Positions 1-64,000 of a stretch of DNA of 64,000 bases are shown here, one piece after another (within the stretch, counting starts at the first letter, position 1; every line of letters starts with the position of its first letter). The position numbers were made by a program, and so were the translations under genes. The DNA comes from Cellulophaga sp. 20_2_10 (GTDB taxonomy: Bacteria; Bacteroidota; Bacteroidia; Flavobacteriales; Flavobacteriaceae), in assembly GCF_023476645.1 (NCBI RefSeq), contig NZ_JAMCOJ010000009.1, positions 62,001-126,000 of the forward strand, in the 5' to 3' direction. The notes beneath the pieces were generated by a model that saw only the letters and a list, made by a program, of their open reading frames with translations, did no database searches and had not been told where the DNA came from.

Positions 1-143
1 CTAGTTGTGTTTATTACATATACACCAATCACTTCTTCTGCGGTACTCATAATAGTACCTTTTACAGCCTTATAAAGAACAACCTGCCCGTTTGCAAAGA
101 AACAGGCGCTTATAAAGATTAAAAAAAGTAGATTTTTCTTCAA
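1..143 (-). CDS. Exported carboxypeptidase-regulatory-like protein, N-terminal part only (TTG start)
   Basis: Partial gene running off the left edge. Reading the minus strand from a TTG at 143 gives a clear signal peptide (LKKNLLFLIFISACFFANGQ) followed by VVLYKAVKGTIMSTAEEVIG, the first strand of a carboxypeptidase-D regulatory-like beta-sandwich. The TTG lies one codon past the stop of the upstream gene (TAA at 149-147, then CGG), so the two are probably co-transcribed and translationally coupled. The only in-frame ATG comes after the signal peptide and would remove it. The domain start resembles that of the upstream gene, which suggests tandem paralogues. Function unknown; probably periplasmic or outer-membrane associated. 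Confidence 0.6.
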   Translation of the reverse strand, partial: MKKNLLFLIFISACFFANGQVVLYKAVKGTIMSTAEEVIGVYVINTT

Positions 144-146
144 CCG

Positions 147-887
147 TTATAGTTTTTTATATTCCTTACTATGGGTTACAAGAAAATCTATAAGCTGAAA
201 TTCGTTAGACTTTTTTAATAAAGTTTGCGATGGTATTTTATCATCACAATACTGTAAAAAATTATCTATTTTATCTTGAGCTATTCCTAAATCGGTTACA
301 AAAAAGTCATCTTCGTATACCTGTCTTAAAACCCTACTTATCTTAATTTCTGGTACTTTTGCTTTTTCATCTTTTTTCTTTTTAGACTTTGTTAAGGCCT
401 TAAAAAGATTTATAAAATTAATCCCATTTTGCAACCCTCCGTTTTGAATATCACTATTTGCAACGTTATTTACAATGGTAGTACGGTCTACATCATACTC
501 TACCTGCTTAAACTCTTCGTTCTTAAGCTCTATAAACTTCTCTTGATCTTCTGGACTTACAACAACCTCATCTAATTCTGTAACTTTTTCGTTTACATCT
601 ATAATCAAACGATTTTTCTTTAAAATAGCCTCAGTAATAAATACTATTTTAATTTTATAATTCATAGCTGTAAAAGCCAATTGGTCACCTAGTTTTACGT
701 TTATAGTAAAATCACCATCTTGATCTGTAACTACAGCATCTTCTGCTGTAACATTTATAACATCTAAATCTGGTACATTTATATCTCTATAGATAACAGT
801 ACCGCGCAATAGTGTGCGCTCTGCATCTTGCGCAAAAACTGTAACAGTGATTAGTAAAAAAAATAATGCGAGTAAATTGTTTTTCAT
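147..887 (-). CDS. Exported carboxypeptidase-like regulatory domain protein
   Basis: 246 aa. The N-terminus is a Sec signal peptide ending VFAQ (residues 1-19). Residues 27-110 read as a carboxypeptidase-regulatory-like or TonB-plug-associated beta-sandwich: RGTVIYRD, then VVTDQDGDFTINVKLGD, and the ELDEVVVS strand that usually ends such domains. The rest is a charged alpha-helical region with a lysine-rich patch (KSKKKKDEKAK). Nothing indicates an enzyme. Proteins of this form are common in Bacteroidetes and mostly uncharacterised. It is immediately upstream of, and almost contiguous with, the truncated paralogue-like gene at the window edge. Confidence 0.7.
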   Translation of the reverse strand: MKNNLLALFFLLITVTVFAQDAERTLLRGTVIYRDINVPDLDVINVTAEDAVVTDQDGDFTINVKLGDQLAFTAMNYKIKIVFITEAILKKNRLIIDVNEKVTELDEVVVSPEDQEKFIELKNEEFKQVEYDVDRTTIVNNVANSDIQNGGLQNGINFINLFKALTKSKKKKDEKAKVPEIKISRVLRQVYEDDFFVTDLGIAQDKIDNFLQYCDDKIPSQTLLKKSNEFQLIDFLVTHSKEYKKL

Positions 888-1036
888 AGTGGTTAGTTTT
901 TAGTGCTTAGAAAATTATTTTCTAAGTATCACTTAAATATAATGAAATGCAATTTACATTCAAAAAAAATAGAGTACCATTAAACTTTTGTTAATTTGTA
1001 AAATTGAATTTTAAGAATCTTTTAAAAATATAATGC

Positions 1037-1729
1037 ATGAAAAAGTTATTATTAGCCAGTACATCTACCCTTTTTGGAGAACGCTATTTAGAATACATAT
1101 TACCAGACGTTGCTTTATTTTTTAAAGATATAGATACTGTAACTTTTATACCTTTTGCCAGACCAGGCGGCATAAGTCACGACGACTACACAGAAATTGC
1201 AACTAAAGCATTTGCTAAAATTAATAAAAAAGTAATAGGACTACACACCTACAAAAACCATAAAGATGGTATAGACCAAGCGCAAGCTTTTTTCTGTGGT
1301 GGCGGCAATACATTTGTTTTAGTACAAGAACTATACAGCCAAGATGCCATGCCGTATTTAAAAGAAAGTATTGCAAACGGCAAACCATATATGGGTACAA
1401 GTGCAGGTAGTAATATTGCTGGTATTACTATGAAAACAACTAATGACATGCCTATTGTGTATCCTCCTAGTTTTGATACTATGCACCTGGTAAACTTTAA
1501 CATTAACGCCCATTACCTAGATCCAGACCCAAATAGTAAGCACAATGGCGAAACCAGAGAAACTAGACTAAAAGAATTCCATGCATATAACACTACACCC
1601 GTAGTTGGTTTAAGAGAAGGTAGTTTTTTACTTGTAACAGCCAATACAATAGAACTTAAAGGCGAGCATACCGCACGTATTTTTGAAGCAAATAAAATAC
1701 CATACGAAAGCAAAACCATAGATTTTTAA
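1037..1729 (+). CDS. pepE: Dipeptidase E (alpha-aspartyl dipeptidase), S51 family
   Basis: 230 aa, almost the same length as E. coli PepE (229 aa). It hydrolyses dipeptides with N-terminal aspartate in the cytoplasm. The nucleophile elbow GTSAGSN places Ser122, and Asp137 (in NDMPI) and His159 (in INAHYLDPDP) have the spacing of the S51 catalytic triad. The upstream CGGGNTF and the later VVGLREGS segments are also family features. There is no signal peptide. It is transcribed divergently from the exported protein genes at the left edge and stands alone. Confidence 0.92.
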   Translation: MKKLLLASTSTLFGERYLEYILPDVALFFKDIDTVTFIPFARPGGISHDDYTEIATKAFAKINKKVIGLHTYKNHKDGIDQAQAFFCGGGNTFVLVQELYSQDAMPYLKESIANGKPYMGTSAGSNIAGITMKTTNDMPIVYPPSFDTMHLVNFNINAHYLDPDPNSKHNGETRETRLKEFHAYNTTPVVGLREGSFLLVTANTIELKGEHTARIFEANKIPYESKTIDF

Positions 1730-1811
1730 AATACGAACGTACCATAGGTGTTATTTAACGGATACCAATTACATTTTAACCACTGTTTTAGGTGAATACA
1801 TTTCTTTATTT

Positions 1812-1819
1812 TATTTTTG
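1812..1819 (+). promoter_or_regulatory. Candidate Bacteroidota -7 box for the 853-aa fibre gene
   Basis: TATTTTTG matches TAnnTTTG, 40 bases upstream of the ATG at 1860. No convincing TTG -33 element is seen at the expected spacing. Confidence 0.4.
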
Positions 1820-1859
1820 TTTGCAATGCGTAATTGCATTTTTAAAACACCCCTATCGT

Positions 1860-4421
1860 ATGAAAAAATTAGTTTTTGGATTATTTTTAAGTACCTGCCT
1901 GTTTACCAGCCTACAAGCACAAGTTAAAATTGGCGAAAATCCACAAAACCTAGACGCTAACTCAGTTTTAGAATTAGAAAGCACTACTAAAGCTTTGGTA
2001 ATTACTAGACTTAGTACGTTACAAATGGATGCAATGACTCCGTTAAACGGAGCATTAATTTACAACACAGATACCAACTGTGTACATTATTACAATGGCA
2101 CCATTTGGATTAACTTATGTGAAGCAGAAAATGCAGGCGATATCAACTTGGTAGAAAGTCCTGCCAATACGTTTACGTTTACAAATGCTGCTGGTGATGA
2201 TATTACGTTTGAGACTCCAGAATTTACAGATAACTATACGGGAACTGTTGCTGGTTTACCAAGCGGCATAAGAGTAACAGACGATGGCAATACGGTTAAT
2301 ATTGAAATAAGAAATTTTCCAGGAAGATTGATTAATGAAAATTCTATAAATGCTGATAGACTTACAGATCGTGCAGTAACTAATCTTAAATTAGGAGATG
2401 GTAGTGTATCTGAAATTAAAATACAAGATGAAGCAGTTACTACTACTAAAATACGACCAGGCACTAATAACCAGGTTTTAAAAACAGTTGGCTCCAATGT
2501 AGAATGGGGAACTTTAGATGCTGCAAGTATTGCAGGTCAAGATTTAACCGTTGATGCTACTTTAGAATTTACTGGTAGTACAACTGGCGTTGGCGCTCTT
2601 ATTGAAACTGTTGGTATTTCTGTTGCTGATGGCGGAATTACGAATGCAAAATTAGCTCCAGATGCGGTTACTTCTGATAAAATAATAAATGCAACAATAG
2701 TAAGTGATGATCTTGCTGATAACGCAGTAATTACTTCTAAAATAACAGATGCAAACGTTACTGCTAGTAAGATTGCTGCAGATGCAATAGACAATACAAA
2801 ATTAGCTGATGCCGCAGTACAAACTGAAAACATTTTAGATGGCAGAATTGCAACACTAGATATTGCAGATGATGCCGTAACTGCTGATAAAATTGGAAGC
2901 GCAGGTGCTGCAGATGCAAACAAAATTCTTGGAACCTCTGCTGCTGGAGATCCAGAATGGCAAAACGCTAGTCAAATTGCTGCTAGTCTAGGCGAAGATG
3001 TAATTTCTAGCAATGGCTCTATTTCTGGGGTTGCTGTAAATGCAGCTTTAGCTGCTATGGATTTAGAAGTAAATGTAGATGATACAACTATTGAAGTTGA
3101 CGCTACAAACGGCTTGCAAATTGTTGCAGGTTCTATTGATAACACCAAGTTAACTAACGACGCAGTAACAGGTGCTAAAATTTTAGACGCATCTATAGAA
3201 AGTAATGATATTGCTGATAAAAATATCACGCTATCAAAATTAGCCGATGGTACTACACTAGGACAATTAATGCAATGGGATGGTACAAATTGGGTTTTAG
3301 TTGATGCTGCTACCTTAACAGCAGATGGATTAATTGGTAACGAAGTTACCGGACCAACAGATGCAACGCTTCAACTAAATGGTGCTGGAACCCTAGCGGA
3401 TCCATTAACACTAGATGTTAGTACAGGCGGAATTAATACAGCAGAACTAGCTACAGATGCAGTTACTACAGATAAACTTACTGATGCAAATGTTACTAGG
3501 GATAAAATTGCTGATTTAGCAATTAACGATGCTAAACTAGACAAAACAACTATTTCTTTAACTGGTTTTGCCGTTCCAACAGCTGACTTATCTATAGGCT
3601 CACAAAAACTAACCAATGTTTTAAACCCTACTGATGCACAAGATGCAGCAACAAAGTTTTATGTAGATGCAGCAGTTACAGCAGGAACCACTGCTTTAGC
3701 CTTAAAAGAAAATAGCGCAAATAAATCTAATGACGGTACTTTAGTTGATAACTCTGTAACTGATTTCCCAACAGAACAAGCCGTAAAAACATATGTAGAT
3801 AGTAAAACTGTTAGTGGCACAACAGGTTCTATCTTTTTTGCTGATGCAACAGGCCAAGCAACAGAAAACAATAGTCAATTATTTTGGGATAACCCAAACA
3901 ATAGATTAGGAATTGGAAGAACAAACCCTCAAGACAAATTGGATGTCGAGGGACAAATTAGAGCAAGAGATGGATTCGCTGCAACTGGAGGAACAGTTGG
4001 CCAACCATCTTATGGTTTTTATACCAATGGAGATACAAATACTGGAATGTTTAGAATTGCTGAAGACCAAATTGGTTTTTCTGTTGGAGGCACACAAGCT
4101 CTCAAAATTGAAGAAGATTCAGGCGAAACAAACGTTACTGTAAACGGTGCTTTTTCAACACGAATTAAAAGTATTAATTCAGGAACAACAGCTATTCTTG
4201 AGGTTGATGAACACACCGTTATTTTATCAGGAGCTGTAACGAATGTTACTTTTCCTACATCTGCAAGTTTAGGTCAAGTATTAATTCTGAAAAACATTAC
4301 AATCACCCCATTAACAGCAAGCATAAATTTTATAAATGATATAGGAGCTTCTACTTCTAGTCTTCCTATTGGTGTAACTCAACTACAATATGACGGTGCT
4401 AACTGGCAACAAATAAACTAG
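1860..4421 (+). CDS. Secreted tail-fibre-like repeat protein, 853 aa
   Basis: Start set at ATG 1860, which gives a clean signal peptide (MKKLVFGLFL...SLQAQ); a frame extension to TTG 1821 adds an implausible leader. After the signal there is a compact N-terminal domain (residues 22-95; VKIGENP, LELEST, GALIYNTD, YNGTIW). Next comes a long run of degenerate repeats of the form DAVTTDKI / DANVTASKI (about 165-610), typical of elongated trimeric fibres, then one FPTEQAVKTYVDS unit. A cassette follows near residue 651 (GSIFFADATG, NNRLGIGRTNPQDKLDVEG, TGMFRIAEDQIGFSVGG). A terminal beta domain (about 785-853) starts HTVILSGAV and ends NWQQIN. There is no S74 chaperone and no T9SS sorting domain. 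The next gene starts one base after the stop. Probably a surface fibre or adhesin; this is inference. Confidence 0.8.
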   Translation: MKKLVFGLFLSTCLFTSLQAQVKIGENPQNLDANSVLELESTTKALVITRLSTLQMDAMTPLNGALIYNTDTNCVHYYNGTIWINLCEAENAGDINLVESPANTFTFTNAAGDDITFETPEFTDNYTGTVAGLPSGIRVTDDGNTVNIEIRNFPGRLINENSINADRLTDRAVTNLKLGDGSVSEIKIQDEAVTTTKIRPGTNNQVLKTVGSNVEWGTLDAASIAGQDLTVDATLEFTGSTTGVGALIETVGISVADGGITNAKLAPDAVTSDKIINATIVSDDLADNAVITSKITDANVTASKIAADAIDNTKLADAAVQTENILDGRIATLDIADDAVTADKIGSAGAADANKILGTSAAGDPEWQNASQIAASLGEDVISSNGSISGVAVNAALAAMDLEVNVDDTTIEVDATNGLQIVAGSIDNTKLTNDAVTGAKILDASIESNDIADKNITLSKLADGTTLGQLMQWDGTNWVLVDAATLTADGLIGNEVTGPTDATLQLNGAGTLADPLTLDVSTGGINTAELATDAVTTDKLTDANVTRDKIADLAINDAKLDKTTISLTGFAVPTADLSIGSQKLTNVLNPTDAQDAATKFYVDAAVTAGTTALALKENSANKSNDGTLVDNSVTDFPTEQAVKTYVDSKTVSGTTGSIFFADATGQATENNSQLFWDNPNNRLGIGRTNPQDKLDVEGQIRARDGFAATGGTVGQPSYGFYTNGDTNTGMFRIAEDQIGFSVGGTQALKIEEDSGETNVTVNGAFSTRIKSINSGTTAILEVDEHTVILSGAVTNVTFPTSASLGQVLILKNITITPLTASINFINDIGASTSSLPIGVTQLQYDGANWQQIN

Positions 4422-4422
4422 T

Positions 4423-5580
4423 ATGAAAAACTTACTTTACATATTATTATGTTGTAGTTCTGTTGCCGTAGCACAAAATGCTATGTACAACAACGGTAGC
4501 ATACGCATACACGATACGGGTACACTTGGGTTGCACACCAACCTTATTAACGATGCTACGTTTGACCAAAATTTGGGAACAGCAGGGTTTTACGGTCAGG
4601 TTACCACAAGTGTTACTGGTGCTTTTATTCCTGTTTTTTACGATGTAGAAATTTTCAAACCTTTTAGTTCTGCTATTTTAGAGACTTCTATTACAGTAAC
4701 TAATGCTTTAAATTTAGTAGATGGCGACTTTGTTACCTACCGTAATAATCCATTAGAAAACATTAAACTACTGCCAAATGCTTTTACGGTTGGCGAGTCT
4801 AACTTGTCTAAAGTAGATGGCTATATGTTGGTAGAACAAAAACAAAATTTCTTTTTTACCGTAGGTGATTCTGGCTATATAAGACCTTTAACATTGCAAT
4901 CTGAAACTGTAAACGCAACAGCTAAGTGTGCTTATTTTTATGAAGATCCTAATCTTCCTTCGACCTTTGCTACCAGTTTTAACACCAATAGCAAACAAAA
5001 AGAAGTAAGAGATGTTAGCACCACAGAATTTTGGGATATCGATAGTAGTTTACCCTCTACTGTTAGTATTTCTTGGAACGACCGCAGCAACATTGCTAAC
5101 CTAGTAGACGAGTACTACCAAGTTGGTATTGCAGGTTGGCACAGAATACAAAAAAGATGGGTTAATTTAGGCAGTGTAGACCCAATTGGTGATCTTAACC
5201 AAGGTGCAGTAACCTCTGAAACTTTTGTGCCTAACGATTACGAAGTGATTACATTGGCTAAAATGGCAATTCCAACAGAATTGTTAGATCTAGAAAACTA
5301 CTATGTAAGTAATAATGGCGATGGTGTAAACGACTTTCTTGTGATTCCAGAATTAGAGCTATCTCCAAATAATCGCATTCGCATTTTTGATAGAAACGGA
5401 CTTAAAGTATTTGAAAAAGACAATTATAACAGTGAGTTTAATGGCTATTCTAACATAAACAATAACGTATATAAACGAAACGAAGGTTTACCAAGTGGTG
5501 TTTATTTTTACCTTGCTTTCCTAGATGATCTACAACTAGAGTATCAAGGCTTTTTATATCTAACTGGTACTGGTAATTAG
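4423..5580 (+). CDS. Secreted protein with T9SS type B sorting (gliding-motility-associated C-terminal) domain
   Basis: 385 aa with a signal peptide ending AVAQ. Residues 20-285 form a domain shared almost block for block with the protein at 13473-14627: FDQNLGTAGFYG, KVDGYMLVEQK, TVGDSGYIRPL, AKCAYFYEDPNLPSTF, EFWDID, VTSETFVPNDYEVIT. From about residue 292 there is a type B sorting domain (YYVSNNGDGVNDFL, IRIFDRNGLKVFE, LPSGVYFYLAF, YQGFLYL), the family that directs export through the T9SS and surface attachment or release. The gene starts one base after the fibre gene, so coupling is likely. The conserved central domain has no function I recognise. Confidence 0.88.
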   Translation: MKNLLYILLCCSSVAVAQNAMYNNGSIRIHDTGTLGLHTNLINDATFDQNLGTAGFYGQVTTSVTGAFIPVFYDVEIFKPFSSAILETSITVTNALNLVDGDFVTYRNNPLENIKLLPNAFTVGESNLSKVDGYMLVEQKQNFFFTVGDSGYIRPLTLQSETVNATAKCAYFYEDPNLPSTFATSFNTNSKQKEVRDVSTTEFWDIDSSLPSTVSISWNDRSNIANLVDEYYQVGIAGWHRIQKRWVNLGSVDPIGDLNQGAVTSETFVPNDYEVITLAKMAIPTELLDLENYYVSNNGDGVNDFLVIPELELSPNNRIRIFDRNGLKVFEKDNYNSEFNGYSNINNNVYKRNEGLPSGVYFYLAFLDDLQLEYQGFLYLTGTGN

Positions 5581-5935
5581 TAAGATACAGATTAACAAAT
5601 TATTATTTTTTTATATAAAAGCAGACCATATGGTCTGCTTTTTTTATATCTAAACACCTATAAAACAAAGAATAAAACAGCACAAACTTAATCCTTTAAA
5701 AATACTGTAAGAATTTACTTTTATTTAAATGCGTAAATTCAAAATTTATTTTTTGTATTTTTATGATAGGACCAATCCAAAACCAACTCAAAACAAACGT
5801 TCTACAGACTTCTTTAAGCACTAATCAAGCCCATAAATTAGTCGTCTCACATACAATAAACTATGTTTTACAACATAATATTTAAGTACGCTTATTAATT
5901 CATTAATTTACAATTGCTAACCTAGATATAAACAA
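5581..5935. other. Gene-free stretch upstream of the giant repeat gene
   Basis: Holds the terminator at 5617-5645 and then about 290 AT-rich bases that must contain the promoter and leader of the 6.4-kb gene. A 40-codon open frame (5763-5885) looks like chance. No clear -33/-7 pair or structured RNA was recognised. Confidence 0.5.
5617..5645 (+). terminator. Rho-independent terminator
   Basis: A perfect 18-base palindrome (GCAGACCATATGGTCTGC, 5621-5638) is flanked by AAAA and a run of T. It ends the 1860-5580 operon and could work in both directions. Confidence 0.75.
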
Positions 5936-8900
5936 ATGAAAATCAACAAATTAGTAGTAATCCTTTTTTTTGCCATTGCTCAACACTCTTTTGGGCAAGT
6001 AAAAATAGGTAATGATATAAACACCATAGATTCTGCTTCTATTTTAGAACTGGAGAGTACGGATAAGGTGTTAATTTTAACCCGAGTTACAAATACTCAA
6101 ATGGCTGCTATTACCCCCCTTTCTGGCGCTATGGTTTACAATACGGATGAAGGTTGTATATTTCAATACAATGGTATTTTATGGCAATCACTGTGTGACA
6201 CAAGTTCTTTTAATGAAACAAATACCATTATTTTTGATAATAATGATGGTACGTTTTCTTATACAAACGAGAATAATATTACTGTTGCCATTACAAAAGC
6301 ACAATTATCAGCTAACGGAGATGGGACATTTAGTTTTACAAACGGAAACGGGACTCCTGTAAATTTTGATGGTACAGACAACCAGGTACTAAGTACCGAT
6401 GGAACTTCTGGTAACCTAACATTAGAAAATGGAGGTACTCTAGTTTTAAATGTTGCTGATGCTGATGCTGATGACACAAACGAACTAAATACTGGCTTTA
6501 CATTAAACGGTACAGCTTTAGAAATTACCGATGCTGGTGGCACAATAGCACAAGATTTAAACGGAACTTTTGCTACAGATGCAGAAGTTGGCGTTGTTGC
6601 TAGCGCAAGTGCAGCAGCGATACAAGCAGTTCAAGACAATGTAGATATAAATGAAGCCGATGCAGACGCAGCAATTACAGCGGAAACTACAAGAGCTACT
6701 GCTGCAGAAAATGCTATTCAGGCTGATGTTGATGCGAATGAAACAGCAGCAACTAATGCTATTAATGCAGTTCAGACTGATGTTGACACTAACGAAGCTG
6801 ATGCTGATGCTGCAATTGCTGCGGCAAACACGGCAATCGCTTTAAAAGAAGATGCTGCTAATAAATCAACTAACGTTGCTTTAGGAACTTCAGATGTTGA
6901 CTTCCCTACTCAAAACGCAGTTAAAACATATGTAGATGCACAAGTTGCTGGATCTACACAAGTAATTGTAAGCACTGATGCGAATAACGATGTGACTGCT
7001 GGTGCTGATGGTGGTGCTTTTTATGATGATGCTGCCTTACAAACTAGTATTGCTAACAATACAACTGCAATTACAACGGAAACTACAAGAGCTACTGCTG
7101 CAGAAAATGCTATTCAAGCTGATGTTGATGCCAATGAAACAGCAGCAACTAATGCAATAAATGCAGTTCAGACTGATGTTGATACTAACGAAGCTGATGC
7201 AGATGCTGCAATTGCCTTAAAAGAAGATGCTGCTAACAAATCGACTAACGTTGCTTTAGGAACTTCAGATGTTGACTTCCCTACTCAAAACGCAGTAAAA
7301 ACATATGTAGACGCACAAGTGGCTGGATCTACACAAGTAATTGTAAGTACTGATGCGGATAACAATGTGACTGCTGGTGCCGATGGTGGTGCTTTTTATG
7401 ACGATGCAACACTACAAACAAACATTGCAAACAATACAACAAATATTACGTCTAACGATACTGATATCGCTAATAATACAACTGCAATTACAGCAGAAAC
7501 TACAAGAGCTACTGCTGCAGAAAATGCTATTCAGGCTGATGTTGATGCGAATGAAACAGCAGCAACTAATGCAATAAATGCAGTTCAGACTGATGTTGAT
7601 ACCAACGAAGCTGATGCAGATGCGGCAATTGCTCTAAAAGAAGATGCTGCTAACAAATCGACTAACGTTGCTTTAGGAACTTCAGATGTTGACTTCCCAA
7701 CACAAAATGCAGTAAAGACCTATGTAGATGCACAAGTTGCTGGATCTACACAAGTAATTGTAAGTACTGATGCGGATAACGATGTGACTGCTGGTGCCGA
7801 TGGTGGTGCTTTTTATGATGATGCAACACTACAAACAAACATTGCGAAAAATACAACAAACATTACGTCTAACGATACTGATATCGCAAACAATACAACT
7901 GCAATTACAGCAGAAACTACAAGAGCTACTGCTGCAGAAAATGCTATTCAGGCTGATGTTGATGCGAATGAAACAGCAGCAACTAATGCAATAAATGCAG
8001 TTCAGACTGATGTTGATACTAACGAAGCTGATGCCGATGCTGCAATCGCTCTAAAAGAAGATGCTGCTAATAAGTCAACTAACGTTGCTTTAGGAACTTC
8101 GGATGTTGATTTCCCAACACAAAATGCAGTAAAAACATATGTAGATGCACAAGTGGCTGGATCTACACAAGTAATTGTAAGTACTGATGCCAACAACGAT
8201 GTGACTGCTGGTGCCGATGGTGGTGCTTTTTATGATGATGCTGCACTACAAACAAACATTGCGTCTAACGATACTGATATCGCAAACAATACAACTGCTA
8301 TTACAGCTGAAACTACAAGAGCTACTGCTGCAGAAAATGCTATTCAAGCTGATGTAGATGCGAATGAAACAGCAGCAACTAATGCAATAAATGCAGTTCA
8401 GACTGATGTTGATACTAACGAAGCTGATGCTGATGCGGCAATCGCTCTAAAAGAAGATGCTGCTAATAAGTCAACTAACGTTGCGCTTGGAACTTCAGAT
8501 GTTGATTTCCCAACACAAAACGCAGTAAAAACATATGTAGATGCACAAGTTCTTGCTTCTGATCAAGTAATTGTAAGTACTGATGCGGATAACGATGTAA
8601 CGGCTGGTGCCGATGGCGGTGCTTTTTATGATGATGCAACACTACAAACTAACATTGCCAACAATACAACTGCTATTACAGCGGAAACTACAAGAGCTAC
8701 TGCTGCAGAAAATGCTATTCAAGCTGATGTTGATACTAACGAAGCTGATGCAGATGGTGCAATTGCCTTAAAAGAAGATGCTGCTAATAAATCAACTAAC
8801 GTTGCTTTAGGAACTTCAGATGTTGACTTCCCAACTCAGAATGCTGTTAAAACTTATGTAGACGCACAAGCAGATGGTACTATAACCTCAACAGATATTG

Positions 8901-11900
8901 ATGTTACAGGCGGCTCTAATGCTGCATTTGAAAATGTAAGTCTTAGTATTGCGGACAATGCAATAACCACGAGCAAGATTGCCAATGACAATGTTACATT
9001 AGATAAATTGGCTAACGGAACTAGTAATGGCCAAATAATGAGATGGGATGGAACTAACTGGATTCTTAGTAATGAAACAATAACAAAACTAGAAAGTCCG
9101 GCTGCAGCTCAAAATACATTAGTATACACAGATGAAGCAAACGGAGTTACAACTTTACCTAACATTGTTAGAAGTGTTAATGGTGTTAACCCTCAAGCAA
9201 ATGGAAATGTTGCTGTAATTTTGTCAAGTGTATCAACGGGAATGGAATCTGCTAGGCCAGCAACTGGTGTAGATTCTGATATTTATATTGTATCTGGCGA
9301 AGTTGCTCCTAATACCGATAGAAATGGTGTTGCTTTTATTTATGATGATCCAACTGGTTGGCAAGAAGTAACAACAGATTTATCTACAAATGATGCTCGT
9401 TATGTAAATATTATTGGTGATGCTATGACTGGTCCATTAACAATGGGAGGTAACGCTGTTACTTCAATAGCAAACCCTGTAAATGCTCAAGATGCAACTC
9501 CTAAAAGTTATGTAGATGCACAAATTATTGCTTCTACACAAGTTATTGTAAGTACTGATGCAAATAACGATGTTACGACTGGTGCTGATGGTGGTGCTTT
9601 TTATGATGATGCAACACTACAAACTAACATTGCCAACAATACAACAAATATCACTTCTAACGATACTGATATCGCCAATAACGTAACTGCTATCGCTTTA
9701 AAAGAAGATGCTGCTAACAAATCGACTAACGTTGCTTTAGGAACTTCAGATGTTGACTTCCCTACTCAAAACGCAGTTAAAACATATGTTGATGCGCAAG
9801 TAGCTGGATCTACACAAGTAATCGTAAGTACTGATGCGGATAACGATGTGACTGCTGGTGCCGATGGTGGTGCTTTTTATGATGATGCAACACTACAAAC
9901 AAACATTGCTAACAATACAACTGCTATTACAGCGGAAACTACAAGAGCTACTGCTGCAGAAAATGCTATTCAGGCTGATGTTGATGCGAATGAAACAGCA
10001 GCAACTAATGCAATAAATGCAGTTCAGACTGATGTTGACACTAACGAAGCTGATGCTGATGCGGCAATTGCTGCGGCAAATACTGCTATCGCTCTAAAAG
10101 AAGATGCCGCTAACAAATCAACTAACGTTTCTTTAGGAACTTCAGATGTTGACTTCCCTACTCAGAATGCAGTAAAGACCTATGTAGATGCACAAGTGGC
10201 TGGATCTACACAAGTAATTGTAAGTACTGATGCCAACAACGATGTTACGACTGGTGCTGATGGTGGTGCTTTTTATGATGATGCTGCATTACAGACAAAC
10301 ATTGCCAACAATACAACAAATATCACTTCTAACGATACTGATATCGCCAATAACGTAACTGCTATCGCTTTAAAAGAAGATGCTGCTAACAAATCAACTA
10401 ACGTTGCTTTAGGAACTTCAGATGTTGACTTCCCTACTCAAAATGCAGTAAAAACCTATGTAGATGCACAAGTGGCTGGATCTACACAAGTAATTGTAAG
10501 CACTGATGCGGATAACGATGTGACTGCTGGTGCCGATGGTGGTGCTTTTTATGATGATGCAACACTACAAACAAACATTGCCAACAATACTACTGCTATT
10601 ACAGCGGAAACTACAAGAGCTACTGCTGCAGAAAATGCTATTCAAGCTGATGTTGACGCGAATGAAACAGCAGCAACTAATGCAATAAATGCAGTTCAGA
10701 CTGATGTTGACACTAACGAAGCTGATGCTGATGCTGCAATTGCTGCGGCAAACACGGCAATCGCTCTAAAAGAAGATGCTGCTAACAAATCGACTAACGT
10801 TGCTTTAGGAACTTCAGATGTTGACTTCCCTACTCAAAACGCAGTAAAAACATACGTAGACGCACAAGTTCTTGCTTCTGATCAAGTAATTGTAAGTACT
10901 GATGCGAATAACGATGTGACTGCTGGTGCTGATGGTGGTGCTTTTTATGATGATGCAACACTACAAACAAACATTGCCAACAATACAACTGCAATTACAG
11001 CAGAAACTACAAGAGCTACTGCTGCAGAAAATGCTATTCAAGCTGATGTTGATGCAAATGAAACAGCAGCAACTAATGCTATTAATGCAGTTCAGACTGA
11101 TGTTGACACTAACGAAGCTGATGCAGATGCGGCAATTGCTTTAAAAGAAGATGCTGCTAATAAGTCAACTAACGTTGCCTTAGGAACTTCGGATGTTAAC
11201 TTCCCAACTCAGAATGCTGTTAAAACTTATGTAGACGCGCAAGTGGCTGGATCTACACAAGTAATTGTAAGTACTGATACGGATAACGATGTGACTGCTG
11301 GTGCCGATGGCGGTGCTTTTTATGATGATGCAACACTACAAACTAACATTACCAACAATACAACTGCAATTACAGCAGAAACTGCAAGAGCTACTGCTGC
11401 AGAAAATGCTATTCAGGCTGATGTTGATGCGAATGAAACAGCAGCAAACACTGCTATCGCTTTAAAAGAAGATGCTGCTAATAAGTCAACTAACGTTGCC
11501 TTAGGAACTTCAGATGTTGACTTCCCTACTCAGAACGCAGTAAAAACCTATGTAGATGCACAAAAAATTTCTGGAACCTCAGGTTCATTATTCTTTGCCG
11601 GAGCAACAGGAGCAGCAACTGAAGACAATTCTCAATTATTTTGGGACATCACAAACAATAGGCTAGGTGTTGGAACAGATATGCCCGAAAACAAATTACA
11701 AGTTTCAGGAGCAATTAGAAGTGCTGGTCTATTAAATTCTGACGGAACCGTTGGTGAACCTGCATACCGTTTTAGTGATGATACAAATACAGGTATCTTT
11801 AGTCCTGCAGCAGATGAAATAGGCCTGACAGTAGGTGGTATTGAAGCTATCAATATTGATGAAACATCTGGAAACACGACAGTTACAATTAATGAAACTT

Positions 11901-12313
11901 TAGATTTAGATGGTCAAGTTTTAGATGAAAATGATTCTTCTGGAAACGCAGGTCAAGTTTTAACAGCAACTGCAACAGGTACTGAGTGGGTAAACAACAG
12001 TAGTCCTATTAAGGCTTTTGGGAAAATCTCATCAACTGGGGCTTTAACTAGAGTTTCTACTGGTGTAACTGTGATAAAACAATCAGGTGTTGGTCATTAT
12101 AGAGTAGTCCTTACAGGTATAGTTTCTGATGGAAATTATATTATTCAGTTAAGTCAGCCTGGAAGAGGTGGTGTTGGCAATGATGATCCAGGAATCTCGT
12201 ATAGCAATCAGACCGCAACTGGATTTGATGTTATTATGGGAGATAATGATAACGGAGGAACAGACAGAGCAAGATTTGACTCAGAATTTATGTTTGTAAT
12301 ACTTGATTTATAA
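5936..12313 (+). CDS. Giant secreted modular tail-fibre-like repeat protein, 2125 aa
   Basis: A signal peptide (ending SFGQ) and the same N-terminal domain as the 853-aa protein (VKIGNDIN, LELESTDKVL, GAMVYNTDEGC, YNGILW) come first. They are followed by twelve copies of a module beginning ALKEDAANKSTNV and containing FPTQNAVKTYVDAQ and GAFYDDATLQTNIANN. These alternate with helical linker modules (AITAETTRATAAENAIQADVD, NINAVQTDVDTNEADADAA) that look like trimeric coiled coil. A unique insert (about residues 981-1198) has phage-tail-fibre motifs (VRSVNGVNPQANGNVAV, MTGPLTMGG). The C-terminus has the NNRLGVGTDMPENKLQVSG cassette (from about 1878) and a different terminal beta domain (from about 2022). 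It is very rich in Ala, Asp, Thr and Asn and has almost no cysteine. No catalytic or T9SS sorting motif is seen. Probable long surface fibre. Confidence 0.8.
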   Translation: MKINKLVVILFFAIAQHSFGQVKIGNDINTIDSASILELESTDKVLILTRVTNTQMAAITPLSGAMVYNTDEGCIFQYNGILWQSLCDTSSFNETNTIIFDNNDGTFSYTNENNITVAITKAQLSANGDGTFSFTNGNGTPVNFDGTDNQVLSTDGTSGNLTLENGGTLVLNVADADADDTNELNTGFTLNGTALEITDAGGTIAQDLNGTFATDAEVGVVASASAAAIQAVQDNVDINEADADAAITAETTRATAAENAIQADVDANETAATNAINAVQTDVDTNEADADAAIAAANTAIALKEDAANKSTNVALGTSDVDFPTQNAVKTYVDAQVAGSTQVIVSTDANNDVTAGADGGAFYDDAALQTSIANNTTAITTETTRATAAENAIQADVDANETAATNAINAVQTDVDTNEADADAAIALKEDAANKSTNVALGTSDVDFPTQNAVKTYVDAQVAGSTQVIVSTDADNNVTAGADGGAFYDDATLQTNIANNTTNITSNDTDIANNTTAITAETTRATAAENAIQADVDANETAATNAINAVQTDVDTNEADADAAIALKEDAANKSTNVALGTSDVDFPTQNAVKTYVDAQVAGSTQVIVSTDADNDVTAGADGGAFYDDATLQTNIAKNTTNITSNDTDIANNTTAITAETTRATAAENAIQADVDANETAATNAINAVQTDVDTNEADADAAIALKEDAANKSTNVALGTSDVDFPTQNAVKTYVDAQVAGSTQVIVSTDANNDVTAGADGGAFYDDAALQTNIASNDTDIANNTTAITAETTRATAAENAIQADVDANETAATNAINAVQTDVDTNEADADAAIALKEDAANKSTNVALGTSDVDFPTQNAVKTYVDAQVLASDQVIVSTDADNDVTAGADGGAFYDDATLQTNIANNTTAITAETTRATAAENAIQADVDTNEADADGAIALKEDAANKSTNVALGTSDVDFPTQNAVKTYVDAQADGTITSTDIDVTGGSNAAFENVSLSIADNAITTSKIANDNVTLDKLANGTSNGQIMRWDGTNWILSNETITKLESPAAAQNTLVYTDEANGVTTLPNIVRSVNGVNPQANGNVAVILSSVSTGMESARPATGVDSDIYIVSGEVAPNTDRNGVAFIYDDPTGWQEVTTDLSTNDARYVNIIGDAMTGPLTMGGNAVTSIANPVNAQDATPKSYVDAQIIASTQVIVSTDANNDVTTGADGGAFYDDATLQTNIANNTTNITSNDTDIANNVTAIALKEDAANKSTNVALGTSDVDFPTQNAVKTYVDAQVAGSTQVIVSTDADNDVTAGADGGAFYDDATLQTNIANNTTAITAETTRATAAENAIQADVDANETAATNAINAVQTDVDTNEADADAAIAAANTAIALKEDAANKSTNVSLGTSDVDFPTQNAVKTYVDAQVAGSTQVIVSTDANNDVTTGADGGAFYDDAALQTNIANNTTNITSNDTDIANNVTAIALKEDAANKSTNVALGTSDVDFPTQNAVKTYVDAQVAGSTQVIVSTDADNDVTAGADGGAFYDDATLQTNIANNTTAITAETTRATAAENAIQADVDANETAATNAINAVQTDVDTNEADADAAIAAANTAIALKEDAANKSTNVALGTSDVDFPTQNAVKTYVDAQVLASDQVIVSTDANNDVTAGADGGAFYDDATLQTNIANNTTAITAETTRATAAENAIQADVDANETAATNAINAVQTDVDTNEADADAAIALKEDAANKSTNVALGTSDVNFPTQNAVKTYVDAQVAGSTQVIVSTDTDNDVTAGADGGAFYDDATLQTNITNNTTAITAETARATAAENAIQADVDANETAANTAIALKEDAANKSTNVALGTSDVDFPTQNAVKTYVDAQKISGTSGSLFFAGATGAATEDNSQLFWDITNNRLGVGTDMPENKLQVSGAIRSAGLLNSDGTVGEPAYRFSDDTNTGIFSPAADEIGLTVGGIEAINIDETSGNTTVTINETLDLDGQVLDENDSSGNAGQVLTATATGTEWVNNSSPIKAFGKISSTGALTRVSTGVTVIKQSGVGHYRVVLTGIVSDGNYIIQLSQPGRGGVGNDDPGISYSNQTATGFDVIMGDNDNGGTDRARFDSEFMFVILDL
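6839..8880 (+). repeat. In-frame modular coding repeats, block 1 (six units)
   Basis: Units start at the GCT or GCC codon of ALKEDAANK at 6839, 7214, 7631, 8048, 8444 and 8765. Spacings are 375, 417, 417, 396 and 321 bases, all multiples of three. Units are near-identical in DNA but differ by gain or loss of whole sub-modules, such as the ITSNDTDIANN and IAAANTA blocks. Confidence 0.9.
9530..11560 (+). repeat. In-frame modular coding repeats, block 2 (six units)
   Basis: Units start at 9695, 10091, 10367, 10763, 11138 and 11459, with spacings 396, 276, 396, 375 and 321 bases. Several spacings equal those in block 1 (396, 375, 321), so segments may have been copied between blocks. The blocks are separated by the unique insert at about 8876-9530. 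Confidence 0.9.
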
Positions 12314-12549
12314 GAGAGCATCAACCTATAATATTAAAATAAACTTTAACCCTTAAAACAATCAATTTATAAAAAAAAACAAAAATCGAGTTACTTTTTA
12401 GTTCCCCAAGTAATTCATCAAATTAAACAAACATCTATATACTTTGTTGGTAACCAAACACAACAACCAATACCAACAACTAATATGCTAATATCTAACC
12501 AATAAAAGCATATTAAAAAATAAGTATATAGTACCAAACCAATAATTTA

Positions 12550-13470
12550 ATGAAGATGAAAAAACAAATTTTACCACTTATGCTTTTAGTTCCTGTACTA
12601 AATTGCTTCGCCCAAATTGATGCAAATTTATTGTTAGGATTAACCTCCGGTACAACAGCAGAGATTAATGCAATAGCCGGACCTTTAGAAGGTTCTATTT
12701 TGTACAATACCACAGAAAAAAGAATGTATTTATACAACGCAAGTATCTGGGAGAAAATTCCTGATATCACAGATTTATTACCTCCTACATTTACTGATGG
12801 TTCAATATTGTTCGCAAGCTCTTCTGGAGCACCAGATGAAGATAACGGACAATTATTTTGGGACAGCACCAATAACAGGCTTGGTGTTGGCACAAACACA
12901 CCTGACAACAAAATGCAAGTAACCGGTGCAATTAGAAGCGCAGGTCTATTAAATAGTAACGGAAATGCAGGAGAACCAGCATATAGATTTACAGATGATA
13001 CCGATACAGGTATGTACTCAAAAAATGACAATGAACTTAGTTTTACCCTTGGTAGTCATGAAGCATTAAGATTAGATAGGTACACTACAACACAAACACA
13101 AGTATTAATAAGCGAACGTTTAGGTATTGGTTTTGATTTGCCTGAAAATTTGGCTTACACAGGAGTTGACGCCCACTCAACTTTAGAGGTTAAAGGTTCT
13201 GTTGCCACTGCAATAGATGTTACTACAGGAGACTTAACATTAGACGATACGCACCACACTATAATTTTAGGGGGAGCTCATAATATAACATTACCCGATG
13301 CATCTACTTGTAAAGGAAGAATATATGTAATAAAAAATCCAAATACTTTAATTTTAACTGCTACAATTAGCACTTATAAGAGTTTGATAGGTGTTAATAT
13401 AAGCGCTATAGCAAGTTTAAAAACAATTTGGGTACAAAGTGATGGAACCAATTGGCAACAAATACAATAA
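12550..13470 (+). CDS. Short secreted tail-fibre-like protein, 306 aa
   Basis: Start at ATG 12550 (a second ATG at 12556 is equally possible), with a signal peptide ending CFAQ. It is a reduced version of the large fibres: an N-terminal element (GSILYNTTEKRMYLYNASIW), no long repeat region, then the cassette GSILFASSSGAPDEDNGQLF, NNRLGVGTNTPDNKMQVTG, DTGMYSKNDNELSFTLG. Its terminal beta domain (HTIILGGAHNITLPDAS ... GTNWQQIQ) matches the 853-aa protein rather than the 2125-aa neighbour. The stop is followed two bases later by the start of the second type B-sorted protein. Function unknown; likely a fibre base or adaptor subunit. Confidence 0.78.
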   Translation: MKMKKQILPLMLLVPVLNCFAQIDANLLLGLTSGTTAEINAIAGPLEGSILYNTTEKRMYLYNASIWEKIPDITDLLPPTFTDGSILFASSSGAPDEDNGQLFWDSTNNRLGVGTNTPDNKMQVTGAIRSAGLLNSNGNAGEPAYRFTDDTDTGMYSKNDNELSFTLGSHEALRLDRYTTTQTQVLISERLGIGFDLPENLAYTGVDAHSTLEVKGSVATAIDVTTGDLTLDDTHHTIILGGAHNITLPDASTCKGRIYVIKNPNTLILTATISTYKSLIGVNISAIASLKTIWVQSDGTNWQQIQ

Positions 13471-13472
13471 CA

Positions 13473-14627
13473 ATGAAAAAAATAATATTCTATATCTTTT
13501 TATGTCTCTCTAGTATTGGTTTATCTCAGAACGTGATACAAAATACAGGCAATCTAAAAATTTTCAATAATGGCCAAATCGGTTTTCATATTGATTTGGC
13601 TAACGATGGTAATTTTGACCAAAACGAAGGTTTAGCTGGTTTTTATAGCGATGACACTAGAACAATTTCTGGTGCTTTTAAGCCCATTTTTAATGATATG
13701 GAAGTTGTTGTAACCAACGACTTATTTTTAGATATAGCGGTAGGAATTACAAACAATAGTAATTTTATTTTGGGTGATGTAGTTACTCCTAGAAGTGCTA
13801 TTGATATAAACTTAGATTTTATACAAAATGCTTTTTATAACGGAGATAGCAACCTTACCAAAGTAGATGGCTATGCGTCTATTGCAAATAAAAAAAGTTT
13901 TACTTTTCCTGTAGGAGATGCAGATAAAATTAGACCCTTATTATTAGATTCTGAAACGATTAATAACACAGCTAAAAGTGCCTATTTTTTTGAAGATCCA
14001 AATACGCCATCAACCTTTACAAATACATTTAACACAGATGCCAAAGCTGATATTTTAACCGCCGTAAGCACCTATGAATTTTGGGATTTAGATGCCAATA
14101 TCCCATCTAAAGTTACCCTAACTTGGGATCAAGATAGTAGTATTGAAAATTTTGTAAACGTTATTGAAGACATACGTATAGTGGGATGGAATAAAGCCTT
14201 AAACATTTGGGAGAATTTAGGTAATGCAGCAATGGCTGGCAACTTTAATTCGGGCTCTGTAACGTCTGACACTTTTGTTCCTGATGATTATGAGATTATT
14301 ACTTTTGGAACCAGCTTAACTGCTTTAAGCGCTAATTTTGATAATTATTTTGTTTCTCCAAATGGGGATGGCATAAACGATTTTCTTCATTTTGAATCTA
14401 TTTCTTTAGCTCCAGATAATAATAATTTAAAAATCTACAACAGATGGGGAAGGATTGTTTACGATAAAGAAGGATACGACAATACTTTTGGTGGTATAGC
14501 AAACGTAAAGGGAGTTGTTACAAAGGGAAATGCTTTACCAGACGGAGTCTATTTTTATATATTAAACCTAAGAGACATCAACATAAAACATCAAGGGTAT
14601 ATTTATTTAGGATATCAAAATCAATAA
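13473..14627 (+). CDS. Secreted protein with T9SS type B sorting domain (paralogue of 4423-5580)
   Basis: Start set at ATG 13473, two bases after the upstream stop; this gives a signal peptide (MKKIIFYIFLCLSSIGLSQ), whereas extension to TTG 13452 does not. 384 aa. Residues 20-285 align through the whole length with the protein at 4423-5580 (FDQNEGLAGFYSDD, NLTKVDGYASI, PVGDADKIRPL, AYFFEDPNTPSTF, STYEFWDLDANIPS, FVPDDYEIIT). The type B sorting domain starts near residue 287 (YFVSPNGDGINDFLHFE, LKIYNRWGRIVYD, LPDGVYFYILNLRD, HQGYIYLG). This second pairing of a fibre gene with the same partner supports a functional link. Confidence 0.88.
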   Translation: MKKIIFYIFLCLSSIGLSQNVIQNTGNLKIFNNGQIGFHIDLANDGNFDQNEGLAGFYSDDTRTISGAFKPIFNDMEVVVTNDLFLDIAVGITNNSNFILGDVVTPRSAIDINLDFIQNAFYNGDSNLTKVDGYASIANKKSFTFPVGDADKIRPLLLDSETINNTAKSAYFFEDPNTPSTFTNTFNTDAKADILTAVSTYEFWDLDANIPSKVTLTWDQDSSIENFVNVIEDIRIVGWNKALNIWENLGNAAMAGNFNSGSVTSDTFVPDDYEIITFGTSLTALSANFDNYFVSPNGDGINDFLHFESISLAPDNNNLKIYNRWGRIVYDKEGYDNTFGGIANVKGVVTKGNALPDGVYFYILNLRDINIKHQGYIYLGYQNQ

Positions 14628-14631
14628 TATG

Positions 14632-14639
14632 TATTTTTG
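14632..14639 (+). promoter_or_regulatory. Candidate -7 box for the GNAT gene
   Basis: TATTTTTG (TAnnTTTG) lies 18 bases upstream of ATG 14658, just after the stop of the previous gene. Confidence 0.4.
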
Positions 14640-14657
14640 TTACATAGCATCGATTTT

Positions 14658-15113
14658 ATGATAACCCAAAACAACCTTGTTTTTAAACTGATTTCACCCA
14701 AAGAAACGTACCCAGTGAGACACGCTATTCTAAGAGCTGGAAAACCTTTGTCTTCTTGTAAGTTTGATGGAGATGACCTAAAGACTACTTTGCATATTGG
14801 TGCGTACCAAAATGGTAATTTAGTGGGAGTTGCAACTTTACTAGAAGCAAAAAATAGTGCTATTTTAGATGTTAATGCCTATCAACTAAGAGGTATGGCT
14901 ATACATCAAGATCAGCAAGGAAAAGGCTTGGGGAAAAAAATTATTAATTACGCTGAAACAATTTTACAGGAAAAGCACGTTTTACTATTGTGGATGAATG
15001 CTAGAGAAAGTGCAATTCCCTTTTACACAAATTGTGGATACACAAAAAGTGGTCGCATATTTGATATAGAAAAGGTAGGACCACATGTAGTTATGTTTAA
15101 AAAGTTAAAATAA
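14658..15113 (+). CDS. GNAT family N-acetyltransferase
   Basis: 151 aa from ATG 14658; an upstream TTG at 14637 in frame overlaps the candidate -7 box and is rejected. The acetyl-CoA binding motif A is visible as YQLRGMAIHQDQQGKGLGKK (V/I-x-x-x-x-Q-x-x-G-x-G), followed by the helix and the LLLWMNARESAIPFYTNCGY strand-helix that closes the fold. The substrate cannot be told from sequence. Cytoplasmic. It stands between the fibre cluster and two peptidase genes; the next gene starts 5 bases downstream. Confidence 0.85.
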   Translation: MITQNNLVFKLISPKETYPVRHAILRAGKPLSSCKFDGDDLKTTLHIGAYQNGNLVGVATLLEAKNSAILDVNAYQLRGMAIHQDQQGKGLGKKIINYAETILQEKHVLLLWMNARESAIPFYTNCGYTKSGRIFDIEKVGPHVVMFKKLK

Positions 15114-15118
15114 GAGTT

Positions 15119-15859
15119 ATGCAAAGAAGATCATTTATTCTAAAAAGCGGAATTATAGGTGCTGCCGCATTAACCGCGCCACATCTAATTTTTGCCCAAG
15201 ATGAAGAAACAGAATATTCTGTATACGAATTAATGGGGCAAGCAGATATAGAATTATTTGGCAAAGGCATAAACCTTAGAAAAGAAGCTTACGAATCTTT
15301 TAAAAAAATGAAAGTAGCGGCTTACAGTGCAGGTATAGATTTAAAAATTGTATCTAGCTACAGAAACTTTAACAGACAAGAAGGTATTTGGGAACGCAAG
15401 TATTTAAAATATACAGACAACCAAAACCTTAAACCACTAGATGCCATAGAAAAAATAATAGAATACTCTACAATACCAGGCACAAGTAGACACCATTGGG
15501 GTACAGATATAGATATTATAGATGGTTACCAAAAAACAAATGGAGATGTTTTGGTGCCTAGTAAATTTGAAGAAGGTGGCCCTTTCAAAGAATTAAAAAA
15601 ATGGATGGATGAAAATGCTAATGACTTCGGTTTTCATTTAGTTTACACCAATGATAAAAAACGCAGAGGTTTTAAATACGAGCCTTGGCACTATAGCTAC
15701 GCTCCTATTTCTAAGCCTATGTTAGAACAATTTAGAGGTAAAAACATCATGCGATTAATACAAGAACAAGAGCTTTTAGGTAGCGAACATTTTACCGCTG
15801 GCTTTTTAAGATCTTATATTGTAAATAACATTTTGGACATTAATCCAGATCTTTTATAA
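15119..15859 (+). CDS. M15 family D-alanyl-D-alanine carboxypeptidase (VanY-like)
   Basis: 246 aa. The N-terminus MQRRSFILKSGIIGAAALTA is a signal peptide with a twin arginine that could use Tat. Zinc ligands of the M15 family are visible: SRHHWGTDIDI gives His125 and Asp132, and EPWH gives His191 with the catalytic Glu188. The SYR motif in VSSYRNFNRQ also fits. The likely role is trimming the terminal D-Ala of peptidoglycan stem peptides in the periplasm. It is five bases after the GNAT gene and upstream of an M48 peptidase. Confidence 0.87.
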   Translation: MQRRSFILKSGIIGAAALTAPHLIFAQDEETEYSVYELMGQADIELFGKGINLRKEAYESFKKMKVAAYSAGIDLKIVSSYRNFNRQEGIWERKYLKYTDNQNLKPLDAIEKIIEYSTIPGTSRHHWGTDIDIIDGYQKTNGDVLVPSKFEEGGPFKELKKWMDENANDFGFHLVYTNDKKRRGFKYEPWHYSYAPISKPMLEQFRGKNIMRLIQEQELLGSEHFTAGFLRSYIVNNILDINPDLL

Positions 15860-15903
15860 CTCTTTTTGTATCTTGGATTTTACTAACCAAGATATAAACT
15901 ATA

Positions 15904-16674
15904 ATGAAAAGAGGCGGTAATTGGAAAATAAGAATACTTATTGGTCTAGCTATTGTTGCCTTTGCATACGTACAACGTTGCAGCAACAAAGAAGAAAATC
16001 CATATACAGGAAGAGTCCAAAATATTAATATGGACGCTGACCAAGAAATTGCTATTGGTCTACAAAGTTTACCACAAATAACAGAACAACATGGTGGCCT
16101 ATATCCAGATCAAAGTTTACAAAATCTTGTAGACGCTGTTGGAAATAAACTAGTAGAAAATAGCGTTGCAAAAGACACTCCTTACAAATACGAATTTCAT
16201 TTACTTGCAGATGAAAACACTATAAATGCTTTTGCCTTACCGGGCGGACAAATATTTATTACCTACGCTCTATTCTCTAAACTTAACGAAGCACAATTAG
16301 CTGGTGTTTTAGGCCACGAAATTGGACATGTAATTGGCAGACACTCTGCAGAAAGAATTGCAGATAGTAATTTTTGGCAAACTTTATCTACCGGCGCATC
16401 TGTTGGTGCAGATATGGGTGGTGTTGTAAATGGTATTGGCCAAAAAACATTACTTACCAATGGTCGCGGAGACGAATTAGAAAGTGATGATCTTGGAGTA
16501 TTACTGATGATGCAATCTGGCTACAATCCAGAAGAAATGATAGAAGTAATGAAAATTTTAAAAGATGCCGCTGGGCCAAATAGACAACCAGAATTTCAAA
16601 GTACTCATCCAGATCCTGAAAACAGAATCCAAAAAATTAAAGATGCTATAGCAAAATATAGAAAAGGGAACTAA
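15904..16674 (+). CDS. M48 family metallopeptidase (BepA/LoiP-like)
   Basis: 256 aa. A membrane segment at residues 9-23 anchors the protein facing the periplasm. A cysteine at 26 follows it, but VQRC is a poor lipobox. The zinc motif HEIGH is at residues 138-142 and the third ligand is in ELESDDLG (Glu191). NAFALPGGQIFIT and STHPDPENRIQ are classic for periplasmic M48 proteases involved in outer-membrane protein quality control. The usual C-terminal TPR part of BepA is absent, as in shorter family members. Confidence 0.88.
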   Translation: MKRGGNWKIRILIGLAIVAFAYVQRCSNKEENPYTGRVQNINMDADQEIAIGLQSLPQITEQHGGLYPDQSLQNLVDAVGNKLVENSVAKDTPYKYEFHLLADENTINAFALPGGQIFITYALFSKLNEAQLAGVLGHEIGHVIGRHSAERIADSNFWQTLSTGASVGADMGGVVNGIGQKTLLTNGRGDELESDDLGVLLMMQSGYNPEEMIEVMKILKDAAGPNRQPEFQSTHPDPENRIQKIKDAIAKYRKGN

Positions 16675-16795
16675 CTATTCGACGAAAGGTAATTTAATCT
16701 CGTTATTTTTATTTAATTTTGTAGAACCCCAAATCCTAACTAATTGTTTTTAACCATTATAGCTTTGAGAATACTAATTCTAAAAAAGAGACTAT

Positions 16796-16963
16796 ATGGG
16801 AAGGCTACTAGAATACAAGAAAATTTATTTAAGCGCATTTGACAATTGCAGACCAATATTTGCTGTTATTTTATTAAAAGCATATTCATTTTTTTGCTTT
16901 GCACTAATATCGATAACTGTTTATGCATTTTTATACAGAGCATTTACTGGTTTTAGATTCTAA
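16796..16963 (+). CDS. Small conserved membrane protein, 55 aa (DUF6747-like)
   Basis: A short open frame begins MGRLLEYKKIYLSAFDNCRP and ends FLYRAFTGFRF, with one strongly hydrophobic segment at residues 21-47. The pattern of a short amphipathic head, one long membrane helix and a terminal YRAFTGF matches what I recall of a tiny Flavobacteriaceae family annotated as DUF6747; this was not checked against a database. The gene stands alone between the M48 peptidase and a terminator, with nothing on the other strand. Function unknown. Confidence 0.6.
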   Translation: MGRLLEYKKIYLSAFDNCRPIFAVILLKAYSFFCFALISITVYAFLYRAFTGFRF

Positions 16964-17011
16964 AAAAAATATACTTTTTATTTACGAGAACATTTACAAA
17001 GTATTACGTAT

Positions 17012-17049
17012 AAAAAAATCCCTTTGAACTTATCAAAGGGATTTTTTTT
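17012..17049. terminator. Bidirectional terminator between convergent genes
   Basis: Stem AAATCCCTTTGA / TCAAAGGGATTT has A runs on one side and T runs on the other. It can end both the small plus-strand gene (stop 16963) and the minus-strand ankyrin gene (stop 17073). Confidence 0.8.
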
Positions 17050-17072
17050 AGCTGATGATTGTTGGATGAACT

Positions 17073-17507
17073 CTACTTTCTTTTTTTATTCTTTCTTTTA
17101 TTCTTTTTAGCTAACTTTTTTTCCTTTGCAGTTTTATCTAACAAAGCTAAAGAACCCTTTGCATTACACATTTCTGCGTGCTCTACTATAGTCCGACCTT
17201 TATCACACGTAACTCTAACATCTGCCCCATTTGCAATTAACAATTCTAAAATAGCTACTTTATTATATCGCGCAGCAAATATTGCTGGTGTCATTCCATT
17301 CGATTTTTTATTCACATCTTCGCCAAACTCAATTAATTTACGAACCGTTTCTATATCACCCTTCATAATAGCCATACACAAAGGATTAACTGATACTACC
17401 GTACTTTCTGCTGCACTAAAACTAGATGCTGTTGTGCTTACTTCTGCCTTTACTACTGTTGTTGCTACTAATAAAGCAGCTGCCGCAACTAAAATTGATT
17501 TTTTCAT
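17073..17507 (-). CDS. Secreted ankyrin-repeat protein, 144 aa
   Basis: Signal peptide ending VVKA (residues 1-21), a short linker, then about two and a half ankyrin repeats: NPLCMAIMKGDIETVRKLI, MTPAIFAARYNKVAILELL, NGADVRVTCDKGRTIVEHA. The last 15 residues are almost all Lys, Arg and Asn. It is related to the three ankyrin proteins at 23214-24877 but has the basic tail they lack. Ankyrin domains bind proteins; the partner is unknown. Likely periplasmic. A gene-length frame on the opposite strand is its shadow. Confidence 0.8.
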   Translation of the reverse strand: MKKSILVAAAALLVATTVVKAEVSTTASSFSAAESTVVSVNPLCMAIMKGDIETVRKLIEFGEDVNKKSNGMTPAIFAARYNKVAILELLIANGADVRVTCDKGRTIVEHAEMCNAKGSLALLDKTAKEKKLAKKNKRKNKKRK

Positions 17508-17717
17508 GATGATTGTTGTTTTTTGATTTAATTGATGAATTGTATTCTATAATGAAAGACGACCATGATTATATTATGTTTCAATAAATATTGACTATAA
17601 CATAATTTTAACATTGCTTTTCACTAACGATATCGTTTTAGTTTAGGCCAATAGTTAATGCATTCTTAAAAATTAAAAAAAGAAACGTAGATACCTTAAA
17701 AACTTAATAAATGGTGC

Positions 17718-17725
17718 TATTTTTG
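17718..17725 (+). promoter_or_regulatory. Candidate -7 box for gpmI
   Basis: TATTTTTG (TAnnTTTG) lies 20 bases upstream of ATG 17745, as expected for a short leader. Confidence 0.5.
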
Positions 17726-17744
17726 AGTAGCAAAAAATTTAAAG

Positions 17745-19262
17745 ATGAACAAAAAAGTTATTTTAATGATTTTAGATGGTTGGGGTAAATCTCCAGATCC
17801 TAAAATCTCGGCTATAGAAAATGCAAACACTCCGTTTATAGATTCTTTATATACGAAATACCCTAATGCCAACTTACTAACAGATGGTATGAATGTTGGG
17901 TTACCTGAAGGTCAAATGGGAAACAGCGAAGTTGGACATATGAACCTAGGTGCTGGCCGTATTGTTTATCAGGATTTAGCTAAAATTAATTTAGCAGTAA
18001 AAGAAAATACGTTAAAGGATGAAAAAGTAATACAAGACGCGTTTAAATATGCTAAAGAAAACAACAAGTCTGTTCACTTTTTAGGCTTACTTAGTAATGG
18101 CGGTGTACACTCGCATACTTCTCATCTAAAAGGATTAATTGAGGCTGCTGAAAATTACGGAATAGAGAACTCTTACATACACGCCTTTACAGATGGTAGA
18201 GATGTAGATCCAAAAAGTGGAAAAGGGTACCTAAATGATATAACCACTTTTTGTGAAGATAAAAACACAAAATTAGCTAGTGTTATTGGTAGATACTACG
18301 CAATGGATCGTGATACTCGCTGGGAGCGCGTTAAACTAGCTTATGATTTGTTAGTGAATAATACAGGGACAAAAACTAGCAATGTAGAGCAAGCAATACA
18401 AGATAGTTACGACAATGATATTACAGATGAATTTGTAAAACCATTGGTTGTAACGGATGAAAACGGCACACCTCTTACTAAAATACAAGAAGATGATGTA
18501 GTCATCTTTTTTAACTTTAGAACAGATAGAGGAAGAGAGCTTACACAAATGTTGAGTCAGGAAATGTTTCACGAATACAATACGCATCCGTTAGCACTGT
18601 ACTACGTTACAATGACAAATTACAATGAGTCTTTTAAAAACGTACACGTAATTTACAACAAAGCAAATATTGAAGAAACATTAGGAGAGGTATTGTCTAA
18701 GGCAGGTAAAAAACAAATTCGTATTGCTGAAACCGAAAAATACCCACACGTAACATTTTTCTTTAATGGCGGTAGAGAAGTTCCTTTTGATGGTGAACAG
18801 CGTATATTATGTCCGTCTCCAAAAGTAGCAACATACGATTTACAGCCAGAAATGAGTGCTTTTGAAATTCGTGATGCAATTATTCCTGAATTAGAAAAAG
18901 GAGATGCAGATTTTGTTTGTTTAAACTTTGCCAATCCAGATATGGTTGGTCATACGGGAGATATGCAAGCTGCAATAAAAGCTTGCGAAACAGTAGACAG
19001 TTGTGCTTCATCGGTTATTACAACTGCATTAGCTAATGGCTACACTACAATTGTTATAGCAGATCACGGTAATTGCGAAACAATGGTAAACCCAGATGGA
19101 AGTCCTAATACGGCACATACAACAAACCCTGTTCCTTTAATTTTAGTAGACAAAGAATTAAAACACATAAAAGATGGTGTTCTAGGAGATATAGCACCAA
19201 CAATTTTAAAATTAATAGGAGTAGAACAACCAAAACTAATGACACAAAAATCTTTAGTTTAA
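17745..19262 (+). CDS. gpmI: 2,3-bisphosphoglycerate-independent phosphoglycerate mutase
   Basis: 505 aa, the normal length. It interconverts 3- and 2-phosphoglycerate in glycolysis with two Mn ions. The alkaline-phosphatase-like metal site is visible in LMILDGWG (Asp11), the phosphorylated serine in GQMGNSEVGHMN is Ser61, and FANPDMVGHTGD and IADHGNCETM hold the remaining ligands. HSHTSH, DGRDVDP and RYYAMDRDTRW are substrate-binding motifs. It is followed 42 bases later by map. Confidence 0.97.
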   Translation: MNKKVILMILDGWGKSPDPKISAIENANTPFIDSLYTKYPNANLLTDGMNVGLPEGQMGNSEVGHMNLGAGRIVYQDLAKINLAVKENTLKDEKVIQDAFKYAKENNKSVHFLGLLSNGGVHSHTSHLKGLIEAAENYGIENSYIHAFTDGRDVDPKSGKGYLNDITTFCEDKNTKLASVIGRYYAMDRDTRWERVKLAYDLLVNNTGTKTSNVEQAIQDSYDNDITDEFVKPLVVTDENGTPLTKIQEDDVVIFFNFRTDRGRELTQMLSQEMFHEYNTHPLALYYVTMTNYNESFKNVHVIYNKANIEETLGEVLSKAGKKQIRIAETEKYPHVTFFFNGGREVPFDGEQRILCPSPKVATYDLQPEMSAFEIRDAIIPELEKGDADFVCLNFANPDMVGHTGDMQAAIKACETVDSCASSVITTALANGYTTIVIADHGNCETMVNPDGSPNTAHTTNPVPLILVDKELKHIKDGVLGDIAPTILKLIGVEQPKLMTQKSLV

Positions 19263-19290
19263 GAATTATACTGATTTTGTAAGATTATTA

Positions 19291-19298
19291 TACCTTTG
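19291..19298 (+). promoter_or_regulatory. Candidate -7 box for map
   Basis: TACCTTTG matches TAnnTTTG and ends 7 bases before ATG 19305, so the transcript would be almost leaderless. Confidence 0.5.
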
Positions 19299-19304
19299 CA
19301 AACT

Positions 19305-20117
19305 ATGGTAAAAATTAAAACACCTGAAGAAATTGAAATTATGCGCGAAAGTGCATTAATCGTTTCAAAAACACTTGGCCTAATTGCTAAAGAAATTAAG
19401 CCTGGTGTTACCACATTGCAGTTAGATAAAATTGCTGAAGAATTTATAAGAGATAATGGCGGTATCCCTGGCTTTTTAGGATTATATGACTTCCCTAATA
19501 CGTTATGCATGAGTCCCAACCAACAGGTTGTACACGGCATACCTAACAATAAGCCATTAAAAAACGGGGAAATTATTTCTGTAGATTGTGGTGTTCTAAA
19601 AAATGGTTATTACGGTGACCATGCTTATACTTTTGAAGTAGGCGAAGTAGAACCAGAAACAAAAAAATTACTAGATATAACCAAACAATCTCTATACGTT
19701 GGTATAAGAGAGTTTAAAGCTGGTAACAGAGTTGGTGATGTTGGCTTTGCTATACAACAGTTTTGTGAAGCAGAAGGTTATGGCGTAGTACGTGAGTTAG
19801 TTGGTCATGGCTTAGGTGAAAAAATGCACGAAGGTCCAGAAATGCCTAACTATGGAAAACGCGGTAGAGGTAAAAAGTTTGTAGAAGGGATGGTAGTTGC
19901 CATAGAACCTATGATTAACTTAGGGACTAGAAAAATAGTACAACACAGTGATGGATGGACCATAACTACTTTAGACAATAAACCAAGTGCGCATTTTGAG
20001 CACGATATTGCTATTGTTAACGGTAAACCACAGTTGCTATCTACTTTTGATTATATTTATGATGCTTTAGGCATAAAGAGTACCGAAGAGGATGAGTTTA
20101 GGGCTGCAAGCAACTAA
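19305..20117 (+). CDS. map: Type I methionine aminopeptidase
   Basis: 270 aa from ATG 19305; an in-frame TTG at 19296 lies over the -7 box and is rejected. It removes the initiator methionine from nascent proteins. The five metal ligands are in SVDCGVLKNGYYGDHAYTF (two Asp), GHGLGEKMHEGP (His), AIEPMINLG (Glu) and HFEHDIAI (Glu). SP NQQVVHGIPN is the substrate-side His motif. Cytoplasmic. A DUF3667 protein follows 11 bases downstream. Confidence 0.96.
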   Translation: MVKIKTPEEIEIMRESALIVSKTLGLIAKEIKPGVTTLQLDKIAEEFIRDNGGIPGFLGLYDFPNTLCMSPNQQVVHGIPNNKPLKNGEIISVDCGVLKNGYYGDHAYTFEVGEVEPETKKLLDITKQSLYVGIREFKAGNRVGDVGFAIQQFCEAEGYGVVRELVGHGLGEKMHEGPEMPNYGKRGRGKKFVEGMVVAIEPMINLGTRKIVQHSDGWTITTLDNKPSAHFEHDIAIVNGKPQLLSTFDYIYDALGIKSTEEDEFRAASN

Positions 20118-20128
20118 ATACATTATAT

Positions 20129-20911
20129 ATGAATTGCAAAACCTGCAATACAAAACTGAACAATAACAATAATTATTGCTCTAATTGTGGAGCAAAAATA
20201 GTTTTAGGTAGAATATCATTAAAAGGCGCATGGCAAGAGTTCATTGGGCCTTTTTTTAGTTGGGACAATAACTTCTGGAAAACCTTTTTAAACTTATTTA
20301 CAAACCCCAAAGATGTTTTAGAAGCCTATATTAGTGGTGCACGTAAAAAATATTTTCAACCATTTTCTTATTTAGTGGTTTACGCCACTATAGCCTTAAT
20401 TATAAATAAAATTTTCCCTAGTGTCGATGCCACTGATTTCTCTGATGGTTTTAAGTATGGAACAGGAGATTCCAACTCCAAAAAAGTATTAGAAAACTTC
20501 AATTTAATTTATCAGTTTTACACTAATTATTATAATCTAATTATAATATCTAGTATTCCTACTTATAGTTTACTTACGTATTTAACATTTAAAAAAAGAG
20601 ACCACAACTACTCTGAGCACCTTGTATTTAATGCGTACATACAGGCTAATTTAGGATATGCTCTAATTGTTATGCAGCTTATCTTTTTTAATCTTTTAGA
20701 ACTTTCAAAAGGATTAATTTCAAGTGCATTTATACTCACATCTGCTATTTATGCATTGTACGTTTTTATAAAATTATATCAACTTACTTTAAAACAAACA
20801 CTTTATGCATTTTTTAGATATGTGGCCTACATTATACTTGCCTTTATAATTTTAATAATCATAAGCATTGGTGTTGTTATTTTATACGCAATAGCAACTA
20901 AAACTAACTAA
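20129..20911 (+). CDS. DUF3667 membrane protein with N-terminal zinc ribbon
   Basis: 260 aa. Four cysteines in two CxxC pairs (C3, C6, C17, C20) make a zinc ribbon. The conserved block DNNFWKTFLNLFTNPKDVLEAYISG ARKKYFQPFSYLVVY follows, then four or five hydrophobic segments from about residue 80. This is the DUF3667 layout, a family frequent in Bacteroidetes with no known function. A second, larger member is at 39371-40444. It is 11 bases after map, so probably co-transcribed. Confidence 0.82.
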   Translation: MNCKTCNTKLNNNNNYCSNCGAKIVLGRISLKGAWQEFIGPFFSWDNNFWKTFLNLFTNPKDVLEAYISGARKKYFQPFSYLVVYATIALIINKIFPSVDATDFSDGFKYGTGDSNSKKVLENFNLIYQFYTNYYNLIIISSIPTYSLLTYLTFKKRDHNYSEHLVFNAYIQANLGYALIVMQLIFFNLLELSKGLISSAFILTSAIYALYVFIKLYQLTLKQTLYAFFRYVAYIILAFIILIIISIGVVILYAIATKTN

Positions 20912-20926
20912 AACATACTTTTAAAG

Positions 20927-20934
20927 TATATTTG
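20927..20934 (+). promoter_or_regulatory. Candidate -7 box for the methyltransferase gene
   Basis: TATATTTG (TAnnTTTG) lies just after the stop of the previous gene and 55 bases upstream of ATG 20990. Confidence 0.45.
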
Positions 20935-20989
20935 CGCTTTATAGTTGCTATATAAAAACGCAACAGGCATTTATTACCCAACTACATTT

Positions 20990-21754
20990 ATGAAAAAGCT
21001 TTTTAAGACCATTTTAAACACCATACCTAGACCATTATTAATAAAACTAAGTTATGTGTCGCGTCCTATTTTAACTTTTTTTATGCGTGGCAATACATAT
21101 GTAGACCCTATAGATGGCAAAGGCTTTAAAAAGTTTTTACCTTATGGCTACGAAAAGCAACGAGATAATGTTTTGTCTCCCTCTACTCTATCTTTAGAAC
21201 GCCATAGACTTCTTTGGCTGTATTTACAGAGTGAAACAGACTTTTTCTCTGCAGAGCTTAAGGTTTTACATTTTGCGCCAGAACAAGCGTTTTATAAGCG
21301 TTTTAGAAAAATGAATAATCTTGACTATACGACAACAGATTTAGAATCTCCGTTAGCAGATGTAAAAGCAGATATATGCGATTTGCCTTTTAAAGATAAT
21401 ACGTATGATGTTATTTTTTGTAATCACGTTTTAGAACACATTCCTGATGATACTAAAGCTATGCAAGAAATGTACAGAATATTAAAACCTGGCGGATGGG
21501 GAATTTTCCAAATCCCACAAGAATTAGACAGAAAAACTACTTTTGAAGACGACACAATAACCGACAGAAAAGAACGCGCACGCATTTTTGGGCAGTACGA
21601 TCATGTTCGTATTTATGGTCGTGATTATTTTAATAAACTAAGAAGTATTGGTTTTACAGTACAAGAAGTAGATTACACCGCGACTTTACCAAAAGAAGAC
21701 GTACTAAAGTACTGCCTAGCAAAAGGCGAAATTATACCGGTTGTAAAAAAGTAA
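20990..21754 (+). CDS. Class I SAM-dependent methyltransferase
   Basis: 254 aa from ATG 20990; the open frame extends 15 codons upstream but that leader has no support. Residues 90-170 carry the Rossmann core: VLHFAPEQAFYKRF in the motif I position, then YTTTDLESPLADVKADICDLPF, DVIFCNHVLEHIPDDTKAMQ and RILKPGGWGIFQIP. Motif I lacks the usual GxGxG and reads HFAPEQ, a variant also found in some uncharacterised Bacteroidetes methyltransferases. The substrate cannot be told. It converges on apbE with two bases between stops. Confidence 0.83.
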   Translation: MKKLFKTILNTIPRPLLIKLSYVSRPILTFFMRGNTYVDPIDGKGFKKFLPYGYEKQRDNVLSPSTLSLERHRLLWLYLQSETDFFSAELKVLHFAPEQAFYKRFRKMNNLDYTTTDLESPLADVKADICDLPFKDNTYDVIFCNHVLEHIPDDTKAMQEMYRILKPGGWGIFQIPQELDRKTTFEDDTITDRKERARIFGQYDHVRIYGRDYFNKLRSIGFTVQEVDYTATLPKEDVLKYCLAKGEIIPVVKK

Positions 21755-21756
21755 TT

Positions 21757-22791
21757 TTACTTAAGTATTAACTTTTTAAATCCGTCTGTAATATAATCTT
21801 TAGCTTCTCCATTAGCGTCTAAGTAAACTATATATGCCTCTAGTGAACTATCATTTTCTATAATTTTCTTAGAATCTTCTAAATCCATCGCCATAAAAGA
21901 AGTAGCATAACCGTCTGCTTTAGCACAGTTATCTGTAATAATAGTTGCCGCTAAAACTTTCGCATTTTTTGTATATCCTGTTTTAGGATCTAAAGTATGT
22001 ACATATTTCTCTTTAGTAACAGGATCCACTCTAAAGTGTCTATAATTACCAGAAGAAGCCATTGCAACATCCTTTAGTTCTACTGCATCTTTGTATTGCG
22101 TTCTATCTTCAATTAAAGGATCATTAATGCCAACAACCCATTTTTTACGTTTACTAAGGTTTTCACCTTTCGCATAAATTTCTCCACCTACTTCTACCAA
22201 ATAATTCGTAATTCCTTTTTGCTCTAACATAACTCCAAGTCTATCTATAGAATATCCTTTTGCAATGGCATTAAAGTCAAAAAAGATACTAGGCTTTGTT
22301 TTCTTTATTGTACCCGCGTTAGTTAACTCAACCTTACCAAAGCCTACATATTCTAACAAACTATCTACTTTAGAGCTATCTAATTTAATCTGCTCTCCTG
22401 GTCCAAAACCCCAAGCATTAACTAAAACGCCAACCGTAGGATCAAAATAACCATCTGTTTTTATATTAATCTCTTTAGATAAATTAAAGACATCTTTAAA
22501 CATATGATCTACTTGAAGAATAGAGTCTCCTTTATTTATTTTTGATATGTCTGATGTTGGAATATATGTAGACATAGACTTATTTATAACTTTAAACACA
22601 GAATCTATCTCTTCTTGATAATCTACTTTTTTACTAGAAAAATAGATAATACTGTAAGATGTACCCAATGCCGCCCCATTATTTCTGTTTTCAATGATAC
22701 TTGGGCCTTCACTATTTTTACAAGAAACTACTGCAAAAAACACTATTACAAAAGCAAAAAAGGGTATTCTAAATTTTAATAAGTCCATCAT
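21757..22791 (-). CDS. apbE: FAD:protein FMN transferase, lipoprotein
   Basis: 344 aa from ATG 22791; ATG 22788 is equally possible, and a TTG at 22797 is less likely. It transfers FMN from FAD to a Thr or Ser of target proteins in the periplasm with Mg2+. The lipobox FFAVVSC gives a lipidated Cys near residue 24. Family motifs: LGTSYSIIYF, DPTVGVLVNAWGFGP, FDFNAIAKGYSID, YLVEVGGEIYAKG, AMASSGNYRHF, HTLDPKTGY, CAKADGYATSFMAM. Its natural clients NqrB and NqrC are encoded upstream on the same strand. The start overlaps the end of the preceding gene. Confidence 0.94.
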   Translation of the reverse strand: MMDLLKFRIPFFAFVIVFFAVVSCKNSEGPSIIENRNNGAALGTSYSIIYFSSKKVDYQEEIDSVFKVINKSMSTYIPTSDISKINKGDSILQVDHMFKDVFNLSKEINIKTDGYFDPTVGVLVNAWGFGPGEQIKLDSSKVDSLLEYVGFGKVELTNAGTIKKTKPSIFFDFNAIAKGYSIDRLGVMLEQKGITNYLVEVGGEIYAKGENLSKRKKWVVGINDPLIEDRTQYKDAVELKDVAMASSGNYRHFRVDPVTKEKYVHTLDPKTGYTKNAKVLAATIITDNCAKADGYATSFMAMDLEDSKKIIENDSSLEAYIVYLDANGEAKDYITDGFKKLILK

Positions 22792-23128
22792 AATCAACTA
22801 TATATTCTTCATTTAAATACACTGGTAAGTTCGGGTCTACAGCATTCGTTAATCTAACACCTGCGTAATATGCGGTTGATTCCATTTTCTCTGCGTGCTC
22901 TTTCATTTTGTCCATAAAAGCAATATCAAAAGCATTAGGGTTATGGGGATGCGCAATGGCTCTAACCACAATAAAATGTAATACTTTATCTTTTAAACAT
23001 ACAAACTGCGGGTTTCTTTTAGGCTTACTATTAACACCCATAAACTCGTAACCGTTAGCCTCTAGGTGCTTCCCTACAATATTCATTGCTAAGTTATGCA
23101 ACTCTTGCTCTGTTAATGGTTTTCCCAT
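22769..23128 (-). CDS. Small conserved protein next to apbE (often labelled NqrF-associated)
   Basis: 119 aa, soluble, no signal peptide. Motifs: LTEQELHNLAMNIVGKHLE, FVCLKDKVLHFIVVRA, and MESTAYYAGVRLTNA. From memory, Bacteroidetes homologues are frequently annotated as Na+-NQR subunit F because of their neighbours. It has none of the NqrF domains, and the real NqrF is at 25103-26410. The fold (an alpha-beta element with a HFIVVRA strand) could be nuclease-like, but this is a guess. It overlaps the apbE start by about 20 bases, so the two are translationally coupled. Confidence 0.7.
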   Translation of the reverse strand: MGKPLTEQELHNLAMNIVGKHLEANGYEFMGVNSKPKRNPQFVCLKDKVLHFIVVRAIAHPHNPNAFDIAFMDKMKEHAEKMESTAYYAGVRLTNAVDPNLPVYLNEEYIVDYDGLIKI

Positions 23129-23146
23129 AGTACAAAACTAAAACAA

Positions 23147-23183
23147 AAAAAGAGACTGCCCCAATAAAGAAGCAATCTCTTTC
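23147..23183 (-). terminator. Terminator after the 132-aa ankyrin gene
   Basis: On the minus strand, AAAGAGATTGC ... GCAGTCTCTTT with one mismatch is followed by a T tract. It separates the ankyrin gene from the apbE operon. Confidence 0.65.
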
Positions 23184-23213
23184 TAACTAAATTAAATTTT
23201 AAGTTCTAAATTT

Positions 23214-23612
23214 TTATAAACTTTTTAAATATTCTACTGCAGTATGTGCATTGGCCGCCTTAGCGTATTTTAACGCTGTAGCTCCAATTTTAGATTTTGC
23301 GTGAACATCTGCTCCATTTGCAACCAAAAGCTTCATAAACTCCACCTTATTATATCTAGCGGCATACATTAAAGGTGTCATATCCATTGTTCCAGATTTC
23401 TGATTAATATCTGAACCAAATTCTAAGAATTTCTGAGTCATATCAAAATTCCCTTTTACAACAGCTATACTTAAAGGCGATAAATTCTTAATTGTTGTTC
23501 TTTCAATTTTTAAATCTTTTTTTAATCGTGGCTTATCTGGACCTGTACTTGCAGATACACTTGTTGCTACTAAACTAAATACGATTCCGAATGCGATGAT
23601 TGATTTTTTCAT
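23214..23612 (-). CDS. Secreted ankyrin-repeat protein, 132 aa
   Basis: Signal peptide ending SVSA (residues 1-21), then three ankyrin repeats: LSPLSIAVVKGNFDMTQKFL, MTPLMYAARYNKVEFMKLL, VANGADVHAKSKIGATALKY, with a closing helix. It has clear homology to the two tandem copies upstream (23795-24175 and 24497-24877) but has diverged well beyond them. No membrane segment. A protein-binding role in the periplasm is likely; the partner is unknown. Confidence 0.8.
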   Translation of the reverse strand: MKKSIIAFGIVFSLVATSVSASTGPDKPRLKKDLKIERTTIKNLSPLSIAVVKGNFDMTQKFLEFGSDINQKSGTMDMTPLMYAARYNKVEFMKLLVANGADVHAKSKIGATALKYAKAANAHTAVEYLKSL

Positions 23613-23794
23613 AATAATTGTTTTTTGATGTGATGATTGTTTTTGTTTTTGTTGTGTTGTTTTTACACTACACTTATATAGACGCTGAAAAATTTATTTT
23701 GTTTCATACTTTTTTCATTATAACTTTTATTTAACATTGATTAAGGGTTGCTTAAAAGCTAATTAACGTTCTAGAAACAAGTTGTTATTACAGC

Positions 23795-24175
23795 CTATAA
23801 AGTGTTTAAAAAAGCTATAGCTTCTGTTGCGTTAGACAATTTAGCATATCCTAAAGCACTGTATCCAATCTTAGATGTTACCGTAGTATCTGCGCCATTC
23901 AATAGTAACAATTTTAACAGCTTCACATTATTATATCTAGCCGCATACATTAAAGGCGTCATACCCGTTAATTTAGATTTCTCATTAATATCTGCTCCGT
24001 ATTTTAAAAAATTGAATGCTGTAACATAATCACCTTTAGCAACAGCGATACTTAATGGTGATACATTTTTAATTGATGTTGTTACTACTATTAAAGTTTC
24101 CGGGTTTTTGTTTGATGCTACTGTTGTACCTACTACACTAACTAAAAGACTAAATGCGATGATTGATTTTTTCAT
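23795..24175 (-). CDS. Secreted ankyrin-repeat protein, tandem copy A
   Basis: 126 aa. Signal peptide ending TVAS, then three ankyrin repeats (VSPLSIAVAKGDYVTAFNFL, MTPLMYAARYNNVKLLKLL, LNGADTTVTSKIGYSALGY). Its protein differs from copy B only at residues 18 (T/A), 24 (N/T) and 29 (I/K), around the signal cleavage site and mature N-terminus; the ankyrin part is identical. An eleven-copy ATT run lies 19 bases upstream of its ATG. Confidence 0.82.
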   Translation of the reverse strand: MKKSIIAFSLLVSVVGTTVASNKNPETLIVVTTSIKNVSPLSIAVAKGDYVTAFNFLKYGADINEKSKLTGMTPLMYAARYNNVKLLKLLLLNGADTTVTSKIGYSALGYAKLSNATEAIAFLNTL

Positions 24176-24193
24176 GATTGATGATTTTAAATG

Positions 24194-24226
<33 letters not shown>

Positions 24227-24371
24227 TGATTACACTGTAAAGGTAGCGTGGCTATAGCCTAAATAAAACAGTTTTATGACCAACGGTAAATAGTTAGTAG
24301 GGAACGGTGCAAAAGCAAGACACCAAATGAAAATGCATAGATTAAGAAGAGCGAAGAAAACTATTGCTCAC

Positions 24372-24402
24372 AAAAAAAGCCGATACAAAAGTATCGGCTT
24401 TT
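24372..24402 (-). terminator. Duplicated copy of the nqrF terminator
   Basis: AAAAGCCGATAC / GTATCGGCTTTT with a T tract on the minus strand is identical to the hairpin at 25053-25083. Here it follows ankyrin copy B. Confidence 0.8.
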
Positions 24403-24496
24403 CAATTTATAAGTATTTGGAATAACTTTTATTTAACATTGATTAAGGGTTGCTTAAAAGCTAATTAATGTTCTAGAACCAAGTTGTTACTACAGC

Positions 24497-24877
24497 CTAT
24501 AAAGTGTTTAAAAAAGCTATAGCTTCTGTTGCGTTAGACAATTTAGCATATCCTAAAGCACTGTATCCAATTTTAGATGTTACCGTAGTATCTGCGCCAT
24601 TCAATAGTAACAATTTTAACAGCTTCACATTATTATATCTAGCCGCATACATTAAAGGCGTCATACCCGTTAATTTAGATTTCTCATTAATATCTGCTCC
24701 GTATTTTAAAAAATTGAATGCTGTAACATAATCCCCTTTAGCAACAGCGATACTTAATGGTGATACATTTTTAATTGATGTTGTTACTACTTTTAAAGTT
24801 TCTGGGGTTTTGTTTGATGCTACTGCTGTACCTACTACACTAACTAAAAGACTAAATGCGATGATTGATTTTTTCAT
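24497..24877 (-). CDS. Secreted ankyrin-repeat protein, tandem copy B
   Basis: 126 aa, identical to copy A except at residues 18, 24 and 29. Signal peptide ending AVAS, then three ankyrin repeats. It lies directly downstream of nqrF and its terminator, so it is probably the ancestral position, with copy A the duplicate. A role tied to the Nqr operon is possible but unproven. Confidence 0.82.
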   Translation of the reverse strand: MKKSIIAFSLLVSVVGTAVASNKTPETLKVVTTSIKNVSPLSIAVAKGDYVTAFNFLKYGADINEKSKLTGMTPLMYAARYNNVKLLKLLLLNGADTTVTSKIGYSALGYAKLSNATEAIAFLNTL

Positions 24878-25052
24878 GATTGATGATTTTAAATGATTAT
24901 TACTATTTGATTACACTGTAAAGGTAGCGTGGCTATAGCGTAAATAAAACAGTTTTATGACCAACGGTAAATAGTTAGTAGGGAACGGTGCAAAAGCAAG
25001 ACACCAAATGAAAATGCATAGATTAAGAAGAGCGAAGAAAACTATTGCACAC

Positions 25053-25083
25053 AAAAAAAGCCGATACAAAAGTATCGGCTTTT
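25053..25083 (-). terminator. Terminator of the nqr operon
   Basis: On the minus strand, AAAAGCCGATAC / GTATCGGCTTTT is followed by TTT, 20 bases after the nqrF stop. Confidence 0.82.
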
Positions 25084-25102
25084 CAATTTATAAGTATTTG
25101 GA

Positions 25103-26410
25103 TTATCCTCCAAAGTCATCAAATCTAATGTGTTCATCTGGTATACCAAAATCTTCACCCATTTTCTGAACAGCTTTGTTCATCAATGGCGGTCCACAGA
25201 AATACAATTCTATATCTTCAGGAGACTCATGGTGACTTAAATAGTTATCTATTACACAATTGTGAATAAAACCAACAAAACCATCACCAGGCGCATCTAT
25301 ATTTTCTTTTACTTTCCAGTTATCTTCTGGAGCCGGCTCAGAAAGCGCTAAGTAGAACTTAAAGTTAGGAAACTCTCTTTCTAACTCGTAGAAGTGCTCT
25401 AAGTAGAACAACTCACGCTTAGAACGACCACCATACCAATACGTAACTTTTCTACCAGTTTTTAATGTTTTGAATAAGTGATACAAGTGAGAACGCATTG
25501 GCGCCATACCAGCTCCACCACCTACGTAAAGCATTTCAGATTCAGATTCGTTTATAAAAAACTCACCGTAAGGACCAGAAATAACAACTTTATCTCCTGG
25601 TTTTTGAGCAAATATGTAAGATGATGCAACACCAGGGTTAACATCCATCCAACCATTTTTAGCTCTATCCCATGGCGGAGTAGCAATACGCACGTTAAGC
25701 ATTATTTCACGACCTTCTGCAGGGAAAGAAGCCATTGAATAAGCTCTTTCTACAGTTTCTTCGTTCTTCATTGCTAAAGGCCATAAATTAAATTTATCCC
25801 ATTCGGCCTGAAACTTATCTGGAGTTTCGTGCTCTTCTGGGTGAGCCGTAATATCTATATCAGCGTATTTAATTTCACATTCAGGAATTTCAATCTGAAT
25901 ATAACCACCTGCTTTATACCCCATATCTTCAGGAATCTCTACTACAAATTCCTTGATAAAAGAAGCAACATTGTAGTTACGAACTACAGTACCATCCCAT
26001 TTTTTAATACCAAATACTTCTTCAGGAATGGTGATTTCCATATCCTGCTTCACTTTTACTTGGCACGCTAAACGAGCTCCGTGGTTTAATTCTTTTTTAG
26101 AGAAGTGAGGTGTTTCTGTTGGTAAAGCATCTCCACCACCAGATAATACGTGACACTCACATTGTATACAAGTACCACCACCACCACATGCAGATGGTAA
26201 AAATATTTTTTGGTTACCTAAGGTTGTAAGTAAAGAACTTCCTGAACCCACTTCTACTTTTTTCTCTCCGTTAATGGTAATAGTAACAGGACCAGAAGGA
26301 GATAATTTTTCTTTTGTAAAAAGTAAAAGAGCAACTAATACTAACAATAATAACATAAACGCTATTACGGTTATAACAATTGTACCTATTGTTGTTGTAG
26401 CTAAAATCAT
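25103..26410 (-). CDS. nqrF: Na+-translocating NADH:quinone reductase subunit F
   Basis: 435 aa. NADH-oxidising subunit: electrons go from NADH to FAD and then to a 2Fe-2S centre. One membrane helix (residues 8-31) anchors it. The ferredoxin-type cluster cysteines are C75, C81, C84 and C116 (ACGGGGTCIQCECHV). The FAD motif RAYSMAS and NADH-binding YVGGGAGMAPMRSH, YWYGGRS and YFCGPPLM follow. A Bacteroidota-type insertion (ADIDITAHPEEHETPDKF) lies in the FAD domain. Last gene of nqrABCDEF; a terminator follows. Confidence 0.97.
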   Translation of the reverse strand: MILATTTIGTIVITVIAFMLLLLVLVALLLFTKEKLSPSGPVTITINGEKKVEVGSGSSLLTTLGNQKIFLPSACGGGGTCIQCECHVLSGGGDALPTETPHFSKKELNHGARLACQVKVKQDMEITIPEEVFGIKKWDGTVVRNYNVASFIKEFVVEIPEDMGYKAGGYIQIEIPECEIKYADIDITAHPEEHETPDKFQAEWDKFNLWPLAMKNEETVERAYSMASFPAEGREIMLNVRIATPPWDRAKNGWMDVNPGVASSYIFAQKPGDKVVISGPYGEFFINESESEMLYVGGGAGMAPMRSHLYHLFKTLKTGRKVTYWYGGRSKRELFYLEHFYELEREFPNFKFYLALSEPAPEDNWKVKENIDAPGDGFVGFIHNCVIDNYLSHHESPEDIELYFCGPPLMNKAVQKMGEDFGIPDEHIRFDDFGG

Positions 26411-26412
26411 TC

Positions 26413-27147
26413 TTATTTGTTTAAAGCGTTATTGTAAGAAACTGAATTTTCATCAACTTCATTTTTAACTTTTTTATCTTCTAATTTCTGTGCAGTTTCT
26501 GTTGTTTCCTTTTTAGGAGCATCATCACCACCAGTTAACATACCACCAAAGCTCATAAACCCAATAGCCATAAGACCAGTGATAATAAATGTTATACCCA
26601 AACCTCTTAAAGGTGCTGGCACATTAGAATATCTAATTTTTTCGCGAATAGCAGCAATTGCTACAATTGCTAAAAACCAACCAATACCAGAACTGATACC
26701 GTAATTAAACGCCAAACCTAAGGTTTGTATGTCTCTAGATTGCATAAATAATGAACCACCTAAAATGGCACAGTTTACTGCAATTAATGGTAAAAATATA
26801 CCAAGAGAGTTATACAGTGATGGTGAAAATTTTTCTACAACTATCTCTACTAACTGCACCATTGTTGCAATGGTAGCAATAAATAAGATAAATGATAAAA
26901 AACTTAAATTGTAATCTGCATACTCTGGACCTAACCAAGCTAAAGCACCGTCTCTTAACAAGTACTGGTCTAACAACCAGTTCATAGGCACAGTTACTGC
27001 TAATACAAATATTACAGCAGCTCCAAGACCTACAGCCGTGGTTACTTTTTTAGATACCGCCAAATAGGAACACATCCCTAAAAAGGTAGCAAATACCATA
27101 TTGTCTATGAATATGGATTTAAAGAATAATTCTACATGCTCTAACAT
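26413..27147 (-). CDS. nqrE: Na+-translocating NADH:quinone reductase subunit E
   Basis: 244 aa, six membrane helices. Cys26 (LGMCSY) and Cys126 (AVNCAILGG) correspond to the two conserved cysteines that share an iron centre with NqrD. GISSGIGWFLAIVAIAAIREK is family-typical. It is longer than the roughly 200-aa proteobacterial subunit because of a hydrophilic tail of about 40 residues rich in Lys, Glu and Thr. Two bases separate it from nqrF. Confidence 0.97.
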   Translation of the reverse strand: MLEHVELFFKSIFIDNMVFATFLGMCSYLAVSKKVTTAVGLGAAVIFVLAVTVPMNWLLDQYLLRDGALAWLGPEYADYNLSFLSFILFIATIATMVQLVEIVVEKFSPSLYNSLGIFLPLIAVNCAILGGSLFMQSRDIQTLGLAFNYGISSGIGWFLAIVAIAAIREKIRYSNVPAPLRGLGITFIITGLMAIGFMSFGGMLTGGDDAPKKETTETAQKLEDKKVKNEVDENSVSYNNALNK

Positions 27148-27173
27148 AACATTGTTCTTTTATATAACTAGTT

Positions 27174-27821
27174 CTAGTTTTCTTCTATTAATGCTTTATT
27201 TCTTGAACGTTGTATCCAGATAATGATACCAACTACAATTAGTGCCATTGGCGACAATAACATAAACCCGTTGTTCTCATACCCTATGGCATACAATCCT
27301 GTTTTTTCTATAGGATCTCCTAATACTTTAAATCCTAACAAAGTACCAGAACCTAAAAGCTCCCTAAAGAACCCAACAATAATTAAGATTAAACCATACC
27401 CCAATGAGTTCCCTATACCATCAAGAAAAGATCTCCAAGGTCCGTTTGCCAAAGCAAACGCCTCAAAACGCCCCATAATGATACAGTTTGTAATAATTAA
27501 CCCCACAAATACAGAAAGGGTTTTACTTAACTCGTACGCAAATGCTTTAAGCACTTGATCTACTATAATTACTAAGGCAGCCACTACTACCAATTGTACT
27601 ATAATTCTAATTTTAGAAGGAATAATGTTTCTCATTAAAGAGATAACAACGTTACCCATTCCTAATACAAACATTACTGAAACCGCCATTACTATAGACG
27701 CCTTTAACTCTGCTGTAATTGCCAATGCAGAACATATACCTAATACTTGTATCGTAATTGGGTTGTTATCTGCTAATGGATCTAATATTAGATTTGCATC
27801 TTTTTTAGAAAGTAATCCCAT
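27174..27821 (-). CDS. nqrD: Na+-translocating NADH:quinone reductase subunit D
   Basis: 215 aa, six membrane helices, homologous to NqrE but inverted in topology. Cys30 (LGICSAL) and Cys113 (ITNCIIMGR) are the expected iron-ligand cysteines. RSFLDGIGNSLGYG and FFRELLGSGTLLG are family motifs. Located between nqrC (3 bases upstream) and nqrE. Confidence 0.97.
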   Translation of the reverse strand: MGLLSKKDANLILDPLADNNPITIQVLGICSALAITAELKASIVMAVSVMFVLGMGNVVISLMRNIIPSKIRIIVQLVVVAALVIIVDQVLKAFAYELSKTLSVFVGLIITNCIIMGRFEAFALANGPWRSFLDGIGNSLGYGLILIIVGFFRELLGSGTLLGFKVLGDPIEKTGLYAIGYENNGFMLLSPMALIVVGIIIWIQRSRNKALIEEN

Positions 27822-27824
27822 TTT

Positions 27825-28574
27825 TTATTTTTTAGCTATAGTTTCTAAATAATCTTGATAAAGCTTAACACTTTCTTTAATCATAGCCGTTACACCATTA
27901 CCTGTAATGGTAGCGCCAGCTAAAGCATCAACTTTATTATCATCTTTTCTTTCATTTATTGGATCATTGTTACCTTTTGCAACTGTAATTCCAACAAAAT
28001 TATCGCCACTTAAAATAGACTCTCCTTTAAAGTCGTCCATAAAGTAACGTTGCTTAATATTTGCTCCTAGACCAGGTGTTTCTCCTTTATGATCAAAAAA
28101 TACGCCTTGTACTTTTAAATCTTCGCCTACAGCAACAAAGCCCCAAATAGCATCCCAAAGACCTTTACCTCTCATTGGTATGATATAAGATTTTTTACCA
28201 TCTTTTTCTCCAATAAATAAAGGCAACTTTCTTACTTCGCCATTCTTAGCTGCAGTCTCTTGCTTTTTTAAATCTATTAAGTAAGCTTCGTCATTTGGCG
28301 TAACCTTACCATCCTCTATAACTATTTGCTCCGTAATGTATTTTTTAAATTCAGCTTCAACCTTATCTGTAGGAACAAAGTTTATACTTCCTTCATCTAC
28401 ATTTTCATCAACACCCATTGCATACAAAATGTTCTGTTGCTTTTCAAACTTCTCGTTCATCTTAATTTTACTACTTAAACTAGAAGCAGTAAATGCCAAG
28501 ACAGAACCTACAACAACAACCATAATGGCTGCAAAAAGTACGGTGTAACTATTTTTATCTGTATTAATTGCCAT
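27825..28574 (-). CDS. nqrC: Na+-translocating NADH:quinone reductase subunit C
   Basis: 249 aa. One N-terminal membrane helix (residues 10-31), then a periplasmic FMN-binding domain. The flavinylation site is in ALAGATITGNGV; Thr224 is the residue expected to receive FMN from ApbE. The first position of the usual SGAT is Ala here, which the family tolerates. GKGLWDAIWGFVAV and HKGETPGLGANI are conserved. Nineteen bases after nqrB. Confidence 0.96.
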   Translation of the reverse strand: MAINTDKNSYTVLFAAIMVVVVGSVLAFTASSLSSKIKMNEKFEKQQNILYAMGVDENVDEGSINFVPTDKVEAEFKKYITEQIVIEDGKVTPNDEAYLIDLKKQETAAKNGEVRKLPLFIGEKDGKKSYIIPMRGKGLWDAIWGFVAVGEDLKVQGVFFDHKGETPGLGANIKQRYFMDDFKGESILSGDNFVGITVAKGNNDPINERKDDNKVDALAGATITGNGVTAMIKESVKLYQDYLETIAKK

Positions 28575-28593
28575 AACTATTTTTTTAATGCTA

Positions 28594-29814
28594 TTAAGCT
28601 GTAGCTTTTTTTGATCTCTTTAAACGTCTCTTAACGTTCGCCTGTACTACATAATGATCTATAGTTGGCGCAAAAACGTTCATTAACAATATTGCTAAGA
28701 ATACACCTTCTGGATATGCAGGGTTAAATACTCTAATTAAAACAGAGATAAACCCAATAAAGAAACCGTAATACCATTTTCCTTTATTTGTTTGCGAACC
28801 CGTAACAGGGTCAGTAGCCATATAAACAATACCAAAAGCCAATCCACCAACAAGTAAATGTTGCCAGAACTCGAAGCTCATTAATCCGTAAAATTTACTT
28901 CCTTCACTAATCCAATCTGCGCTAACAACGCCATTAAAGATTAATCCCATTGTTAAAGCACCAATAACGGCACTTAGCATAATTCTCCAGCTTGCTATCT
29001 TTGTAAATATTAAAAACAACCCTCCTAAAAGAATTAAAAATGTAGAAGTTTCTCCAACAGAACCAGGTATAAAACCAAAGAACATATCGGAAACGGAGTA
29101 AGACATATCTGTATTCTGTGCCAATTGACCCAAAATAGTTTCTCCTGACATAGCATCAAGATTTTGTCCTGCTGCAATTAACTGATCTTGTTTTACAGCT
29201 CCGTGAACCCAAACTTTATCACCACTCATCCAAGTAGGATAAGCAAAGAATAAAAATGCTCTAATTGTTAATGCTGGGTTTAAGATATTCATCCCTGTAC
29301 CACCAAAAACTTCTTTACCTATTACAACTCCGAAAATAACTGCTATTGAAAGCATCCATAATGGTGTATCTATTGGCACAATTAACGGCACTAACATACC
29401 TGTTACCAAGTACCCCTCTTCTACCTCGTGACCTTTTATAACTGCAAAAACAAATTCTACAGCTAAACCAATTACATAAGATACTATTACCAATGGCAAT
29501 ACCGTAGTAACACCAATTAAGAAGTTATCCCAAGTAAGGAAATCGTTTAGTAATGAAAAGTCTGCAGGAAAACCATTAATTGCAGAATAGTGTTGGTAAC
29601 CAGCATTAAACATTCCAAATATTAAAACTGGAACCAATGCCATTATTACCGTATTCATTGTACGCTTTAAATCATCTGCTGCTCGTACGTGAGACCCAGA
29701 GTGCGTAGTTTCATTAGGCAAGTACAAAAACGTATGGATTGCATTAAATGCAGGTGCCATTTTTTTGCCTTTATACTTTTCCTTTAAATTGTGTAATGTA
29801 TTTTTAAGACCCAT
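28594..29814 (-). CDS. nqrB: Na+-translocating NADH:quinone reductase subunit B
   Basis: 406 aa, about ten membrane helices. This is the Na+-conducting core, with covalent FMN and riboflavin. The flavinylation motif is DAMSGETILG, with Thr226 as the probable FMN site. EEGYLVTGMLVPLIVPIDTP, GKEVFGGTGMNILNPALT and MATDPVTGSQTNKGKW are classic. Three bases after nqrA. Confidence 0.97.
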   Translation of the reverse strand: MGLKNTLHNLKEKYKGKKMAPAFNAIHTFLYLPNETTHSGSHVRAADDLKRTMNTVIMALVPVLIFGMFNAGYQHYSAINGFPADFSLLNDFLTWDNFLIGVTTVLPLVIVSYVIGLAVEFVFAVIKGHEVEEGYLVTGMLVPLIVPIDTPLWMLSIAVIFGVVIGKEVFGGTGMNILNPALTIRAFLFFAYPTWMSGDKVWVHGAVKQDQLIAAGQNLDAMSGETILGQLAQNTDMSYSVSDMFFGFIPGSVGETSTFLILLGGLFLIFTKIASWRIMLSAVIGALTMGLIFNGVVSADWISEGSKFYGLMSFEFWQHLLVGGLAFGIVYMATDPVTGSQTNKGKWYYGFFIGFISVLIRVFNPAYPEGVFLAILLMNVFAPTIDHYVVQANVKRRLKRSKKATA

Positions 29815-29817
29815 CTT

Positions 29818-31167
29818 TTATCCTATTTCTTTTTGTAATAAGTCCAACCCTTCTCTAATTATCTGCTGATGTGGTTGTTTAGATATACAGATAAACTCTG
29901 TTAAAGCAAAATCCTCAGGAGCTACCTCGTATAAACCAAGTTGTTCCATTTCATCTAAATCCTTAATCATACAAGCTTTTAGCAATTGCATTGGATAAAT
30001 ATCTAGTGGAAAAACTTTTTCATAAGCACCAGTTACCACAAATGCCCTATGTTCTCCGTTCGTATTGGTAGTTAAATCGTATTTTTTATTAGGACTTAAC
30101 CAAGAGAAAGTCATTGCTCTAGTTGATGATATCTTATTAAAAACTGGCTTATTCCATCCAAATAATTCATAATCATCTCCTTCAGGAATAACAGAAACTG
30201 TATTGTTATAGAATCCTAAGTAGCCTTCTGGACTAGTTTTAGAACCCGTTAGCACATCTCCATTAATAACTCTAAAGTTTTCTATAGAAACACCGCTACC
30301 GTATAAGAAAGTAGAAATCTCTGCCCCAATTGTAGTTGTATAGTATTTTGGAGATTTAACAGCAGAACCAACTAAAGCTATTGTTCTTTGCGCATTAAAC
30401 TTACCTGTTAACAACAATTCACCTATTATTACAAGGTCTTGCGCACTAACAGTCCAAACCACTTCTCCTTTATTAACAGGTTCTATCTTATTTATCTGTG
30501 TACCTACTAAACCTGCGGGGTGTGGCCCGGCAACCTTATGTTCTGTAACACCAGACAAACCAGATAATGGAGAGCTACTACTACCTACAGACACGTGTAC
30601 TTTTCCAGAAGTTAAAGTCGCTAAGGCTGTTACAGCTGCTTGCAATTCTTTCTCCTTTCCTTTTAACACGTAATCCAAATCTGCTGCCAAAGGCGCTGTT
30701 GTATACCCAGAAATAAAGATAGCTTTTGGAGCCACTTCAGGATTTGCAACAACATCATACGGTCTCTGTTTAATAAAAGACCAACAACCAGATAACAACA
30801 ACTGCGACTTAACGTCTTCTGCTGTTGCGTTTGCTAGGTTTAGCGTACTGTGTTCTACTACTTCACCACTTTTATTAGCGCTAATTTTTAACGATAATAT
30901 TTTTCTTCTTGCTCCTCTTACAATTTCCACAAGTTCACCAGACACAGGAGAAACAAACTTCATTTCTTCTACATCTTTGTTGTAAAAAAGAGGCTCACCT
31001 GCCTTAACAGAAGCTCCTTCTTTCACTAACATTTTTGGCATTACACCGTGAAAATCATTAAGATTTATTGCATAAACATTGCTTAAAACCGCTTTAGAAG
31101 TAGTTTGCTCAGCGGCACCGATTAGGTTGATATTTAAGCCTTTTTTTATTCGAATGTCTTTAGACAT
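29818..31167 (-). CDS. nqrA: Na+-translocating NADH:quinone reductase subunit A
   Basis: 449 aa, soluble, on the cytoplasmic face; contributes to the quinone-reducing end. The N-terminal part has the barrel-sandwich signature (GVMPKMLVKEGASVKAGEPL, KFVSPVSGELVEI), and GPHPAGLVGTQINKI and TGAYEKVFPLDIYPMQLL are family motifs. First gene of the operon. Confidence 0.97.
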   Translation of the reverse strand: MSKDIRIKKGLNINLIGAAEQTTSKAVLSNVYAINLNDFHGVMPKMLVKEGASVKAGEPLFYNKDVEEMKFVSPVSGELVEIVRGARRKILSLKISANKSGEVVEHSTLNLANATAEDVKSQLLLSGCWSFIKQRPYDVVANPEVAPKAIFISGYTTAPLAADLDYVLKGKEKELQAAVTALATLTSGKVHVSVGSSSSPLSGLSGVTEHKVAGPHPAGLVGTQINKIEPVNKGEVVWTVSAQDLVIIGELLLTGKFNAQRTIALVGSAVKSPKYYTTTIGAEISTFLYGSGVSIENFRVINGDVLTGSKTSPEGYLGFYNNTVSVIPEGDDYELFGWNKPVFNKISSTRAMTFSWLSPNKKYDLTTNTNGEHRAFVVTGAYEKVFPLDIYPMQLLKACMIKDLDEMEQLGLYEVAPEDFALTEFICISKQPHQQIIREGLDLLQKEIG

Positions 31168-31201
31168 ATTATTGCAGACCTTAGGTTAACAAAATTTCGT
31201 G

Positions 31202-31209
31202 CAAATTTA
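31202..31209 (-). promoter_or_regulatory. Candidate -7 box for the nqr operon
   Basis: On the minus strand TAAATTTG (TAnnTTTG) lies 34 bases upstream of the nqrA ATG. Confidence 0.45.
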
Positions 31210-31322
31210 AAGTTTTAAGGGGAAACTTCCGTGTTAAATCAACTAAGATGTTATTATTTATATTAATTCTAAATAAATAAAATTGCAATTTCAGCGTCCT
31301 AATTTTAGGCACAACTTTTGCT

Positions 31323-31330
31323 TATATTTG
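31323..31330 (+). promoter_or_regulatory. Candidate -7 box for the DUF5103 gene
   Basis: TATATTTG (TAnnTTTG) lies 17 bases upstream of ATG 31348. Confidence 0.5.
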
Positions 31331-31347
31331 CGTAATAATTATACAAA

Positions 31348-32592
31348 ATGAAACAATACACCCTTATACTATCTTTATTATTGGCTATTTGGAGCACTAC
31401 AGCACAAGTTGCAGTAGAAAAAGACGCTCCAGAAAATATTAAATCGATAGTTTTTAAAGGAACCACAGAAGATCAATTTCCAATAATTTTATCAGGAGAT
31501 CGAATTACCTTAGAATTTGATGATCTAAATGCATCTGAAGAAGACTACTATTATAAAGTTACATACTACAATTATGATTGGTCACCTTCTACCCTATTAA
31601 AATCTCAATACTTAAAAGGATTAGACAATCTTAGAATTACAAATTACGAGAACAGCTACAACACGCTACAAGCATACTCTAATTACCAACTGCAACTACC
31701 AAACAACAATATTAGCTTTAAAGTAAGCGGTAACTACATGCTAGAGGTTTATAATGAATATGATGAACTTCAGTTCTCTAGACGTTTTCTTATTTATCAA
31801 AACGCAGTATCTGTTGGCGTAGCAACAAAAAGAACAAGGGAGTTTGAGTTTCTAAACGAAAAACAAGCCGTACAAATAGCAATAAATGCAGGTGATTTTA
31901 GACTTATCAACCCTAAAAACGAAGTAAAAGTTGCTATTATCCAGAATTACTATTGGCCTTCTGCTATTACAAATCTTAAACCACAATACACAATTGGCAA
32001 AGAATTGCTATACAAATATGATAAAGAGGCTAGCTTTTTTGGCGGCAACGAATTTCTAAATTTTACCACCAAAGATTTGCGCTCCACGAGTACCGCAATT
32101 GCAAGAGTAGAATTACAAGATATCTACAACCATTATCTTTATGGGGATATACAAAGAGCAAACGAACCCTATACTTATTTTCCTGATATTAACGGCGACT
32201 TTGTAGTTACTACCCAACAAGGAGAGGATGCATCTAGAGAATCAGAATATACCAACATACATTTTAAATTAGAATACACAGATGCCATAGGTTTAGATGA
32301 TGTTTATGTTTTTGGAAAATTTAACAACTATGCTTTAACTGATGAAAACAAAATGGCCTACAATGAAAAAACTGGCTACCTAGAAGCTAAAATAAAAATA
32401 AAGCAAGGTTTTTACAATTACAAATACGTACTAAAAACAGATAAAGGAGAAATAAAGAATAACGCCATTGGAGGCAATTTTCACTTTACCGAAAATAATT
32501 ATTTAGTCTTAGTTTACTACAGAAACTTTGGCGACCAATACGATAGTTTAATTGGCGTGGGTTCTGGAAACTCTAGAAACATAACCAATTAA
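31348..32592 (+). CDS. Type IX secretion system plug protein (DUF5103)
   Basis: 414 aa. Signal peptide ending STTAQ, then the DUF5103 domain through most of the protein: IKSIVFKG, YYYKVTYYNYDWSPS, SQYLKGLDNLRITNYENSYN, FLIYQNAVSVGV, and a C-terminal early-set-like beta domain (VYVFGKFNNYALTDENKM, KIKQGFYNYKYVL). In Flavobacterium a DUF5103 protein was identified as the plug closing the periplasmic side of the SprA translocon. It fits with porT elsewhere in the window. Transcribed divergently from nqrA. Confidence 0.88.
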   Translation: MKQYTLILSLLLAIWSTTAQVAVEKDAPENIKSIVFKGTTEDQFPIILSGDRITLEFDDLNASEEDYYYKVTYYNYDWSPSTLLKSQYLKGLDNLRITNYENSYNTLQAYSNYQLQLPNNNISFKVSGNYMLEVYNEYDELQFSRRFLIYQNAVSVGVATKRTREFEFLNEKQAVQIAINAGDFRLINPKNEVKVAIIQNYYWPSAITNLKPQYTIGKELLYKYDKEASFFGGNEFLNFTTKDLRSTSTAIARVELQDIYNHYLYGDIQRANEPYTYFPDINGDFVVTTQQGEDASRESEYTNIHFKLEYTDAIGLDDVYVFGKFNNYALTDENKMAYNEKTGYLEAKIKIKQGFYNYKYVLKTDKGEIKNNAIGGNFHFTENNYLVLVYYRNFGDQYDSLIGVGSGNSRNITN

Positions 32593-32670
32593 AAGCAACT
32601 ATTTAAGCAGACTAAGTTGTTCGTTTACCGAATATATACCTTTACATAAACATTTTTAAATATTACTTTT

Positions 32671-32678
32671 TATATTTG
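32671..32678 (+). promoter_or_regulatory. Candidate -7 box for apaG
   Basis: TATATTTG lies about 145 bases upstream of ATG 32823. If used, it would give a long leader, in which no structured element was recognised. Confidence 0.35.
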
Positions 32679-32822
32679 TATGTAGCCAATGTGTCTCGCT
32701 GTAAAATAGTTACACACAACCTACTGAAAAAATAAGAACCTACATTACATTGTAATTAACCTCTAGTTTTTTCGATTTAATACTGAATTAAGTACTATAC
32801 TTTTTTAAAAAAATTAAAACGT

Positions 32823-33209
32823 ATGACTACACAAGTTACTAAGGGGATAAAAGTATCTGTAAGCACTAATTTTGAAGGTACTTTTTTTAAGAACTACAAG
32901 ATGCACTATGCTTTTGGGTACACTATTACTATAGAAAACCTTAGCAAAGAGTCCGTACAATTAACCTCTAGACATTGGGAGATCTACGATTCTCTTAATG
33001 ATTTAGAAATTATGGACGGTGAAGGTGTTGTTGGCAAAAAACCAGTTTTAAATCCAGGACAATCTCATACCTATAACTCTGGCTGCTTATTAACATCGCC
33101 AATTGGCGCTATGCGCGGACATTATAATATGGTTGGTTTTAACGAGAACAAAAAGTTTAGAGTACAGATACCTACATTTAAATTTAGTGCTCCTTTTGCT
33201 TTAAACTAA
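32823..33209 (+). CDS. apaG: ApaG-domain protein
   Basis: 128 aa, the normal length. Immunoglobulin-like beta-sandwich with the family motifs GYTITIENLSKESVQLTSRHW, the GEGVVGKKPVL loop (GxGxxG), GQSHTYNSGC and MRGHYNMV. ApaG was linked to Co2+/Mg2+ efflux in enterobacteria, but the biochemical role is not settled. Cytoplasmic. Single gene between the plug protein and pruA. Confidence 0.93.
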   Translation: MTTQVTKGIKVSVSTNFEGTFFKNYKMHYAFGYTITIENLSKESVQLTSRHWEIYDSLNDLEIMDGEGVVGKKPVLNPGQSHTYNSGCLLTSPIGAMRGHYNMVGFNENKKFRVQIPTFKFSAPFALN

Positions 33210-33260
33210 AAAAGCAACTTACTAACACCCAATTTGTTTTAATAACGATTTTGATTTTAG

Positions 33261-33268
33261 TACATTTG
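33261..33268 (+). promoter_or_regulatory. Candidate -7 box for pruA
   Basis: TACATTTG (TAnnTTTG) lies 31 bases upstream of ATG 33300. TTTG at 33233-33236 is a possible -33 element, but the 24-base gap is slightly long. Confidence 0.45.
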
Positions 33269-33299
33269 TTACGATATTAAACTTATAAAACGTAGCACA

Positions 33300-34928
33300 A
33301 TGGGTAAAGGATTTTTTCAAGTTCCAACCGCTTTTAACGAACCAATAAAAAGCTATGCTCCAGGATCTCCTGAGCGCGAAGCAGTATTAGAGCAATACAA
33401 AGCTTACTACAATTCAACAGTAGACGTTCCTTTATATATAGGAAGCGAAGAGATAAAAACAGGCAACACAAGGCCTATGTCTCCTCCGCATGACCATAAA
33501 CACATAGTAGGACACTACCATTTAGCAGAAAAGAAACACGTTACTAAAGCTATAGAAAACGCTCTTGAATCTAGAGAGGCTTGGGCTAATTTAGCTTGGG
33601 AACAACGTGCCGCTATTTTCTTGAAAGCTGCAGAATTAATTGCTGGTCCTTACAGAGCAAAGATTAATGCTGCTACTATGATGGCACAATCTAAAACTAT
33701 ACACCAAGCAGAAATTGATGCTGCCTGTGAACTTATAGACTTTTTACGTTTTAACGTAGAATATATGACTCAGATTTACGCTGAGCAACCAGATTCTGCT
33801 GAAGGTATCTGGAATAGAGTAGAATACCGTCCACTAGAAGGTTTTGTTTACGCTATTACTCCTTTTAACTTTACTGCTATTGCGGGTAACTTACCTGCAA
33901 GTGCTGCAATGATGGGTAATGTTGTATTATGGAAACCAAGTGATAGTCAGATTTTCTCTGCTAAAGTAATTATAGATATATTTAAAGAGGCTGGTGTACC
34001 AGATGGCGTTATTAATGTTGTTTACGGTGATCCAGTTATGGTTACAGAAACTGCTTTAGCTAGCCCAGATTTTGCTGGATTGCACTTTACAGGTTCTACG
34101 TATGTTTTTAAAGAACTTTGGAAACAAATTGGAAACAACATACATAATTACAAAACGTATCCTAAAATAGTTGGAGAAACTGGTGGTAAAGATTTTATTT
34201 TAGCACACAAAACAGCTAACCCTGCACAAGTAGCTACAGCTATTGTACGTGGTGCTTTTGAGTTCCAAGGACAAAAATGTAGTGCTGCATCTAGAGTATA
34301 CTTACCTAAATCTACCGCTACAGAAACTTTAGAATTAGTAAAAAGAGATTTAGCTACTATTAACAAACCAGGATCTCCTGAGGATATGAGTAACTTTGTT
34401 ACTGCTGTTATTCATGAAGGATCTTTTGACAAGTTAGCAAAGTACATCGACGGAGCTAAAGCAGATAAAGATGCTGAAGTTTTTGCTGGTGGTAATTATG
34501 ACAAATCTAAAGGTTATTTTATAGAGCCTACAGTTATTGTAACTACAAATCCTAAGTACACTACTATGGAAACTGAGCTTTTTGGCCCTGTAGTGACTAT
34601 ATATGTATATGACGATAAAGATTGGAAAGAAACACTTAAACTAGTAGATGCTACATCTGAGTATGCATTAACTGGTGCTGTTATATCTGGTGACCGTTAC
34701 GCAATAGAAGAAGCTACACAAGCATTACAAAACTGTGCTGGTAACTTTTACATTAACGACAAGCCAACTGGAGCAGTTGTTGGTCAGCAACCATTTGGTG
34801 GCGCTAGATCTTCTGGAACTAACGACAAAGCTGGTTCTGCGCAAAACTTATTACGTTGGGTTTCTCCAAGATTAATAAAAGAAACTTTTGTTACACCAAC
34901 AGATTATAGATATCCTTTTTTAGGATAA
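33300..34928 (+). CDS. pruA: L-glutamate gamma-semialdehyde dehydrogenase (P5C dehydrogenase)
   Basis: 542 aa, single-domain type as in eukaryotes and Bacteroidetes, not fused to proline dehydrogenase. It oxidises glutamate semialdehyde to glutamate with NAD+ in proline breakdown. The catalytic Cys327 is in FEFQGQKCSAASR and the general-base region with Glu293 is in IVGETGGKDF. ITPFNFTAIAGNLPA, HFTGSTYVFKELW and FYINDKPTGAVVGQQPFGG ARSSGTNDKAG are family motifs. The opposing synthesis genes proCBA are at 58770-61571. Confidence 0.96.
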   Translation: MGKGFFQVPTAFNEPIKSYAPGSPEREAVLEQYKAYYNSTVDVPLYIGSEEIKTGNTRPMSPPHDHKHIVGHYHLAEKKHVTKAIENALESREAWANLAWEQRAAIFLKAAELIAGPYRAKINAATMMAQSKTIHQAEIDAACELIDFLRFNVEYMTQIYAEQPDSAEGIWNRVEYRPLEGFVYAITPFNFTAIAGNLPASAAMMGNVVLWKPSDSQIFSAKVIIDIFKEAGVPDGVINVVYGDPVMVTETALASPDFAGLHFTGSTYVFKELWKQIGNNIHNYKTYPKIVGETGGKDFILAHKTANPAQVATAIVRGAFEFQGQKCSAASRVYLPKSTATETLELVKRDLATINKPGSPEDMSNFVTAVIHEGSFDKLAKYIDGAKADKDAEVFAGGNYDKSKGYFIEPTVIVTTNPKYTTMETELFGPVVTIYVYDDKDWKETLKLVDATSEYALTGAVISGDRYAIEEATQALQNCAGNFYINDKPTGAVVGQQPFGGARSSGTNDKAGSAQNLLRWVSPRLIKETFVTPTDYRYPFLG

Positions 34929-34948
34929 GCCATAATTACTGATAATTT

Positions 34949-34997
34949 AAAAAGCCAAAATCCTAGATTTAATTCTAAAGATTTTGGCTTTTTTATG
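34949..34997 (+). terminator. Terminator after pruA
   Basis: AAAGCCAAAATC (34951-34962) pairs with GATTTTGGCTTT (34980-34991), followed by T residues. Confidence 0.8.
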
Positions 34998-35226
34998 CTT
35001 AAAACTTCCCCGAAAAGGTTTAAAATTGTTTTTATCACAATTTTAATGTAAATTTAACGTTAAGTAAATGTAAACAGATTGTTTGTTTATTGTAAAATTT
35101 AAAAACCTATGAAAGATAAGATCGTAAATAACAAAAAACAGTTTCGTATTTTAAACGTGTATACCTATATAAAGAACTATGCAAAAAATTGCAAATACTC
35201 TTTTAACAGAATGCTCAGTATATAAA

Positions 35227-35862
35227 TTAACCTTTATACTTTAAAGGTAAGTAAACTATTTTTTTGGTCTCAAAAAAGTCTTCAGTAAAATAATCTGATA
35301 AATTATATATTTCGGCAGTTCTATAGTCTAATAGCTCTTCTGATAAATCCCCACCTTTAAGGTATAAAATTCCGTTTCTGCGTTCGTGTATAGAATTCTT
35401 TTTTATACGTCCTTTTATCCAATGCACAAAAGTAGGCATCGCTGCCACTGCTCTACTCACTATAAAATCGAACTGAGTATCTAACTCCTCTACACGCATG
35501 TGTTTAGCGGTTACATTTGTTAATTGTAAACCATCTATAACCTCTTGCACAACTTTTATTTTTTTACCAATAGCATCTACCAATGTAAAGTGCGTTTCTG
35601 GAAAAAGTATAGCCAAAGGAATACCCGGAAAACCACCACCTGTACCAACATCTAAAACTGTTGCACCTGGTAAAAACTGCTGAAATTTTGCTATACCCGT
35701 AGAATGTAAAATATGACGCAAATAAATTTCGTCAATATCTTTTCTAGAAACTACGTTAATTTTCTGGTTCCAATCTGCATATAATGCTTCAAGTTGAATA
35801 AAGTGTTGCTTTTGCTCCTCGGTTAAGTCTGGAAAATACTTAAAAATAATATCGGACTTCAT
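35227..35862 (-). CDS. rsmG: 16S rRNA (guanine527-N7)-methyltransferase
   Basis: 211 aa, the normal length. It methylates G527 of 16S rRNA using SAM. Visible motifs are NVVSRKD with the following LRHILHS, motif I TVLDVGTGGGFPGIPLAI, FTLVDAIGKKIKV, and IVSRAVAAMPTFV. Cytoplasmic. Transcribed on its own toward pruA and divergently from the desaturase gene. Confidence 0.95.
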   Translation of the reverse strand: MKSDIIFKYFPDLTEEQKQHFIQLEALYADWNQKINVVSRKDIDEIYLRHILHSTGIAKFQQFLPGATVLDVGTGGGFPGIPLAILFPETHFTLVDAIGKKIKVVQEVIDGLQLTNVTAKHMRVEELDTQFDFIVSRAVAAMPTFVHWIKGRIKKNSIHERRNGILYLKGGDLSEELLDYRTAEIYNLSDYFTEDFFETKKIVYLPLKYKG

Positions 35863-35882
35863 AAATTTTATCTAAGTTTTGG

Positions 35883-35890
35883 CAAAAGTA
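35883..35890 (-). promoter_or_regulatory. Candidate -7 box for rsmG
   Basis: TACTTTTG on the minus strand (TAnnTTTG) lies about 20 bases upstream of the rsmG ATG. Confidence 0.45.
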
Positions 35891-35948
35891 AGCATTTCCT
35901 AAATCATAAAAATTTCTTATTTTAAGATAATTATCATATTATAAAAAG

Positions 35949-35956
35949 TACTTTTG
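35949..35956 (+). promoter_or_regulatory. Candidate -7 box for the desaturase gene
   Basis: TACTTTTG (TAnnTTTG) lies 128 bases upstream of ATG 36085, implying a long leader. Confidence 0.35.
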
Positions 35957-36084
35957 CGTTATCTTTACTTAGTTTTTACGTCTAACAATATCTAGAAGCT
36001 ATTCAAAACTAAAATTATAAATTTCTACAATATAAAAATACAACTCCCTTAACAGTAAAAAGGGAATATCAGAATCAACAAATT

Positions 36085-37185
36085 ATGGAGAATAAATCTA
36101 TCAGATTTTCACGAAAAGATTCAACTCAGTTTTTTAAAACTTTGAATAAACGTGTGAATACTTATTTTAAAGAAAACGACATTAAAAAAACAGGGAACTG
36201 GAGACTACACTTAAAAACTATAGTTATGTTCACGCTATTTTTAGCGCCCTATTTTTTAATACTCACATTAGGATTGCCAATTTGGGCAAACTTACTATTA
36301 ACCATTGTTATGGGTATTGGTATGGCTGGTGTTGGTATGAATGTGATGCACGATGGTAACCACGGTGCTTACTCTAACAACAAATGGGTAAATAAATTTA
36401 TGGGCGGTAGTATTTACATACTTGCAGGTAATGTATACAACTGGCAAGTACAACATAATGTTTTACACCACACCTACACAAATATTCATGAGCATGATGA
36501 AGATTTAGAGGCTGGGAGGATTTTACGTTTTTCTAAACATGCAGAATGGCATAAACATCATAGGTTTCAACATTTTTATTCTGTTTTCTTATACGGACTA
36601 TTAACATTTAACTGGGCTATTACTACAGATTTTCAGCAAATGTACCGTTACATGAAACGCAACTTATCTTATGGTAAAAAACCTAGTAAAGTTGGGAACT
36701 GGAGTACTTTAGTAATTACTAAATTATTGTACATTACTATATGGATTGTATTGCCTTTACTTTTTATTGATATTGCTTGGTGGCAAATTCTTATTGGTTT
36801 CTTTATTATGCACTACGTTGCTGGTGTAATATTAAGTGTTGTATTCCAATTAGCACATGTTGTAGATGATGCAGATACTCCTTTACCTGATGAAAGTGGT
36901 ACTATGAAAAACACTTGGGCTATTCACCAATTATTTACTACTGTAAACTTTGGAACTAAAAATAGAATTGTTAATTGGTATACTGGTGGATTAAATCACC
37001 AAGTTGAACATCATATTTTTCCAAATATTAGTCACGTTCATTACACAAAAATCGCTAAAATTGTGAAAGAAACAGCAAATGAATTTAATTTGCCTTATAA
37101 TGAATACAAAACTACTAGGAAAGCTATAATTTCGCACTTTAAACATCTAAAAGAGCTAGGTAAAAAACCAGCTTTACAGTACTAG
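36085..37185 (+). CDS. Membrane fatty acid desaturase (front-end/linoleoyl-CoA desaturase type)
   Basis: 366 aa. Three histidine boxes bind the di-iron centre: HDGNHGAY (near residue 90), HNVLHHTYTN (near 129) and QVEHHIFPNISHVHY (near 310). Replacement of the first H by Q in the third box is typical of front-end desaturases. Two pairs of membrane helices flank the boxes (residues 45-85 and about 210-260). There is no fused cytochrome b5 domain. It introduces a double bond in acyl lipids, probably for membrane fluidity. Fifteen bases upstream of an aminotransferase. Confidence 0.92.
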   Translation: MENKSIRFSRKDSTQFFKTLNKRVNTYFKENDIKKTGNWRLHLKTIVMFTLFLAPYFLILTLGLPIWANLLLTIVMGIGMAGVGMNVMHDGNHGAYSNNKWVNKFMGGSIYILAGNVYNWQVQHNVLHHTYTNIHEHDEDLEAGRILRFSKHAEWHKHHRFQHFYSVFLYGLLTFNWAITTDFQQMYRYMKRNLSYGKKPSKVGNWSTLVITKLLYITIWIVLPLLFIDIAWWQILIGFFIMHYVAGVILSVVFQLAHVVDDADTPLPDESGTMKNTWAIHQLFTTVNFGTKNRIVNWYTGGLNHQVEHHIFPNISHVHYTKIAKIVKETANEFNLPYNEYKTTRKAIISHFKHLKELGKKPALQY

Positions 37186-37200
37186 TAAAAATAGAAAAGC

Positions 37201-38385
37201 ATGAGCAACCATTTATCTAACAGAATTACAAATATGTCTACCTCTGCCACTTTAGCAATGGCAGCAAAAGCAAGAGAGTTACGCAACTCTGGTAAAGACA
37301 TTATTGGTTTAAGTTTAGGAGAACCAGATTTTAATATTCCTGACTTTATTAAAGACGCTGCAAAACAAGCTGTAGATGACAACTACAGCAGTTATTCTCC
37401 TGTAGATGGTTATGCAGATTTAAAACAATCTATTGCGAACAAATTTAAAAGAGACAACAACTTAACGTACGGTCTTAACCAAATTGTAGTAAGCACAGGT
37501 GCAAAACAATCTTTAGCAAACATAGCAATGTGTATGTTAAACAAAGGAGATGAAGTTATTTTACCTGCACCTTACTGGGTTAGTTATAGTGATATTGTAA
37601 AACTTGCAGAAGGAACACCTGTAGAAGTGCCAACAAGCATAGATACAGATTTTAAAATGACTCCTGCACAGTTAGAAGCTGCAATTACACCTAACACTAA
37701 AATGATGTGGTTTAGCTCTCCTTGCAACCCAAGCGGATCTGTTTACAGCAAAGAAGAATTAGAAGGTTTAGCCGAAGTATTAAAAAAACATCCAAATATC
37801 TACGTAGTTTCTGATGAAATTTACGAACACATCAACTTTAGAGGTGGTCACGTTAGCATCGCTGGCATAGACGGTATGTACGACCGTACAATAACTGTTA
37901 ACGGTGTCTCTAAGGCATTTGCTATGACTGGGTGGCGTATTGGGTACATTGGTGCCCCAGAATCTATTGCTAAAGCTTGCACAAAGTTTCAAGGACAAAT
38001 TACTAGTGGCGCAAATGCTATTGCACAACGTGCTACTATTGCAGCATTAGATGCTCCTGTTAGCAAAATACAATTTATGATTGATGAGTTTCACAAAAGG
38101 AGAGATCTTATTTTGGAACTTTTAGGAGAAGTTGAAGGATTTAAATTAAATGTACCAGAAGGTGCTTTTTACGTTTTTCCAGATATCTCTGATTTCTTTG
38201 GCAAAACTTTAAACGGCACTACGATTAATACAGCATCTGATTTTTCTATGTATTTACTAGAAAATGCAAATGTTGCAACTGTTACGGGTGAAGCTTTTGG
38301 CAATCCAAATTGCATACGTATTTCTTATGCAGCAGCAGAAAAAGAATTAAGAGAAGCTATTAGCAGAATTAAAGCTGTTCTATAA
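37201..38385 (+). CDS. PLP-dependent aspartate aminotransferase family enzyme
   Basis: 394 aa, class I aminotransferase subgroup Ib. SLGEPDFNIPDFI, STGAKQSLAN (phosphate binding), PAPYWVSYSDI, SSPCNPSGSVYS, VSDEIYEHI and the PLP-lysine motif NGVSKAFAMTGWRIGYI are all visible. The amino donor is most likely aspartate or glutamate, but the family also includes other specificities. Cytoplasmic. A strong terminator follows. Confidence 0.93.
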   Translation: MSNHLSNRITNMSTSATLAMAAKARELRNSGKDIIGLSLGEPDFNIPDFIKDAAKQAVDDNYSSYSPVDGYADLKQSIANKFKRDNNLTYGLNQIVVSTGAKQSLANIAMCMLNKGDEVILPAPYWVSYSDIVKLAEGTPVEVPTSIDTDFKMTPAQLEAAITPNTKMMWFSSPCNPSGSVYSKEELEGLAEVLKKHPNIYVVSDEIYEHINFRGGHVSIAGIDGMYDRTITVNGVSKAFAMTGWRIGYIGAPESIAKACTKFQGQITSGANAIAQRATIAALDAPVSKIQFMIDEFHKRRDLILELLGEVEGFKLNVPEGAFYVFPDISDFFGKTLNGTTINTASDFSMYLLENANVATVTGEAFGNPNCIRISYAAAEKELREAISRIKAVL

Positions 38386-38404
38386 TAACTACTTAAAATT
38401 ACAC

Positions 38405-38443
38405 AAAAGGTCTTATTTGCAATTTGCAGTAAGACCTTTTTTT
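38405..38443 (+). terminator. Terminator after the aminotransferase
   Basis: AAAAGGTCTTA (38405-38415) pairs with TAAGACCTTTT (38430-38440), followed by TTT. It ends only 14 bases before the first possible codon of the next gene. Confidence 0.85.
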
Positions 38444-38456
38444 ATTAATTTACTGT

Positions 38457-39335
38457 ATTAAAATAGCAATCATTTCTACAGAAACTCACATAGCTGCTAC
38501 GCAAGAAAAACCTATCAGGTTTCAAGAATACGGCGTTGGTATTTTTATAGGTCTAAGCACCAAATCTGCGCTAAAGAAAGCTATAAAAAAAGGCCTTTTA
38601 TATATTGATGCAAAAAAAGCATCTACCGCTACATATATTCACGGATTAGAAACCATTACATATTCAAAACCAAAAGAAGACCTCAGTAAAAAAAAGTTAG
38701 TTCTAGATCTAGAAATTGTTTACCAAGACAATTATTTGGCCGTAATAAACAAGCCAGCCGGAATTTTAGTCAGCGGTAATTCTTTTAAAACAATAGACAA
38801 CGCCCTAGAGCAAAACATTACAAAAAGCAACTTACCAGACGCCACAAGACCAAGACCCGTACACAGACTAGACTATCCAACAACAGGCCTATTGCTCGTT
38901 GGTAAAACATCCGCTAGCATCTTAGCTTTAAATAAGCTTTTTCAAAATAAAGAAATCAAAAAAGCATACTTTGCAATAACCACAGGCAGTATGCCTAAAG
39001 AAGGAAAAATAGAGACCAATGTAGATGACAAAAAAGCATCATCAACTTATACGGTTTTAGAGAGCGTGCCTTCTAAAAAATATGATTGTTTAAACTTGGT
39101 AAAACTTTTTCCTAAAACAGGAAGAAAGCATCAACTTAGAATACACCTAGCAACTATAGGCAATCCTATTTTAGGCGATGCGGAATATGGTATAGAAGGT
39201 CTAATTGTAAAAGGAAAAGGACTCTACCTACACGCCTACTCTCTATCTTTTATACATCCATTTACAAATGAAAAAATGAATGTTATGAAAGACCTACCAA
39301 CTAAGTATAGTAAAATATTTAGTTCACTCTTATAA
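38457..39335 (+). CDS. RNA pseudouridine synthase (RluA family) with non-standard start codon
   Basis: About 292 aa if read from ATT 38457. The open frame begins after a TAA at 38430 and has no ATG, GTG or TTG until TTG 38736, which is inside the catalytic domain. Upstream of that point it encodes a clear N-terminal region (ETHIAATQEKPIRFQEYGVG, STKSALKKAIKKGLLYIDAK: an S4-like RNA-binding helix pair), so the true start must be ATT 38457, ATA 38463 or ATT 38472. The catalytic motif PVHRLDYPTTGLLLVGKT has the nucleophilic Asp, and GRKHQLRIHLA and LYLHAYSLSF are family motifs. The RNA target site is unknown. Confidence 0.82.
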   Translation: MKIAIISTETHIAATQEKPIRFQEYGVGIFIGLSTKSALKKAIKKGLLYIDAKKASTATYIHGLETITYSKPKEDLSKKKLVLDLEIVYQDNYLAVINKPAGILVSGNSFKTIDNALEQNITKSNLPDATRPRPVHRLDYPTTGLLLVGKTSASILALNKLFQNKEIKKAYFAITTGSMPKEGKIETNVDDKKASSTYTVLESVPSKKYDCLNLVKLFPKTGRKHQLRIHLATIGNPILGDAEYGIEGLIVKGKGLYLHAYSLSFIHPFTNEKMNVMKDLPTKYSKIFSSLL

Positions 39336-39370
39336 AAATAATAATTACTTTAGCTGCAAAACCAGTCTAA

Positions 39371-40444
39371 ATGCCCAATACTAATGTCACTTGTAAAAAT
39401 TGCGAAAATAAGTTCGACGCAAGTTTTGAGTACTGTCCACATTGCGGACAAAAATCTAACGATAAATTAACCGTAGGTGTTTTATTTAGAAACACTATTA
39501 AAAATTATTTCTCTGTTGATGCTCGTTTCTTTAAAAGTTTTTTTCCGTTGCTTTTTAAGCCTGGTTATTTACCTACTAAGTTTATAGAGGGAAAACGTTT
39601 ATTATACCTGCACCCCGCACAGCTATACTTGTTTTCTTCCATTATATTCTTCTTTTTCTTTTCTTTTAAAGTAAGCAAACAAGAACAACAAATAAGAGAA
39701 AGTGTAAAATCAGAAAAAACACTTCAACAAACTATAGATTCTATAAAAACGTATAATACTAACGATTCTTTAGCTGCCGCTACCGTTATAGATAAACTTA
39801 AAAAAAACCAAGATAAAACAGGATTAAAAGATGAGGAATTAGCTAAGTTAGATTCTATTATTAGAGGAAGAAATTACAATGGTGATGATTTTATGACTTT
39901 TGGCTTTAATGAATCCAAAGTAGATTCCTTAATCGCTATTAGCGCGCCAGACTCTTTAATTACTAAAGAAATGGGGCAATCAAAAAACGCTGGTTATTTT
40001 AATAAAAAGGTATACGCTCAAGTACTAAAACTTTATAAGGATAATGGTAGTTTAGCAAGTATTCTGCATTCATTTTATGACACTATCCCAATTGCACTAT
40101 TTTTTCTACTTCCAATATTTGCATTCATTTTAAAATTACTTTTTTATAATAAAGGTCCGTTTGCTTATCATCTAGTATTTGGCTTTTATTATTTCTCATA
40201 CCTTTTTAGCACCTTTATAATTTTAATGCTAGTAAGCTTTATTTGGCCAAGTTTTTCAGGTTATATTCAATTTTTAATTGTTTTATCTACCTTTATATAC
40301 CTATGTCTTGCCGCTATAAAATTCTACAAACAAGGTTGGTTTTTAAGCTTTATTAAATGTTCTCTAGCAACTTTTATTTACTTTGTAATTGTAATACCAA
40401 TTACTATTGGCATATTAAGCACTTTTGCATTTTTATTTTATTAA
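39371..40444 (+). CDS. DUF3667 membrane protein with zinc ribbon
   Basis: 357 aa. Zinc ribbon C8, C11, C22, C25 (CKNC ... CPHC). The DUF3667 core follows (RNTIKNYFSVDARFFKSFFP LLFKPGYLPTKFIEGKR, LYLHPAQLYLFSSIIFF). A hydrophilic, probably extracytoplasmic, helical segment (about residues 105-215) comes between the first and later membrane helices (from about 225). Same family as 20129-20911 but larger. Function unknown. Confidence 0.85.
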   Translation: MPNTNVTCKNCENKFDASFEYCPHCGQKSNDKLTVGVLFRNTIKNYFSVDARFFKSFFPLLFKPGYLPTKFIEGKRLLYLHPAQLYLFSSIIFFFFFSFKVSKQEQQIRESVKSEKTLQQTIDSIKTYNTNDSLAAATVIDKLKKNQDKTGLKDEELAKLDSIIRGRNYNGDDFMTFGFNESKVDSLIAISAPDSLITKEMGQSKNAGYFNKKVYAQVLKLYKDNGSLASILHSFYDTIPIALFFLLPIFAFILKLLFYNKGPFAYHLVFGFYYFSYLFSTFIILMLVSFIWPSFSGYIQFLIVLSTFIYLCLAAIKFYKQGWFLSFIKCSLATFIYFVIVIPITIGILSTFAFLFY

Positions 40445-40476
40445 ATTAACTTAGACTTTTAAACTATTTATCAGAA

Positions 40477-41328
40477 ATGAAAAAAGCATATCTAACTCTA
40501 ACTTTCGTATTTTTTACACTATTTGTATTCAGCCAAAAACCAGCATATATAATTTACAATGCTAAAGGAAAAAAGGTTAGTTACAAGAAAATGCTAAAAG
40601 ACTTAAATAAAAAAGATGTTATATTATTTGGAGAACTACACAACAACGCAATTGCTCATTGGCTAGAGCTAGAAGTTACTAAAGACATATACAAAAGCAA
40701 AACGGTTGTATTAGGTGCCGAAATGCTAGAGGCAGATAACCAACCACAGTTAAACAATTACTTAGCTGGTGTTATAGATGCAAAAACATTAGACACAGTT
40801 GCCAGACTATGGCCCAATTACAAAACCGATTATGCTCCTTTAGTAAATTTTTCAAAAGATCATACGTTGCCGTTTATAGCCACCAATATACCACGCAGAT
40901 ACGCGAGTTTGGTATATAAAAAAGGATTTGGAGCCTTAGACACTTTATCAGCCAAAGAAAAAGAATGGATTGCACCTTTGCCAATAGCTTTTGATAGTGA
41001 ATTACCGACATATAAAAATATTTTAAAAATGATGGGAGATCACGGTACTCCAGAACTTGTAATGGCACAAGCGATAAAAGATGCAACGATGGCTCATTTC
41101 ATTTTAAAGAACTATAAACCCAACACAACTTTTATACACTATAATGGTGCGTACCACTCTAACAATTACGAAGGCATCTTATGGTATTTAAAAAGAGAGA
41201 ATACAAGCTTACAGTATGCTACATTATCTACTGTGAGCCAAAAGGATATTTCTAAATTAGAAGAAGAGCATTTAAATGTTGCTAATTACATTATTTGTGT
41301 TGATGCTGATATGACTAACACATACTAA
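40477..41328 (+). CDS. ChaN-like haem-binding exported protein
   Basis: 283 aa. Signal peptide ending VFSQ and no lipobox. ChaN/Cofac_haem_bdg domain: KDVILFGELHNNAIAHWLE, VLGAEMLEADNQPQLNNYL, ARLWPNYKTDYAPLVNF, FIATNIPRRYASLVYKKG, and FIHYNGAYHSNNYEGILWYL near the end. In Campylobacter ChaN binds two haems and is iron-regulated; haem use here is inferred from the family. Twelve bases upstream of the NTF2-like gene. Confidence 0.86.
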   Translation: MKKAYLTLTFVFFTLFVFSQKPAYIIYNAKGKKVSYKKMLKDLNKKDVILFGELHNNAIAHWLELEVTKDIYKSKTVVLGAEMLEADNQPQLNNYLAGVIDAKTLDTVARLWPNYKTDYAPLVNFSKDHTLPFIATNIPRRYASLVYKKGFGALDTLSAKEKEWIAPLPIAFDSELPTYKNILKMMGDHGTPELVMAQAIKDATMAHFILKNYKPNTTFIHYNGAYHSNNYEGILWYLKRENTSLQYATLSTVSQKDISKLEEEHLNVANYIICVDADMTNTY

Positions 41329-41339
41329 AACAACCTAAA

Positions 41340-41825
41340 ATGACAAACCAAGAACTTATTGAAAAATTCTACACTTCTTTTTCTAATGCAGATGCTGATG
41401 GTATGATTAGTTGCTACCACGATGATATTGTTTTTACAGATCCTGCTTTTGGAACTCTACATGGCAATAAAGCAAAAGCCATGTGGCAAATGCTATTAAG
41501 CAGAAGCAATGGCGGATCTACTATAACTTATACTGGTATTAAAGTTACAGAGAATAACGGAAGTGTTAATTGGAAAGCTGTCTACGCTTATGGACCAAAA
41601 AAAAGAAAAGTAATAAATAATATTACTGCTAATTTTACCTTTTTTGAGGGTAAAATAATAGCACACACAGATAAGTTTGATTTATGGAATTGGTCCAAAC
41701 AGGCATTGGGAACTAGCGGTTATTTATTAGGTTGGTCCTCTTTTTTTAAATCTAAGATTCAGTCTAAGACAAACAACCTATTAACTACATTTATATCTTC
41801 TTCCAAAAGTACGGAGTCAAAATAA
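41340..41825 (+). CDS. NTF2-like (SnoaL-type) family protein
   Basis: 161 aa. The NTF2-like cone fold is visible in IEKFYTSFSNADADGMISCYHDDIVFTDPAFGTLHG, VNWKAVYAY, and FTFFEGKIIAHTDKFDLW. No definite catalytic residues can be assigned. The Ser/Lys-rich C-terminal tail overlaps the 3' end of trkH on the other strand by 35 bases. Cytoplasmic. Probably co-transcribed with the ChaN-like gene. Confidence 0.82.
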   Translation: MTNQELIEKFYTSFSNADADGMISCYHDDIVFTDPAFGTLHGNKAKAMWQMLLSRSNGGSTITYTGIKVTENNGSVNWKAVYAYGPKKRKVINNITANFTFFEGKIIAHTDKFDLWNWSKQALGTSGYLLGWSSFFKSKIQSKTNNLLTTFISSSKSTESK

Positions 41826-43281
41826 TAAGCACCGTAAATAATTCTAGTCTACCTGCTAACATTAAAAAAGCTGTCCACCATTTTGCTAAACCTGGCAAAC
41901 TATCAAAATTTGCAAGCGGATTAAGACTACCTAAACCTGGCCCAACATTCCCTAAAGAAGTTGCCGCTCCACCAATAGCAGAGACAAAATCTAACCCTAA
42001 AAAGCTTAATACCAAAGCTCCAATTATAAATAACAACATATATAAAACCAAGAAGGCGACAATGTTGTACACTATTTTTTCTGGCACCATTTTATTATTG
42101 TATCGTACCGGGATAATTGCATTTATATGTAGAGTCCTTTTAAACTCTAGCAATCCGTTTTTAATAATTAACAAGTGACGCATCACTTTAATACCACCAG
42201 CTGTAGAACCTGCACAGCCACCTAAAAACATTAATCCAAAAAAGAAAACGGTTAAAAAGGGTGTCCAGTTTGTAAAATCTGCTGTAACAAAACCTGTTGT
42301 TGTAATTACAGACACTATTTGGAATAAGGTATGCCTAAAAGCACTTTCTGCTTCTCCTAAAACCATAGGATGGTAATCTGAAACCGGCACATTTGCCTTT
42401 AAGTAAACTGTAAGTGCCGCTATTAACGTAAAGAAAACGACAAAGCCAGTATAAAACTTAAACTCTTCGTCCCTAAACATTTTCTGTATTTTACCCTTAA
42501 AAGCAAAGTAACTTAACACAAAATTACTACCTGCTAAAAACATAAATAAGATTACAATATATTGCACTAATGGATCATTATTCCAATACGCCAAACTTGC
42601 GTTTTTTGTAGAAAAACCACCGGTAGACAATGTTGCCAATGAATGATTAATTGCATCAAAGAAAGACATACCCGCTAATTGCAATAAAATAGTTTCTGCA
42701 ACGGTATAGCCAACATAAATGTACCAAAGCCTTTTTGCTGTATCTGTAATACGCGGGTGTAATTTATCTGCACTTGGTCCTGGAGCTTCTGCAGAAAACA
42801 ATTGCATACCACCAATACCTAATATTGGCAAAATGGCAATTGCCAAAACAATAATACCCATACCACCGATCCAATGTGTTAAGCTTCGCCAAAAAAGAAC
42901 TCCCTCTGGCAATGCCTCAATGTCATTTAAGATAGATGCCCCTGTGGTTGTATACCCAGAAACAGTTTCAAAAAAAGCATTCGTAAAACTAGGAATAGAT
43001 TCTGTAAAAAGATAAGGTAGCACACCTGATAAAGACATCACTATCCACCCAAAGGTCACTATTAAATAACCTTCTTTTCTCTTTACTTCTTTTTTATGAC
43101 CTCTAGTAGCTAGCATAGCCATTGCACCCGCTGCTAATGTTACCAAGGCTGCCATAGCAATTTCTAATGTCGCACCATCATCATAAATAGCACTTATACC
43201 AGCAGAAATACCCATAAATGCACCGTTACAAAGTAGCAACAAGCCCATTATATGAATAATGATTTTATAATTTAACGTCAT
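41791..43281 (-). CDS. trkH: Potassium uptake protein, membrane subunit
   Basis: 496 aa from ATG 43281, one base after the trkA stop; an in-frame TTG at 43302 would overlap trkA. The four-fold membrane-pore-membrane fold of K+ transporters shows selectivity-filter glycines in SGYTTTGASI, TLSTGGFST, VSVITTTGFVTADF and TSLGNVGPGLGSL. HWIGGMGIIVLAIAILP and GGCAGSTAGGIKVMR are TrkH hallmarks. It works with TrkA, encoded just upstream. Confidence 0.95.
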   Translation of the reverse strand: MTLNYKIIIHIMGLLLLCNGAFMGISAGISAIYDDGATLEIAMAALVTLAAGAMAMLATRGHKKEVKRKEGYLIVTFGWIVMSLSGVLPYLFTESIPSFTNAFFETVSGYTTTGASILNDIEALPEGVLFWRSLTHWIGGMGIIVLAIAILPILGIGGMQLFSAEAPGPSADKLHPRITDTAKRLWYIYVGYTVAETILLQLAGMSFFDAINHSLATLSTGGFSTKNASLAYWNNDPLVQYIVILFMFLAGSNFVLSYFAFKGKIQKMFRDEEFKFYTGFVVFFTLIAALTVYLKANVPVSDYHPMVLGEAESAFRHTLFQIVSVITTTGFVTADFTNWTPFLTVFFFGLMFLGGCAGSTAGGIKVMRHLLIIKNGLLEFKRTLHINAIIPVRYNNKMVPEKIVYNIVAFLVLYMLLFIIGALVLSFLGLDFVSAIGGAATSLGNVGPGLGSLNPLANFDSLPGLAKWWTAFLMLAGRLELFTVLIILTPYFWKKI

Positions 43282-43282
43282 T

Positions 43283-44632
43283 TTACAAGAACAGCTTTTC
43301 AATTTTAGGAATAGCTCTTGGCAAACAACATACCACCACTCTATCTCCTTCTAAAATTTCGAAATCACCTAAAGCAATAATACCTTCACCATCCCTAACA
43401 ACGCCACCTATGGTTGCTGATCTAGGAAAGTCTAACTCCTTTATAATTTTACCCCTAACCGCAGAATTAGGTTTTACTACAAACTCTAAAATCTCTGCGT
43501 TAAGATTGTTTAAACGTGTCATAGCAACCACTTCTCCACGTCTAATGTGTTTAAAAATATTATTGGCTGCTAATAATTTTTTATTAATTAAAGTATCTAT
43601 ACCAATGGTATGCGATAGCTGAAAATAATCCATATTCTCTACTAGGGCAATCGTTTTTTTTATGTTTCTAGATTTTGCTACTAGACAAGACATAATGTTG
43701 GTTTCTGAATTTGATGTTACAGAAATAAAAGCATCCATAGCATCTAAATTTTCTTCCTCTAAAACCTCTACATTTCTACCATCTGCATTAATTACTAAAG
43801 CGTTTGGCAAATCGTCTGCAAGTTGCAATGCTCTTTCTTTATCTTTCTCTATTAGCTTAACATTAAACTTTTTACCACATAAATCACGTGCTGTTTTATA
43901 CCCAAGCTTACTTCCACCGTGAATCATCACGTTTTTAATTTGCCTTTTTTCTTTTCCGGTAAGTTTTAGAAGATCATCTAAACCAGCCTTAGAGGTAATA
44001 AAATAAACCTGATCCCCTTTCATGAATTCGGTATCTCCTCTTGGTATAATTGTATATTGTGTACCAACACGCTGTATTGCAATTGGCATAAAGTGTAATT
44101 CTGGAAATATACGCGCTGCTTCTTTTACCATTTTACCGACAAAAGGAGCCGATTTTGGCAAACAAACACCAATCATAATTAAGGCCCCGTCCTCAAACTC
44201 ATAACTCTCGTTAAAAGCAGACTGGTTTAATAGTAATTGTATTTCAGTAGCGGCTAACTCTTCTGGAGAAATAAGTTCGTCTATTCCTAGTTTTTCGAAA
44301 TTTAAAATTTCTTTATTCTTTATAAACTCTGTATTAGAAATACGGGCAATAGTACGTTTACACCCTAATTGCTTTGCTAAAATACAAAGCGTAAGGTTTG
44401 TTGTTTCTGATGATGTAACACCAATTACAAGATCTGATTTTTCAACCTGTGCATCTTTTAAAACTGCAACAGAAGTAGCATCTCCCTTTAAAACACGAAT
44501 ATCTAAATGACTGTCTGCATACGCTAGACTTTCCTTAAAAGTATCTATTAAGGTAATATCTTGCGACTCAAAAGACAATAATTTTGCCAAATGAAAGCCA
44601 ACCTCTCCTGCACCCGCTATAATAATCTTCAT
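43283..44632 (-). CDS. trkA: Trk system K+ transport regulatory subunit
   Basis: 449 aa. Duplicated RCK organisation: RCK-N MKIIIAGAGEVGFHLAKLL (GxGxxG), RCK-C at about 140-225, a second nucleotide-binding domain VMIHGGSKLGYKTARDL and a second RCK-C to the end. It binds NAD(H)/ATP-type ligands and gates TrkH on the cytoplasmic face. First gene of the trkA-trkH pair. Confidence 0.95.
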   Translation of the reverse strand: MKIIIAGAGEVGFHLAKLLSFESQDITLIDTFKESLAYADSHLDIRVLKGDATSVAVLKDAQVEKSDLVIGVTSSETTNLTLCILAKQLGCKRTIARISNTEFIKNKEILNFEKLGIDELISPEELAATEIQLLLNQSAFNESYEFEDGALIMIGVCLPKSAPFVGKMVKEAARIFPELHFMPIAIQRVGTQYTIIPRGDTEFMKGDQVYFITSKAGLDDLLKLTGKEKRQIKNVMIHGGSKLGYKTARDLCGKKFNVKLIEKDKERALQLADDLPNALVINADGRNVEVLEEENLDAMDAFISVTSNSETNIMSCLVAKSRNIKKTIALVENMDYFQLSHTIGIDTLINKKLLAANNIFKHIRRGEVVAMTRLNNLNAEILEFVVKPNSAVRGKIIKELDFPRSATIGGVVRDGEGIIALGDFEILEGDRVVVCCLPRAIPKIEKLFL

Positions 44633-44679
44633 ATATTTATTTAACTAAGCCAAAATGCACCTTGGTAAACTTTGGACGG

Positions 44680-44687
44680 CAAAATTA
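44680..44687 (-). promoter_or_regulatory. Candidate -7 box for trkA-trkH
   Basis: TAATTTTG on the minus strand (TAnnTTTG) lies 47 bases upstream of the trkA ATG. Confidence 0.4.
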
Positions 44688-44896
44688 CTCTTTTTTATGC
44701 AATCGGCTTGTATATAGACGTAAAAACAAATATAAACTAACCTCGCTCTAAAATACGGTATTTATTTATTTGTTAAGCAGTTAACACCATACTACTTTAG
44801 CATACTATTTAAAACATTTTACTAGCTAATATGCTATTTAGTACTTAGTTCTAGCTCTTTTACCCCTCTATAACGCATAAAATGTAACCTTTATGT

Positions 44897-44904
44897 TATC
44901 TTTG
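44897..44904 (+). promoter_or_regulatory. Candidate -7 box for ubiE-porT
   Basis: TATCTTTG (TAnnTTTG) lies 14 bases upstream of ATG 44919. Confidence 0.5.
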
Positions 44905-44918
44905 CAAAAAAATTAATA

Positions 44919-45647
44919 ATGGCAGAAAAAGTTACTCCTTACAAAAATTCTGAACTTGGAAAAAAAGAACAGGTCACTCAAATGTTTGACACTATTTCTA
45001 AGAATTACGACGGGTTAAACAGGGTTATTTCTTTTGGTATCGATATAAAATGGCGTAACAGAGTTGTTGCGATTTTAAAAAACAAGCAACCTAAAACTAT
45101 TTTAGACATTGCTACAGGTACTGGCGACCTGGCCATTAACCTAGTTAAAACAGGAGCAACTAAAATCACTGGTTTAGATATATCTCCAGGAATGCTAGAC
45201 GTTGGCAAGCAAAAAGTTGCCGATAAAAAACTAGCTGATACTATAGATATGATTATTGGTGATAGTGAGAATCTACCATTTAAAGACAATACTTTTGATG
45301 CTATTACTGTAGCATTTGGCGTACGTAACTTTGAAAACCTTGACAAAGGCTTATCAGAAATTTTTCGTGTCCTAAAACCAAAAGGTACTTTTGTAGTTCT
45401 AGAAACTTCTGTACCAGTAAAAACACCTTTTAAACAAGGGTATAAATTTTACACAAAATACATACTACCAACCATTGGTAAATTGTTTTCTAAAGACCGT
45501 ACAGCATACTCTTATTTATCTGAATCTGCATCTATTTTTCCTCACGGAAAAGAGTTCAACAATATTTTAGAGAAAAATGGGTTTATATCTATAGAGAATA
45601 AGCCGCAAACTTTTGGAGTAGCATCCATTTACGTTGCTTCTAAATAA
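44919..45647 (+). CDS. ubiE: Demethylmenaquinone methyltransferase
   Basis: 242 aa. It methylates demethylmenaquinone to menaquinone with SAM; flavobacteria use menaquinone, so menG is an equally good name. The family signature [17 protein letters not shown], motif [51 protein letters not shown] and [13 protein letters not shown] are visible. Followed 14 bases later by porT, an association I recall from other flavobacteria. Confidence 0.95.
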
Positions 45648-45661
45648 GATATGAAAATCTA

Positions 45662-46357
45662 ATGAAAAAAATTCTGTTTCTTTTTTTGTGCCTTTTTATT
45701 GCTGGCAACACTGTAAATGCTCAGTTTAACGAGGATCCCATAATGAATTTAGAAAGCGAAGATTTACGCCCTTTAAACTGGGGTTACTTTCTTGGCTTTA
45801 ACCAATACGATTTTAAATTTGACTATAAAGATGACCTCGGTGACATTTTAGTTGATAAATCTATGGGCTTTAATGTTGGTTTAATTGGTGAACTAAGATT
45901 AAATAATTTCTTAGACTTACGTTTTGAACCCGGTTTACATTACACAAAAAGAACTTTAGGGTTTAGAGGTTTTTCTGATGCTAATGATGCTATTAGAGAA
46001 GTAAAAAGCACCTACATTAATTTTCCTTTATTACTTAAGGTAAGCGCCAAAAGAATAGGAAATTGGAAGCCTTATCTTATTGGTGGCGCATCTACCTCTA
46101 TGAATTTAAGTAGTAATGAAGATAGTATTGAAGATAACAGCGGAACTACTTTTAGAATGAAAAAGGCAACTTATTATTATGAAATGGGCTTTGGTGTAGA
46201 TTTTTACCTAGAGTATTTTAAATTTTCGCCATCTATTAGAGGTGTTTTTGCTATTAATGATGAATTAGTACCAGATGTAGACGCTAACAGTCCGTGGACA
46301 GGAAATATTAATTCTATGAAAACTAGAGGTATTTTTATCAACTTTACGTTTGAGTAG
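45662..46357 (+). CDS. porT: T9SS outer-membrane protein PorT (SprT)
   Basis: 231 aa. Signal peptide ending VNAQ, then an eight-stranded outer-membrane beta-barrel pattern: YFLGFNQYDFKFDY, GLIGELRLNNFLDLRFEPGL, TYINFPLLLKVSAKRIGNWKP, YYYEMGFGVDFYLEYFKFSP, RGIFINFTFE. This matches PorT/SprT, needed for T9SS secretion and gliding. Its place directly after ubiE supports the call. Confidence 0.88.
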   Translation: MKKILFLFLCLFIAGNTVNAQFNEDPIMNLESEDLRPLNWGYFLGFNQYDFKFDYKDDLGDILVDKSMGFNVGLIGELRLNNFLDLRFEPGLHYTKRTLGFRGFSDANDAIREVKSTYINFPLLLKVSAKRIGNWKPYLIGGASTSMNLSSNEDSIEDNSGTTFRMKKATYYYEMGFGVDFYLEYFKFSPSIRGVFAINDELVPDVDANSPWTGNINSMKTRGIFINFTFE

Positions 46358-46359
46358 TA

Positions 46360-47085
46360 CTAGCCTCTTCTAATTTCGTTTAACAAAATTGCTGTTGCTG
46401 TTGCTACATTTAAACTCTCTGTAGTTTTTGCACCAAATTGCGGAATACTAATTTTTTTAGTTATTAAACCTTCAACTTCAGAAGAAACTCCATTAGCCTC
46501 ATTACCCATTACCAAAATTCCTTTTTTACTTACAAAGTCTTCCTTGTACACCTCTTTTCCGTCCATAAAGGCTCCATATATAGGCATTTTAGTTGTTTGT
46601 AAAAAATCTTCTAAATTACCATAAACAATATTTACCCTAGCCAAGGAACCCATTGTTGCTTGTAATGTTTTTGGATTGTAGCAATCTACTGTATGGTTAG
46701 AGCAAAATAAGTCTGTTATTCCAAACCAGTCGCACAACCTTATTATAGTACCTAAATTTCCGGGATCACGCACATCATCAACAGCAACAACCCAATTATC
46801 TTTTGTTATTTCTTTTTCTTTAGGCTGATAAAAAACAGCTAAAATATTATTAGGTGTCTTTAGAGCACTTACCTTTCTTAGATCGGCTTCAGAAATTAGT
46901 TCGCATTTAAAAGTTTCTTCAGATAAAATAATATTGCTAGTTGTATAAATAGCATAAGGTTTCACATTCGCATTTGCCAATTCTTTTACCACCTTAATAC
47001 CCTCAACCACGAATAACTTATGTTCCGTTCGGTACTTTTTTTGCTGTAGATTTTTTATAAACTTTATTTGGCTTTTACTAACCAT
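46360..47085 (-). CDS. SpoU/TrmH-family RNA 2'-O-methyltransferase
   Basis: 241 aa. N-terminal substrate-binding part (SQIKFIKNLQQKKYR, LFVVEGIKVVKEL), then the knotted SPOUT domain with its three motifs: DVRDPGNLGTIIRLCDWFG, ILVMGNEANGVSSEV, and IPQFGAKTTESLNVATATAI. The target nucleotide (rRNA or tRNA) cannot be told. It converges on porT with two bases between stops and is divergent from the tamL-like gene. Confidence 0.92.
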   Translation of the reverse strand: MVSKSQIKFIKNLQQKKYRTEHKLFVVEGIKVVKELANANVKPYAIYTTSNIILSEETFKCELISEADLRKVSALKTPNNILAVFYQPKEKEITKDNWVVAVDDVRDPGNLGTIIRLCDWFGITDLFCSNHTVDCYNPKTLQATMGSLARVNIVYGNLEDFLQTTKMPIYGAFMDGKEVYKEDFVSKKGILVMGNEANGVSSEVEGLITKKISIPQFGAKTTESLNVATATAILLNEIRRG

Positions 47086-47095
47086 ACAAATAATG

Positions 47096-47103
47096 TATTT
47101 TTG
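47096..47103 (+). promoter_or_regulatory. Candidate -7 box for the tamL-like gene
   Basis: TATTTTTG (TAnnTTTG) ends 6 bases before ATG 47110. Transcription would start at or beside the start codon, which supports ATG 47110 or 47116 over in-frame codons further upstream. Confidence 0.45.
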
Positions 47104-47109
47104 AACTCT

Positions 47110-49686
47110 ATGAAAATGCGTTTACGTAACACAAAACAGTTTACAAAAATAGGATTATTATTGCTAGTTATAGCAATAACATCTTGTAATGCACTAAAAA
47201 AAGTAGAAGACGACGAACTTTTACTTACTAAAAATACGGTAACTGCAGATGGTAAAAAAATAAAAAACGAAGATGCTTTTAGTTTAATTTCTCAAAAACC
47301 TAACAGCAACTTATTAGGCTACCCTTTGCGCTTAAACTTATATAATTTAGCTAAAGACAATCCAGATTCACTTTACCAAGTGTGGCTGCATAAAAAACCA
47401 AAAAGGATAGAAAGACTTACTAAGTTCTTATCTAAAAAACAAGTAGATGCTCTTGGGGAATCTTTTATGGTAAAAGGTGCTAGTCAATGGTTAAAAAACA
47501 TAGGTGAGTCTCCTGCTATAATAGATACAACTAAATCTGCAAAATCTGCCAGACAATTAAAATTTTTCTATAATAACAAAGGGTATTTTGACACAGAATC
47601 ATCATACCAAGTAGACACCACAAATAAAAAACAACGCGCACATATAAACTACAAACTTCAACTTGGAGATGCGTATATGGTAGACAGCATATCACAAAAC
47701 ATAGCTTCTGCCACCCTAGATTCAATTTATCAAATTCACAAAGGAGAATCGTTTTTAAAAGAAAAAGAACAGTATAATTCTTCTAACTTTTATAAAGAAA
47801 GAGAACGCTTAACCAAGCTCTTTAAAAATACTGGAATTTATAATTTTCAAGAAAGTTCTATTGAGTATGATATCCCTAGTGATAGTACAAACAGACCTAC
47901 CTCTAAAAATATGTCTGTTAAAATACAGATTAACAACCTAAAGAAAAGAGGAGAACATAAACTTACCGAATACAAGATCTACGCCTTTGACACCATTAAT
48001 ATTTATACAGACTATCATTTTGGAGATGATGTTTCTAGTATGAAAACTTTAAACTTCGAAAATTACACTATATACTATAAGGATAAACTAAAGTACAAGC
48101 CAAAAGCACTAACCAATGCTATTTTTATTAAAAAAGATAGTATTTACAGGGAGATAAATAAATCTAGAACTTACAAACAAATAAGTAACCTAAACACTTT
48201 TAAATATCCTAATATTACGTTTGATTCTCTTGGCAATAAGTTAAATACCAACATTTACTTATCGCCATTAAAAAAATATTTATTAGAAACAAATATAGAA
48301 GGCACACACTCTAACATACAAAGACTTGGCGCCGCTTTTAGTTCTTCTCTAGCAATTAAGAATGTTTTTGGAGGTGCAGAAACGCTTAGTTTATCTGCTC
48401 GTGGATCTTTGGGTGTTTTAAGTGAAGTAAATAATCCTAATGAAAAATCAGTTTCTGAAATAGGTGCAGATATAAATTTAATTGTTCCTAGAATTTGGAT
48501 GCCTTTTAAAACAAAGAAAATTATACCTCCTTATATGTTACCACAAACCAGAATGGTAATTGGAACAAATTTTCAGAAAAACATAGGATTAGACAAACAA
48601 AATGTCAATGCTATTTTAGGGTATAATTGGTCTGCTTCTCAATTCAAAAAAAATTCTTTAGAACTTTTAAATATTCAATTTATTAGGAACTTAAATCCTG
48701 GTAGGTTTTATAATGTGTACCAAAGTACGTACAACAGATTAGACGATGTTGCAGATAATTACCAAGACAACCCTGCTTTAAGTGAGTTATTTGAAACATC
48801 TGAAGGTAATTCTGACCCAAAACTAAAAATTCCTCTTGGTACAAGTGGGTTTATTGACCAAGTTTTAAATCAAGGTTTAGCTGCTTCTACATCTGATGAT
48901 TATAAAGAAGTTAGAAGCATAGATGAAAGAGAAAAAAGACTAACTGAAAACAACCTAATCTTTGCTACTAATTTTTCGTATACTAAAGACAGTAGAACAG
49001 GAATAAACGATAATGACTTTCATCAATTTAAAATAAAAATAGAAGGTGCCGGCAACGTACTATCTTTACTTTCTGGCGTTGTAGATTTTAAAGAGAATGA
49101 TAATGGAAAAAAAGAGATTTTTGATGTGCAATTTTCGCAATATATTAAAACAGATTTTGATTACATTAAGCACTGGAGTTTCCCCTCTCAGAATGTGTTG
49201 GCTTTTAGAGGTTTTCTAGGCATAGCAGTTCCTTACGGCAACTCTAATAGCATACCGTTTGCAAAAAGTTACTTTGCAGGTGGCTCTAATGACAACAGAG
49301 CTTGGAATGCGTATTCGCTTGGTCCAGGAAGCACACAATCTTTAAACGATTTTAACGAAGCAAACCTAAAAATAGCCGCAAATCTAGAATTTAGATTCCC
49401 TGTTGCAGGTAATATAAAAGGAGCTTTATTTGCAGATGCAGGCAACATTTGGAATGTTTTTGACAATGAAGAAAATGAAGATGCGATCTTTAAAGATGTT
49501 AGCTCTTTAACCGAAATTGCATTAGGAACTGGCTTTGGTATCAGGTATGATTTTACATACTTTGTGCTGCGTTTAGATACTGGTTTTAAAACATATAATC
49601 CGGAGTTAGAAGCATCAAAAAGATGGTTTAGAGATTATAATTTTGGTAACGCAACAATAAACATTGGTGTTAATTATCCTTTTTAA
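47110..49686 (+). CDS. tamL: BamA/TamA-family outer-membrane lipoprotein (TamL-like)
   Basis: 858 aa from ATG 47110 (ATG 47116 also possible). The lipobox AITSC gives lipidated Cys26. This is followed by POTRA-type alternating domains (residues 40-400; ARQLKFFYNNKGYFD, KERERLTKLFKNTGIYNF) and a 16-strand barrel in the C-terminal half. The Omp85 L6 signature is visible in FAKSYFAGGSNDNRAWN and the protein ends in Phe. Lipidated TamA homologues of Bacteroidetes (TamL) usually pair with TamB; none is adjacent here. The role is probably outer-membrane protein or lipid assembly. Confidence 0.87.
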   Translation: MKMRLRNTKQFTKIGLLLLVIAITSCNALKKVEDDELLLTKNTVTADGKKIKNEDAFSLISQKPNSNLLGYPLRLNLYNLAKDNPDSLYQVWLHKKPKRIERLTKFLSKKQVDALGESFMVKGASQWLKNIGESPAIIDTTKSAKSARQLKFFYNNKGYFDTESSYQVDTTNKKQRAHINYKLQLGDAYMVDSISQNIASATLDSIYQIHKGESFLKEKEQYNSSNFYKERERLTKLFKNTGIYNFQESSIEYDIPSDSTNRPTSKNMSVKIQINNLKKRGEHKLTEYKIYAFDTINIYTDYHFGDDVSSMKTLNFENYTIYYKDKLKYKPKALTNAIFIKKDSIYREINKSRTYKQISNLNTFKYPNITFDSLGNKLNTNIYLSPLKKYLLETNIEGTHSNIQRLGAAFSSSLAIKNVFGGAETLSLSARGSLGVLSEVNNPNEKSVSEIGADINLIVPRIWMPFKTKKIIPPYMLPQTRMVIGTNFQKNIGLDKQNVNAILGYNWSASQFKKNSLELLNIQFIRNLNPGRFYNVYQSTYNRLDDVADNYQDNPALSELFETSEGNSDPKLKIPLGTSGFIDQVLNQGLAASTSDDYKEVRSIDEREKRLTENNLIFATNFSYTKDSRTGINDNDFHQFKIKIEGAGNVLSLLSGVVDFKENDNGKKEIFDVQFSQYIKTDFDYIKHWSFPSQNVLAFRGFLGIAVPYGNSNSIPFAKSYFAGGSNDNRAWNAYSLGPGSTQSLNDFNEANLKIAANLEFRFPVAGNIKGALFADAGNIWNVFDNEENEDAIFKDVSSLTEIALGTGFGIRYDFTYFVLRLDTGFKTYNPELEASKRWFRDYNFGNATINIGVNYPF

Positions 49687-49701
49687 CGCTAATAATTTTA
49701 T

Positions 49702-49709
49702 TACTTTTG
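49702..49709 (+). promoter_or_regulatory. Candidate -7 box for fbaA
   Basis: TACTTTTG (TAnnTTTG) lies 36 bases upstream of ATG 49746. Confidence 0.45.
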
Positions 49710-49745
49710 CTTTGTTAATCTAATAAAAATACCAACACATAAAGT

Positions 49746-50813
49746 ATGGCTCACAACATTAAACCTGGAGTTGCTACAGGCGACCAAGTACAAGAAATTT
49801 TTAATTACGCAAAAGAAAAAGGCTTTGCATTACCTGCGGTAAATGTAATTGGATCTGACACTATAAATAGTGTTATAGAAACAGCAGCAGACTTAAATGC
49901 CCCTGTTATTATCCAATTCTCTAATGGAGGTGCACAATTTAACGCTGGTAAAGGATTATCTAACGATGGGCAAAAAGCTGCTATTGTTGGTGCTATTGCA
50001 GGCGCTAAACATGTTCATGAATTAGCAAAAGCTTATGGTGCAACTGTTATTTTACATACAGACCATTGTGCTAAAAAATTATTACCTTGGATAGATGGCT
50101 TACTAGATGCTAGTGAAAAACACTTTGCAGAAACAGGAAAGCCTTTATTTAGCTCTCATATGATAGATTTATCTGAAGAGCCAATTGAAGAAAATATAGA
50201 GATTTGTAAAGAATACCTTGCTAGAATGAGCAAAATGGGTATGACATTAGAAATAGAATTAGGTATTACAGGTGGTGAAGAAGATGGTGTAGATAATTCT
50301 GATGTAGATGATTCTAAACTATACACACAACCAGAAGAAGTTGCATTTGCTTACGAAGAACTTTCTAAAATAAGCCCTAAATTTACAATTGCAGCAGCAT
50401 TTGGTAACGTACACGGTGTATACAAGCCAGGTAACGTAAAACTAACTCCAAAAATATTATTAAACTCTCAAGATTATATCACTAAAAAATACAATGTAGA
50501 AGAAAACCACATTGACTTTGTTTTTCACGGAGGTTCTGGTTCTACATTAGAAGAAATTAGAGAAGCTATTGGTTATGGAGTTATAAAAATGAATATTGAT
50601 ACAGATTTACAATATGCATTTTTAGAAGGAGTAAGAGACTATGTACTGGATAAAAAAGACTATTTAAAAGCACAAATAGGAAATCCAGATGGTGCAGATG
50701 TACCAAATAAAAAGTTTTACGATCCAAGAGTTTGGCTTCGTGAAGGAGAAAAAACGTTTAGTACACGTTTAAAGAAAGCATTTGAGGATCTTAATAATGT
50801 AAACACATTATAA
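49746..50813 (+). CDS. fbaA: Class II fructose-bisphosphate aldolase
   Basis: 355 aa, type A length. Zinc enzyme of glycolysis and gluconeogenesis. VILHTDHCAKKLLPW provides the first zinc His and the catalytic Asp, LEIELGITGGEEDGVD the phosphate region, AAFGNVHGVYKPGNV and DFVFHGGSGSTLEEI the remaining zinc ligands, and KMNIDTDLQYAF the DHAP site. Cytoplasmic. 32 bases upstream of accD. Confidence 0.97.
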   Translation: MAHNIKPGVATGDQVQEIFNYAKEKGFALPAVNVIGSDTINSVIETAADLNAPVIIQFSNGGAQFNAGKGLSNDGQKAAIVGAIAGAKHVHELAKAYGATVILHTDHCAKKLLPWIDGLLDASEKHFAETGKPLFSSHMIDLSEEPIEENIEICKEYLARMSKMGMTLEIELGITGGEEDGVDNSDVDDSKLYTQPEEVAFAYEELSKISPKFTIAAAFGNVHGVYKPGNVKLTPKILLNSQDYITKKYNVEENHIDFVFHGGSGSTLEEIREAIGYGVIKMNIDTDLQYAFLEGVRDYVLDKKDYLKAQIGNPDGADVPNKKFYDPRVWLREGEKTFSTRLKKAFEDLNNVNTL

Positions 50814-50845
50814 TAAAAGATCACCAATTAACTTAATATTATTTT

Positions 50846-51724
50846 ATGTCGGCTTGGTTTAAAAGAAAAGAAAAAGGAATACAGACAGCTACAGAAGAGA
50901 AAAAAGACACTCCTAAAGGATTGTGGTATAAATCTCCAACAGGAAAAATTGTTGAATCTGAAGTTTTAGCAAAGAATTTTTACGTTAGTCCAGAAGATGA
51001 CTACCACGTAAGAATAGGAAGTAAGGAATATTTTGAAATACTTTTTGATGATAATAAGTTTAAAGAATTAGACGCTAAATTATCATCTAAAGACCCTTTA
51101 AAGTTTGAAGATACTAAGAAGTATGTAGATCGCTTAAAAGCTGCCGAGAAAAAGACAGGGCTTCAAGACGCTGTAAGAACTGCAATAGGTAAATCTAACG
51201 GTAATGACATCGTTATTGCTTGTATGGATTTTAGCTTTATTGGTGGTTCTATGGGTAGTGTTGTTGGTGAAAAAATTGCAAGAGCAATAGATTTCGCTAT
51301 AAAGAAGAAAGTTCCTTTTATGATGATTTCAAAATCTGGAGGAGCCCGTATGATGGAAGCTGCGTTGTCTTTAATGCAATTAGCAAAAACATCTGTTAAG
51401 CTAGCACAATTGGCAGAAGCAGGACTACCATATGTATCTTTATGTACAGACCCTACAACTGGTGGTACAACCGCATCTTATGCAATGTTAGGAGATATAA
51501 ATATTGCAGAACCAGGTGCTTTAATTGGTTTTGCTGGTCCTAGAATTGTAAAAGACACAACAGGTAAAGATCTTCCTGAAGGTTTTCAATCATCAGAATT
51601 CTTAAAAGAACACGGATTTTTAGACTTTATTACACATAGAAGAGATTTAAAACAAAAAGTAAATCTTTATATAGACTTAATACAGAATACCCCTGTTCGT
51701 AAACACAAACCTATGTCTGCTTAA
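50846..51724 (+). CDS. accD: Acetyl-CoA carboxylase carboxyltransferase beta subunit, zinc ribbon lost
   Basis: 292 aa. First committed step of fatty acid synthesis, working with AccA. The carboxyltransferase core is intact: [85 protein letters not shown]. The N-terminal region aligns in position with the usual four-cysteine ribbon ([20 protein letters not shown] then [13 protein letters not shown]), but all four cysteines are replaced. From memory, other flavobacterial AccD proteins also lack it. Confidence 0.95.
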
Positions 51725-51748
51725 AACAGAATAGATTTAATAGTACTA

Positions 51749-51804
51749 TAATCCTTGTTTATATACACTAGCAATAGTTTTATAAAAACAAGGATTATTT
51801 TTTT
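51749..51804 (+). terminator. Terminator after accD
   Basis: TAATCCTTGTTT (51749-51760) pairs with AAACAAGGATTA (51786-51797), followed by a T run. Confidence 0.8.
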
Positions 51805-51908
51805 AAAGAGTTTATACATCAACCCATAAAAAAATAGTTGTTGCTAAACATTAATTTTAAGCTCAAAAAAATATCTTTTTCAAGAATAAAATTGTCACAA
51901 ATAAATTG

Positions 51909-51916
51909 TACATTTG
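51909..51916 (+). promoter_or_regulatory. Candidate -7 box for rpsO
   Basis: TACATTTG (TAnnTTTG) lies 53 bases upstream of ATG 51970. Confidence 0.45.
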
Positions 51917-51969
51917 CAGCTTGATTGAGATTCAGTCATATACATAAAAATCATTAAACAAATATTGGA

Positions 51970-52239
51970 ATGTATTTAACGAAAGAAGTAAAAACCGAAA
52001 TCTTTAAGAAACACGGTAAAAACGAAAAAGATTCTGGAGCAGCTGAAGCACAAATTGCTTTGTTTACTCACAGAATTAACCACTTAACTGGTCACTTAAG
52101 AAGAAATCATAAAGATTACAACACTGAGCGTTCTCTAGTTAAATTGGTAGGTAAAAGAAGAAGTCTTCTAGATTACTTAATCAAAAAAGATATTGTACGT
52201 TACCGTGCTATTATCGCAGAATTAGGTATTAGAAAATAA
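51970..52239 (+). CDS. rpsO: 30S ribosomal protein S15
   Basis: 89 aa, the normal length. Binds 16S rRNA in the platform of the small subunit. Signature: DSGAAEAQIALFTHRINHLTGHLRRNHKDYNTERSL VKLVGKRRSLLDYL (split here for length). Followed by a strong terminator and then pnp, a neighbourhood conserved in many bacteria. Confidence 0.98.
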   Translation: MYLTKEVKTEIFKKHGKNEKDSGAAEAQIALFTHRINHLTGHLRRNHKDYNTERSLVKLVGKRRSLLDYLIKKDIVRYRAIIAELGIRK

Positions 52240-52245
52240 TACATC

Positions 52246-52273
52246 AAGGGAAAGCATTGCTTTCCCTTTTTTT
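52246..52273 (+). terminator. Terminator after rpsO
   Basis: AAGGGAAAGC / GCTTTCCCTT with a three-base loop is followed by a T run. It separates rpsO from pnp. Confidence 0.88.
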
Positions 52274-52461
52274 ATACCAGTTAATTTATTATAATTATCT
52301 TAGCTAAAATTACAAAGACCTTATAGTAGTATAAGGCAAACTAAAAGCTTATTTATAGTTTTTCATTGGTCAACACAACAACACAACACCTCGTCTAACA
52401 AGACGTAAGACCATTGTTTAACAAGTCTTATTTTTAAAAAATTAGGCTTTAAAAAAAATTT

Positions 52462-54708
52462 ATGATTCCAAAAGTATTTAAAGAGGTCATAGACCTTGGG
52501 GACGGTAGAGAAATCTCTATTGAAACTGGAAAATTAGCAAAACAAGCTCATGGTAGCGTTGTAGTGCAATCTGGAAACTGTATGTTATTATGTACTGTAG
52601 TTTCTAATTACAAACAAAGTGATGTGGACTTTCTTCCACTAACTGTAGATTACAGAGAAAAATTTGCTGCTGCAGGTCGTTACCCAGGTGGTTTCTTTAA
52701 AAGAGAAGCAAGACCAAGTGATGGTGAAGTATTAACAATGCGTTTAGTAGACCGTGTTTTACGTCCATTATTTCCAAAAGATTACCACGCAGAAACACAA
52801 GTTATGATACAGTTAATGTCTCATGATGAAAATGTTATGCCTGAAGCTATGGCTGGTTTAGCTGCTTCTGCTGCTATTCAATTATCAGATTTCCCATTTG
52901 AATGTGCTATTTCTGAGGCTAGAGTTGCTCGTGTTAATGGTGAGTTTGTAATTAACCCTACAAGAGCACAATTAGAAGAGTCAGACTTAGAGATGATGAT
53001 TGGAGCTTCTGCCGATTCTGTAATGATGGTAGAGGGTGAGATGGATGAGATTTCTGAAGAAGAAATGGCTGAAGCTATTAAATTTGCTCATGAGGCTATT
53101 AAAGTTCAAATTGCTGCTCAATTACGTTTAGCTGAAGCTTTTGGCAAAAAAGAAACTCGTGAATATACTACTGCAGAAGTAAATGAAGATTTACAAAAAA
53201 GAATACACGACTTAGCTTACGATAAATGTTACGCCATTGCTAAGAAGGGAACTTCTAAAGCAGAACGTAGTGCTGCATTTGCTGAAGTAAAAGAAGAAGT
53301 GAAAGCATCTTTTACTGAAGAAGAGATGGAAGAATTTGGTCATCTTGTTAGTGGTTATTACAGTAAAGCTGAAAAAGAAGCTGTACGTGAATTAACGTTA
53401 AGTGAAGGTTTACGTTTAGATGGTCGTAAGACTGATGAAATTAGACCAATATGGTGTGAGGTAGATTACTTACCATCTACACACGGTTCTGCTATTTTTA
53501 CACGTGGAGAAACTCAAGCTTTAGCTACAGTTACTTTAGGTACATCTAGAGACGCTAACAAAATAGATATGCCATCTCACGAAGGTGAAGAGAATTTCTA
53601 TTTACATTATAACTTCCCTCCTTTTTGTACAGGTGAAGCTAGACCACTAAGAGGAACTTCTAGAAGAGAAGTTGGTCACGGTAACTTAGCGCAACGTGGT
53701 TTAAAAGGAATGATACCTGCTGACTGTCCTTATACTGTACGTGTAGTTTCTGAAGTATTAGAATCTAATGGTTCTTCTTCTATGGCAACTGTTTGTGCTG
53801 GTACAATGGCTTTAATGGATGCTGGTGTTAAAATGAAACGCCCTGTTTCTGGTATTGCTATGGGATTAATTTCTGATGGTGACCGTTATGCTGTATTGTC
53901 TGATATTTTAGGTGATGAAGATCATTTAGGAGATATGGATTTTAAAGTAACAGGTACTTCTGAAGGTATTACCGCATGTCAAATGGACATTAAAATTAAA
54001 GGATTATCATATGAAATTTTAGTAAATGCACTAAAACAAGCACGTGAAGGTCGTTTACATATTTTAGGTAAAATTACAGATACTATTTCTAGTCCGGCTG
54101 AAGATGTTAAGTCTCACGCTCCTAAAATGGTAACTAGACGTATTCCTAACGAATTTATTGGTGCTTTAATTGGTCCTGGTGGAAAAGTTATTCAGGAAAT
54201 GCAAAAAGAAACAGGAACTACTATCGTTATTAACGAAGATCCAGTAACTGAAGAAGGTATTGTTGAAATCTTAGGTACTGCACAAGATGGTATTGATGCT
54301 GTTTTAGCTAAAATAGATTCTTTACTGTTTAAACCAGAAAAAGGAAGTGTTTACGAAGTTAAAGTAATTAAAATGTTAGATTTTGGTGCTGTTGTAGAAT
54401 ACATAGATGCTCCCGGAAATGAAGTTTTATTACACGTATCTGAGTTAGCTTGGGAACGTACAGAAAATGTTACAGATGTTGTAAACATGGGTGATGTTTT
54501 TGATGTAAAATACTTTGGTGTAGACCCAAGAACACGTAAAGAAAAAGTTTCTAGAAAAGCACTATTACCTAAACCAGAAGGTTATGTAGAAAGAGCTCCA
54601 AGAGAAAATAATGACCGTGGTGGTCGTGACAATAGAGGAAGAGATAATCGTGGACGTGACAACCGTCGTGATGATCGTAAGCCTAGAGAAGATAAAAAAG
54701 AAGATTAA
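52462..54708 (+). CDS. pnp: Polyribonucleotide nucleotidyltransferase (PNPase)
   Basis: 748 aa. 3'-5' phosphorolytic RNA degradation. Order: RNase PH domain 1 (residues 1-150), helical linker, RNase PH domain 2 (about 310-545; [59 protein letters not shown]), a KH domain ([17 protein letters not shown]) and an S1 domain ([17 protein letters not shown]). After S1 comes a tail of about 35 residues made of RG/RDN and RD repeats ending in KKED. Often longer than enterobacterial PNPase because of this tail. Confidence 0.97.
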
Positions 54709-54730
54709 TTCTTAATTTTCTCAAAATAAT

Positions 54731-54765
54731 AAAAGCCCAACAATTAAGTTTGTTGGGCTTTTTCT
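54731..54765 (+). terminator. Terminator after pnp
   Basis: AGCCCAACAA (54734-54743) pairs with TTGTTGGGCT (54750-54759), followed by TTTT. Confidence 0.85.
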
Positions 54766-54791
54766 ATATTACATAAAATTTAATTTCTAAA

Positions 54792-56675
54792 ATGCGAAGC
54801 CTTTACTTTAAACCTAAACATCAGTCCGCTATTTGCACTATTTTATATTGTTCTAGCATACTTTTTATATTCGTATTTAACACATCCAACATAAATGCAC
54901 AAGATGAAGTTGATACGTTAGCCAACATTGAGGAGCTATTATCAAAATCAAAAGAACTAACCCAGAAAGATATAGACAGTTCTTTTTTCTATATCAACAA
55001 AGCCATAAAATTCTCAAAGTTAATTAACAATGACACTTTAGTAGCTAAAGGTCAATTACAAAAGAGTAGTCTTTATATTTTTAAGAAGGAGTTTTCTAAA
55101 TCAGATTCTTTATTACAAAATAACCTATCTAAAAACTTAACTAATTATATAAAAGGCCAAACATTACATAACCTTGGCACCATACAATACTACAAGCAAG
55201 ATTTTAAAAAGGCATTAGACTTTTATTTACAAGCAGCAAAAATTTTAGAAAAAACAACAAACAACAAACAACTTGTTAGCACCTACTCTAATATTGGTGC
55301 AATAAACGCAACATTAAAAAATTATAAAAATGCACAACTTTATTTAGAAAGAGCGCTTCTTTTAAGCGATTTTAATGAAACAATTAAGCTTCAAATTCTA
55401 GTTAACCTATCAAACATTTACTTTAGTCAAGATTTATTTAAAAAATATACCGAGACCATTTTTAGAGCAGAGGAAATTGCAAAAAAACTAAACTCAAAGA
55501 ATATACTTTCTACAATTTATACTAATCTAGCAATGTATTTTACCGACCAAGGTGCAGATTATAACTTAGCTGTTACTTACGGCAAAAAAGCTATTTCTTT
55601 GAGAAAAGAACTTAATAGCAAAAACACATTACAAGTTACGTACAACAATGTTGGCCACGCCTATCTTAGAAAAAAGGAATACAACAAAGCTATAGCCTAT
55701 TTAGACAGTGCTGCTATTGGAGCGCATGGTACAGTTAAAACTTATATCTATAACAACCTTAAAGAATCTTACTTAGGTTTAAAAGAATATAAGACAGCTT
55801 TACGCTATGCAGATTTAAAAGATAAGATAAAAGATTCTATTACCAACGAACAACAAAAAGAAAGTGTTGCTGAATTAACTGAGAAATACGAATCAGAGAA
55901 AAAAGAGCAACGCATTCATATTTTAGACACTCAAAACAAATTACAAGCACTAACCATTAAGCAACAAAATTATTTGCTTTCAGCTATATTTATATTTATT
56001 TTATTACTCGTTATACTTGGCTACTTTGGATTTAAAAACTACAAAATACAACAGCAGTTAGACAAGATTCTGCTACAACAAAAATTAAGGAAAACTCAAT
56101 TAAATCCGCACTTCCTATTTAATGCGTTACAAAGTATTCAGAATTTTATTCATCAAAATGAAAAAGAAAAATCTAGCTCTTACCTTACTAGTTACTCCAA
56201 ACTAATTAGATTGGTCTTAGAAAAATCTGATGATGATTTTATTACTGTTGAAGATGATAAAATTGCATTAGAATCTTATCTAAATTTACAACTACTTAAT
56301 TACAATAATAAATTCGCTTATACTATAAGTACCGATAATTCTGTTGATGATGATTTTGATATGATACCAACACTAATTACCCAGCCCTTTGTAGAAAACG
56401 CTATATTACACGGTCTAAAAGATAATAACAAGGGCATTATAAGTATTAAATATTACAAGCAAGATTCTACTTTATACATTTCTATTACTGATAATGGCAA
56501 TGGTTTTAAAATTAAAAAAGACGACTCTAAAAGATTGCATAAATCTATGAGTACAGCCATTATACAAGAACAATTAAAAAACCTTAATAGAACGTTCAAA
56601 AATTTTAAAGGGGATATTAAAGTGAATACCACACCTAAAGGAACACAGGTGATTTTAAGTTTTACAACAACTTAA
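54792..56675 (+). CDS. TPR-containing LytS-type sensor histidine kinase
   Basis: 627 aa. N-terminal hydrophobic export segment (residues 15-36), then six or seven TPR-like helical repeats in the periplasm (about 40-340; NLGTIQYYKQDFKKALDFYL, VGHAYLRKKEYNKAIAYL), a coiled coil, and one membrane helix (about 398-416). The cytoplasmic His_kinase domain has the phospho-acceptor His440 in QLNPHFLFNALQSIQNFI, and the ATPase N-box is in PTLITQPFVENAILHGLKD with DNGNGF as G1. Its partner regulator follows 21 bases later. The stimulus is unknown. Confidence 0.92.
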   Translation: MRSLYFKPKHQSAICTILYCSSILFIFVFNTSNINAQDEVDTLANIEELLSKSKELTQKDIDSSFFYINKAIKFSKLINNDTLVAKGQLQKSSLYIFKKEFSKSDSLLQNNLSKNLTNYIKGQTLHNLGTIQYYKQDFKKALDFYLQAAKILEKTTNNKQLVSTYSNIGAINATLKNYKNAQLYLERALLLSDFNETIKLQILVNLSNIYFSQDLFKKYTETIFRAEEIAKKLNSKNILSTIYTNLAMYFTDQGADYNLAVTYGKKAISLRKELNSKNTLQVTYNNVGHAYLRKKEYNKAIAYLDSAAIGAHGTVKTYIYNNLKESYLGLKEYKTALRYADLKDKIKDSITNEQQKESVAELTEKYESEKKEQRIHILDTQNKLQALTIKQQNYLLSAIFIFILLLVILGYFGFKNYKIQQQLDKILLQQKLRKTQLNPHFLFNALQSIQNFIHQNEKEKSSSYLTSYSKLIRLVLEKSDDDFITVEDDKIALESYLNLQLLNYNNKFAYTISTDNSVDDDFDMIPTLITQPFVENAILHGLKDNNKGIISIKYYKQDSTLYISITDNGNGFKIKKDDSKRLHKSMSTAIIQEQLKNLNRTFKNFKGDIKVNTTPKGTQVILSFTTT

Positions 56676-56696
56676 ATATAGTATCTTTACCCACCT

Positions 56697-57446
56697 ATGC
56701 ACACCATATCTTGTTTTATCGTAGAAGATGATCCTCAAGCATTTTCTTTTGCTTCGTCGATTATCAAAAATTACAAAAATATAGCTGTAATTGGCAACTC
56801 TAGTAGCATTAATGAAGCGGCAGAATTAATAAAAAAGTTAAAACCAGACTTTATAATTTTAGATGTTTTCTTAACAGATGGTAATGCTTTTGAGTTTCTT
56901 CCTTTATTTAACGCCATAGAGTTTAAAATAATATTTACCACTTCATATGCAAAATATGCAATTGACGCGTTTAAATTTAGCGCTATAGATTACCTATTAA
57001 AACCTTACGAAGAAAAAGAATTAACTACGGCTATAGACAAAGTATTAATAGACATTAACAAAACAAACCACGAGTCACAGTTAAGCACCTTAATGCATAA
57101 CATTTCTCATAAAGATCAATCAAAAAAAATAGTCCTAAAAAATACAGATGCTATTCACGTTGTAGACATAAAAGACATTCTTTATGCAAAATCAGACAAC
57201 AACTACACGTCTTTTTTACTAACTAATAACAAAAGTATATTAGTCTCTAAGCCACTTAAGTCTTATGATGAAAAACTAAGGAATCATAATTTTCTCCGTG
57301 TTCATCAAAGTTATTTAATCAACTTAAATTACATCTCTTCTTTTAACAAACGTAATGAAGAAGTTGTTTTAAACGAAAAACACGCTATCCCTGTTGCTCA
57401 AAGCAGAAAAAAAAATCTTCTTGCTTATATTGATGAGTTATTCTAA
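56697..57446 (+). CDS. LytTR-family response regulator
   Basis: 249 aa. Receiver domain (residues 4-120) with acidic pocket Glu10-Asp11-Asp12, phospho-acceptor Asp56 (IILDVFLTDG) and Lys102 (YLLKPYEEKEL). LytTR DNA-binding domain (about 140-249; ILYAKSDNNYTSFLL, FLRVHQSYLINLNYISSF). Forms a two-component pair with the upstream kinase. The target genes are unknown; the VWA lipoprotein 283 bases downstream is a candidate by position only. Confidence 0.93.
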   Translation: MHTISCFIVEDDPQAFSFASSIIKNYKNIAVIGNSSSINEAAELIKKLKPDFIILDVFLTDGNAFEFLPLFNAIEFKIIFTTSYAKYAIDAFKFSAIDYLLKPYEEKELTTAIDKVLIDINKTNHESQLSTLMHNISHKDQSKKIVLKNTDAIHVVDIKDILYAKSDNNYTSFLLTNNKSILVSKPLKSYDEKLRNHNFLRVHQSYLINLNYISSFNKRNEEVVLNEKHAIPVAQSRKKNLLAYIDELF

Positions 57447-57729
57447 TATCCTTTATTCCTCTTAATTTTAATTCTTACCACTATAAATCCTCTTTAAATT
57501 GCCGCTATTTCTAATTACTTAGCGCCAAATTCTCATTTACAAGAATAACTGCTTCAAATAGTTCTAATTTTAGATTCTAGAAAGTAAAAAACACGACCAA
57601 TACAACATTCTACATTGCATTATCTTCTTAATCCATAGAAAATAAAAAAGAACACTTCCAAAACTAAACTAAGTCGTTATCCGATTTTAGATAGATTAAC
57701 TGTAAAGAAATTAATAAACTGTAATTAAA

Positions 57730-58437
57730 ATGAAAATGAAAAAGACACTATCCATCTTAACTTTAATAGCTATCTGTACACTAGTACAATCTTGTTATGT
57801 TGCAAAAAAATCTGATGAATTTTTCGGAATTGAAACTTCGACTAGAAACACCCTATACCTTATAGATATCTCTGGCAGTATGGAAGGTATAGATGAAGGT
57901 TCTATAAAAGACCAAGTTGTAAGAGAAGTTGGCAATAAAGCAGGCAACCAAGTAAGCAAAGTTATTGGTGGCAAAATTGGTAACATACTGGGCAAACAGG
58001 TTACCAAAGAAGCGACCAAACTTGGCGCTGTAAAACGCAAATTAATACCTGCTATAAAAGGACTTCCTGATGGCAAAAAATTTCTTGTTTTTTCTTATAA
58101 CGACAATGTAACAAAGCAATCTAATGCATTTAGAGTTGCAAATAATTCATCTAGAACATCTTCTAATATCTTTGTTCAAAACTTAAAAGCAGGTGGCGGA
58201 ACAGATACTTTAAAAGGCTTATTAGAAGCTTTATCTACAAGTAGTGTAGAAGAAATTGTATTGATGAGTGATGGTTTACCTAATGGTGGTCCTGATGCCG
58301 TACTGCAAGAAATACGCAAGGTAAATACAAACAATATAATTATACATACTATTGCTTTTGGAGATGATGCCGATTTAGATTTTATGAGAACTCTAGCTCA
58401 AGAAAACAACGGTACATTTATTACTTCAAAAATGTAA
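57730..58437 (+). CDS. von Willebrand factor A lipoprotein with a glycine-zipper-like insertion
   Basis: 235 aa (ATG 57730; 57736 is an alternative). The lipobox LVQSC gives lipidated Cys22. The VWA domain has a full MIDAS: DISGS (residues 46-50), Thr158 (GGGTDT) and Asp181 (MSDG), so it should bind a divalent metal and a protein ligand. Between the MIDAS loop and first helix, where VWA domains have a few residues, there is an insert of about 45 residues (about 56-101) with repeated Gly at helical spacing (VGNKAGNQVSKVIGGKIGN). Followed by a terminator. Function unknown; envelope-located. Confidence 0.85.
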   Translation: MKMKKTLSILTLIAICTLVQSCYVAKKSDEFFGIETSTRNTLYLIDISGSMEGIDEGSIKDQVVREVGNKAGNQVSKVIGGKIGNILGKQVTKEATKLGAVKRKLIPAIKGLPDGKKFLVFSYNDNVTKQSNAFRVANNSSRTSSNIFVQNLKAGGGTDTLKGLLEALSTSSVEEIVLMSDGLPNGGPDAVLQEIRKVNTNNIIIHTIAFGDDADLDFMRTLAQENNGTFITSKM

Positions 58438-58769
58438 GATTAAGTTGTAGTACAAAAACCAAATCATAAAAATTAGATTATTTAAAATCCAAAAAGTGCC
58501 CAAAAATTAAGTTTTTTGGGCTTTTTTTATTGAAAATTGTTCATTATTGATCAAAAATGGACATTTTCACCGACAGACTGTCACCTTCAGAATAAAAAAG
58601 CACTCCATCAATTTAAAATATTGCAACCATTTTACATTTCAATTAACAACATCATAATTTACAGGCGTATCATTACCATATTAATGAATCCTTAAAATTG
58701 AATCTCAAAATCCGAACTCTCGCATGGTCCTTGCGCCCTATAGTATATATAAAACAATAAACACATAAA
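58438..58769. other. Gene-free stretch before proC
   Basis: Contains the VWA terminator and then about 240 bases with no credible open frame. The proC promoter must lie here; no TAnnTTTG box close to the start was found, and no riboswitch-like structure was recognised. Confidence 0.5.
58494..58528 (+). terminator. Terminator after the VWA gene
   Basis: GCCCAAAAA (58498-58506) pairs with TTTTTGGGC (58513-58521), then seven T. Confidence 0.85.
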
Positions 58770-59576
58770 ATGAGAGTATTAGTAATTGGAGCAGGTAATA
58801 TGGGATTAACATACTCAGAAGGTATGTCTAAATCTGTACTTCTAAACAAACACAAACTTAGAATTTACGACACCGATCCAAAAAAAATTGAAACACTTAG
58901 AAAAAATGATGCATTTAATGTTTTTGAAAACTTAGAAGATTGTTTACCTCTGGCTGATTTAGTATTTATTGCCGTTAAACCGTACCATAGCGATGATTTG
59001 TTTATTCAAATGAAAACTATGATTAACGATCAACAAATTTTTGTATCTCTAATGGCAGGCGTAACCATACAATCTATTCAAGAAAGGCTACAAACTAAAA
59101 AAGTAATACGTACAATGCCAAATTTACCAGCGCAGGTTGGTAAAGGCGTAACATCTTACACAGAATCTAAAGAAGTATCTAAAGTAGAGCTGTTAATGGT
59201 TCGTAATTTATTAGACACTACGGGAACATCTATACACGTTAAGACAGAAAACTTTATAGATGCCTCTACAGGTATTTCTGGTAGTGGACCTGCTTATGTT
59301 TTTTACTTTATGCAATCTATGCTAGAAGCAGCTTTAAAAATGGGTTTTTCGGACTACGATTCTAAAGTATTAGTAAGTAGCACTTTTGAAGGAGCTATAG
59401 AATTATTTAATCAAAATGATATTTCACCAGAAAAATGGATAGATCGAGTGTCATCTAAAGGAGGCACCACACAAGCAGCCATAGATTCTATGGAAGATAA
59501 TAATGTAAAGCAGCTGATACAAGATGCCGCATACGCCGCATTTAACAGAGCCATAGAAATGGGAAAAGAAAAATAA
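58770..59576 (+). CDS. proC: Pyrroline-5-carboxylate reductase
   Basis: 268 aa. Last step of proline synthesis, NADPH-dependent. Rossmann motif VLVIGAGNMGLTYSEG, LVFIAVKPYHSDD, VSLMAGVTIQSIQ, RTMPNLPAQVGKGV and the catalytic segment ISGSGPAYVFYFMQSMLEAA followed by VSSKGGTTQAAI. First gene of proC-proB-proA; 11 bases before proB. Confidence 0.97.
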   Translation: MRVLVIGAGNMGLTYSEGMSKSVLLNKHKLRIYDTDPKKIETLRKNDAFNVFENLEDCLPLADLVFIAVKPYHSDDLFIQMKTMINDQQIFVSLMAGVTIQSIQERLQTKKVIRTMPNLPAQVGKGVTSYTESKEVSKVELLMVRNLLDTTGTSIHVKTENFIDASTGISGSGPAYVFYFMQSMLEAALKMGFSDYDSKVLVSSTFEGAIELFNQNDISPEKWIDRVSSKGGTTQAAIDSMEDNNVKQLIQDAAYAAFNRAIEMGKEK

Positions 59577-59587
59577 AAAACAATAAA

Positions 59588-60358
59588 ATGGAAATTAAAA
59601 GAGTGGTTGTAAAAGTAGGCACAAACGTACTTACCAATAAAGACAATAGAATTTTAGGTCCAATTTTAAAAGAGCTCGTTCGTCAAATTTCGGTATTGTA
59701 CGAGAGAGATATTATGGTTGTTTTGGTTTCTTCTGGTTCTGCTATTGCAGGAAAAGAAATATTAGGAGAAACAAACATCACAGATAAATCTACTAGAAGA
59801 CAAGTCTACTCTTCTGTTGGACAACCTAGATTAATGAGACATTATTATAGTCTTTTTAGTGATTATGGTATGCGTTGCGCTCAAGTTCTAGCTACTAAAA
59901 GAGATTTTGATTTAGGTGTACACAGAGATAATATGATTAATTGTTATGAAGGCTTATTATCCGAAGGCATAATACCAATTGCCAATGAAGATGATGCTGT
60001 TTCTGTAACAATGTCTATGTTTTCTGACAATGATGAGCTAGCAAGTTTGGTTGCTGAATTAATAGATGCAGATAGACTTATTATTTTATCAGACACAGAT
60101 GGTTTATACACTGGACATCCTGATGATGAAAACTCTAAACAAATTAGCGAAGTTACTCACGATCAAGACGTAGAACAATATGTACAAGCTAGTTATAAAA
60201 AAGAAGGTGAAGGTCGTGGCGGCATGGCTTCTAAGCTAAAAATAGCAAAAAGTACTGCAGAAAAAGAAATACCAACCTACATAGCAAATGGTAAAAAGCA
60301 AAATGTTATTGTAGATATTATTGATAATAAAAAAATAGGAACAAAATTTATTCATTAA
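59588..60358 (+). CDS. proB: Glutamate 5-kinase, without PUA domain
   Basis: 256 aa. ATP-dependent phosphorylation of glutamate, first step of proline synthesis. Amino-acid-kinase fold: VVVKVGTNVLT, VVLVSSGSAIAGKEIL, IANEDDAVSV, FSDNDELASLVAELIDAD, ILSDTDGLYTGHP, GRGGMASKLKIAKS. About 110 residues shorter than E. coli ProB because the C-terminal PUA domain is missing, as in several other bacteria. Thirteen bases before proA. Confidence 0.95.
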   Translation: MEIKRVVVKVGTNVLTNKDNRILGPILKELVRQISVLYERDIMVVLVSSGSAIAGKEILGETNITDKSTRRQVYSSVGQPRLMRHYYSLFSDYGMRCAQVLATKRDFDLGVHRDNMINCYEGLLSEGIIPIANEDDAVSVTMSMFSDNDELASLVAELIDADRLIILSDTDGLYTGHPDDENSKQISEVTHDQDVEQYVQASYKKEGEGRGGMASKLKIAKSTAEKEIPTYIANGKKQNVIVDIIDNKKIGTKFIH

Positions 60359-60371
60359 AATTTAAACTAAT

Positions 60372-61571
60372 ATGAAATTATTAAGCTCCAAAATAAAAAG
60401 TAACGTTCTAGAATCAATGTTAAGAATTATTGAGAACGACCGAGAACAAATTCTAGAAGCGAACAAAAAAGATATTGAAGCTTTTAACAAAGAAGATCAA
60501 GCACTTTTAGACCGTTTAATAGTAAATAACGGTAAAATTGACGGGATGATTAAAGCCATAACAGATGTAAAAGAACAAGAAGATCCTGTTGGTAAAGAAA
60601 TATCTAACTTAACTTTAGATAGCGGTTTAGTAATCACAAATAAAACAGCTCCATTTGGTACTATTCTTATAATTTACGAATCTAGACCAGATGTTACAAT
60701 AGAAGCTGCTGTATTAGCCTTTAAAGCCAATAATAAAATTTTATTAAAAGGAGGTAAAGAAGCATTGCAAACTAATATTATTTTAGAAAAATGTTGGCAT
60801 AAAGCTTTAGATGAAAACAATATTTCTAAAAACTGGATAAAACTATTACATCTTCAAAGAGAAGAAACCCAAGAATTTTTAAGAAATCCACCAGAAAAAC
60901 TAGACTTAATAGTACCTAGAGGAGGGGAACGTCTTATTAAATTTGTCAAAGAACACGCCCGTTGTGCTGTTTTAGTTAGTGGTCGTGGAAACAACTTTTT
61001 ATATGTAGACGACGATGCAGACTGGACTAAAACAATACGTGTAATTGTAAATGCTAAAACCGATAAAATATCGGGATGCAATGCATTAGACAAAGTACTA
61101 ATAAATAAAAATATTAGTAATTATAAAATGAAGATTATAGAATTAGAACAAGTTTTAAAACAACTTAATGTAAACATTATTACAGATGAAAACACCTCTC
61201 ATTTAATACCTGAAAATGAAAAAATTGAAAATATAGCTATTTGGGAAGAAGAATTTTTAGCCTTAAAAATTCTCATTGGTGAAGTTGACGATTTAGAATC
61301 TGCTATAAAAAAAATAAATAATTATTCTGGTGGACATTCGGCTGCCATATTAACAGAAAATACTGAAAAAGCTAGAACATTTATGGAACAAGTAGACAGT
61401 GCTGCTGTATACCATAATGCATCTACTAGATTTACAGATGGCGGACAAATGGGCGTTGGTGCAGAGTTAGCAATTAGCACAGATAAACTACACCATAGAG
61501 GTCCGTTAGGTCTAAAACAACTTGTAACCAATAAATATTATGTTTTTGGAAATGGCCATATTAGAGAATAA
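60372..61571 (+). CDS. proA: Glutamate-5-semialdehyde dehydrogenase (gamma-glutamyl phosphate reductase)
   Basis: 399 aa. Reduces gamma-glutamyl phosphate with NADPH. APFGTILIIYESRPDVTIEAA, LLKGGKEALQTN, DLIVPRGGERLIKFV and the catalytic Cys236 in DKISGCNALDKVLI are visible; the C-terminal TRFTDGGQMGVGAELAIST and HHRGPLGLKQL are strongly conserved. Last gene of the proline operon; a terminator follows. Confidence 0.97.
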   Translation: MKLLSSKIKSNVLESMLRIIENDREQILEANKKDIEAFNKEDQALLDRLIVNNGKIDGMIKAITDVKEQEDPVGKEISNLTLDSGLVITNKTAPFGTILIIYESRPDVTIEAAVLAFKANNKILLKGGKEALQTNIILEKCWHKALDENNISKNWIKLLHLQREETQEFLRNPPEKLDLIVPRGGERLIKFVKEHARCAVLVSGRGNNFLYVDDDADWTKTIRVIVNAKTDKISGCNALDKVLINKNISNYKMKIIELEQVLKQLNVNIITDENTSHLIPENEKIENIAIWEEEFLALKILIGEVDDLESAIKKINNYSGGHSAAILTENTEKARTFMEQVDSAAVYHNASTRFTDGGQMGVGAELAISTDKLHHRGPLGLKQLVTNKYYVFGNGHIRE

Positions 61572-61887
61572 AACTACCTACATTTTAACATATAGCAAAA
61601 GAGATTGTCTTTACACCAAAAGATAATCTCTTTTTGCCTTTAACCCCTATAAAAGCCAGAAGAATGCAGTTTTTATCTGCTGTAAATTCAACCCATAATA
61701 AAAGTTCACACAGGTTTTTATCAATAGAAAACAATGCTAAATTCCTCTTTATTTAACGCCAAATTAACAATTTAAGACAAAACAGCCTCTTTTTCTTAAG
61801 ATATTCATAAATAAAAAAAACTAAAAATCTAAAAAGCATTTCAGTTCGTAAAACTAAGAGAGAACAGTAATAAAAACTTTTAATTTT
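61572..61887. other. Gene-free stretch before the glycosyltransferase
   Basis: Holds the proA terminator and about 250 AT-rich bases of promoter and leader. No open frame or structured element was recognised. Confidence 0.5.
61597..61635 (+). terminator. Terminator after proA
   Basis: AAAAGAGATTGTCTT pairs with AAGATAATCTCTTTT (one G-T pair), followed by T residues. Confidence 0.8.
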
Positions 61888-63321
61888 ATGAACACTATAC
61901 CTATGCTTATAAAAACATCATACCAAAAAACTGCTACAGTTTTTCAAGATTTTCGCTCTTTCGTAGATGAAAAAATAGTTGAATCCAAGAAAAACAATTC
62001 ATTAGCCATATTAGTTTTGGTTAGTACTTTTATATTAATGTTAGGATCTATTTATTATGTAGTTTCTTTTCAAAGTGATTTTCTTCAGTTTAATCAAGAA
62101 AGATCTAGTTCTTTATTTGGTTTTACTTTTATGGTCATCGCAGCAAGTTTGTTAGCTTTTAAAATTTTATTTTTCTTGTTTGTACTATATAGATATTTTA
62201 AATACAAACCTATAGCATCTGTTTCTGACGAAAAATTACCAACTGTTACAGTTATTGTTCCTGCATATAATGAAGGTAAACAAGTTTACGATACATTGAT
62301 TAGCTTAATTAACAGTGATTTTCCAAAAGAAAAACTACAGTTAATTTCTATTGATGATGGTAGCGCAGATGATACTTGGAATTGGATGCAAAAAGCAAAA
62401 CAAAAGTTAGGTGAAGGCGTAGAGATATATCAACAACCAGAAAACAAAGGTAAAAGACACGCATTATACCGTGGTTTTAACATAGGTACAGGAGATGTAT
62501 TTGTAACTGTAGATAGCGATTCTATTGTAGATACAGACACCTTAAGAAATTTAGTTAGCCCATTTGTTGTTAATGATAAAGTAGGTGCAGTTGCTGGTAA
62601 CATAAGAGTATTAAACAAAGCAAAAGCATTAATTCCAAAAATGCTAGATGTTAGTTTTGTATTAAGCTTCGAATTTGTTCGTTCAGCAGAAAGCACATTA
62701 AATTCTGTTTTATGTACTCCTGGAGCGCTAGCAGCTTACCGTAGTTCTGCAGTATTTAAGGTTCTACCAAAGTGGATTAATCAAACTTTTATGGGCAAAC
62801 CATCTGATATTGGTGAAGACAGAGCAATGACTAATATGATATTGAAAGAAGGTAACCACGTACTTTTTCAAAGAAATGCAAATGCATATACTAATGTTCC
62901 AGAAAAATACAAAGGTCTTTATAAAATGTTTATTAGATGGGGAAGAAGTAATGTACGTGAAAACATAGAAATGGCTAAATATGTATTTACTAACTTTAGA
63001 AAAGAATCTAAATTAGGCTCAAGATTATTATTCATAAGTCAAGCTATTAAAATAATAATGAGTTATCCATTTTTAATATTTATGTTATACTTTGTTGTAA
63101 CTCATCCATTATTATTTTTAAGCTCAACATTATTTAGCATTTTAATACTATCAACATTCTCAGTTATATTTTATTCTAATAAATACAAGCCTCAAGAATC
63201 ATTATGGGCATATACTTATAGCGTTCTTTATACATTTGGCTTATTCTGGATTACACCTTACGCTATAGCTACAGCTAGTAGAAGAGGATGGTTAACACGT
63301 GGTTTGGCAGAGAAAAAATAA
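61888..63321 (+). CDS. Membrane glycosyltransferase family 2 (hyaluronan-synthase/NodC-like)
   Basis: 477 aa. Two N-terminal membrane helices (about 38-60 and 77-101), a cytoplasmic GT-A domain (TVTVIVPAYNEG at 119, DDG at 156-158, DSD at 209-211, GEDRAMT as the base region), an acceptor segment KMFIRWGRSNVRE where the usual QxxRW reads MFIRW, and three or four C-terminal helices (about 378-460). Such processive enzymes make and export a polysaccharide from UDP-sugars; the sugar cannot be told. No other polysaccharide genes are nearby. Confidence 0.88.
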   Translation: MNTIPMLIKTSYQKTATVFQDFRSFVDEKIVESKKNNSLAILVLVSTFILMLGSIYYVVSFQSDFLQFNQERSSSLFGFTFMVIAASLLAFKILFFLFVLYRYFKYKPIASVSDEKLPTVTVIVPAYNEGKQVYDTLISLINSDFPKEKLQLISIDDGSADDTWNWMQKAKQKLGEGVEIYQQPENKGKRHALYRGFNIGTGDVFVTVDSDSIVDTDTLRNLVSPFVVNDKVGAVAGNIRVLNKAKALIPKMLDVSFVLSFEFVRSAESTLNSVLCTPGALAAYRSSAVFKVLPKWINQTFMGKPSDIGEDRAMTNMILKEGNHVLFQRNANAYTNVPEKYKGLYKMFIRWGRSNVRENIEMAKYVFTNFRKESKLGSRLLFISQAIKIIMSYPFLIFMLYFVVTHPLLFLSSTLFSILILSTFSVIFYSNKYKPQESLWAYTYSVLYTFGLFWITPYAIATASRRGWLTRGLAEKK

Positions 63322-63345
63322 GAAAACAAATAATTTTATAGATTT

Positions 63346-63381
63346 AAAGTAGATGTGCAGAACCGTACATCTACTTTTTTT
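63346..63381 (+). terminator. Terminator after the glycosyltransferase
   Basis: AAAGTAGATGT pairs with ACATCTACTTT, followed by a T run. Confidence 0.82.
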
Positions 63382-63557
63382 ATATAAACTACTTAAAAAT
63401 AATGGAAATAAAACAAGTCCAATTTGTAGGGTTATGAGTTTATTTTCGACTTAATAAAAATAAAAAGATGAAATTAACTTTATTAAAATGTAACATTTCC
63501 TCTTTTTCTACGTATAAGTATATGCACCCCTTTGGTTGCGCGTAAATTATATATTAA

Positions 63558-64000
63558 ATGAGACAGCTTAAAATTACAAAACAGGTTACCAATAGGGAAA
63601 CCGCATCGCTAGATAAATATTTACAAGAAATTGGTAAAGTAGACTTAATTACTGCCGATGAAGAAGTAGAATTAGCACAGCGTATTAAAGCGGGAGATCA
63701 GGTAGCCTTAGAAAAATTGACAAAAGCCAACCTTAGGTTCGTAGTTTCTGTTGCTAAGCAGTACCAAAATCAAGGTCTAACATTGCCAGATTTAATTAAC
63801 GAAGGCAACTTAGGTCTAATTAAAGCTGCACAACGTTTTGATGAAACTCGTGGATTTAAATTTATCTCTTATGCTGTATGGTGGATTCGTCAATCTATTT
63901 TGCAAGCGTTAGCAGAACAATCTCGTATTGTACGTTTACCTTTAAACAAAATTGGATCTATTAATAAGATTAATAAAACTTTTGCTTTCTTAGAACAAGC
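63558..64000 (+). CDS. rpoD: Primary RNA polymerase sigma factor (RpoD), N-terminal part
   Basis: Open frame from ATG 63558 to the right edge, 147 codons seen. It starts [20 protein letters not shown], passes region 1.2 ([20 protein letters not shown]) and then regions 2.1-2.4 ([60 protein letters not shown]), and breaks off in region 3. It lacks region 1.1, as is normal for the short primary sigma of Bacteroidetes. This sigma recognises the -33/-7 promoter type seen across the window. Confidence 0.95.

Follow-up and report, generated by a model that had tools for sequence, protein, structure and literature searches.

T9SS substrates are described, in the available portion of PMC12618676, as carrying their own C-terminal signal. 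The closest described system to the locus analysed here is SprB–SprF of Flavobacterium johnsoniae, which the available parts of three accounts present as a type B adhesin with a PorP-like carrier (PMC9143113, PMC12618676, PMC12635249). F. johnsoniae also has operons of a type B substrate, PorP and PorE, alongside orphan type B substrates (PMC12618676, in the part available), and the type B protein of the PorE–PorP–PG1035 complex of Porphyromonas gingivalis is anchored by PorP, according to the accessible part of PMC9143113.

In a 64,000-nucleotide stretch of Cellulophaga sp. 20_2_10 (the window), two fibre-like genes are each adjoined by a gene for a type B protein, here called the partner. 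As in SprB–SprF, so far as those accounts describe it, we appear to be dealing with a surface adhesin system that uses a sorting domain of type B and presumably a PorP/SprF carrier. Whereas SprB bears its own sorting domain in the same partial accounts, the one here belongs to a second protein some 380 residues long; the fibre has no recognised one, and, unlike in SprB–SprF, no carrier gene adjoins either partner, P1 or P2. Compared by description, P1 and P2 are similar to the orphan type B proteins of F. johnsoniae that share the carrier Fjoh_1677 (PMC12618676), although the available part of that account takes the type B protein itself for the presumed adhesin and says nothing of a fibre encoded upstream. 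Likewise by description, they recall the PorP-anchored type B protein of the P. gingivalis complex, for which the available part of PMC9143113 reports no fibre partner. We found no description of the fibre–partner pairing in the open-access papers searched; a tandem-gene paper on Flavobacterium collinsii (PMC9950754) concerns, in its available part, other genes.

We consider it about 60% probable that the two products make up a single bipartite structure on the surface, with the partner escorting a trimeric fibre, anchoring it or doing both by way of the T9SS.

Gene organization and the partner proteins

Table 1. Features of the locus, in positions of the window
Feature	Position	Strand	Description
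Fibre F1	1860..4421	+	853 aa; signal peptide by eye, N-module ~1950-2120, repeats, C-terminal SDGxxWxxI-type domain
Partner P1	4423..5580	+	385 aa; signal peptide by eye, beta-rich core ~residues 19-285
P1 type B (CHU_C) sorting domain	residues 290-380 (5290-5562)	+	
Terminator-like hairpin and T run, 3' of P1	5617..5642	+	consensus match
Fibre F2	5936..12313	+	2125 aa; N-module ~6023-6196, tandem-repeat shaft, different C-terminus
Fibre F3	12550..13470	+	306 aa; N-module ~12607-12762, C-terminal beta domain residues 222-306
Partner P2	13473..14627	+	384 aa; core and type B (CHU_C) sorting domain, residues 290-379 (14340-14609)

The initial annotation placed each partner gene one or two bases behind a fibre gene, and its coordinates and spacings are correct: one base separates the F1 stop codon (TAG) from the P1 ATG, and two bases separate the F3 stop codon (TAA) from the P2 ATG, both gaps being of coupling range (Table 1). 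A TTG at 1821 opens a longer F1 frame, yet the ATG at 1860 is the better start because a standard-looking signal peptide begins there. Between the pairs lies a third homologous fibre, F2, absent from that annotation, which contains tandem units of 396–417 bp among other repeats and is followed by F3, with no partner directly 3' of it. Downstream of P1 is F2; downstream of P2, a GNAT gene. Hairpin sites between 900 and 15200 number 16, against a mean of 8.5 in shuffled sequences, and the longest stem among them, of 11 pairs, belongs to the site at 5617-5642. TAnnTTTG is a Bacteroidota-type promoter motif, and a copy stands 5' of F1 at 1812-1819; as the motif is not enriched in the window (109 copies versus 112 by chance), we do not use this copy as evidence.

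Homology between P1 and P2 is confirmed by 169 identical residues out of 380 (44%; E 2e-116), and so is their type B domain, with PF13585 (CHU_C) scoring 78 bits in P1 and 85.5 in P2 against a cut-off of 27; TIGR04131 falls just under its cut-off of 35 (28.9 and 33.8, respectively). PF13585 also matches all 75 partner relatives in alignment A4, which excludes one relative (L196) whose end is type A-like. Sec signal peptides of both proteins were read by eye, and the P1 model has a helix at residues 2-12. The partner model, predicted with a pLDDT of 93.7, retrieves nothing from the PDB at E 0.001. Resemblance to T9SS sorting domains is confined to its C-terminal domain, which by fold is like 8glk_D (probability 0.99, E 0.45) and by sequence like the one in GhpA of Aureispira (9flp).

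The fibres and their likeness to phage tail fibres

The description of the fibres as tail-fibre-like is borne out for F1 by the PHROGs tail fibre models 892 and 28766 (E 1.3e-24 and 8.1e-23) and for F3 by a predicted model that matches the phage tailspike 24qj (E 4.3e-6) and a capsid spike. The F3 model is weak, with a mean pLDDT of only 62.4, its C-terminal residues 222-306 reaching about 79–94 by blocks of ten. Partner-linked fibres have in common an N-module of about 55 residues, of which the window's genome holds just three at E 0.01, those of F1, F2 and F3; its matches to DUF2793 and Collagen_trimer are weak (best E 0.016 and 0.017) and serve as a lead only. Beyond the N-module the fibres diverge, their C-termini forming 15 clusters versus one cluster for the partners (161 sequences). 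They share with phage tail fibres, tailspikes and collagen-like adhesins a constant base, a repeat or collagen shaft and an exchangeable tip.

Such matches to phage tail and virion models and to a tailspike fold, with a weak match to a structural protein of Cellulophaga phage Nekkels_1, would also be expected if the fibres were prophage tail genes, remnant or tailocin, and the partner incidental. We regard this as very improbable. The fibres start with Sec-type signal peptides (read by eye) and, unlike phage tail fibres or tailspikes, appear cell-made and are paired with a T9SS protein; the flanking genes examined look housekeeping (PepE and GNAT by family search; peptidases, gpmI and map by eye), and the same ones recur in other genera. 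Nothing matches P1 among 50,697 phage records, and a scan of viral contigs, with a search pattern derived from the sorting domain, gave six matches, all confined to that domain's region. Family-library searches covered eight proteins of the window and PHROGs searches four; within that scope, the prophage reading was set aside.

Also standing up was the claim that the fibres have no recognised sorting domain, as F1 and F3 match nothing in Pfam or NCBIfam at E 0.1 and the matches of F2 lie far below cut-off, none of them to a T9SS sorting family. Among 52 fibres scanned out of 110 complete partner-linked fibres at other loci, none matches a T9SS sorting family in Pfam or NCBIfam at E 0.001, none matches an autotransporter family, and 7 match the collagen family.

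Linkage of fibre and partner across genomes

Read from gene sequences, pairs of a partner gene and a fibre gene without a recognised export tag are found in many marine bacteria, and the proposal that the partner is dedicated to the fibre is well supported, in that the pairing recurs far outside this locus. A check on whether partner homologues mostly lack an upstream fibre left that proposal standing: 116 of 190 lie directly behind an N-module fibre, 78 of these with a gap of at most 20 bp (starts being chosen by rule). A further 24 have an N-module fibre on the same strand within 8 kb, some of these fibres perhaps belonging to a second pair at that locus; the rest comprise 40 that are not assessable (39 at contig ends and 1 masked) and 10 others.

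Across the 397 genomes of the host's family, strong-scoring matches to both occur in 93, to the partner only in none and to the fibre only in 3, a correlation favoured by the kinship of the genomes (those with partners seem concentrated in part of the family), by an N-module model built from partner-linked fibres, and by score thresholds chosen after the lists were seen. In the three fibre-only genomes a contig end cuts the fibre, and the neighbouring genes resemble those of the window. As a control we took 15 near-closed genomes: for 21 of their 22 partners a strong N-module lies no more than 14 kb away in the same orientation, and none of 129 non-partner CHU_C proteins lies near an N-module fibre (150 of 213 matches being listed).

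Could the two proteins be separate adhesins that share a transcript but never make contact? The pairs are inherited as a block, and elsewhere in the phylum there are core-like domains with no fibre neighbour: outside the host's family, 23 of 29 loci examined encode them in T9SS-type proteins with no adjoining fibre. Yet every one of the 93 strong-partner genomes also has a fibre, other listed type B proteins are never found near such fibres, and the pair is kept despite changes in order or sorting type, so that mere co-regulation seems to us distinctly improbable. Co-inheritance was also tried as a measure of pair specificity and discarded: of 120 comparisons at two-pair loci (16 in all), 107 are concordant and 13 discordant, but in 117 of them partner assignment tracks gene order, and the signal therefore shows block inheritance, not contact. 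No fused fibre–partner gene occurs among 234 partner ORFs.

The picture of a type B partner behind its fibre needs widening. The partner's end, read by eye, is type A-like at loci L247, L251 and L252, and the partner is not downstream of the fibre at L247, L254 and L274; pairing is retained where gene order or sorting type differs, and some variants lie outside the host's family. Strong N-modules themselves lack a partner within 14 kb in 3 of 28 cases from the near-closed genomes. Many genomes that lack a strong partner do have lower-scoring N-module matches; of the 397, 229 contain some match, and loci L212-L219 have no partner among the matches listed. The module thus does not require this partner.

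Proposed assembly and candidate carriers

The adjacency of a fibre without an export tag and a tagged partner suggests, on this genomic evidence, a role for the partner in bringing the fibre to the surface or keeping it there. We infer that the fibre would trimerise in the periplasm with the N-module at its base, that this base would be bound by the partner's core domain, and that the T9SS translocon and a PorP/SprF-type carrier would recognise the partner's C-terminal domain. The fibre would then cross the outer membrane with the partner and/or be held by it at the surface, presumably with the N-module at the cell and the variable tip outward. The fibres would most likely serve adhesion, with tips that can be exchanged.

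A narrower role for the partner would be anchoring alone, the fibre crossing the outer membrane by its own route (an unrecognised signal or another exporter) and being captured outside by the T9SS-exported partner. N-module fibres with no adjoining partner gene exist in other genomes, so some partner-independent route may exist, and SprF-type carriers anchor type B proteins, according to the available part of PMC9143113. Against this, the 52 scanned fibres match no T9SS or autotransporter family, and we judge anchoring alone unlikely. More tentatively than the two-part structure itself, with the odds slightly against it, we put forward a phylum-wide T9SS export in trans, whereby multimeric phage-tail-like fibres without sorting signals would pass through the outer membrane attached to a small dedicated adaptor contributing the signal. 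The adaptor and the base of the fibre would be the constant parts and the tip the exchangeable one.

Should a separate fibre indeed be brought to the surface by a small type B or type A-like protein, inventories of T9SS surface proteins that go by sorting domains would overlook a large class of adhesins, small orphan type B proteins would gain a role, and it could be tested directly whether assembled complexes pass through the SprA channel.

Carrier-like genes mostly adjoin the distant homologues of the partner within the host's family. At 12 of 14 such loci (L225-L228, L255-L260, L263 and L267) a PorP/SprF-like gene follows, and 11 of the 12 also have a PorE-like gene, both read by eye; these Flavobacterium-type loci, with a PorP-like carrier and a PorE-like protein encoded next door, are like the type B–PorP–PorE operons of F. 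johnsoniae as described in the available part of PMC12618676. The window's genome has SprA and PorP genes, and each of the seven other type B proteins found in it adjoins a PorP/SprF-like gene, unlike P1 and P2. Among the full-length, ordinary-sized PorP-like genes found in it, the one at C23:404667-405689 adjoins no type B gene and ends in an SprF-like Cys-X-Cys tail, which makes it a candidate carrier. A partner-specific role for its product was rejected, as 76 of 80 genomes match it at E 1.1e-65 or better, with or without a partner; it is thus a general family gene and only a candidate. On the in-trans reading, fibres whose carrier ends in Cys-X-Cys might even be drawn along the gliding track. 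Identity to the unlinked PorP-like protein is mostly 62–72% in partner genomes and 48–55% in others, with exceptions both ways (for example, G059, G168, G294 and G077).

Organization of the fibre locus

The host genome belongs to the Flavobacteriaceae and lies close to Cellulophaga, the core of P1 (the domain ahead of its sorting domain) sharing 94% identity with a Cellulophaga fucicola locus and 92% with one from C. omnivescoria. Five genes on the + strand, in the order F1, P1, F2, F3, P2, are found between pepE and a GNAT gene; we class P1 and P2 as predicted T9SS type B proteins and F1, F2 and F3 as tail-fibre-like. The initial annotation had correctly placed F1 and F3 and overlooked the third fibre, F2, which lies two genes upstream of P2, has no partner directly 3′ of it and carries mutually similar tandem repeats of 396–417 bp (about 88–92% matches). 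The tight spacing and partner homology it described are both confirmed: P1 starts 1 base after F1 and P2 2 bases after F3, and the two partners are 44% identical across 380 residues. As a hairpin with a T run lies behind P1, F1 and P1 may form one unit.

Features of the fibre locus, with positions in the window
Feature	Position	Strand	Length	Remark
pepE	1037-1729			left border of the five-gene block
F1		+	853 aa	fibre
Hairpin with T run	5617-5642			behind P1
F2	5936-12313	+	2125 aa	fibre
F3		+	306 aa	fibre
GNAT gene	14637-15113			right border of the five-gene block

The surroundings of the locus are conserved in the loci looked at (window 1–20117; L034–L056, L221 and L247), where the locus is flanked to one side by BamP-like genes and pepE and to the other by GNAT, peptidases, an ankyrin-like gene, gpmI and map (several assigned by eye); the whole resembles a surface-gene hot spot.

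The fibres are mutually related at their N-termini and in a head region near the C-terminus. Each begins with a Sec-type signal peptide (read by eye), followed by the N-module, a segment of 50–70 residues with a pattern like GxLxYNTxxxxxYxYxGxxW in alignment A3. PHROGs tail fibre families match F1 (1.3e-24 and 8.1e-23). For F3, AlphaFold gives a model of low overall confidence (mean pLDDT 62.4) that is better in residues 31–70 (about 82–87) and 222–306 (about 79–94); with it, Foldseek finds the tailspike 24qj (E 4.3e-6) and the capsid spike 9ny6 (E 2.3e-4), both from phages and at TM-scores of only 0.27 by query length. Residues 5–70 of F3 (window 12562–12759) also share 38% identity with a structural protein of the Cellulophaga phages Nekkels_1 and Nekkels_2 (E 5e-3), and the N-module may be common to phage virions and cell-surface fibres.

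The fibres had been described as having no recognizable sorting domain. In our scan of 52 of the 110 complete partner-linked fibres, T9SS sorting families match none of them, and the Collagen family matches seven. In the partners, a signal peptide and a β-rich core are followed by a sorting domain of type B, and all 75 in the partner alignment A4 match CHU_C. The predicted model of P1 is confident (pLDDT 93.7) and has no Foldseek match in the PDB at E 0.001. Complete fibres in the fetched stretches (n = 116) span 212–2024 aa (median 909), and collagen-like runs occur in 28 of the 154 fibres beside strong partners. For the 152 of these 154 that were long enough, single-linkage clustering of the C-terminal 110 residues at E 1e-4 gives 15 clusters (38, 38, 25, 16, 14, 5, 4, 4, 2 and six singletons), against a single cluster of 161 partners at E 1e-10. 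Judged from these sequences, fibre base and partner are thus constant and tip and shaft variable, a feature shared with phage tail fibres.

Pairing of fibres and partners across the Flavobacteriaceae

Of the 397 family genomes, 119 are matched by the partner-core model A1 at E 0.001, and for 93 of these the match reaches at least E 1e-40; in an overlapping order-level draw, A1 matches 33 of 395 genomes at E 0.001, 32 of which are of the same family as the window. From 206 non-identical cores collected, 190 score 130 bits or more. We tested on these whether, contrary to the claimed pairing, partner homologues mostly lack an upstream fibre: an N-module fibre is the immediate upstream ORF in 116 of the 190. 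These direct pairs are separated by a median of 8 bp (78 within 20 bp, 108 at most 100 bp; start codons rule-chosen). A further 24 have an N-module fibre up to 8 kb away on their own strand, though not immediately upstream; for some of these, a second pair at the locus may account for the nearest fibre. Another 39 are not assessable, 38 because the contig ends within the upstream ORF and one for want of any upstream ORF; one is masked and ten fall in none of these classes.

Four of these ten are Aquimarina-type loci (L034, L051, L054 and L056), with fibre-like fragments at the contig start in the re-examined L034, L051 and L056, and four (L175, L188, L190 and L192) carry short proteins that look secreted and diverge at the N-terminus. 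L093, whose flank covers only 1.5 kb, shows a different type of secreted-looking protein; L137, with an upstream gene that has no signal peptide, is the clearest exception. In all 12 re-examined Aquimarina loci a different long protein, ending about ITNRRITYRV, stands directly upstream of the partner; by model, an N-module fibre lies upstream of that protein in nine, and another follows the partner in six. Long and secreted-looking, these proteins (L034–L056) are a second kind of surface-type protein adjoining the partner.

At genome level, the N-module model A3 has a best match of E 1e-17 or better in 96 of the 397 family genomes, of which 93 are exactly the strong-partner genomes, with partner alone in none and fibre alone in three, counts to be read with the caution that thresholds were set after the lists were seen, that A3 was trained on partner-linked fibres and that the genomes are related. 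In the three fibre-only genomes (G037, G082 and G305) the fibre runs off the contig, so that the next gene is not visible; the neighbours resemble those of the window, with BamP-like genes in all three and pepE in one. Matches of lower score are frequent, 229 of the 397 genomes having some N-module match at E 0.001, and those fetched in L212–L219 are short fibres with no partner among the neighbours listed. Despite its weak score, G343 (L221) shows the same synteny as the window, with a divergent partner as the next gene after the fibre.

Fifteen near-closed partner genomes contain 22 partners, of which 21 share their strand with a strong N-module no more than 14 kb away; the 22nd (G373), to judge by eye from the coordinates, goes most probably with a fibre frame of 5385 codons that has its N-module 16 kb upstream. 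CHU_C matches of the same genomes served as a control: among the 150 listed of 213, 21 are partners and 129 are not; no strong N-module accompanies any of these 129 at this distance and on the same strand, and seven have some weaker one. Conversely, 25 of 28 strong N-modules have a partner nearby; two of the remaining three are in G396 and one in G236. F1, F2 and F3 are the only A3 matches at E 0.01 in the genome from which the window comes.

Distant homologues and variant arrangements

Model A5, which includes distant members, matches 90 of 375 phylum-drawn genomes at E 0.001, many of the matches being core-like domains within long proteins. Among 14 distant-homologue loci of the family (L225–L228, L255–L261, L263, L266 and L267; 12 from one genus, taken to be Flavobacterium), a PorP-like gene, assigned by eye, is directly downstream in 12, and an N-module fibre lies by model within two genes upstream in ten; by eye, a fibre-like N-terminus can be read in L225 and L258, and L259 and L260 are cut.

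Outside the family we picked 29 loci from better-scoring or shorter core matches of the order-level and phylum searches. An N-module fibre is a same-strand neighbour in six (L251, L252, L253, L254, L271 and L272, from four other families; core proteins of 379–794 aa) and in none of the other 23, most of which have proteins that exceed 700 aa or are truncated where the contig stops; exceptions with short proteins are L265 (361 aa, with an opposite-strand fibre at a distance of two genes) and L275 (240 aa). L253, from another family of the same class, is a tandem array of short N-module fibres alternating with core proteins. The core proteins of L251 and L252 have a C-terminal end read as a type A-like signal. 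L247 occupies the same genomic place as the window's locus, but here, as in L196 of the same genome (G143), a partner with a type A-like end precedes the fibre; the core protein likewise comes first in L254 and L274.

Putative export route and candidate carrier

The initial annotation had proposed that the fibre is exported or anchored together with its dedicated T9SS partner, and such a route via the partner is the most likely reading of the gene arrangement. Sec would bring both proteins into the periplasm, where the fibre would trimerise with the N-module at its base, as its fibre likeness suggests, and be bound by the partner's core; the sorting domain would then direct the complex to the SprA translocon as well as to a carrier of the PorP/SprF type, and this carrier would also anchor it. 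In the open-access literature searched, we recognized no account of a type B protein paired with a fibre that itself has no sorting domain. The pairing would be a new variant of T9SS surface display, and export in trans, if true, would be new in kind.

The SprA translocon gene is present in the window's own genome, as are at least seven other type B proteins (six and an SprB-like one in L242), each with a PorP/SprF-like gene directly downstream, which P1 and P2 lack. One unlinked PorP-like gene of ordinary size (L244:6668–7690; C23:404667–405689) has no type B gene beside it; of three further PorP matches, one is weak and the others lie in frames of 717 and 678 codons. The product of the unlinked gene ends in ...DCKCPAVNY, a Cys-X-Cys tail like that of the genome's own SprF (...NCRCTY) and unlike the PRFF ending of the six other linked PorP-like proteins seen; SprF of Flavobacterium johnsoniae is tied to the track protein GldK through such a tail in an account given in PMC12635249. 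The product is a candidate carrier for P1 and P2, a link that is only suggestive because strong best matches to it occur in 76 of 80 family genomes tested, with or without a partner. Elsewhere in the genome (L240, contig C57), a collagen-like ORF cut by the contig end is followed by one of these seven, a type B protein of 672 aa that differs in kind from P1 and P2, and then by PorP, an order that may follow a similar logic to the fibre–partner pair with unrelated parts.
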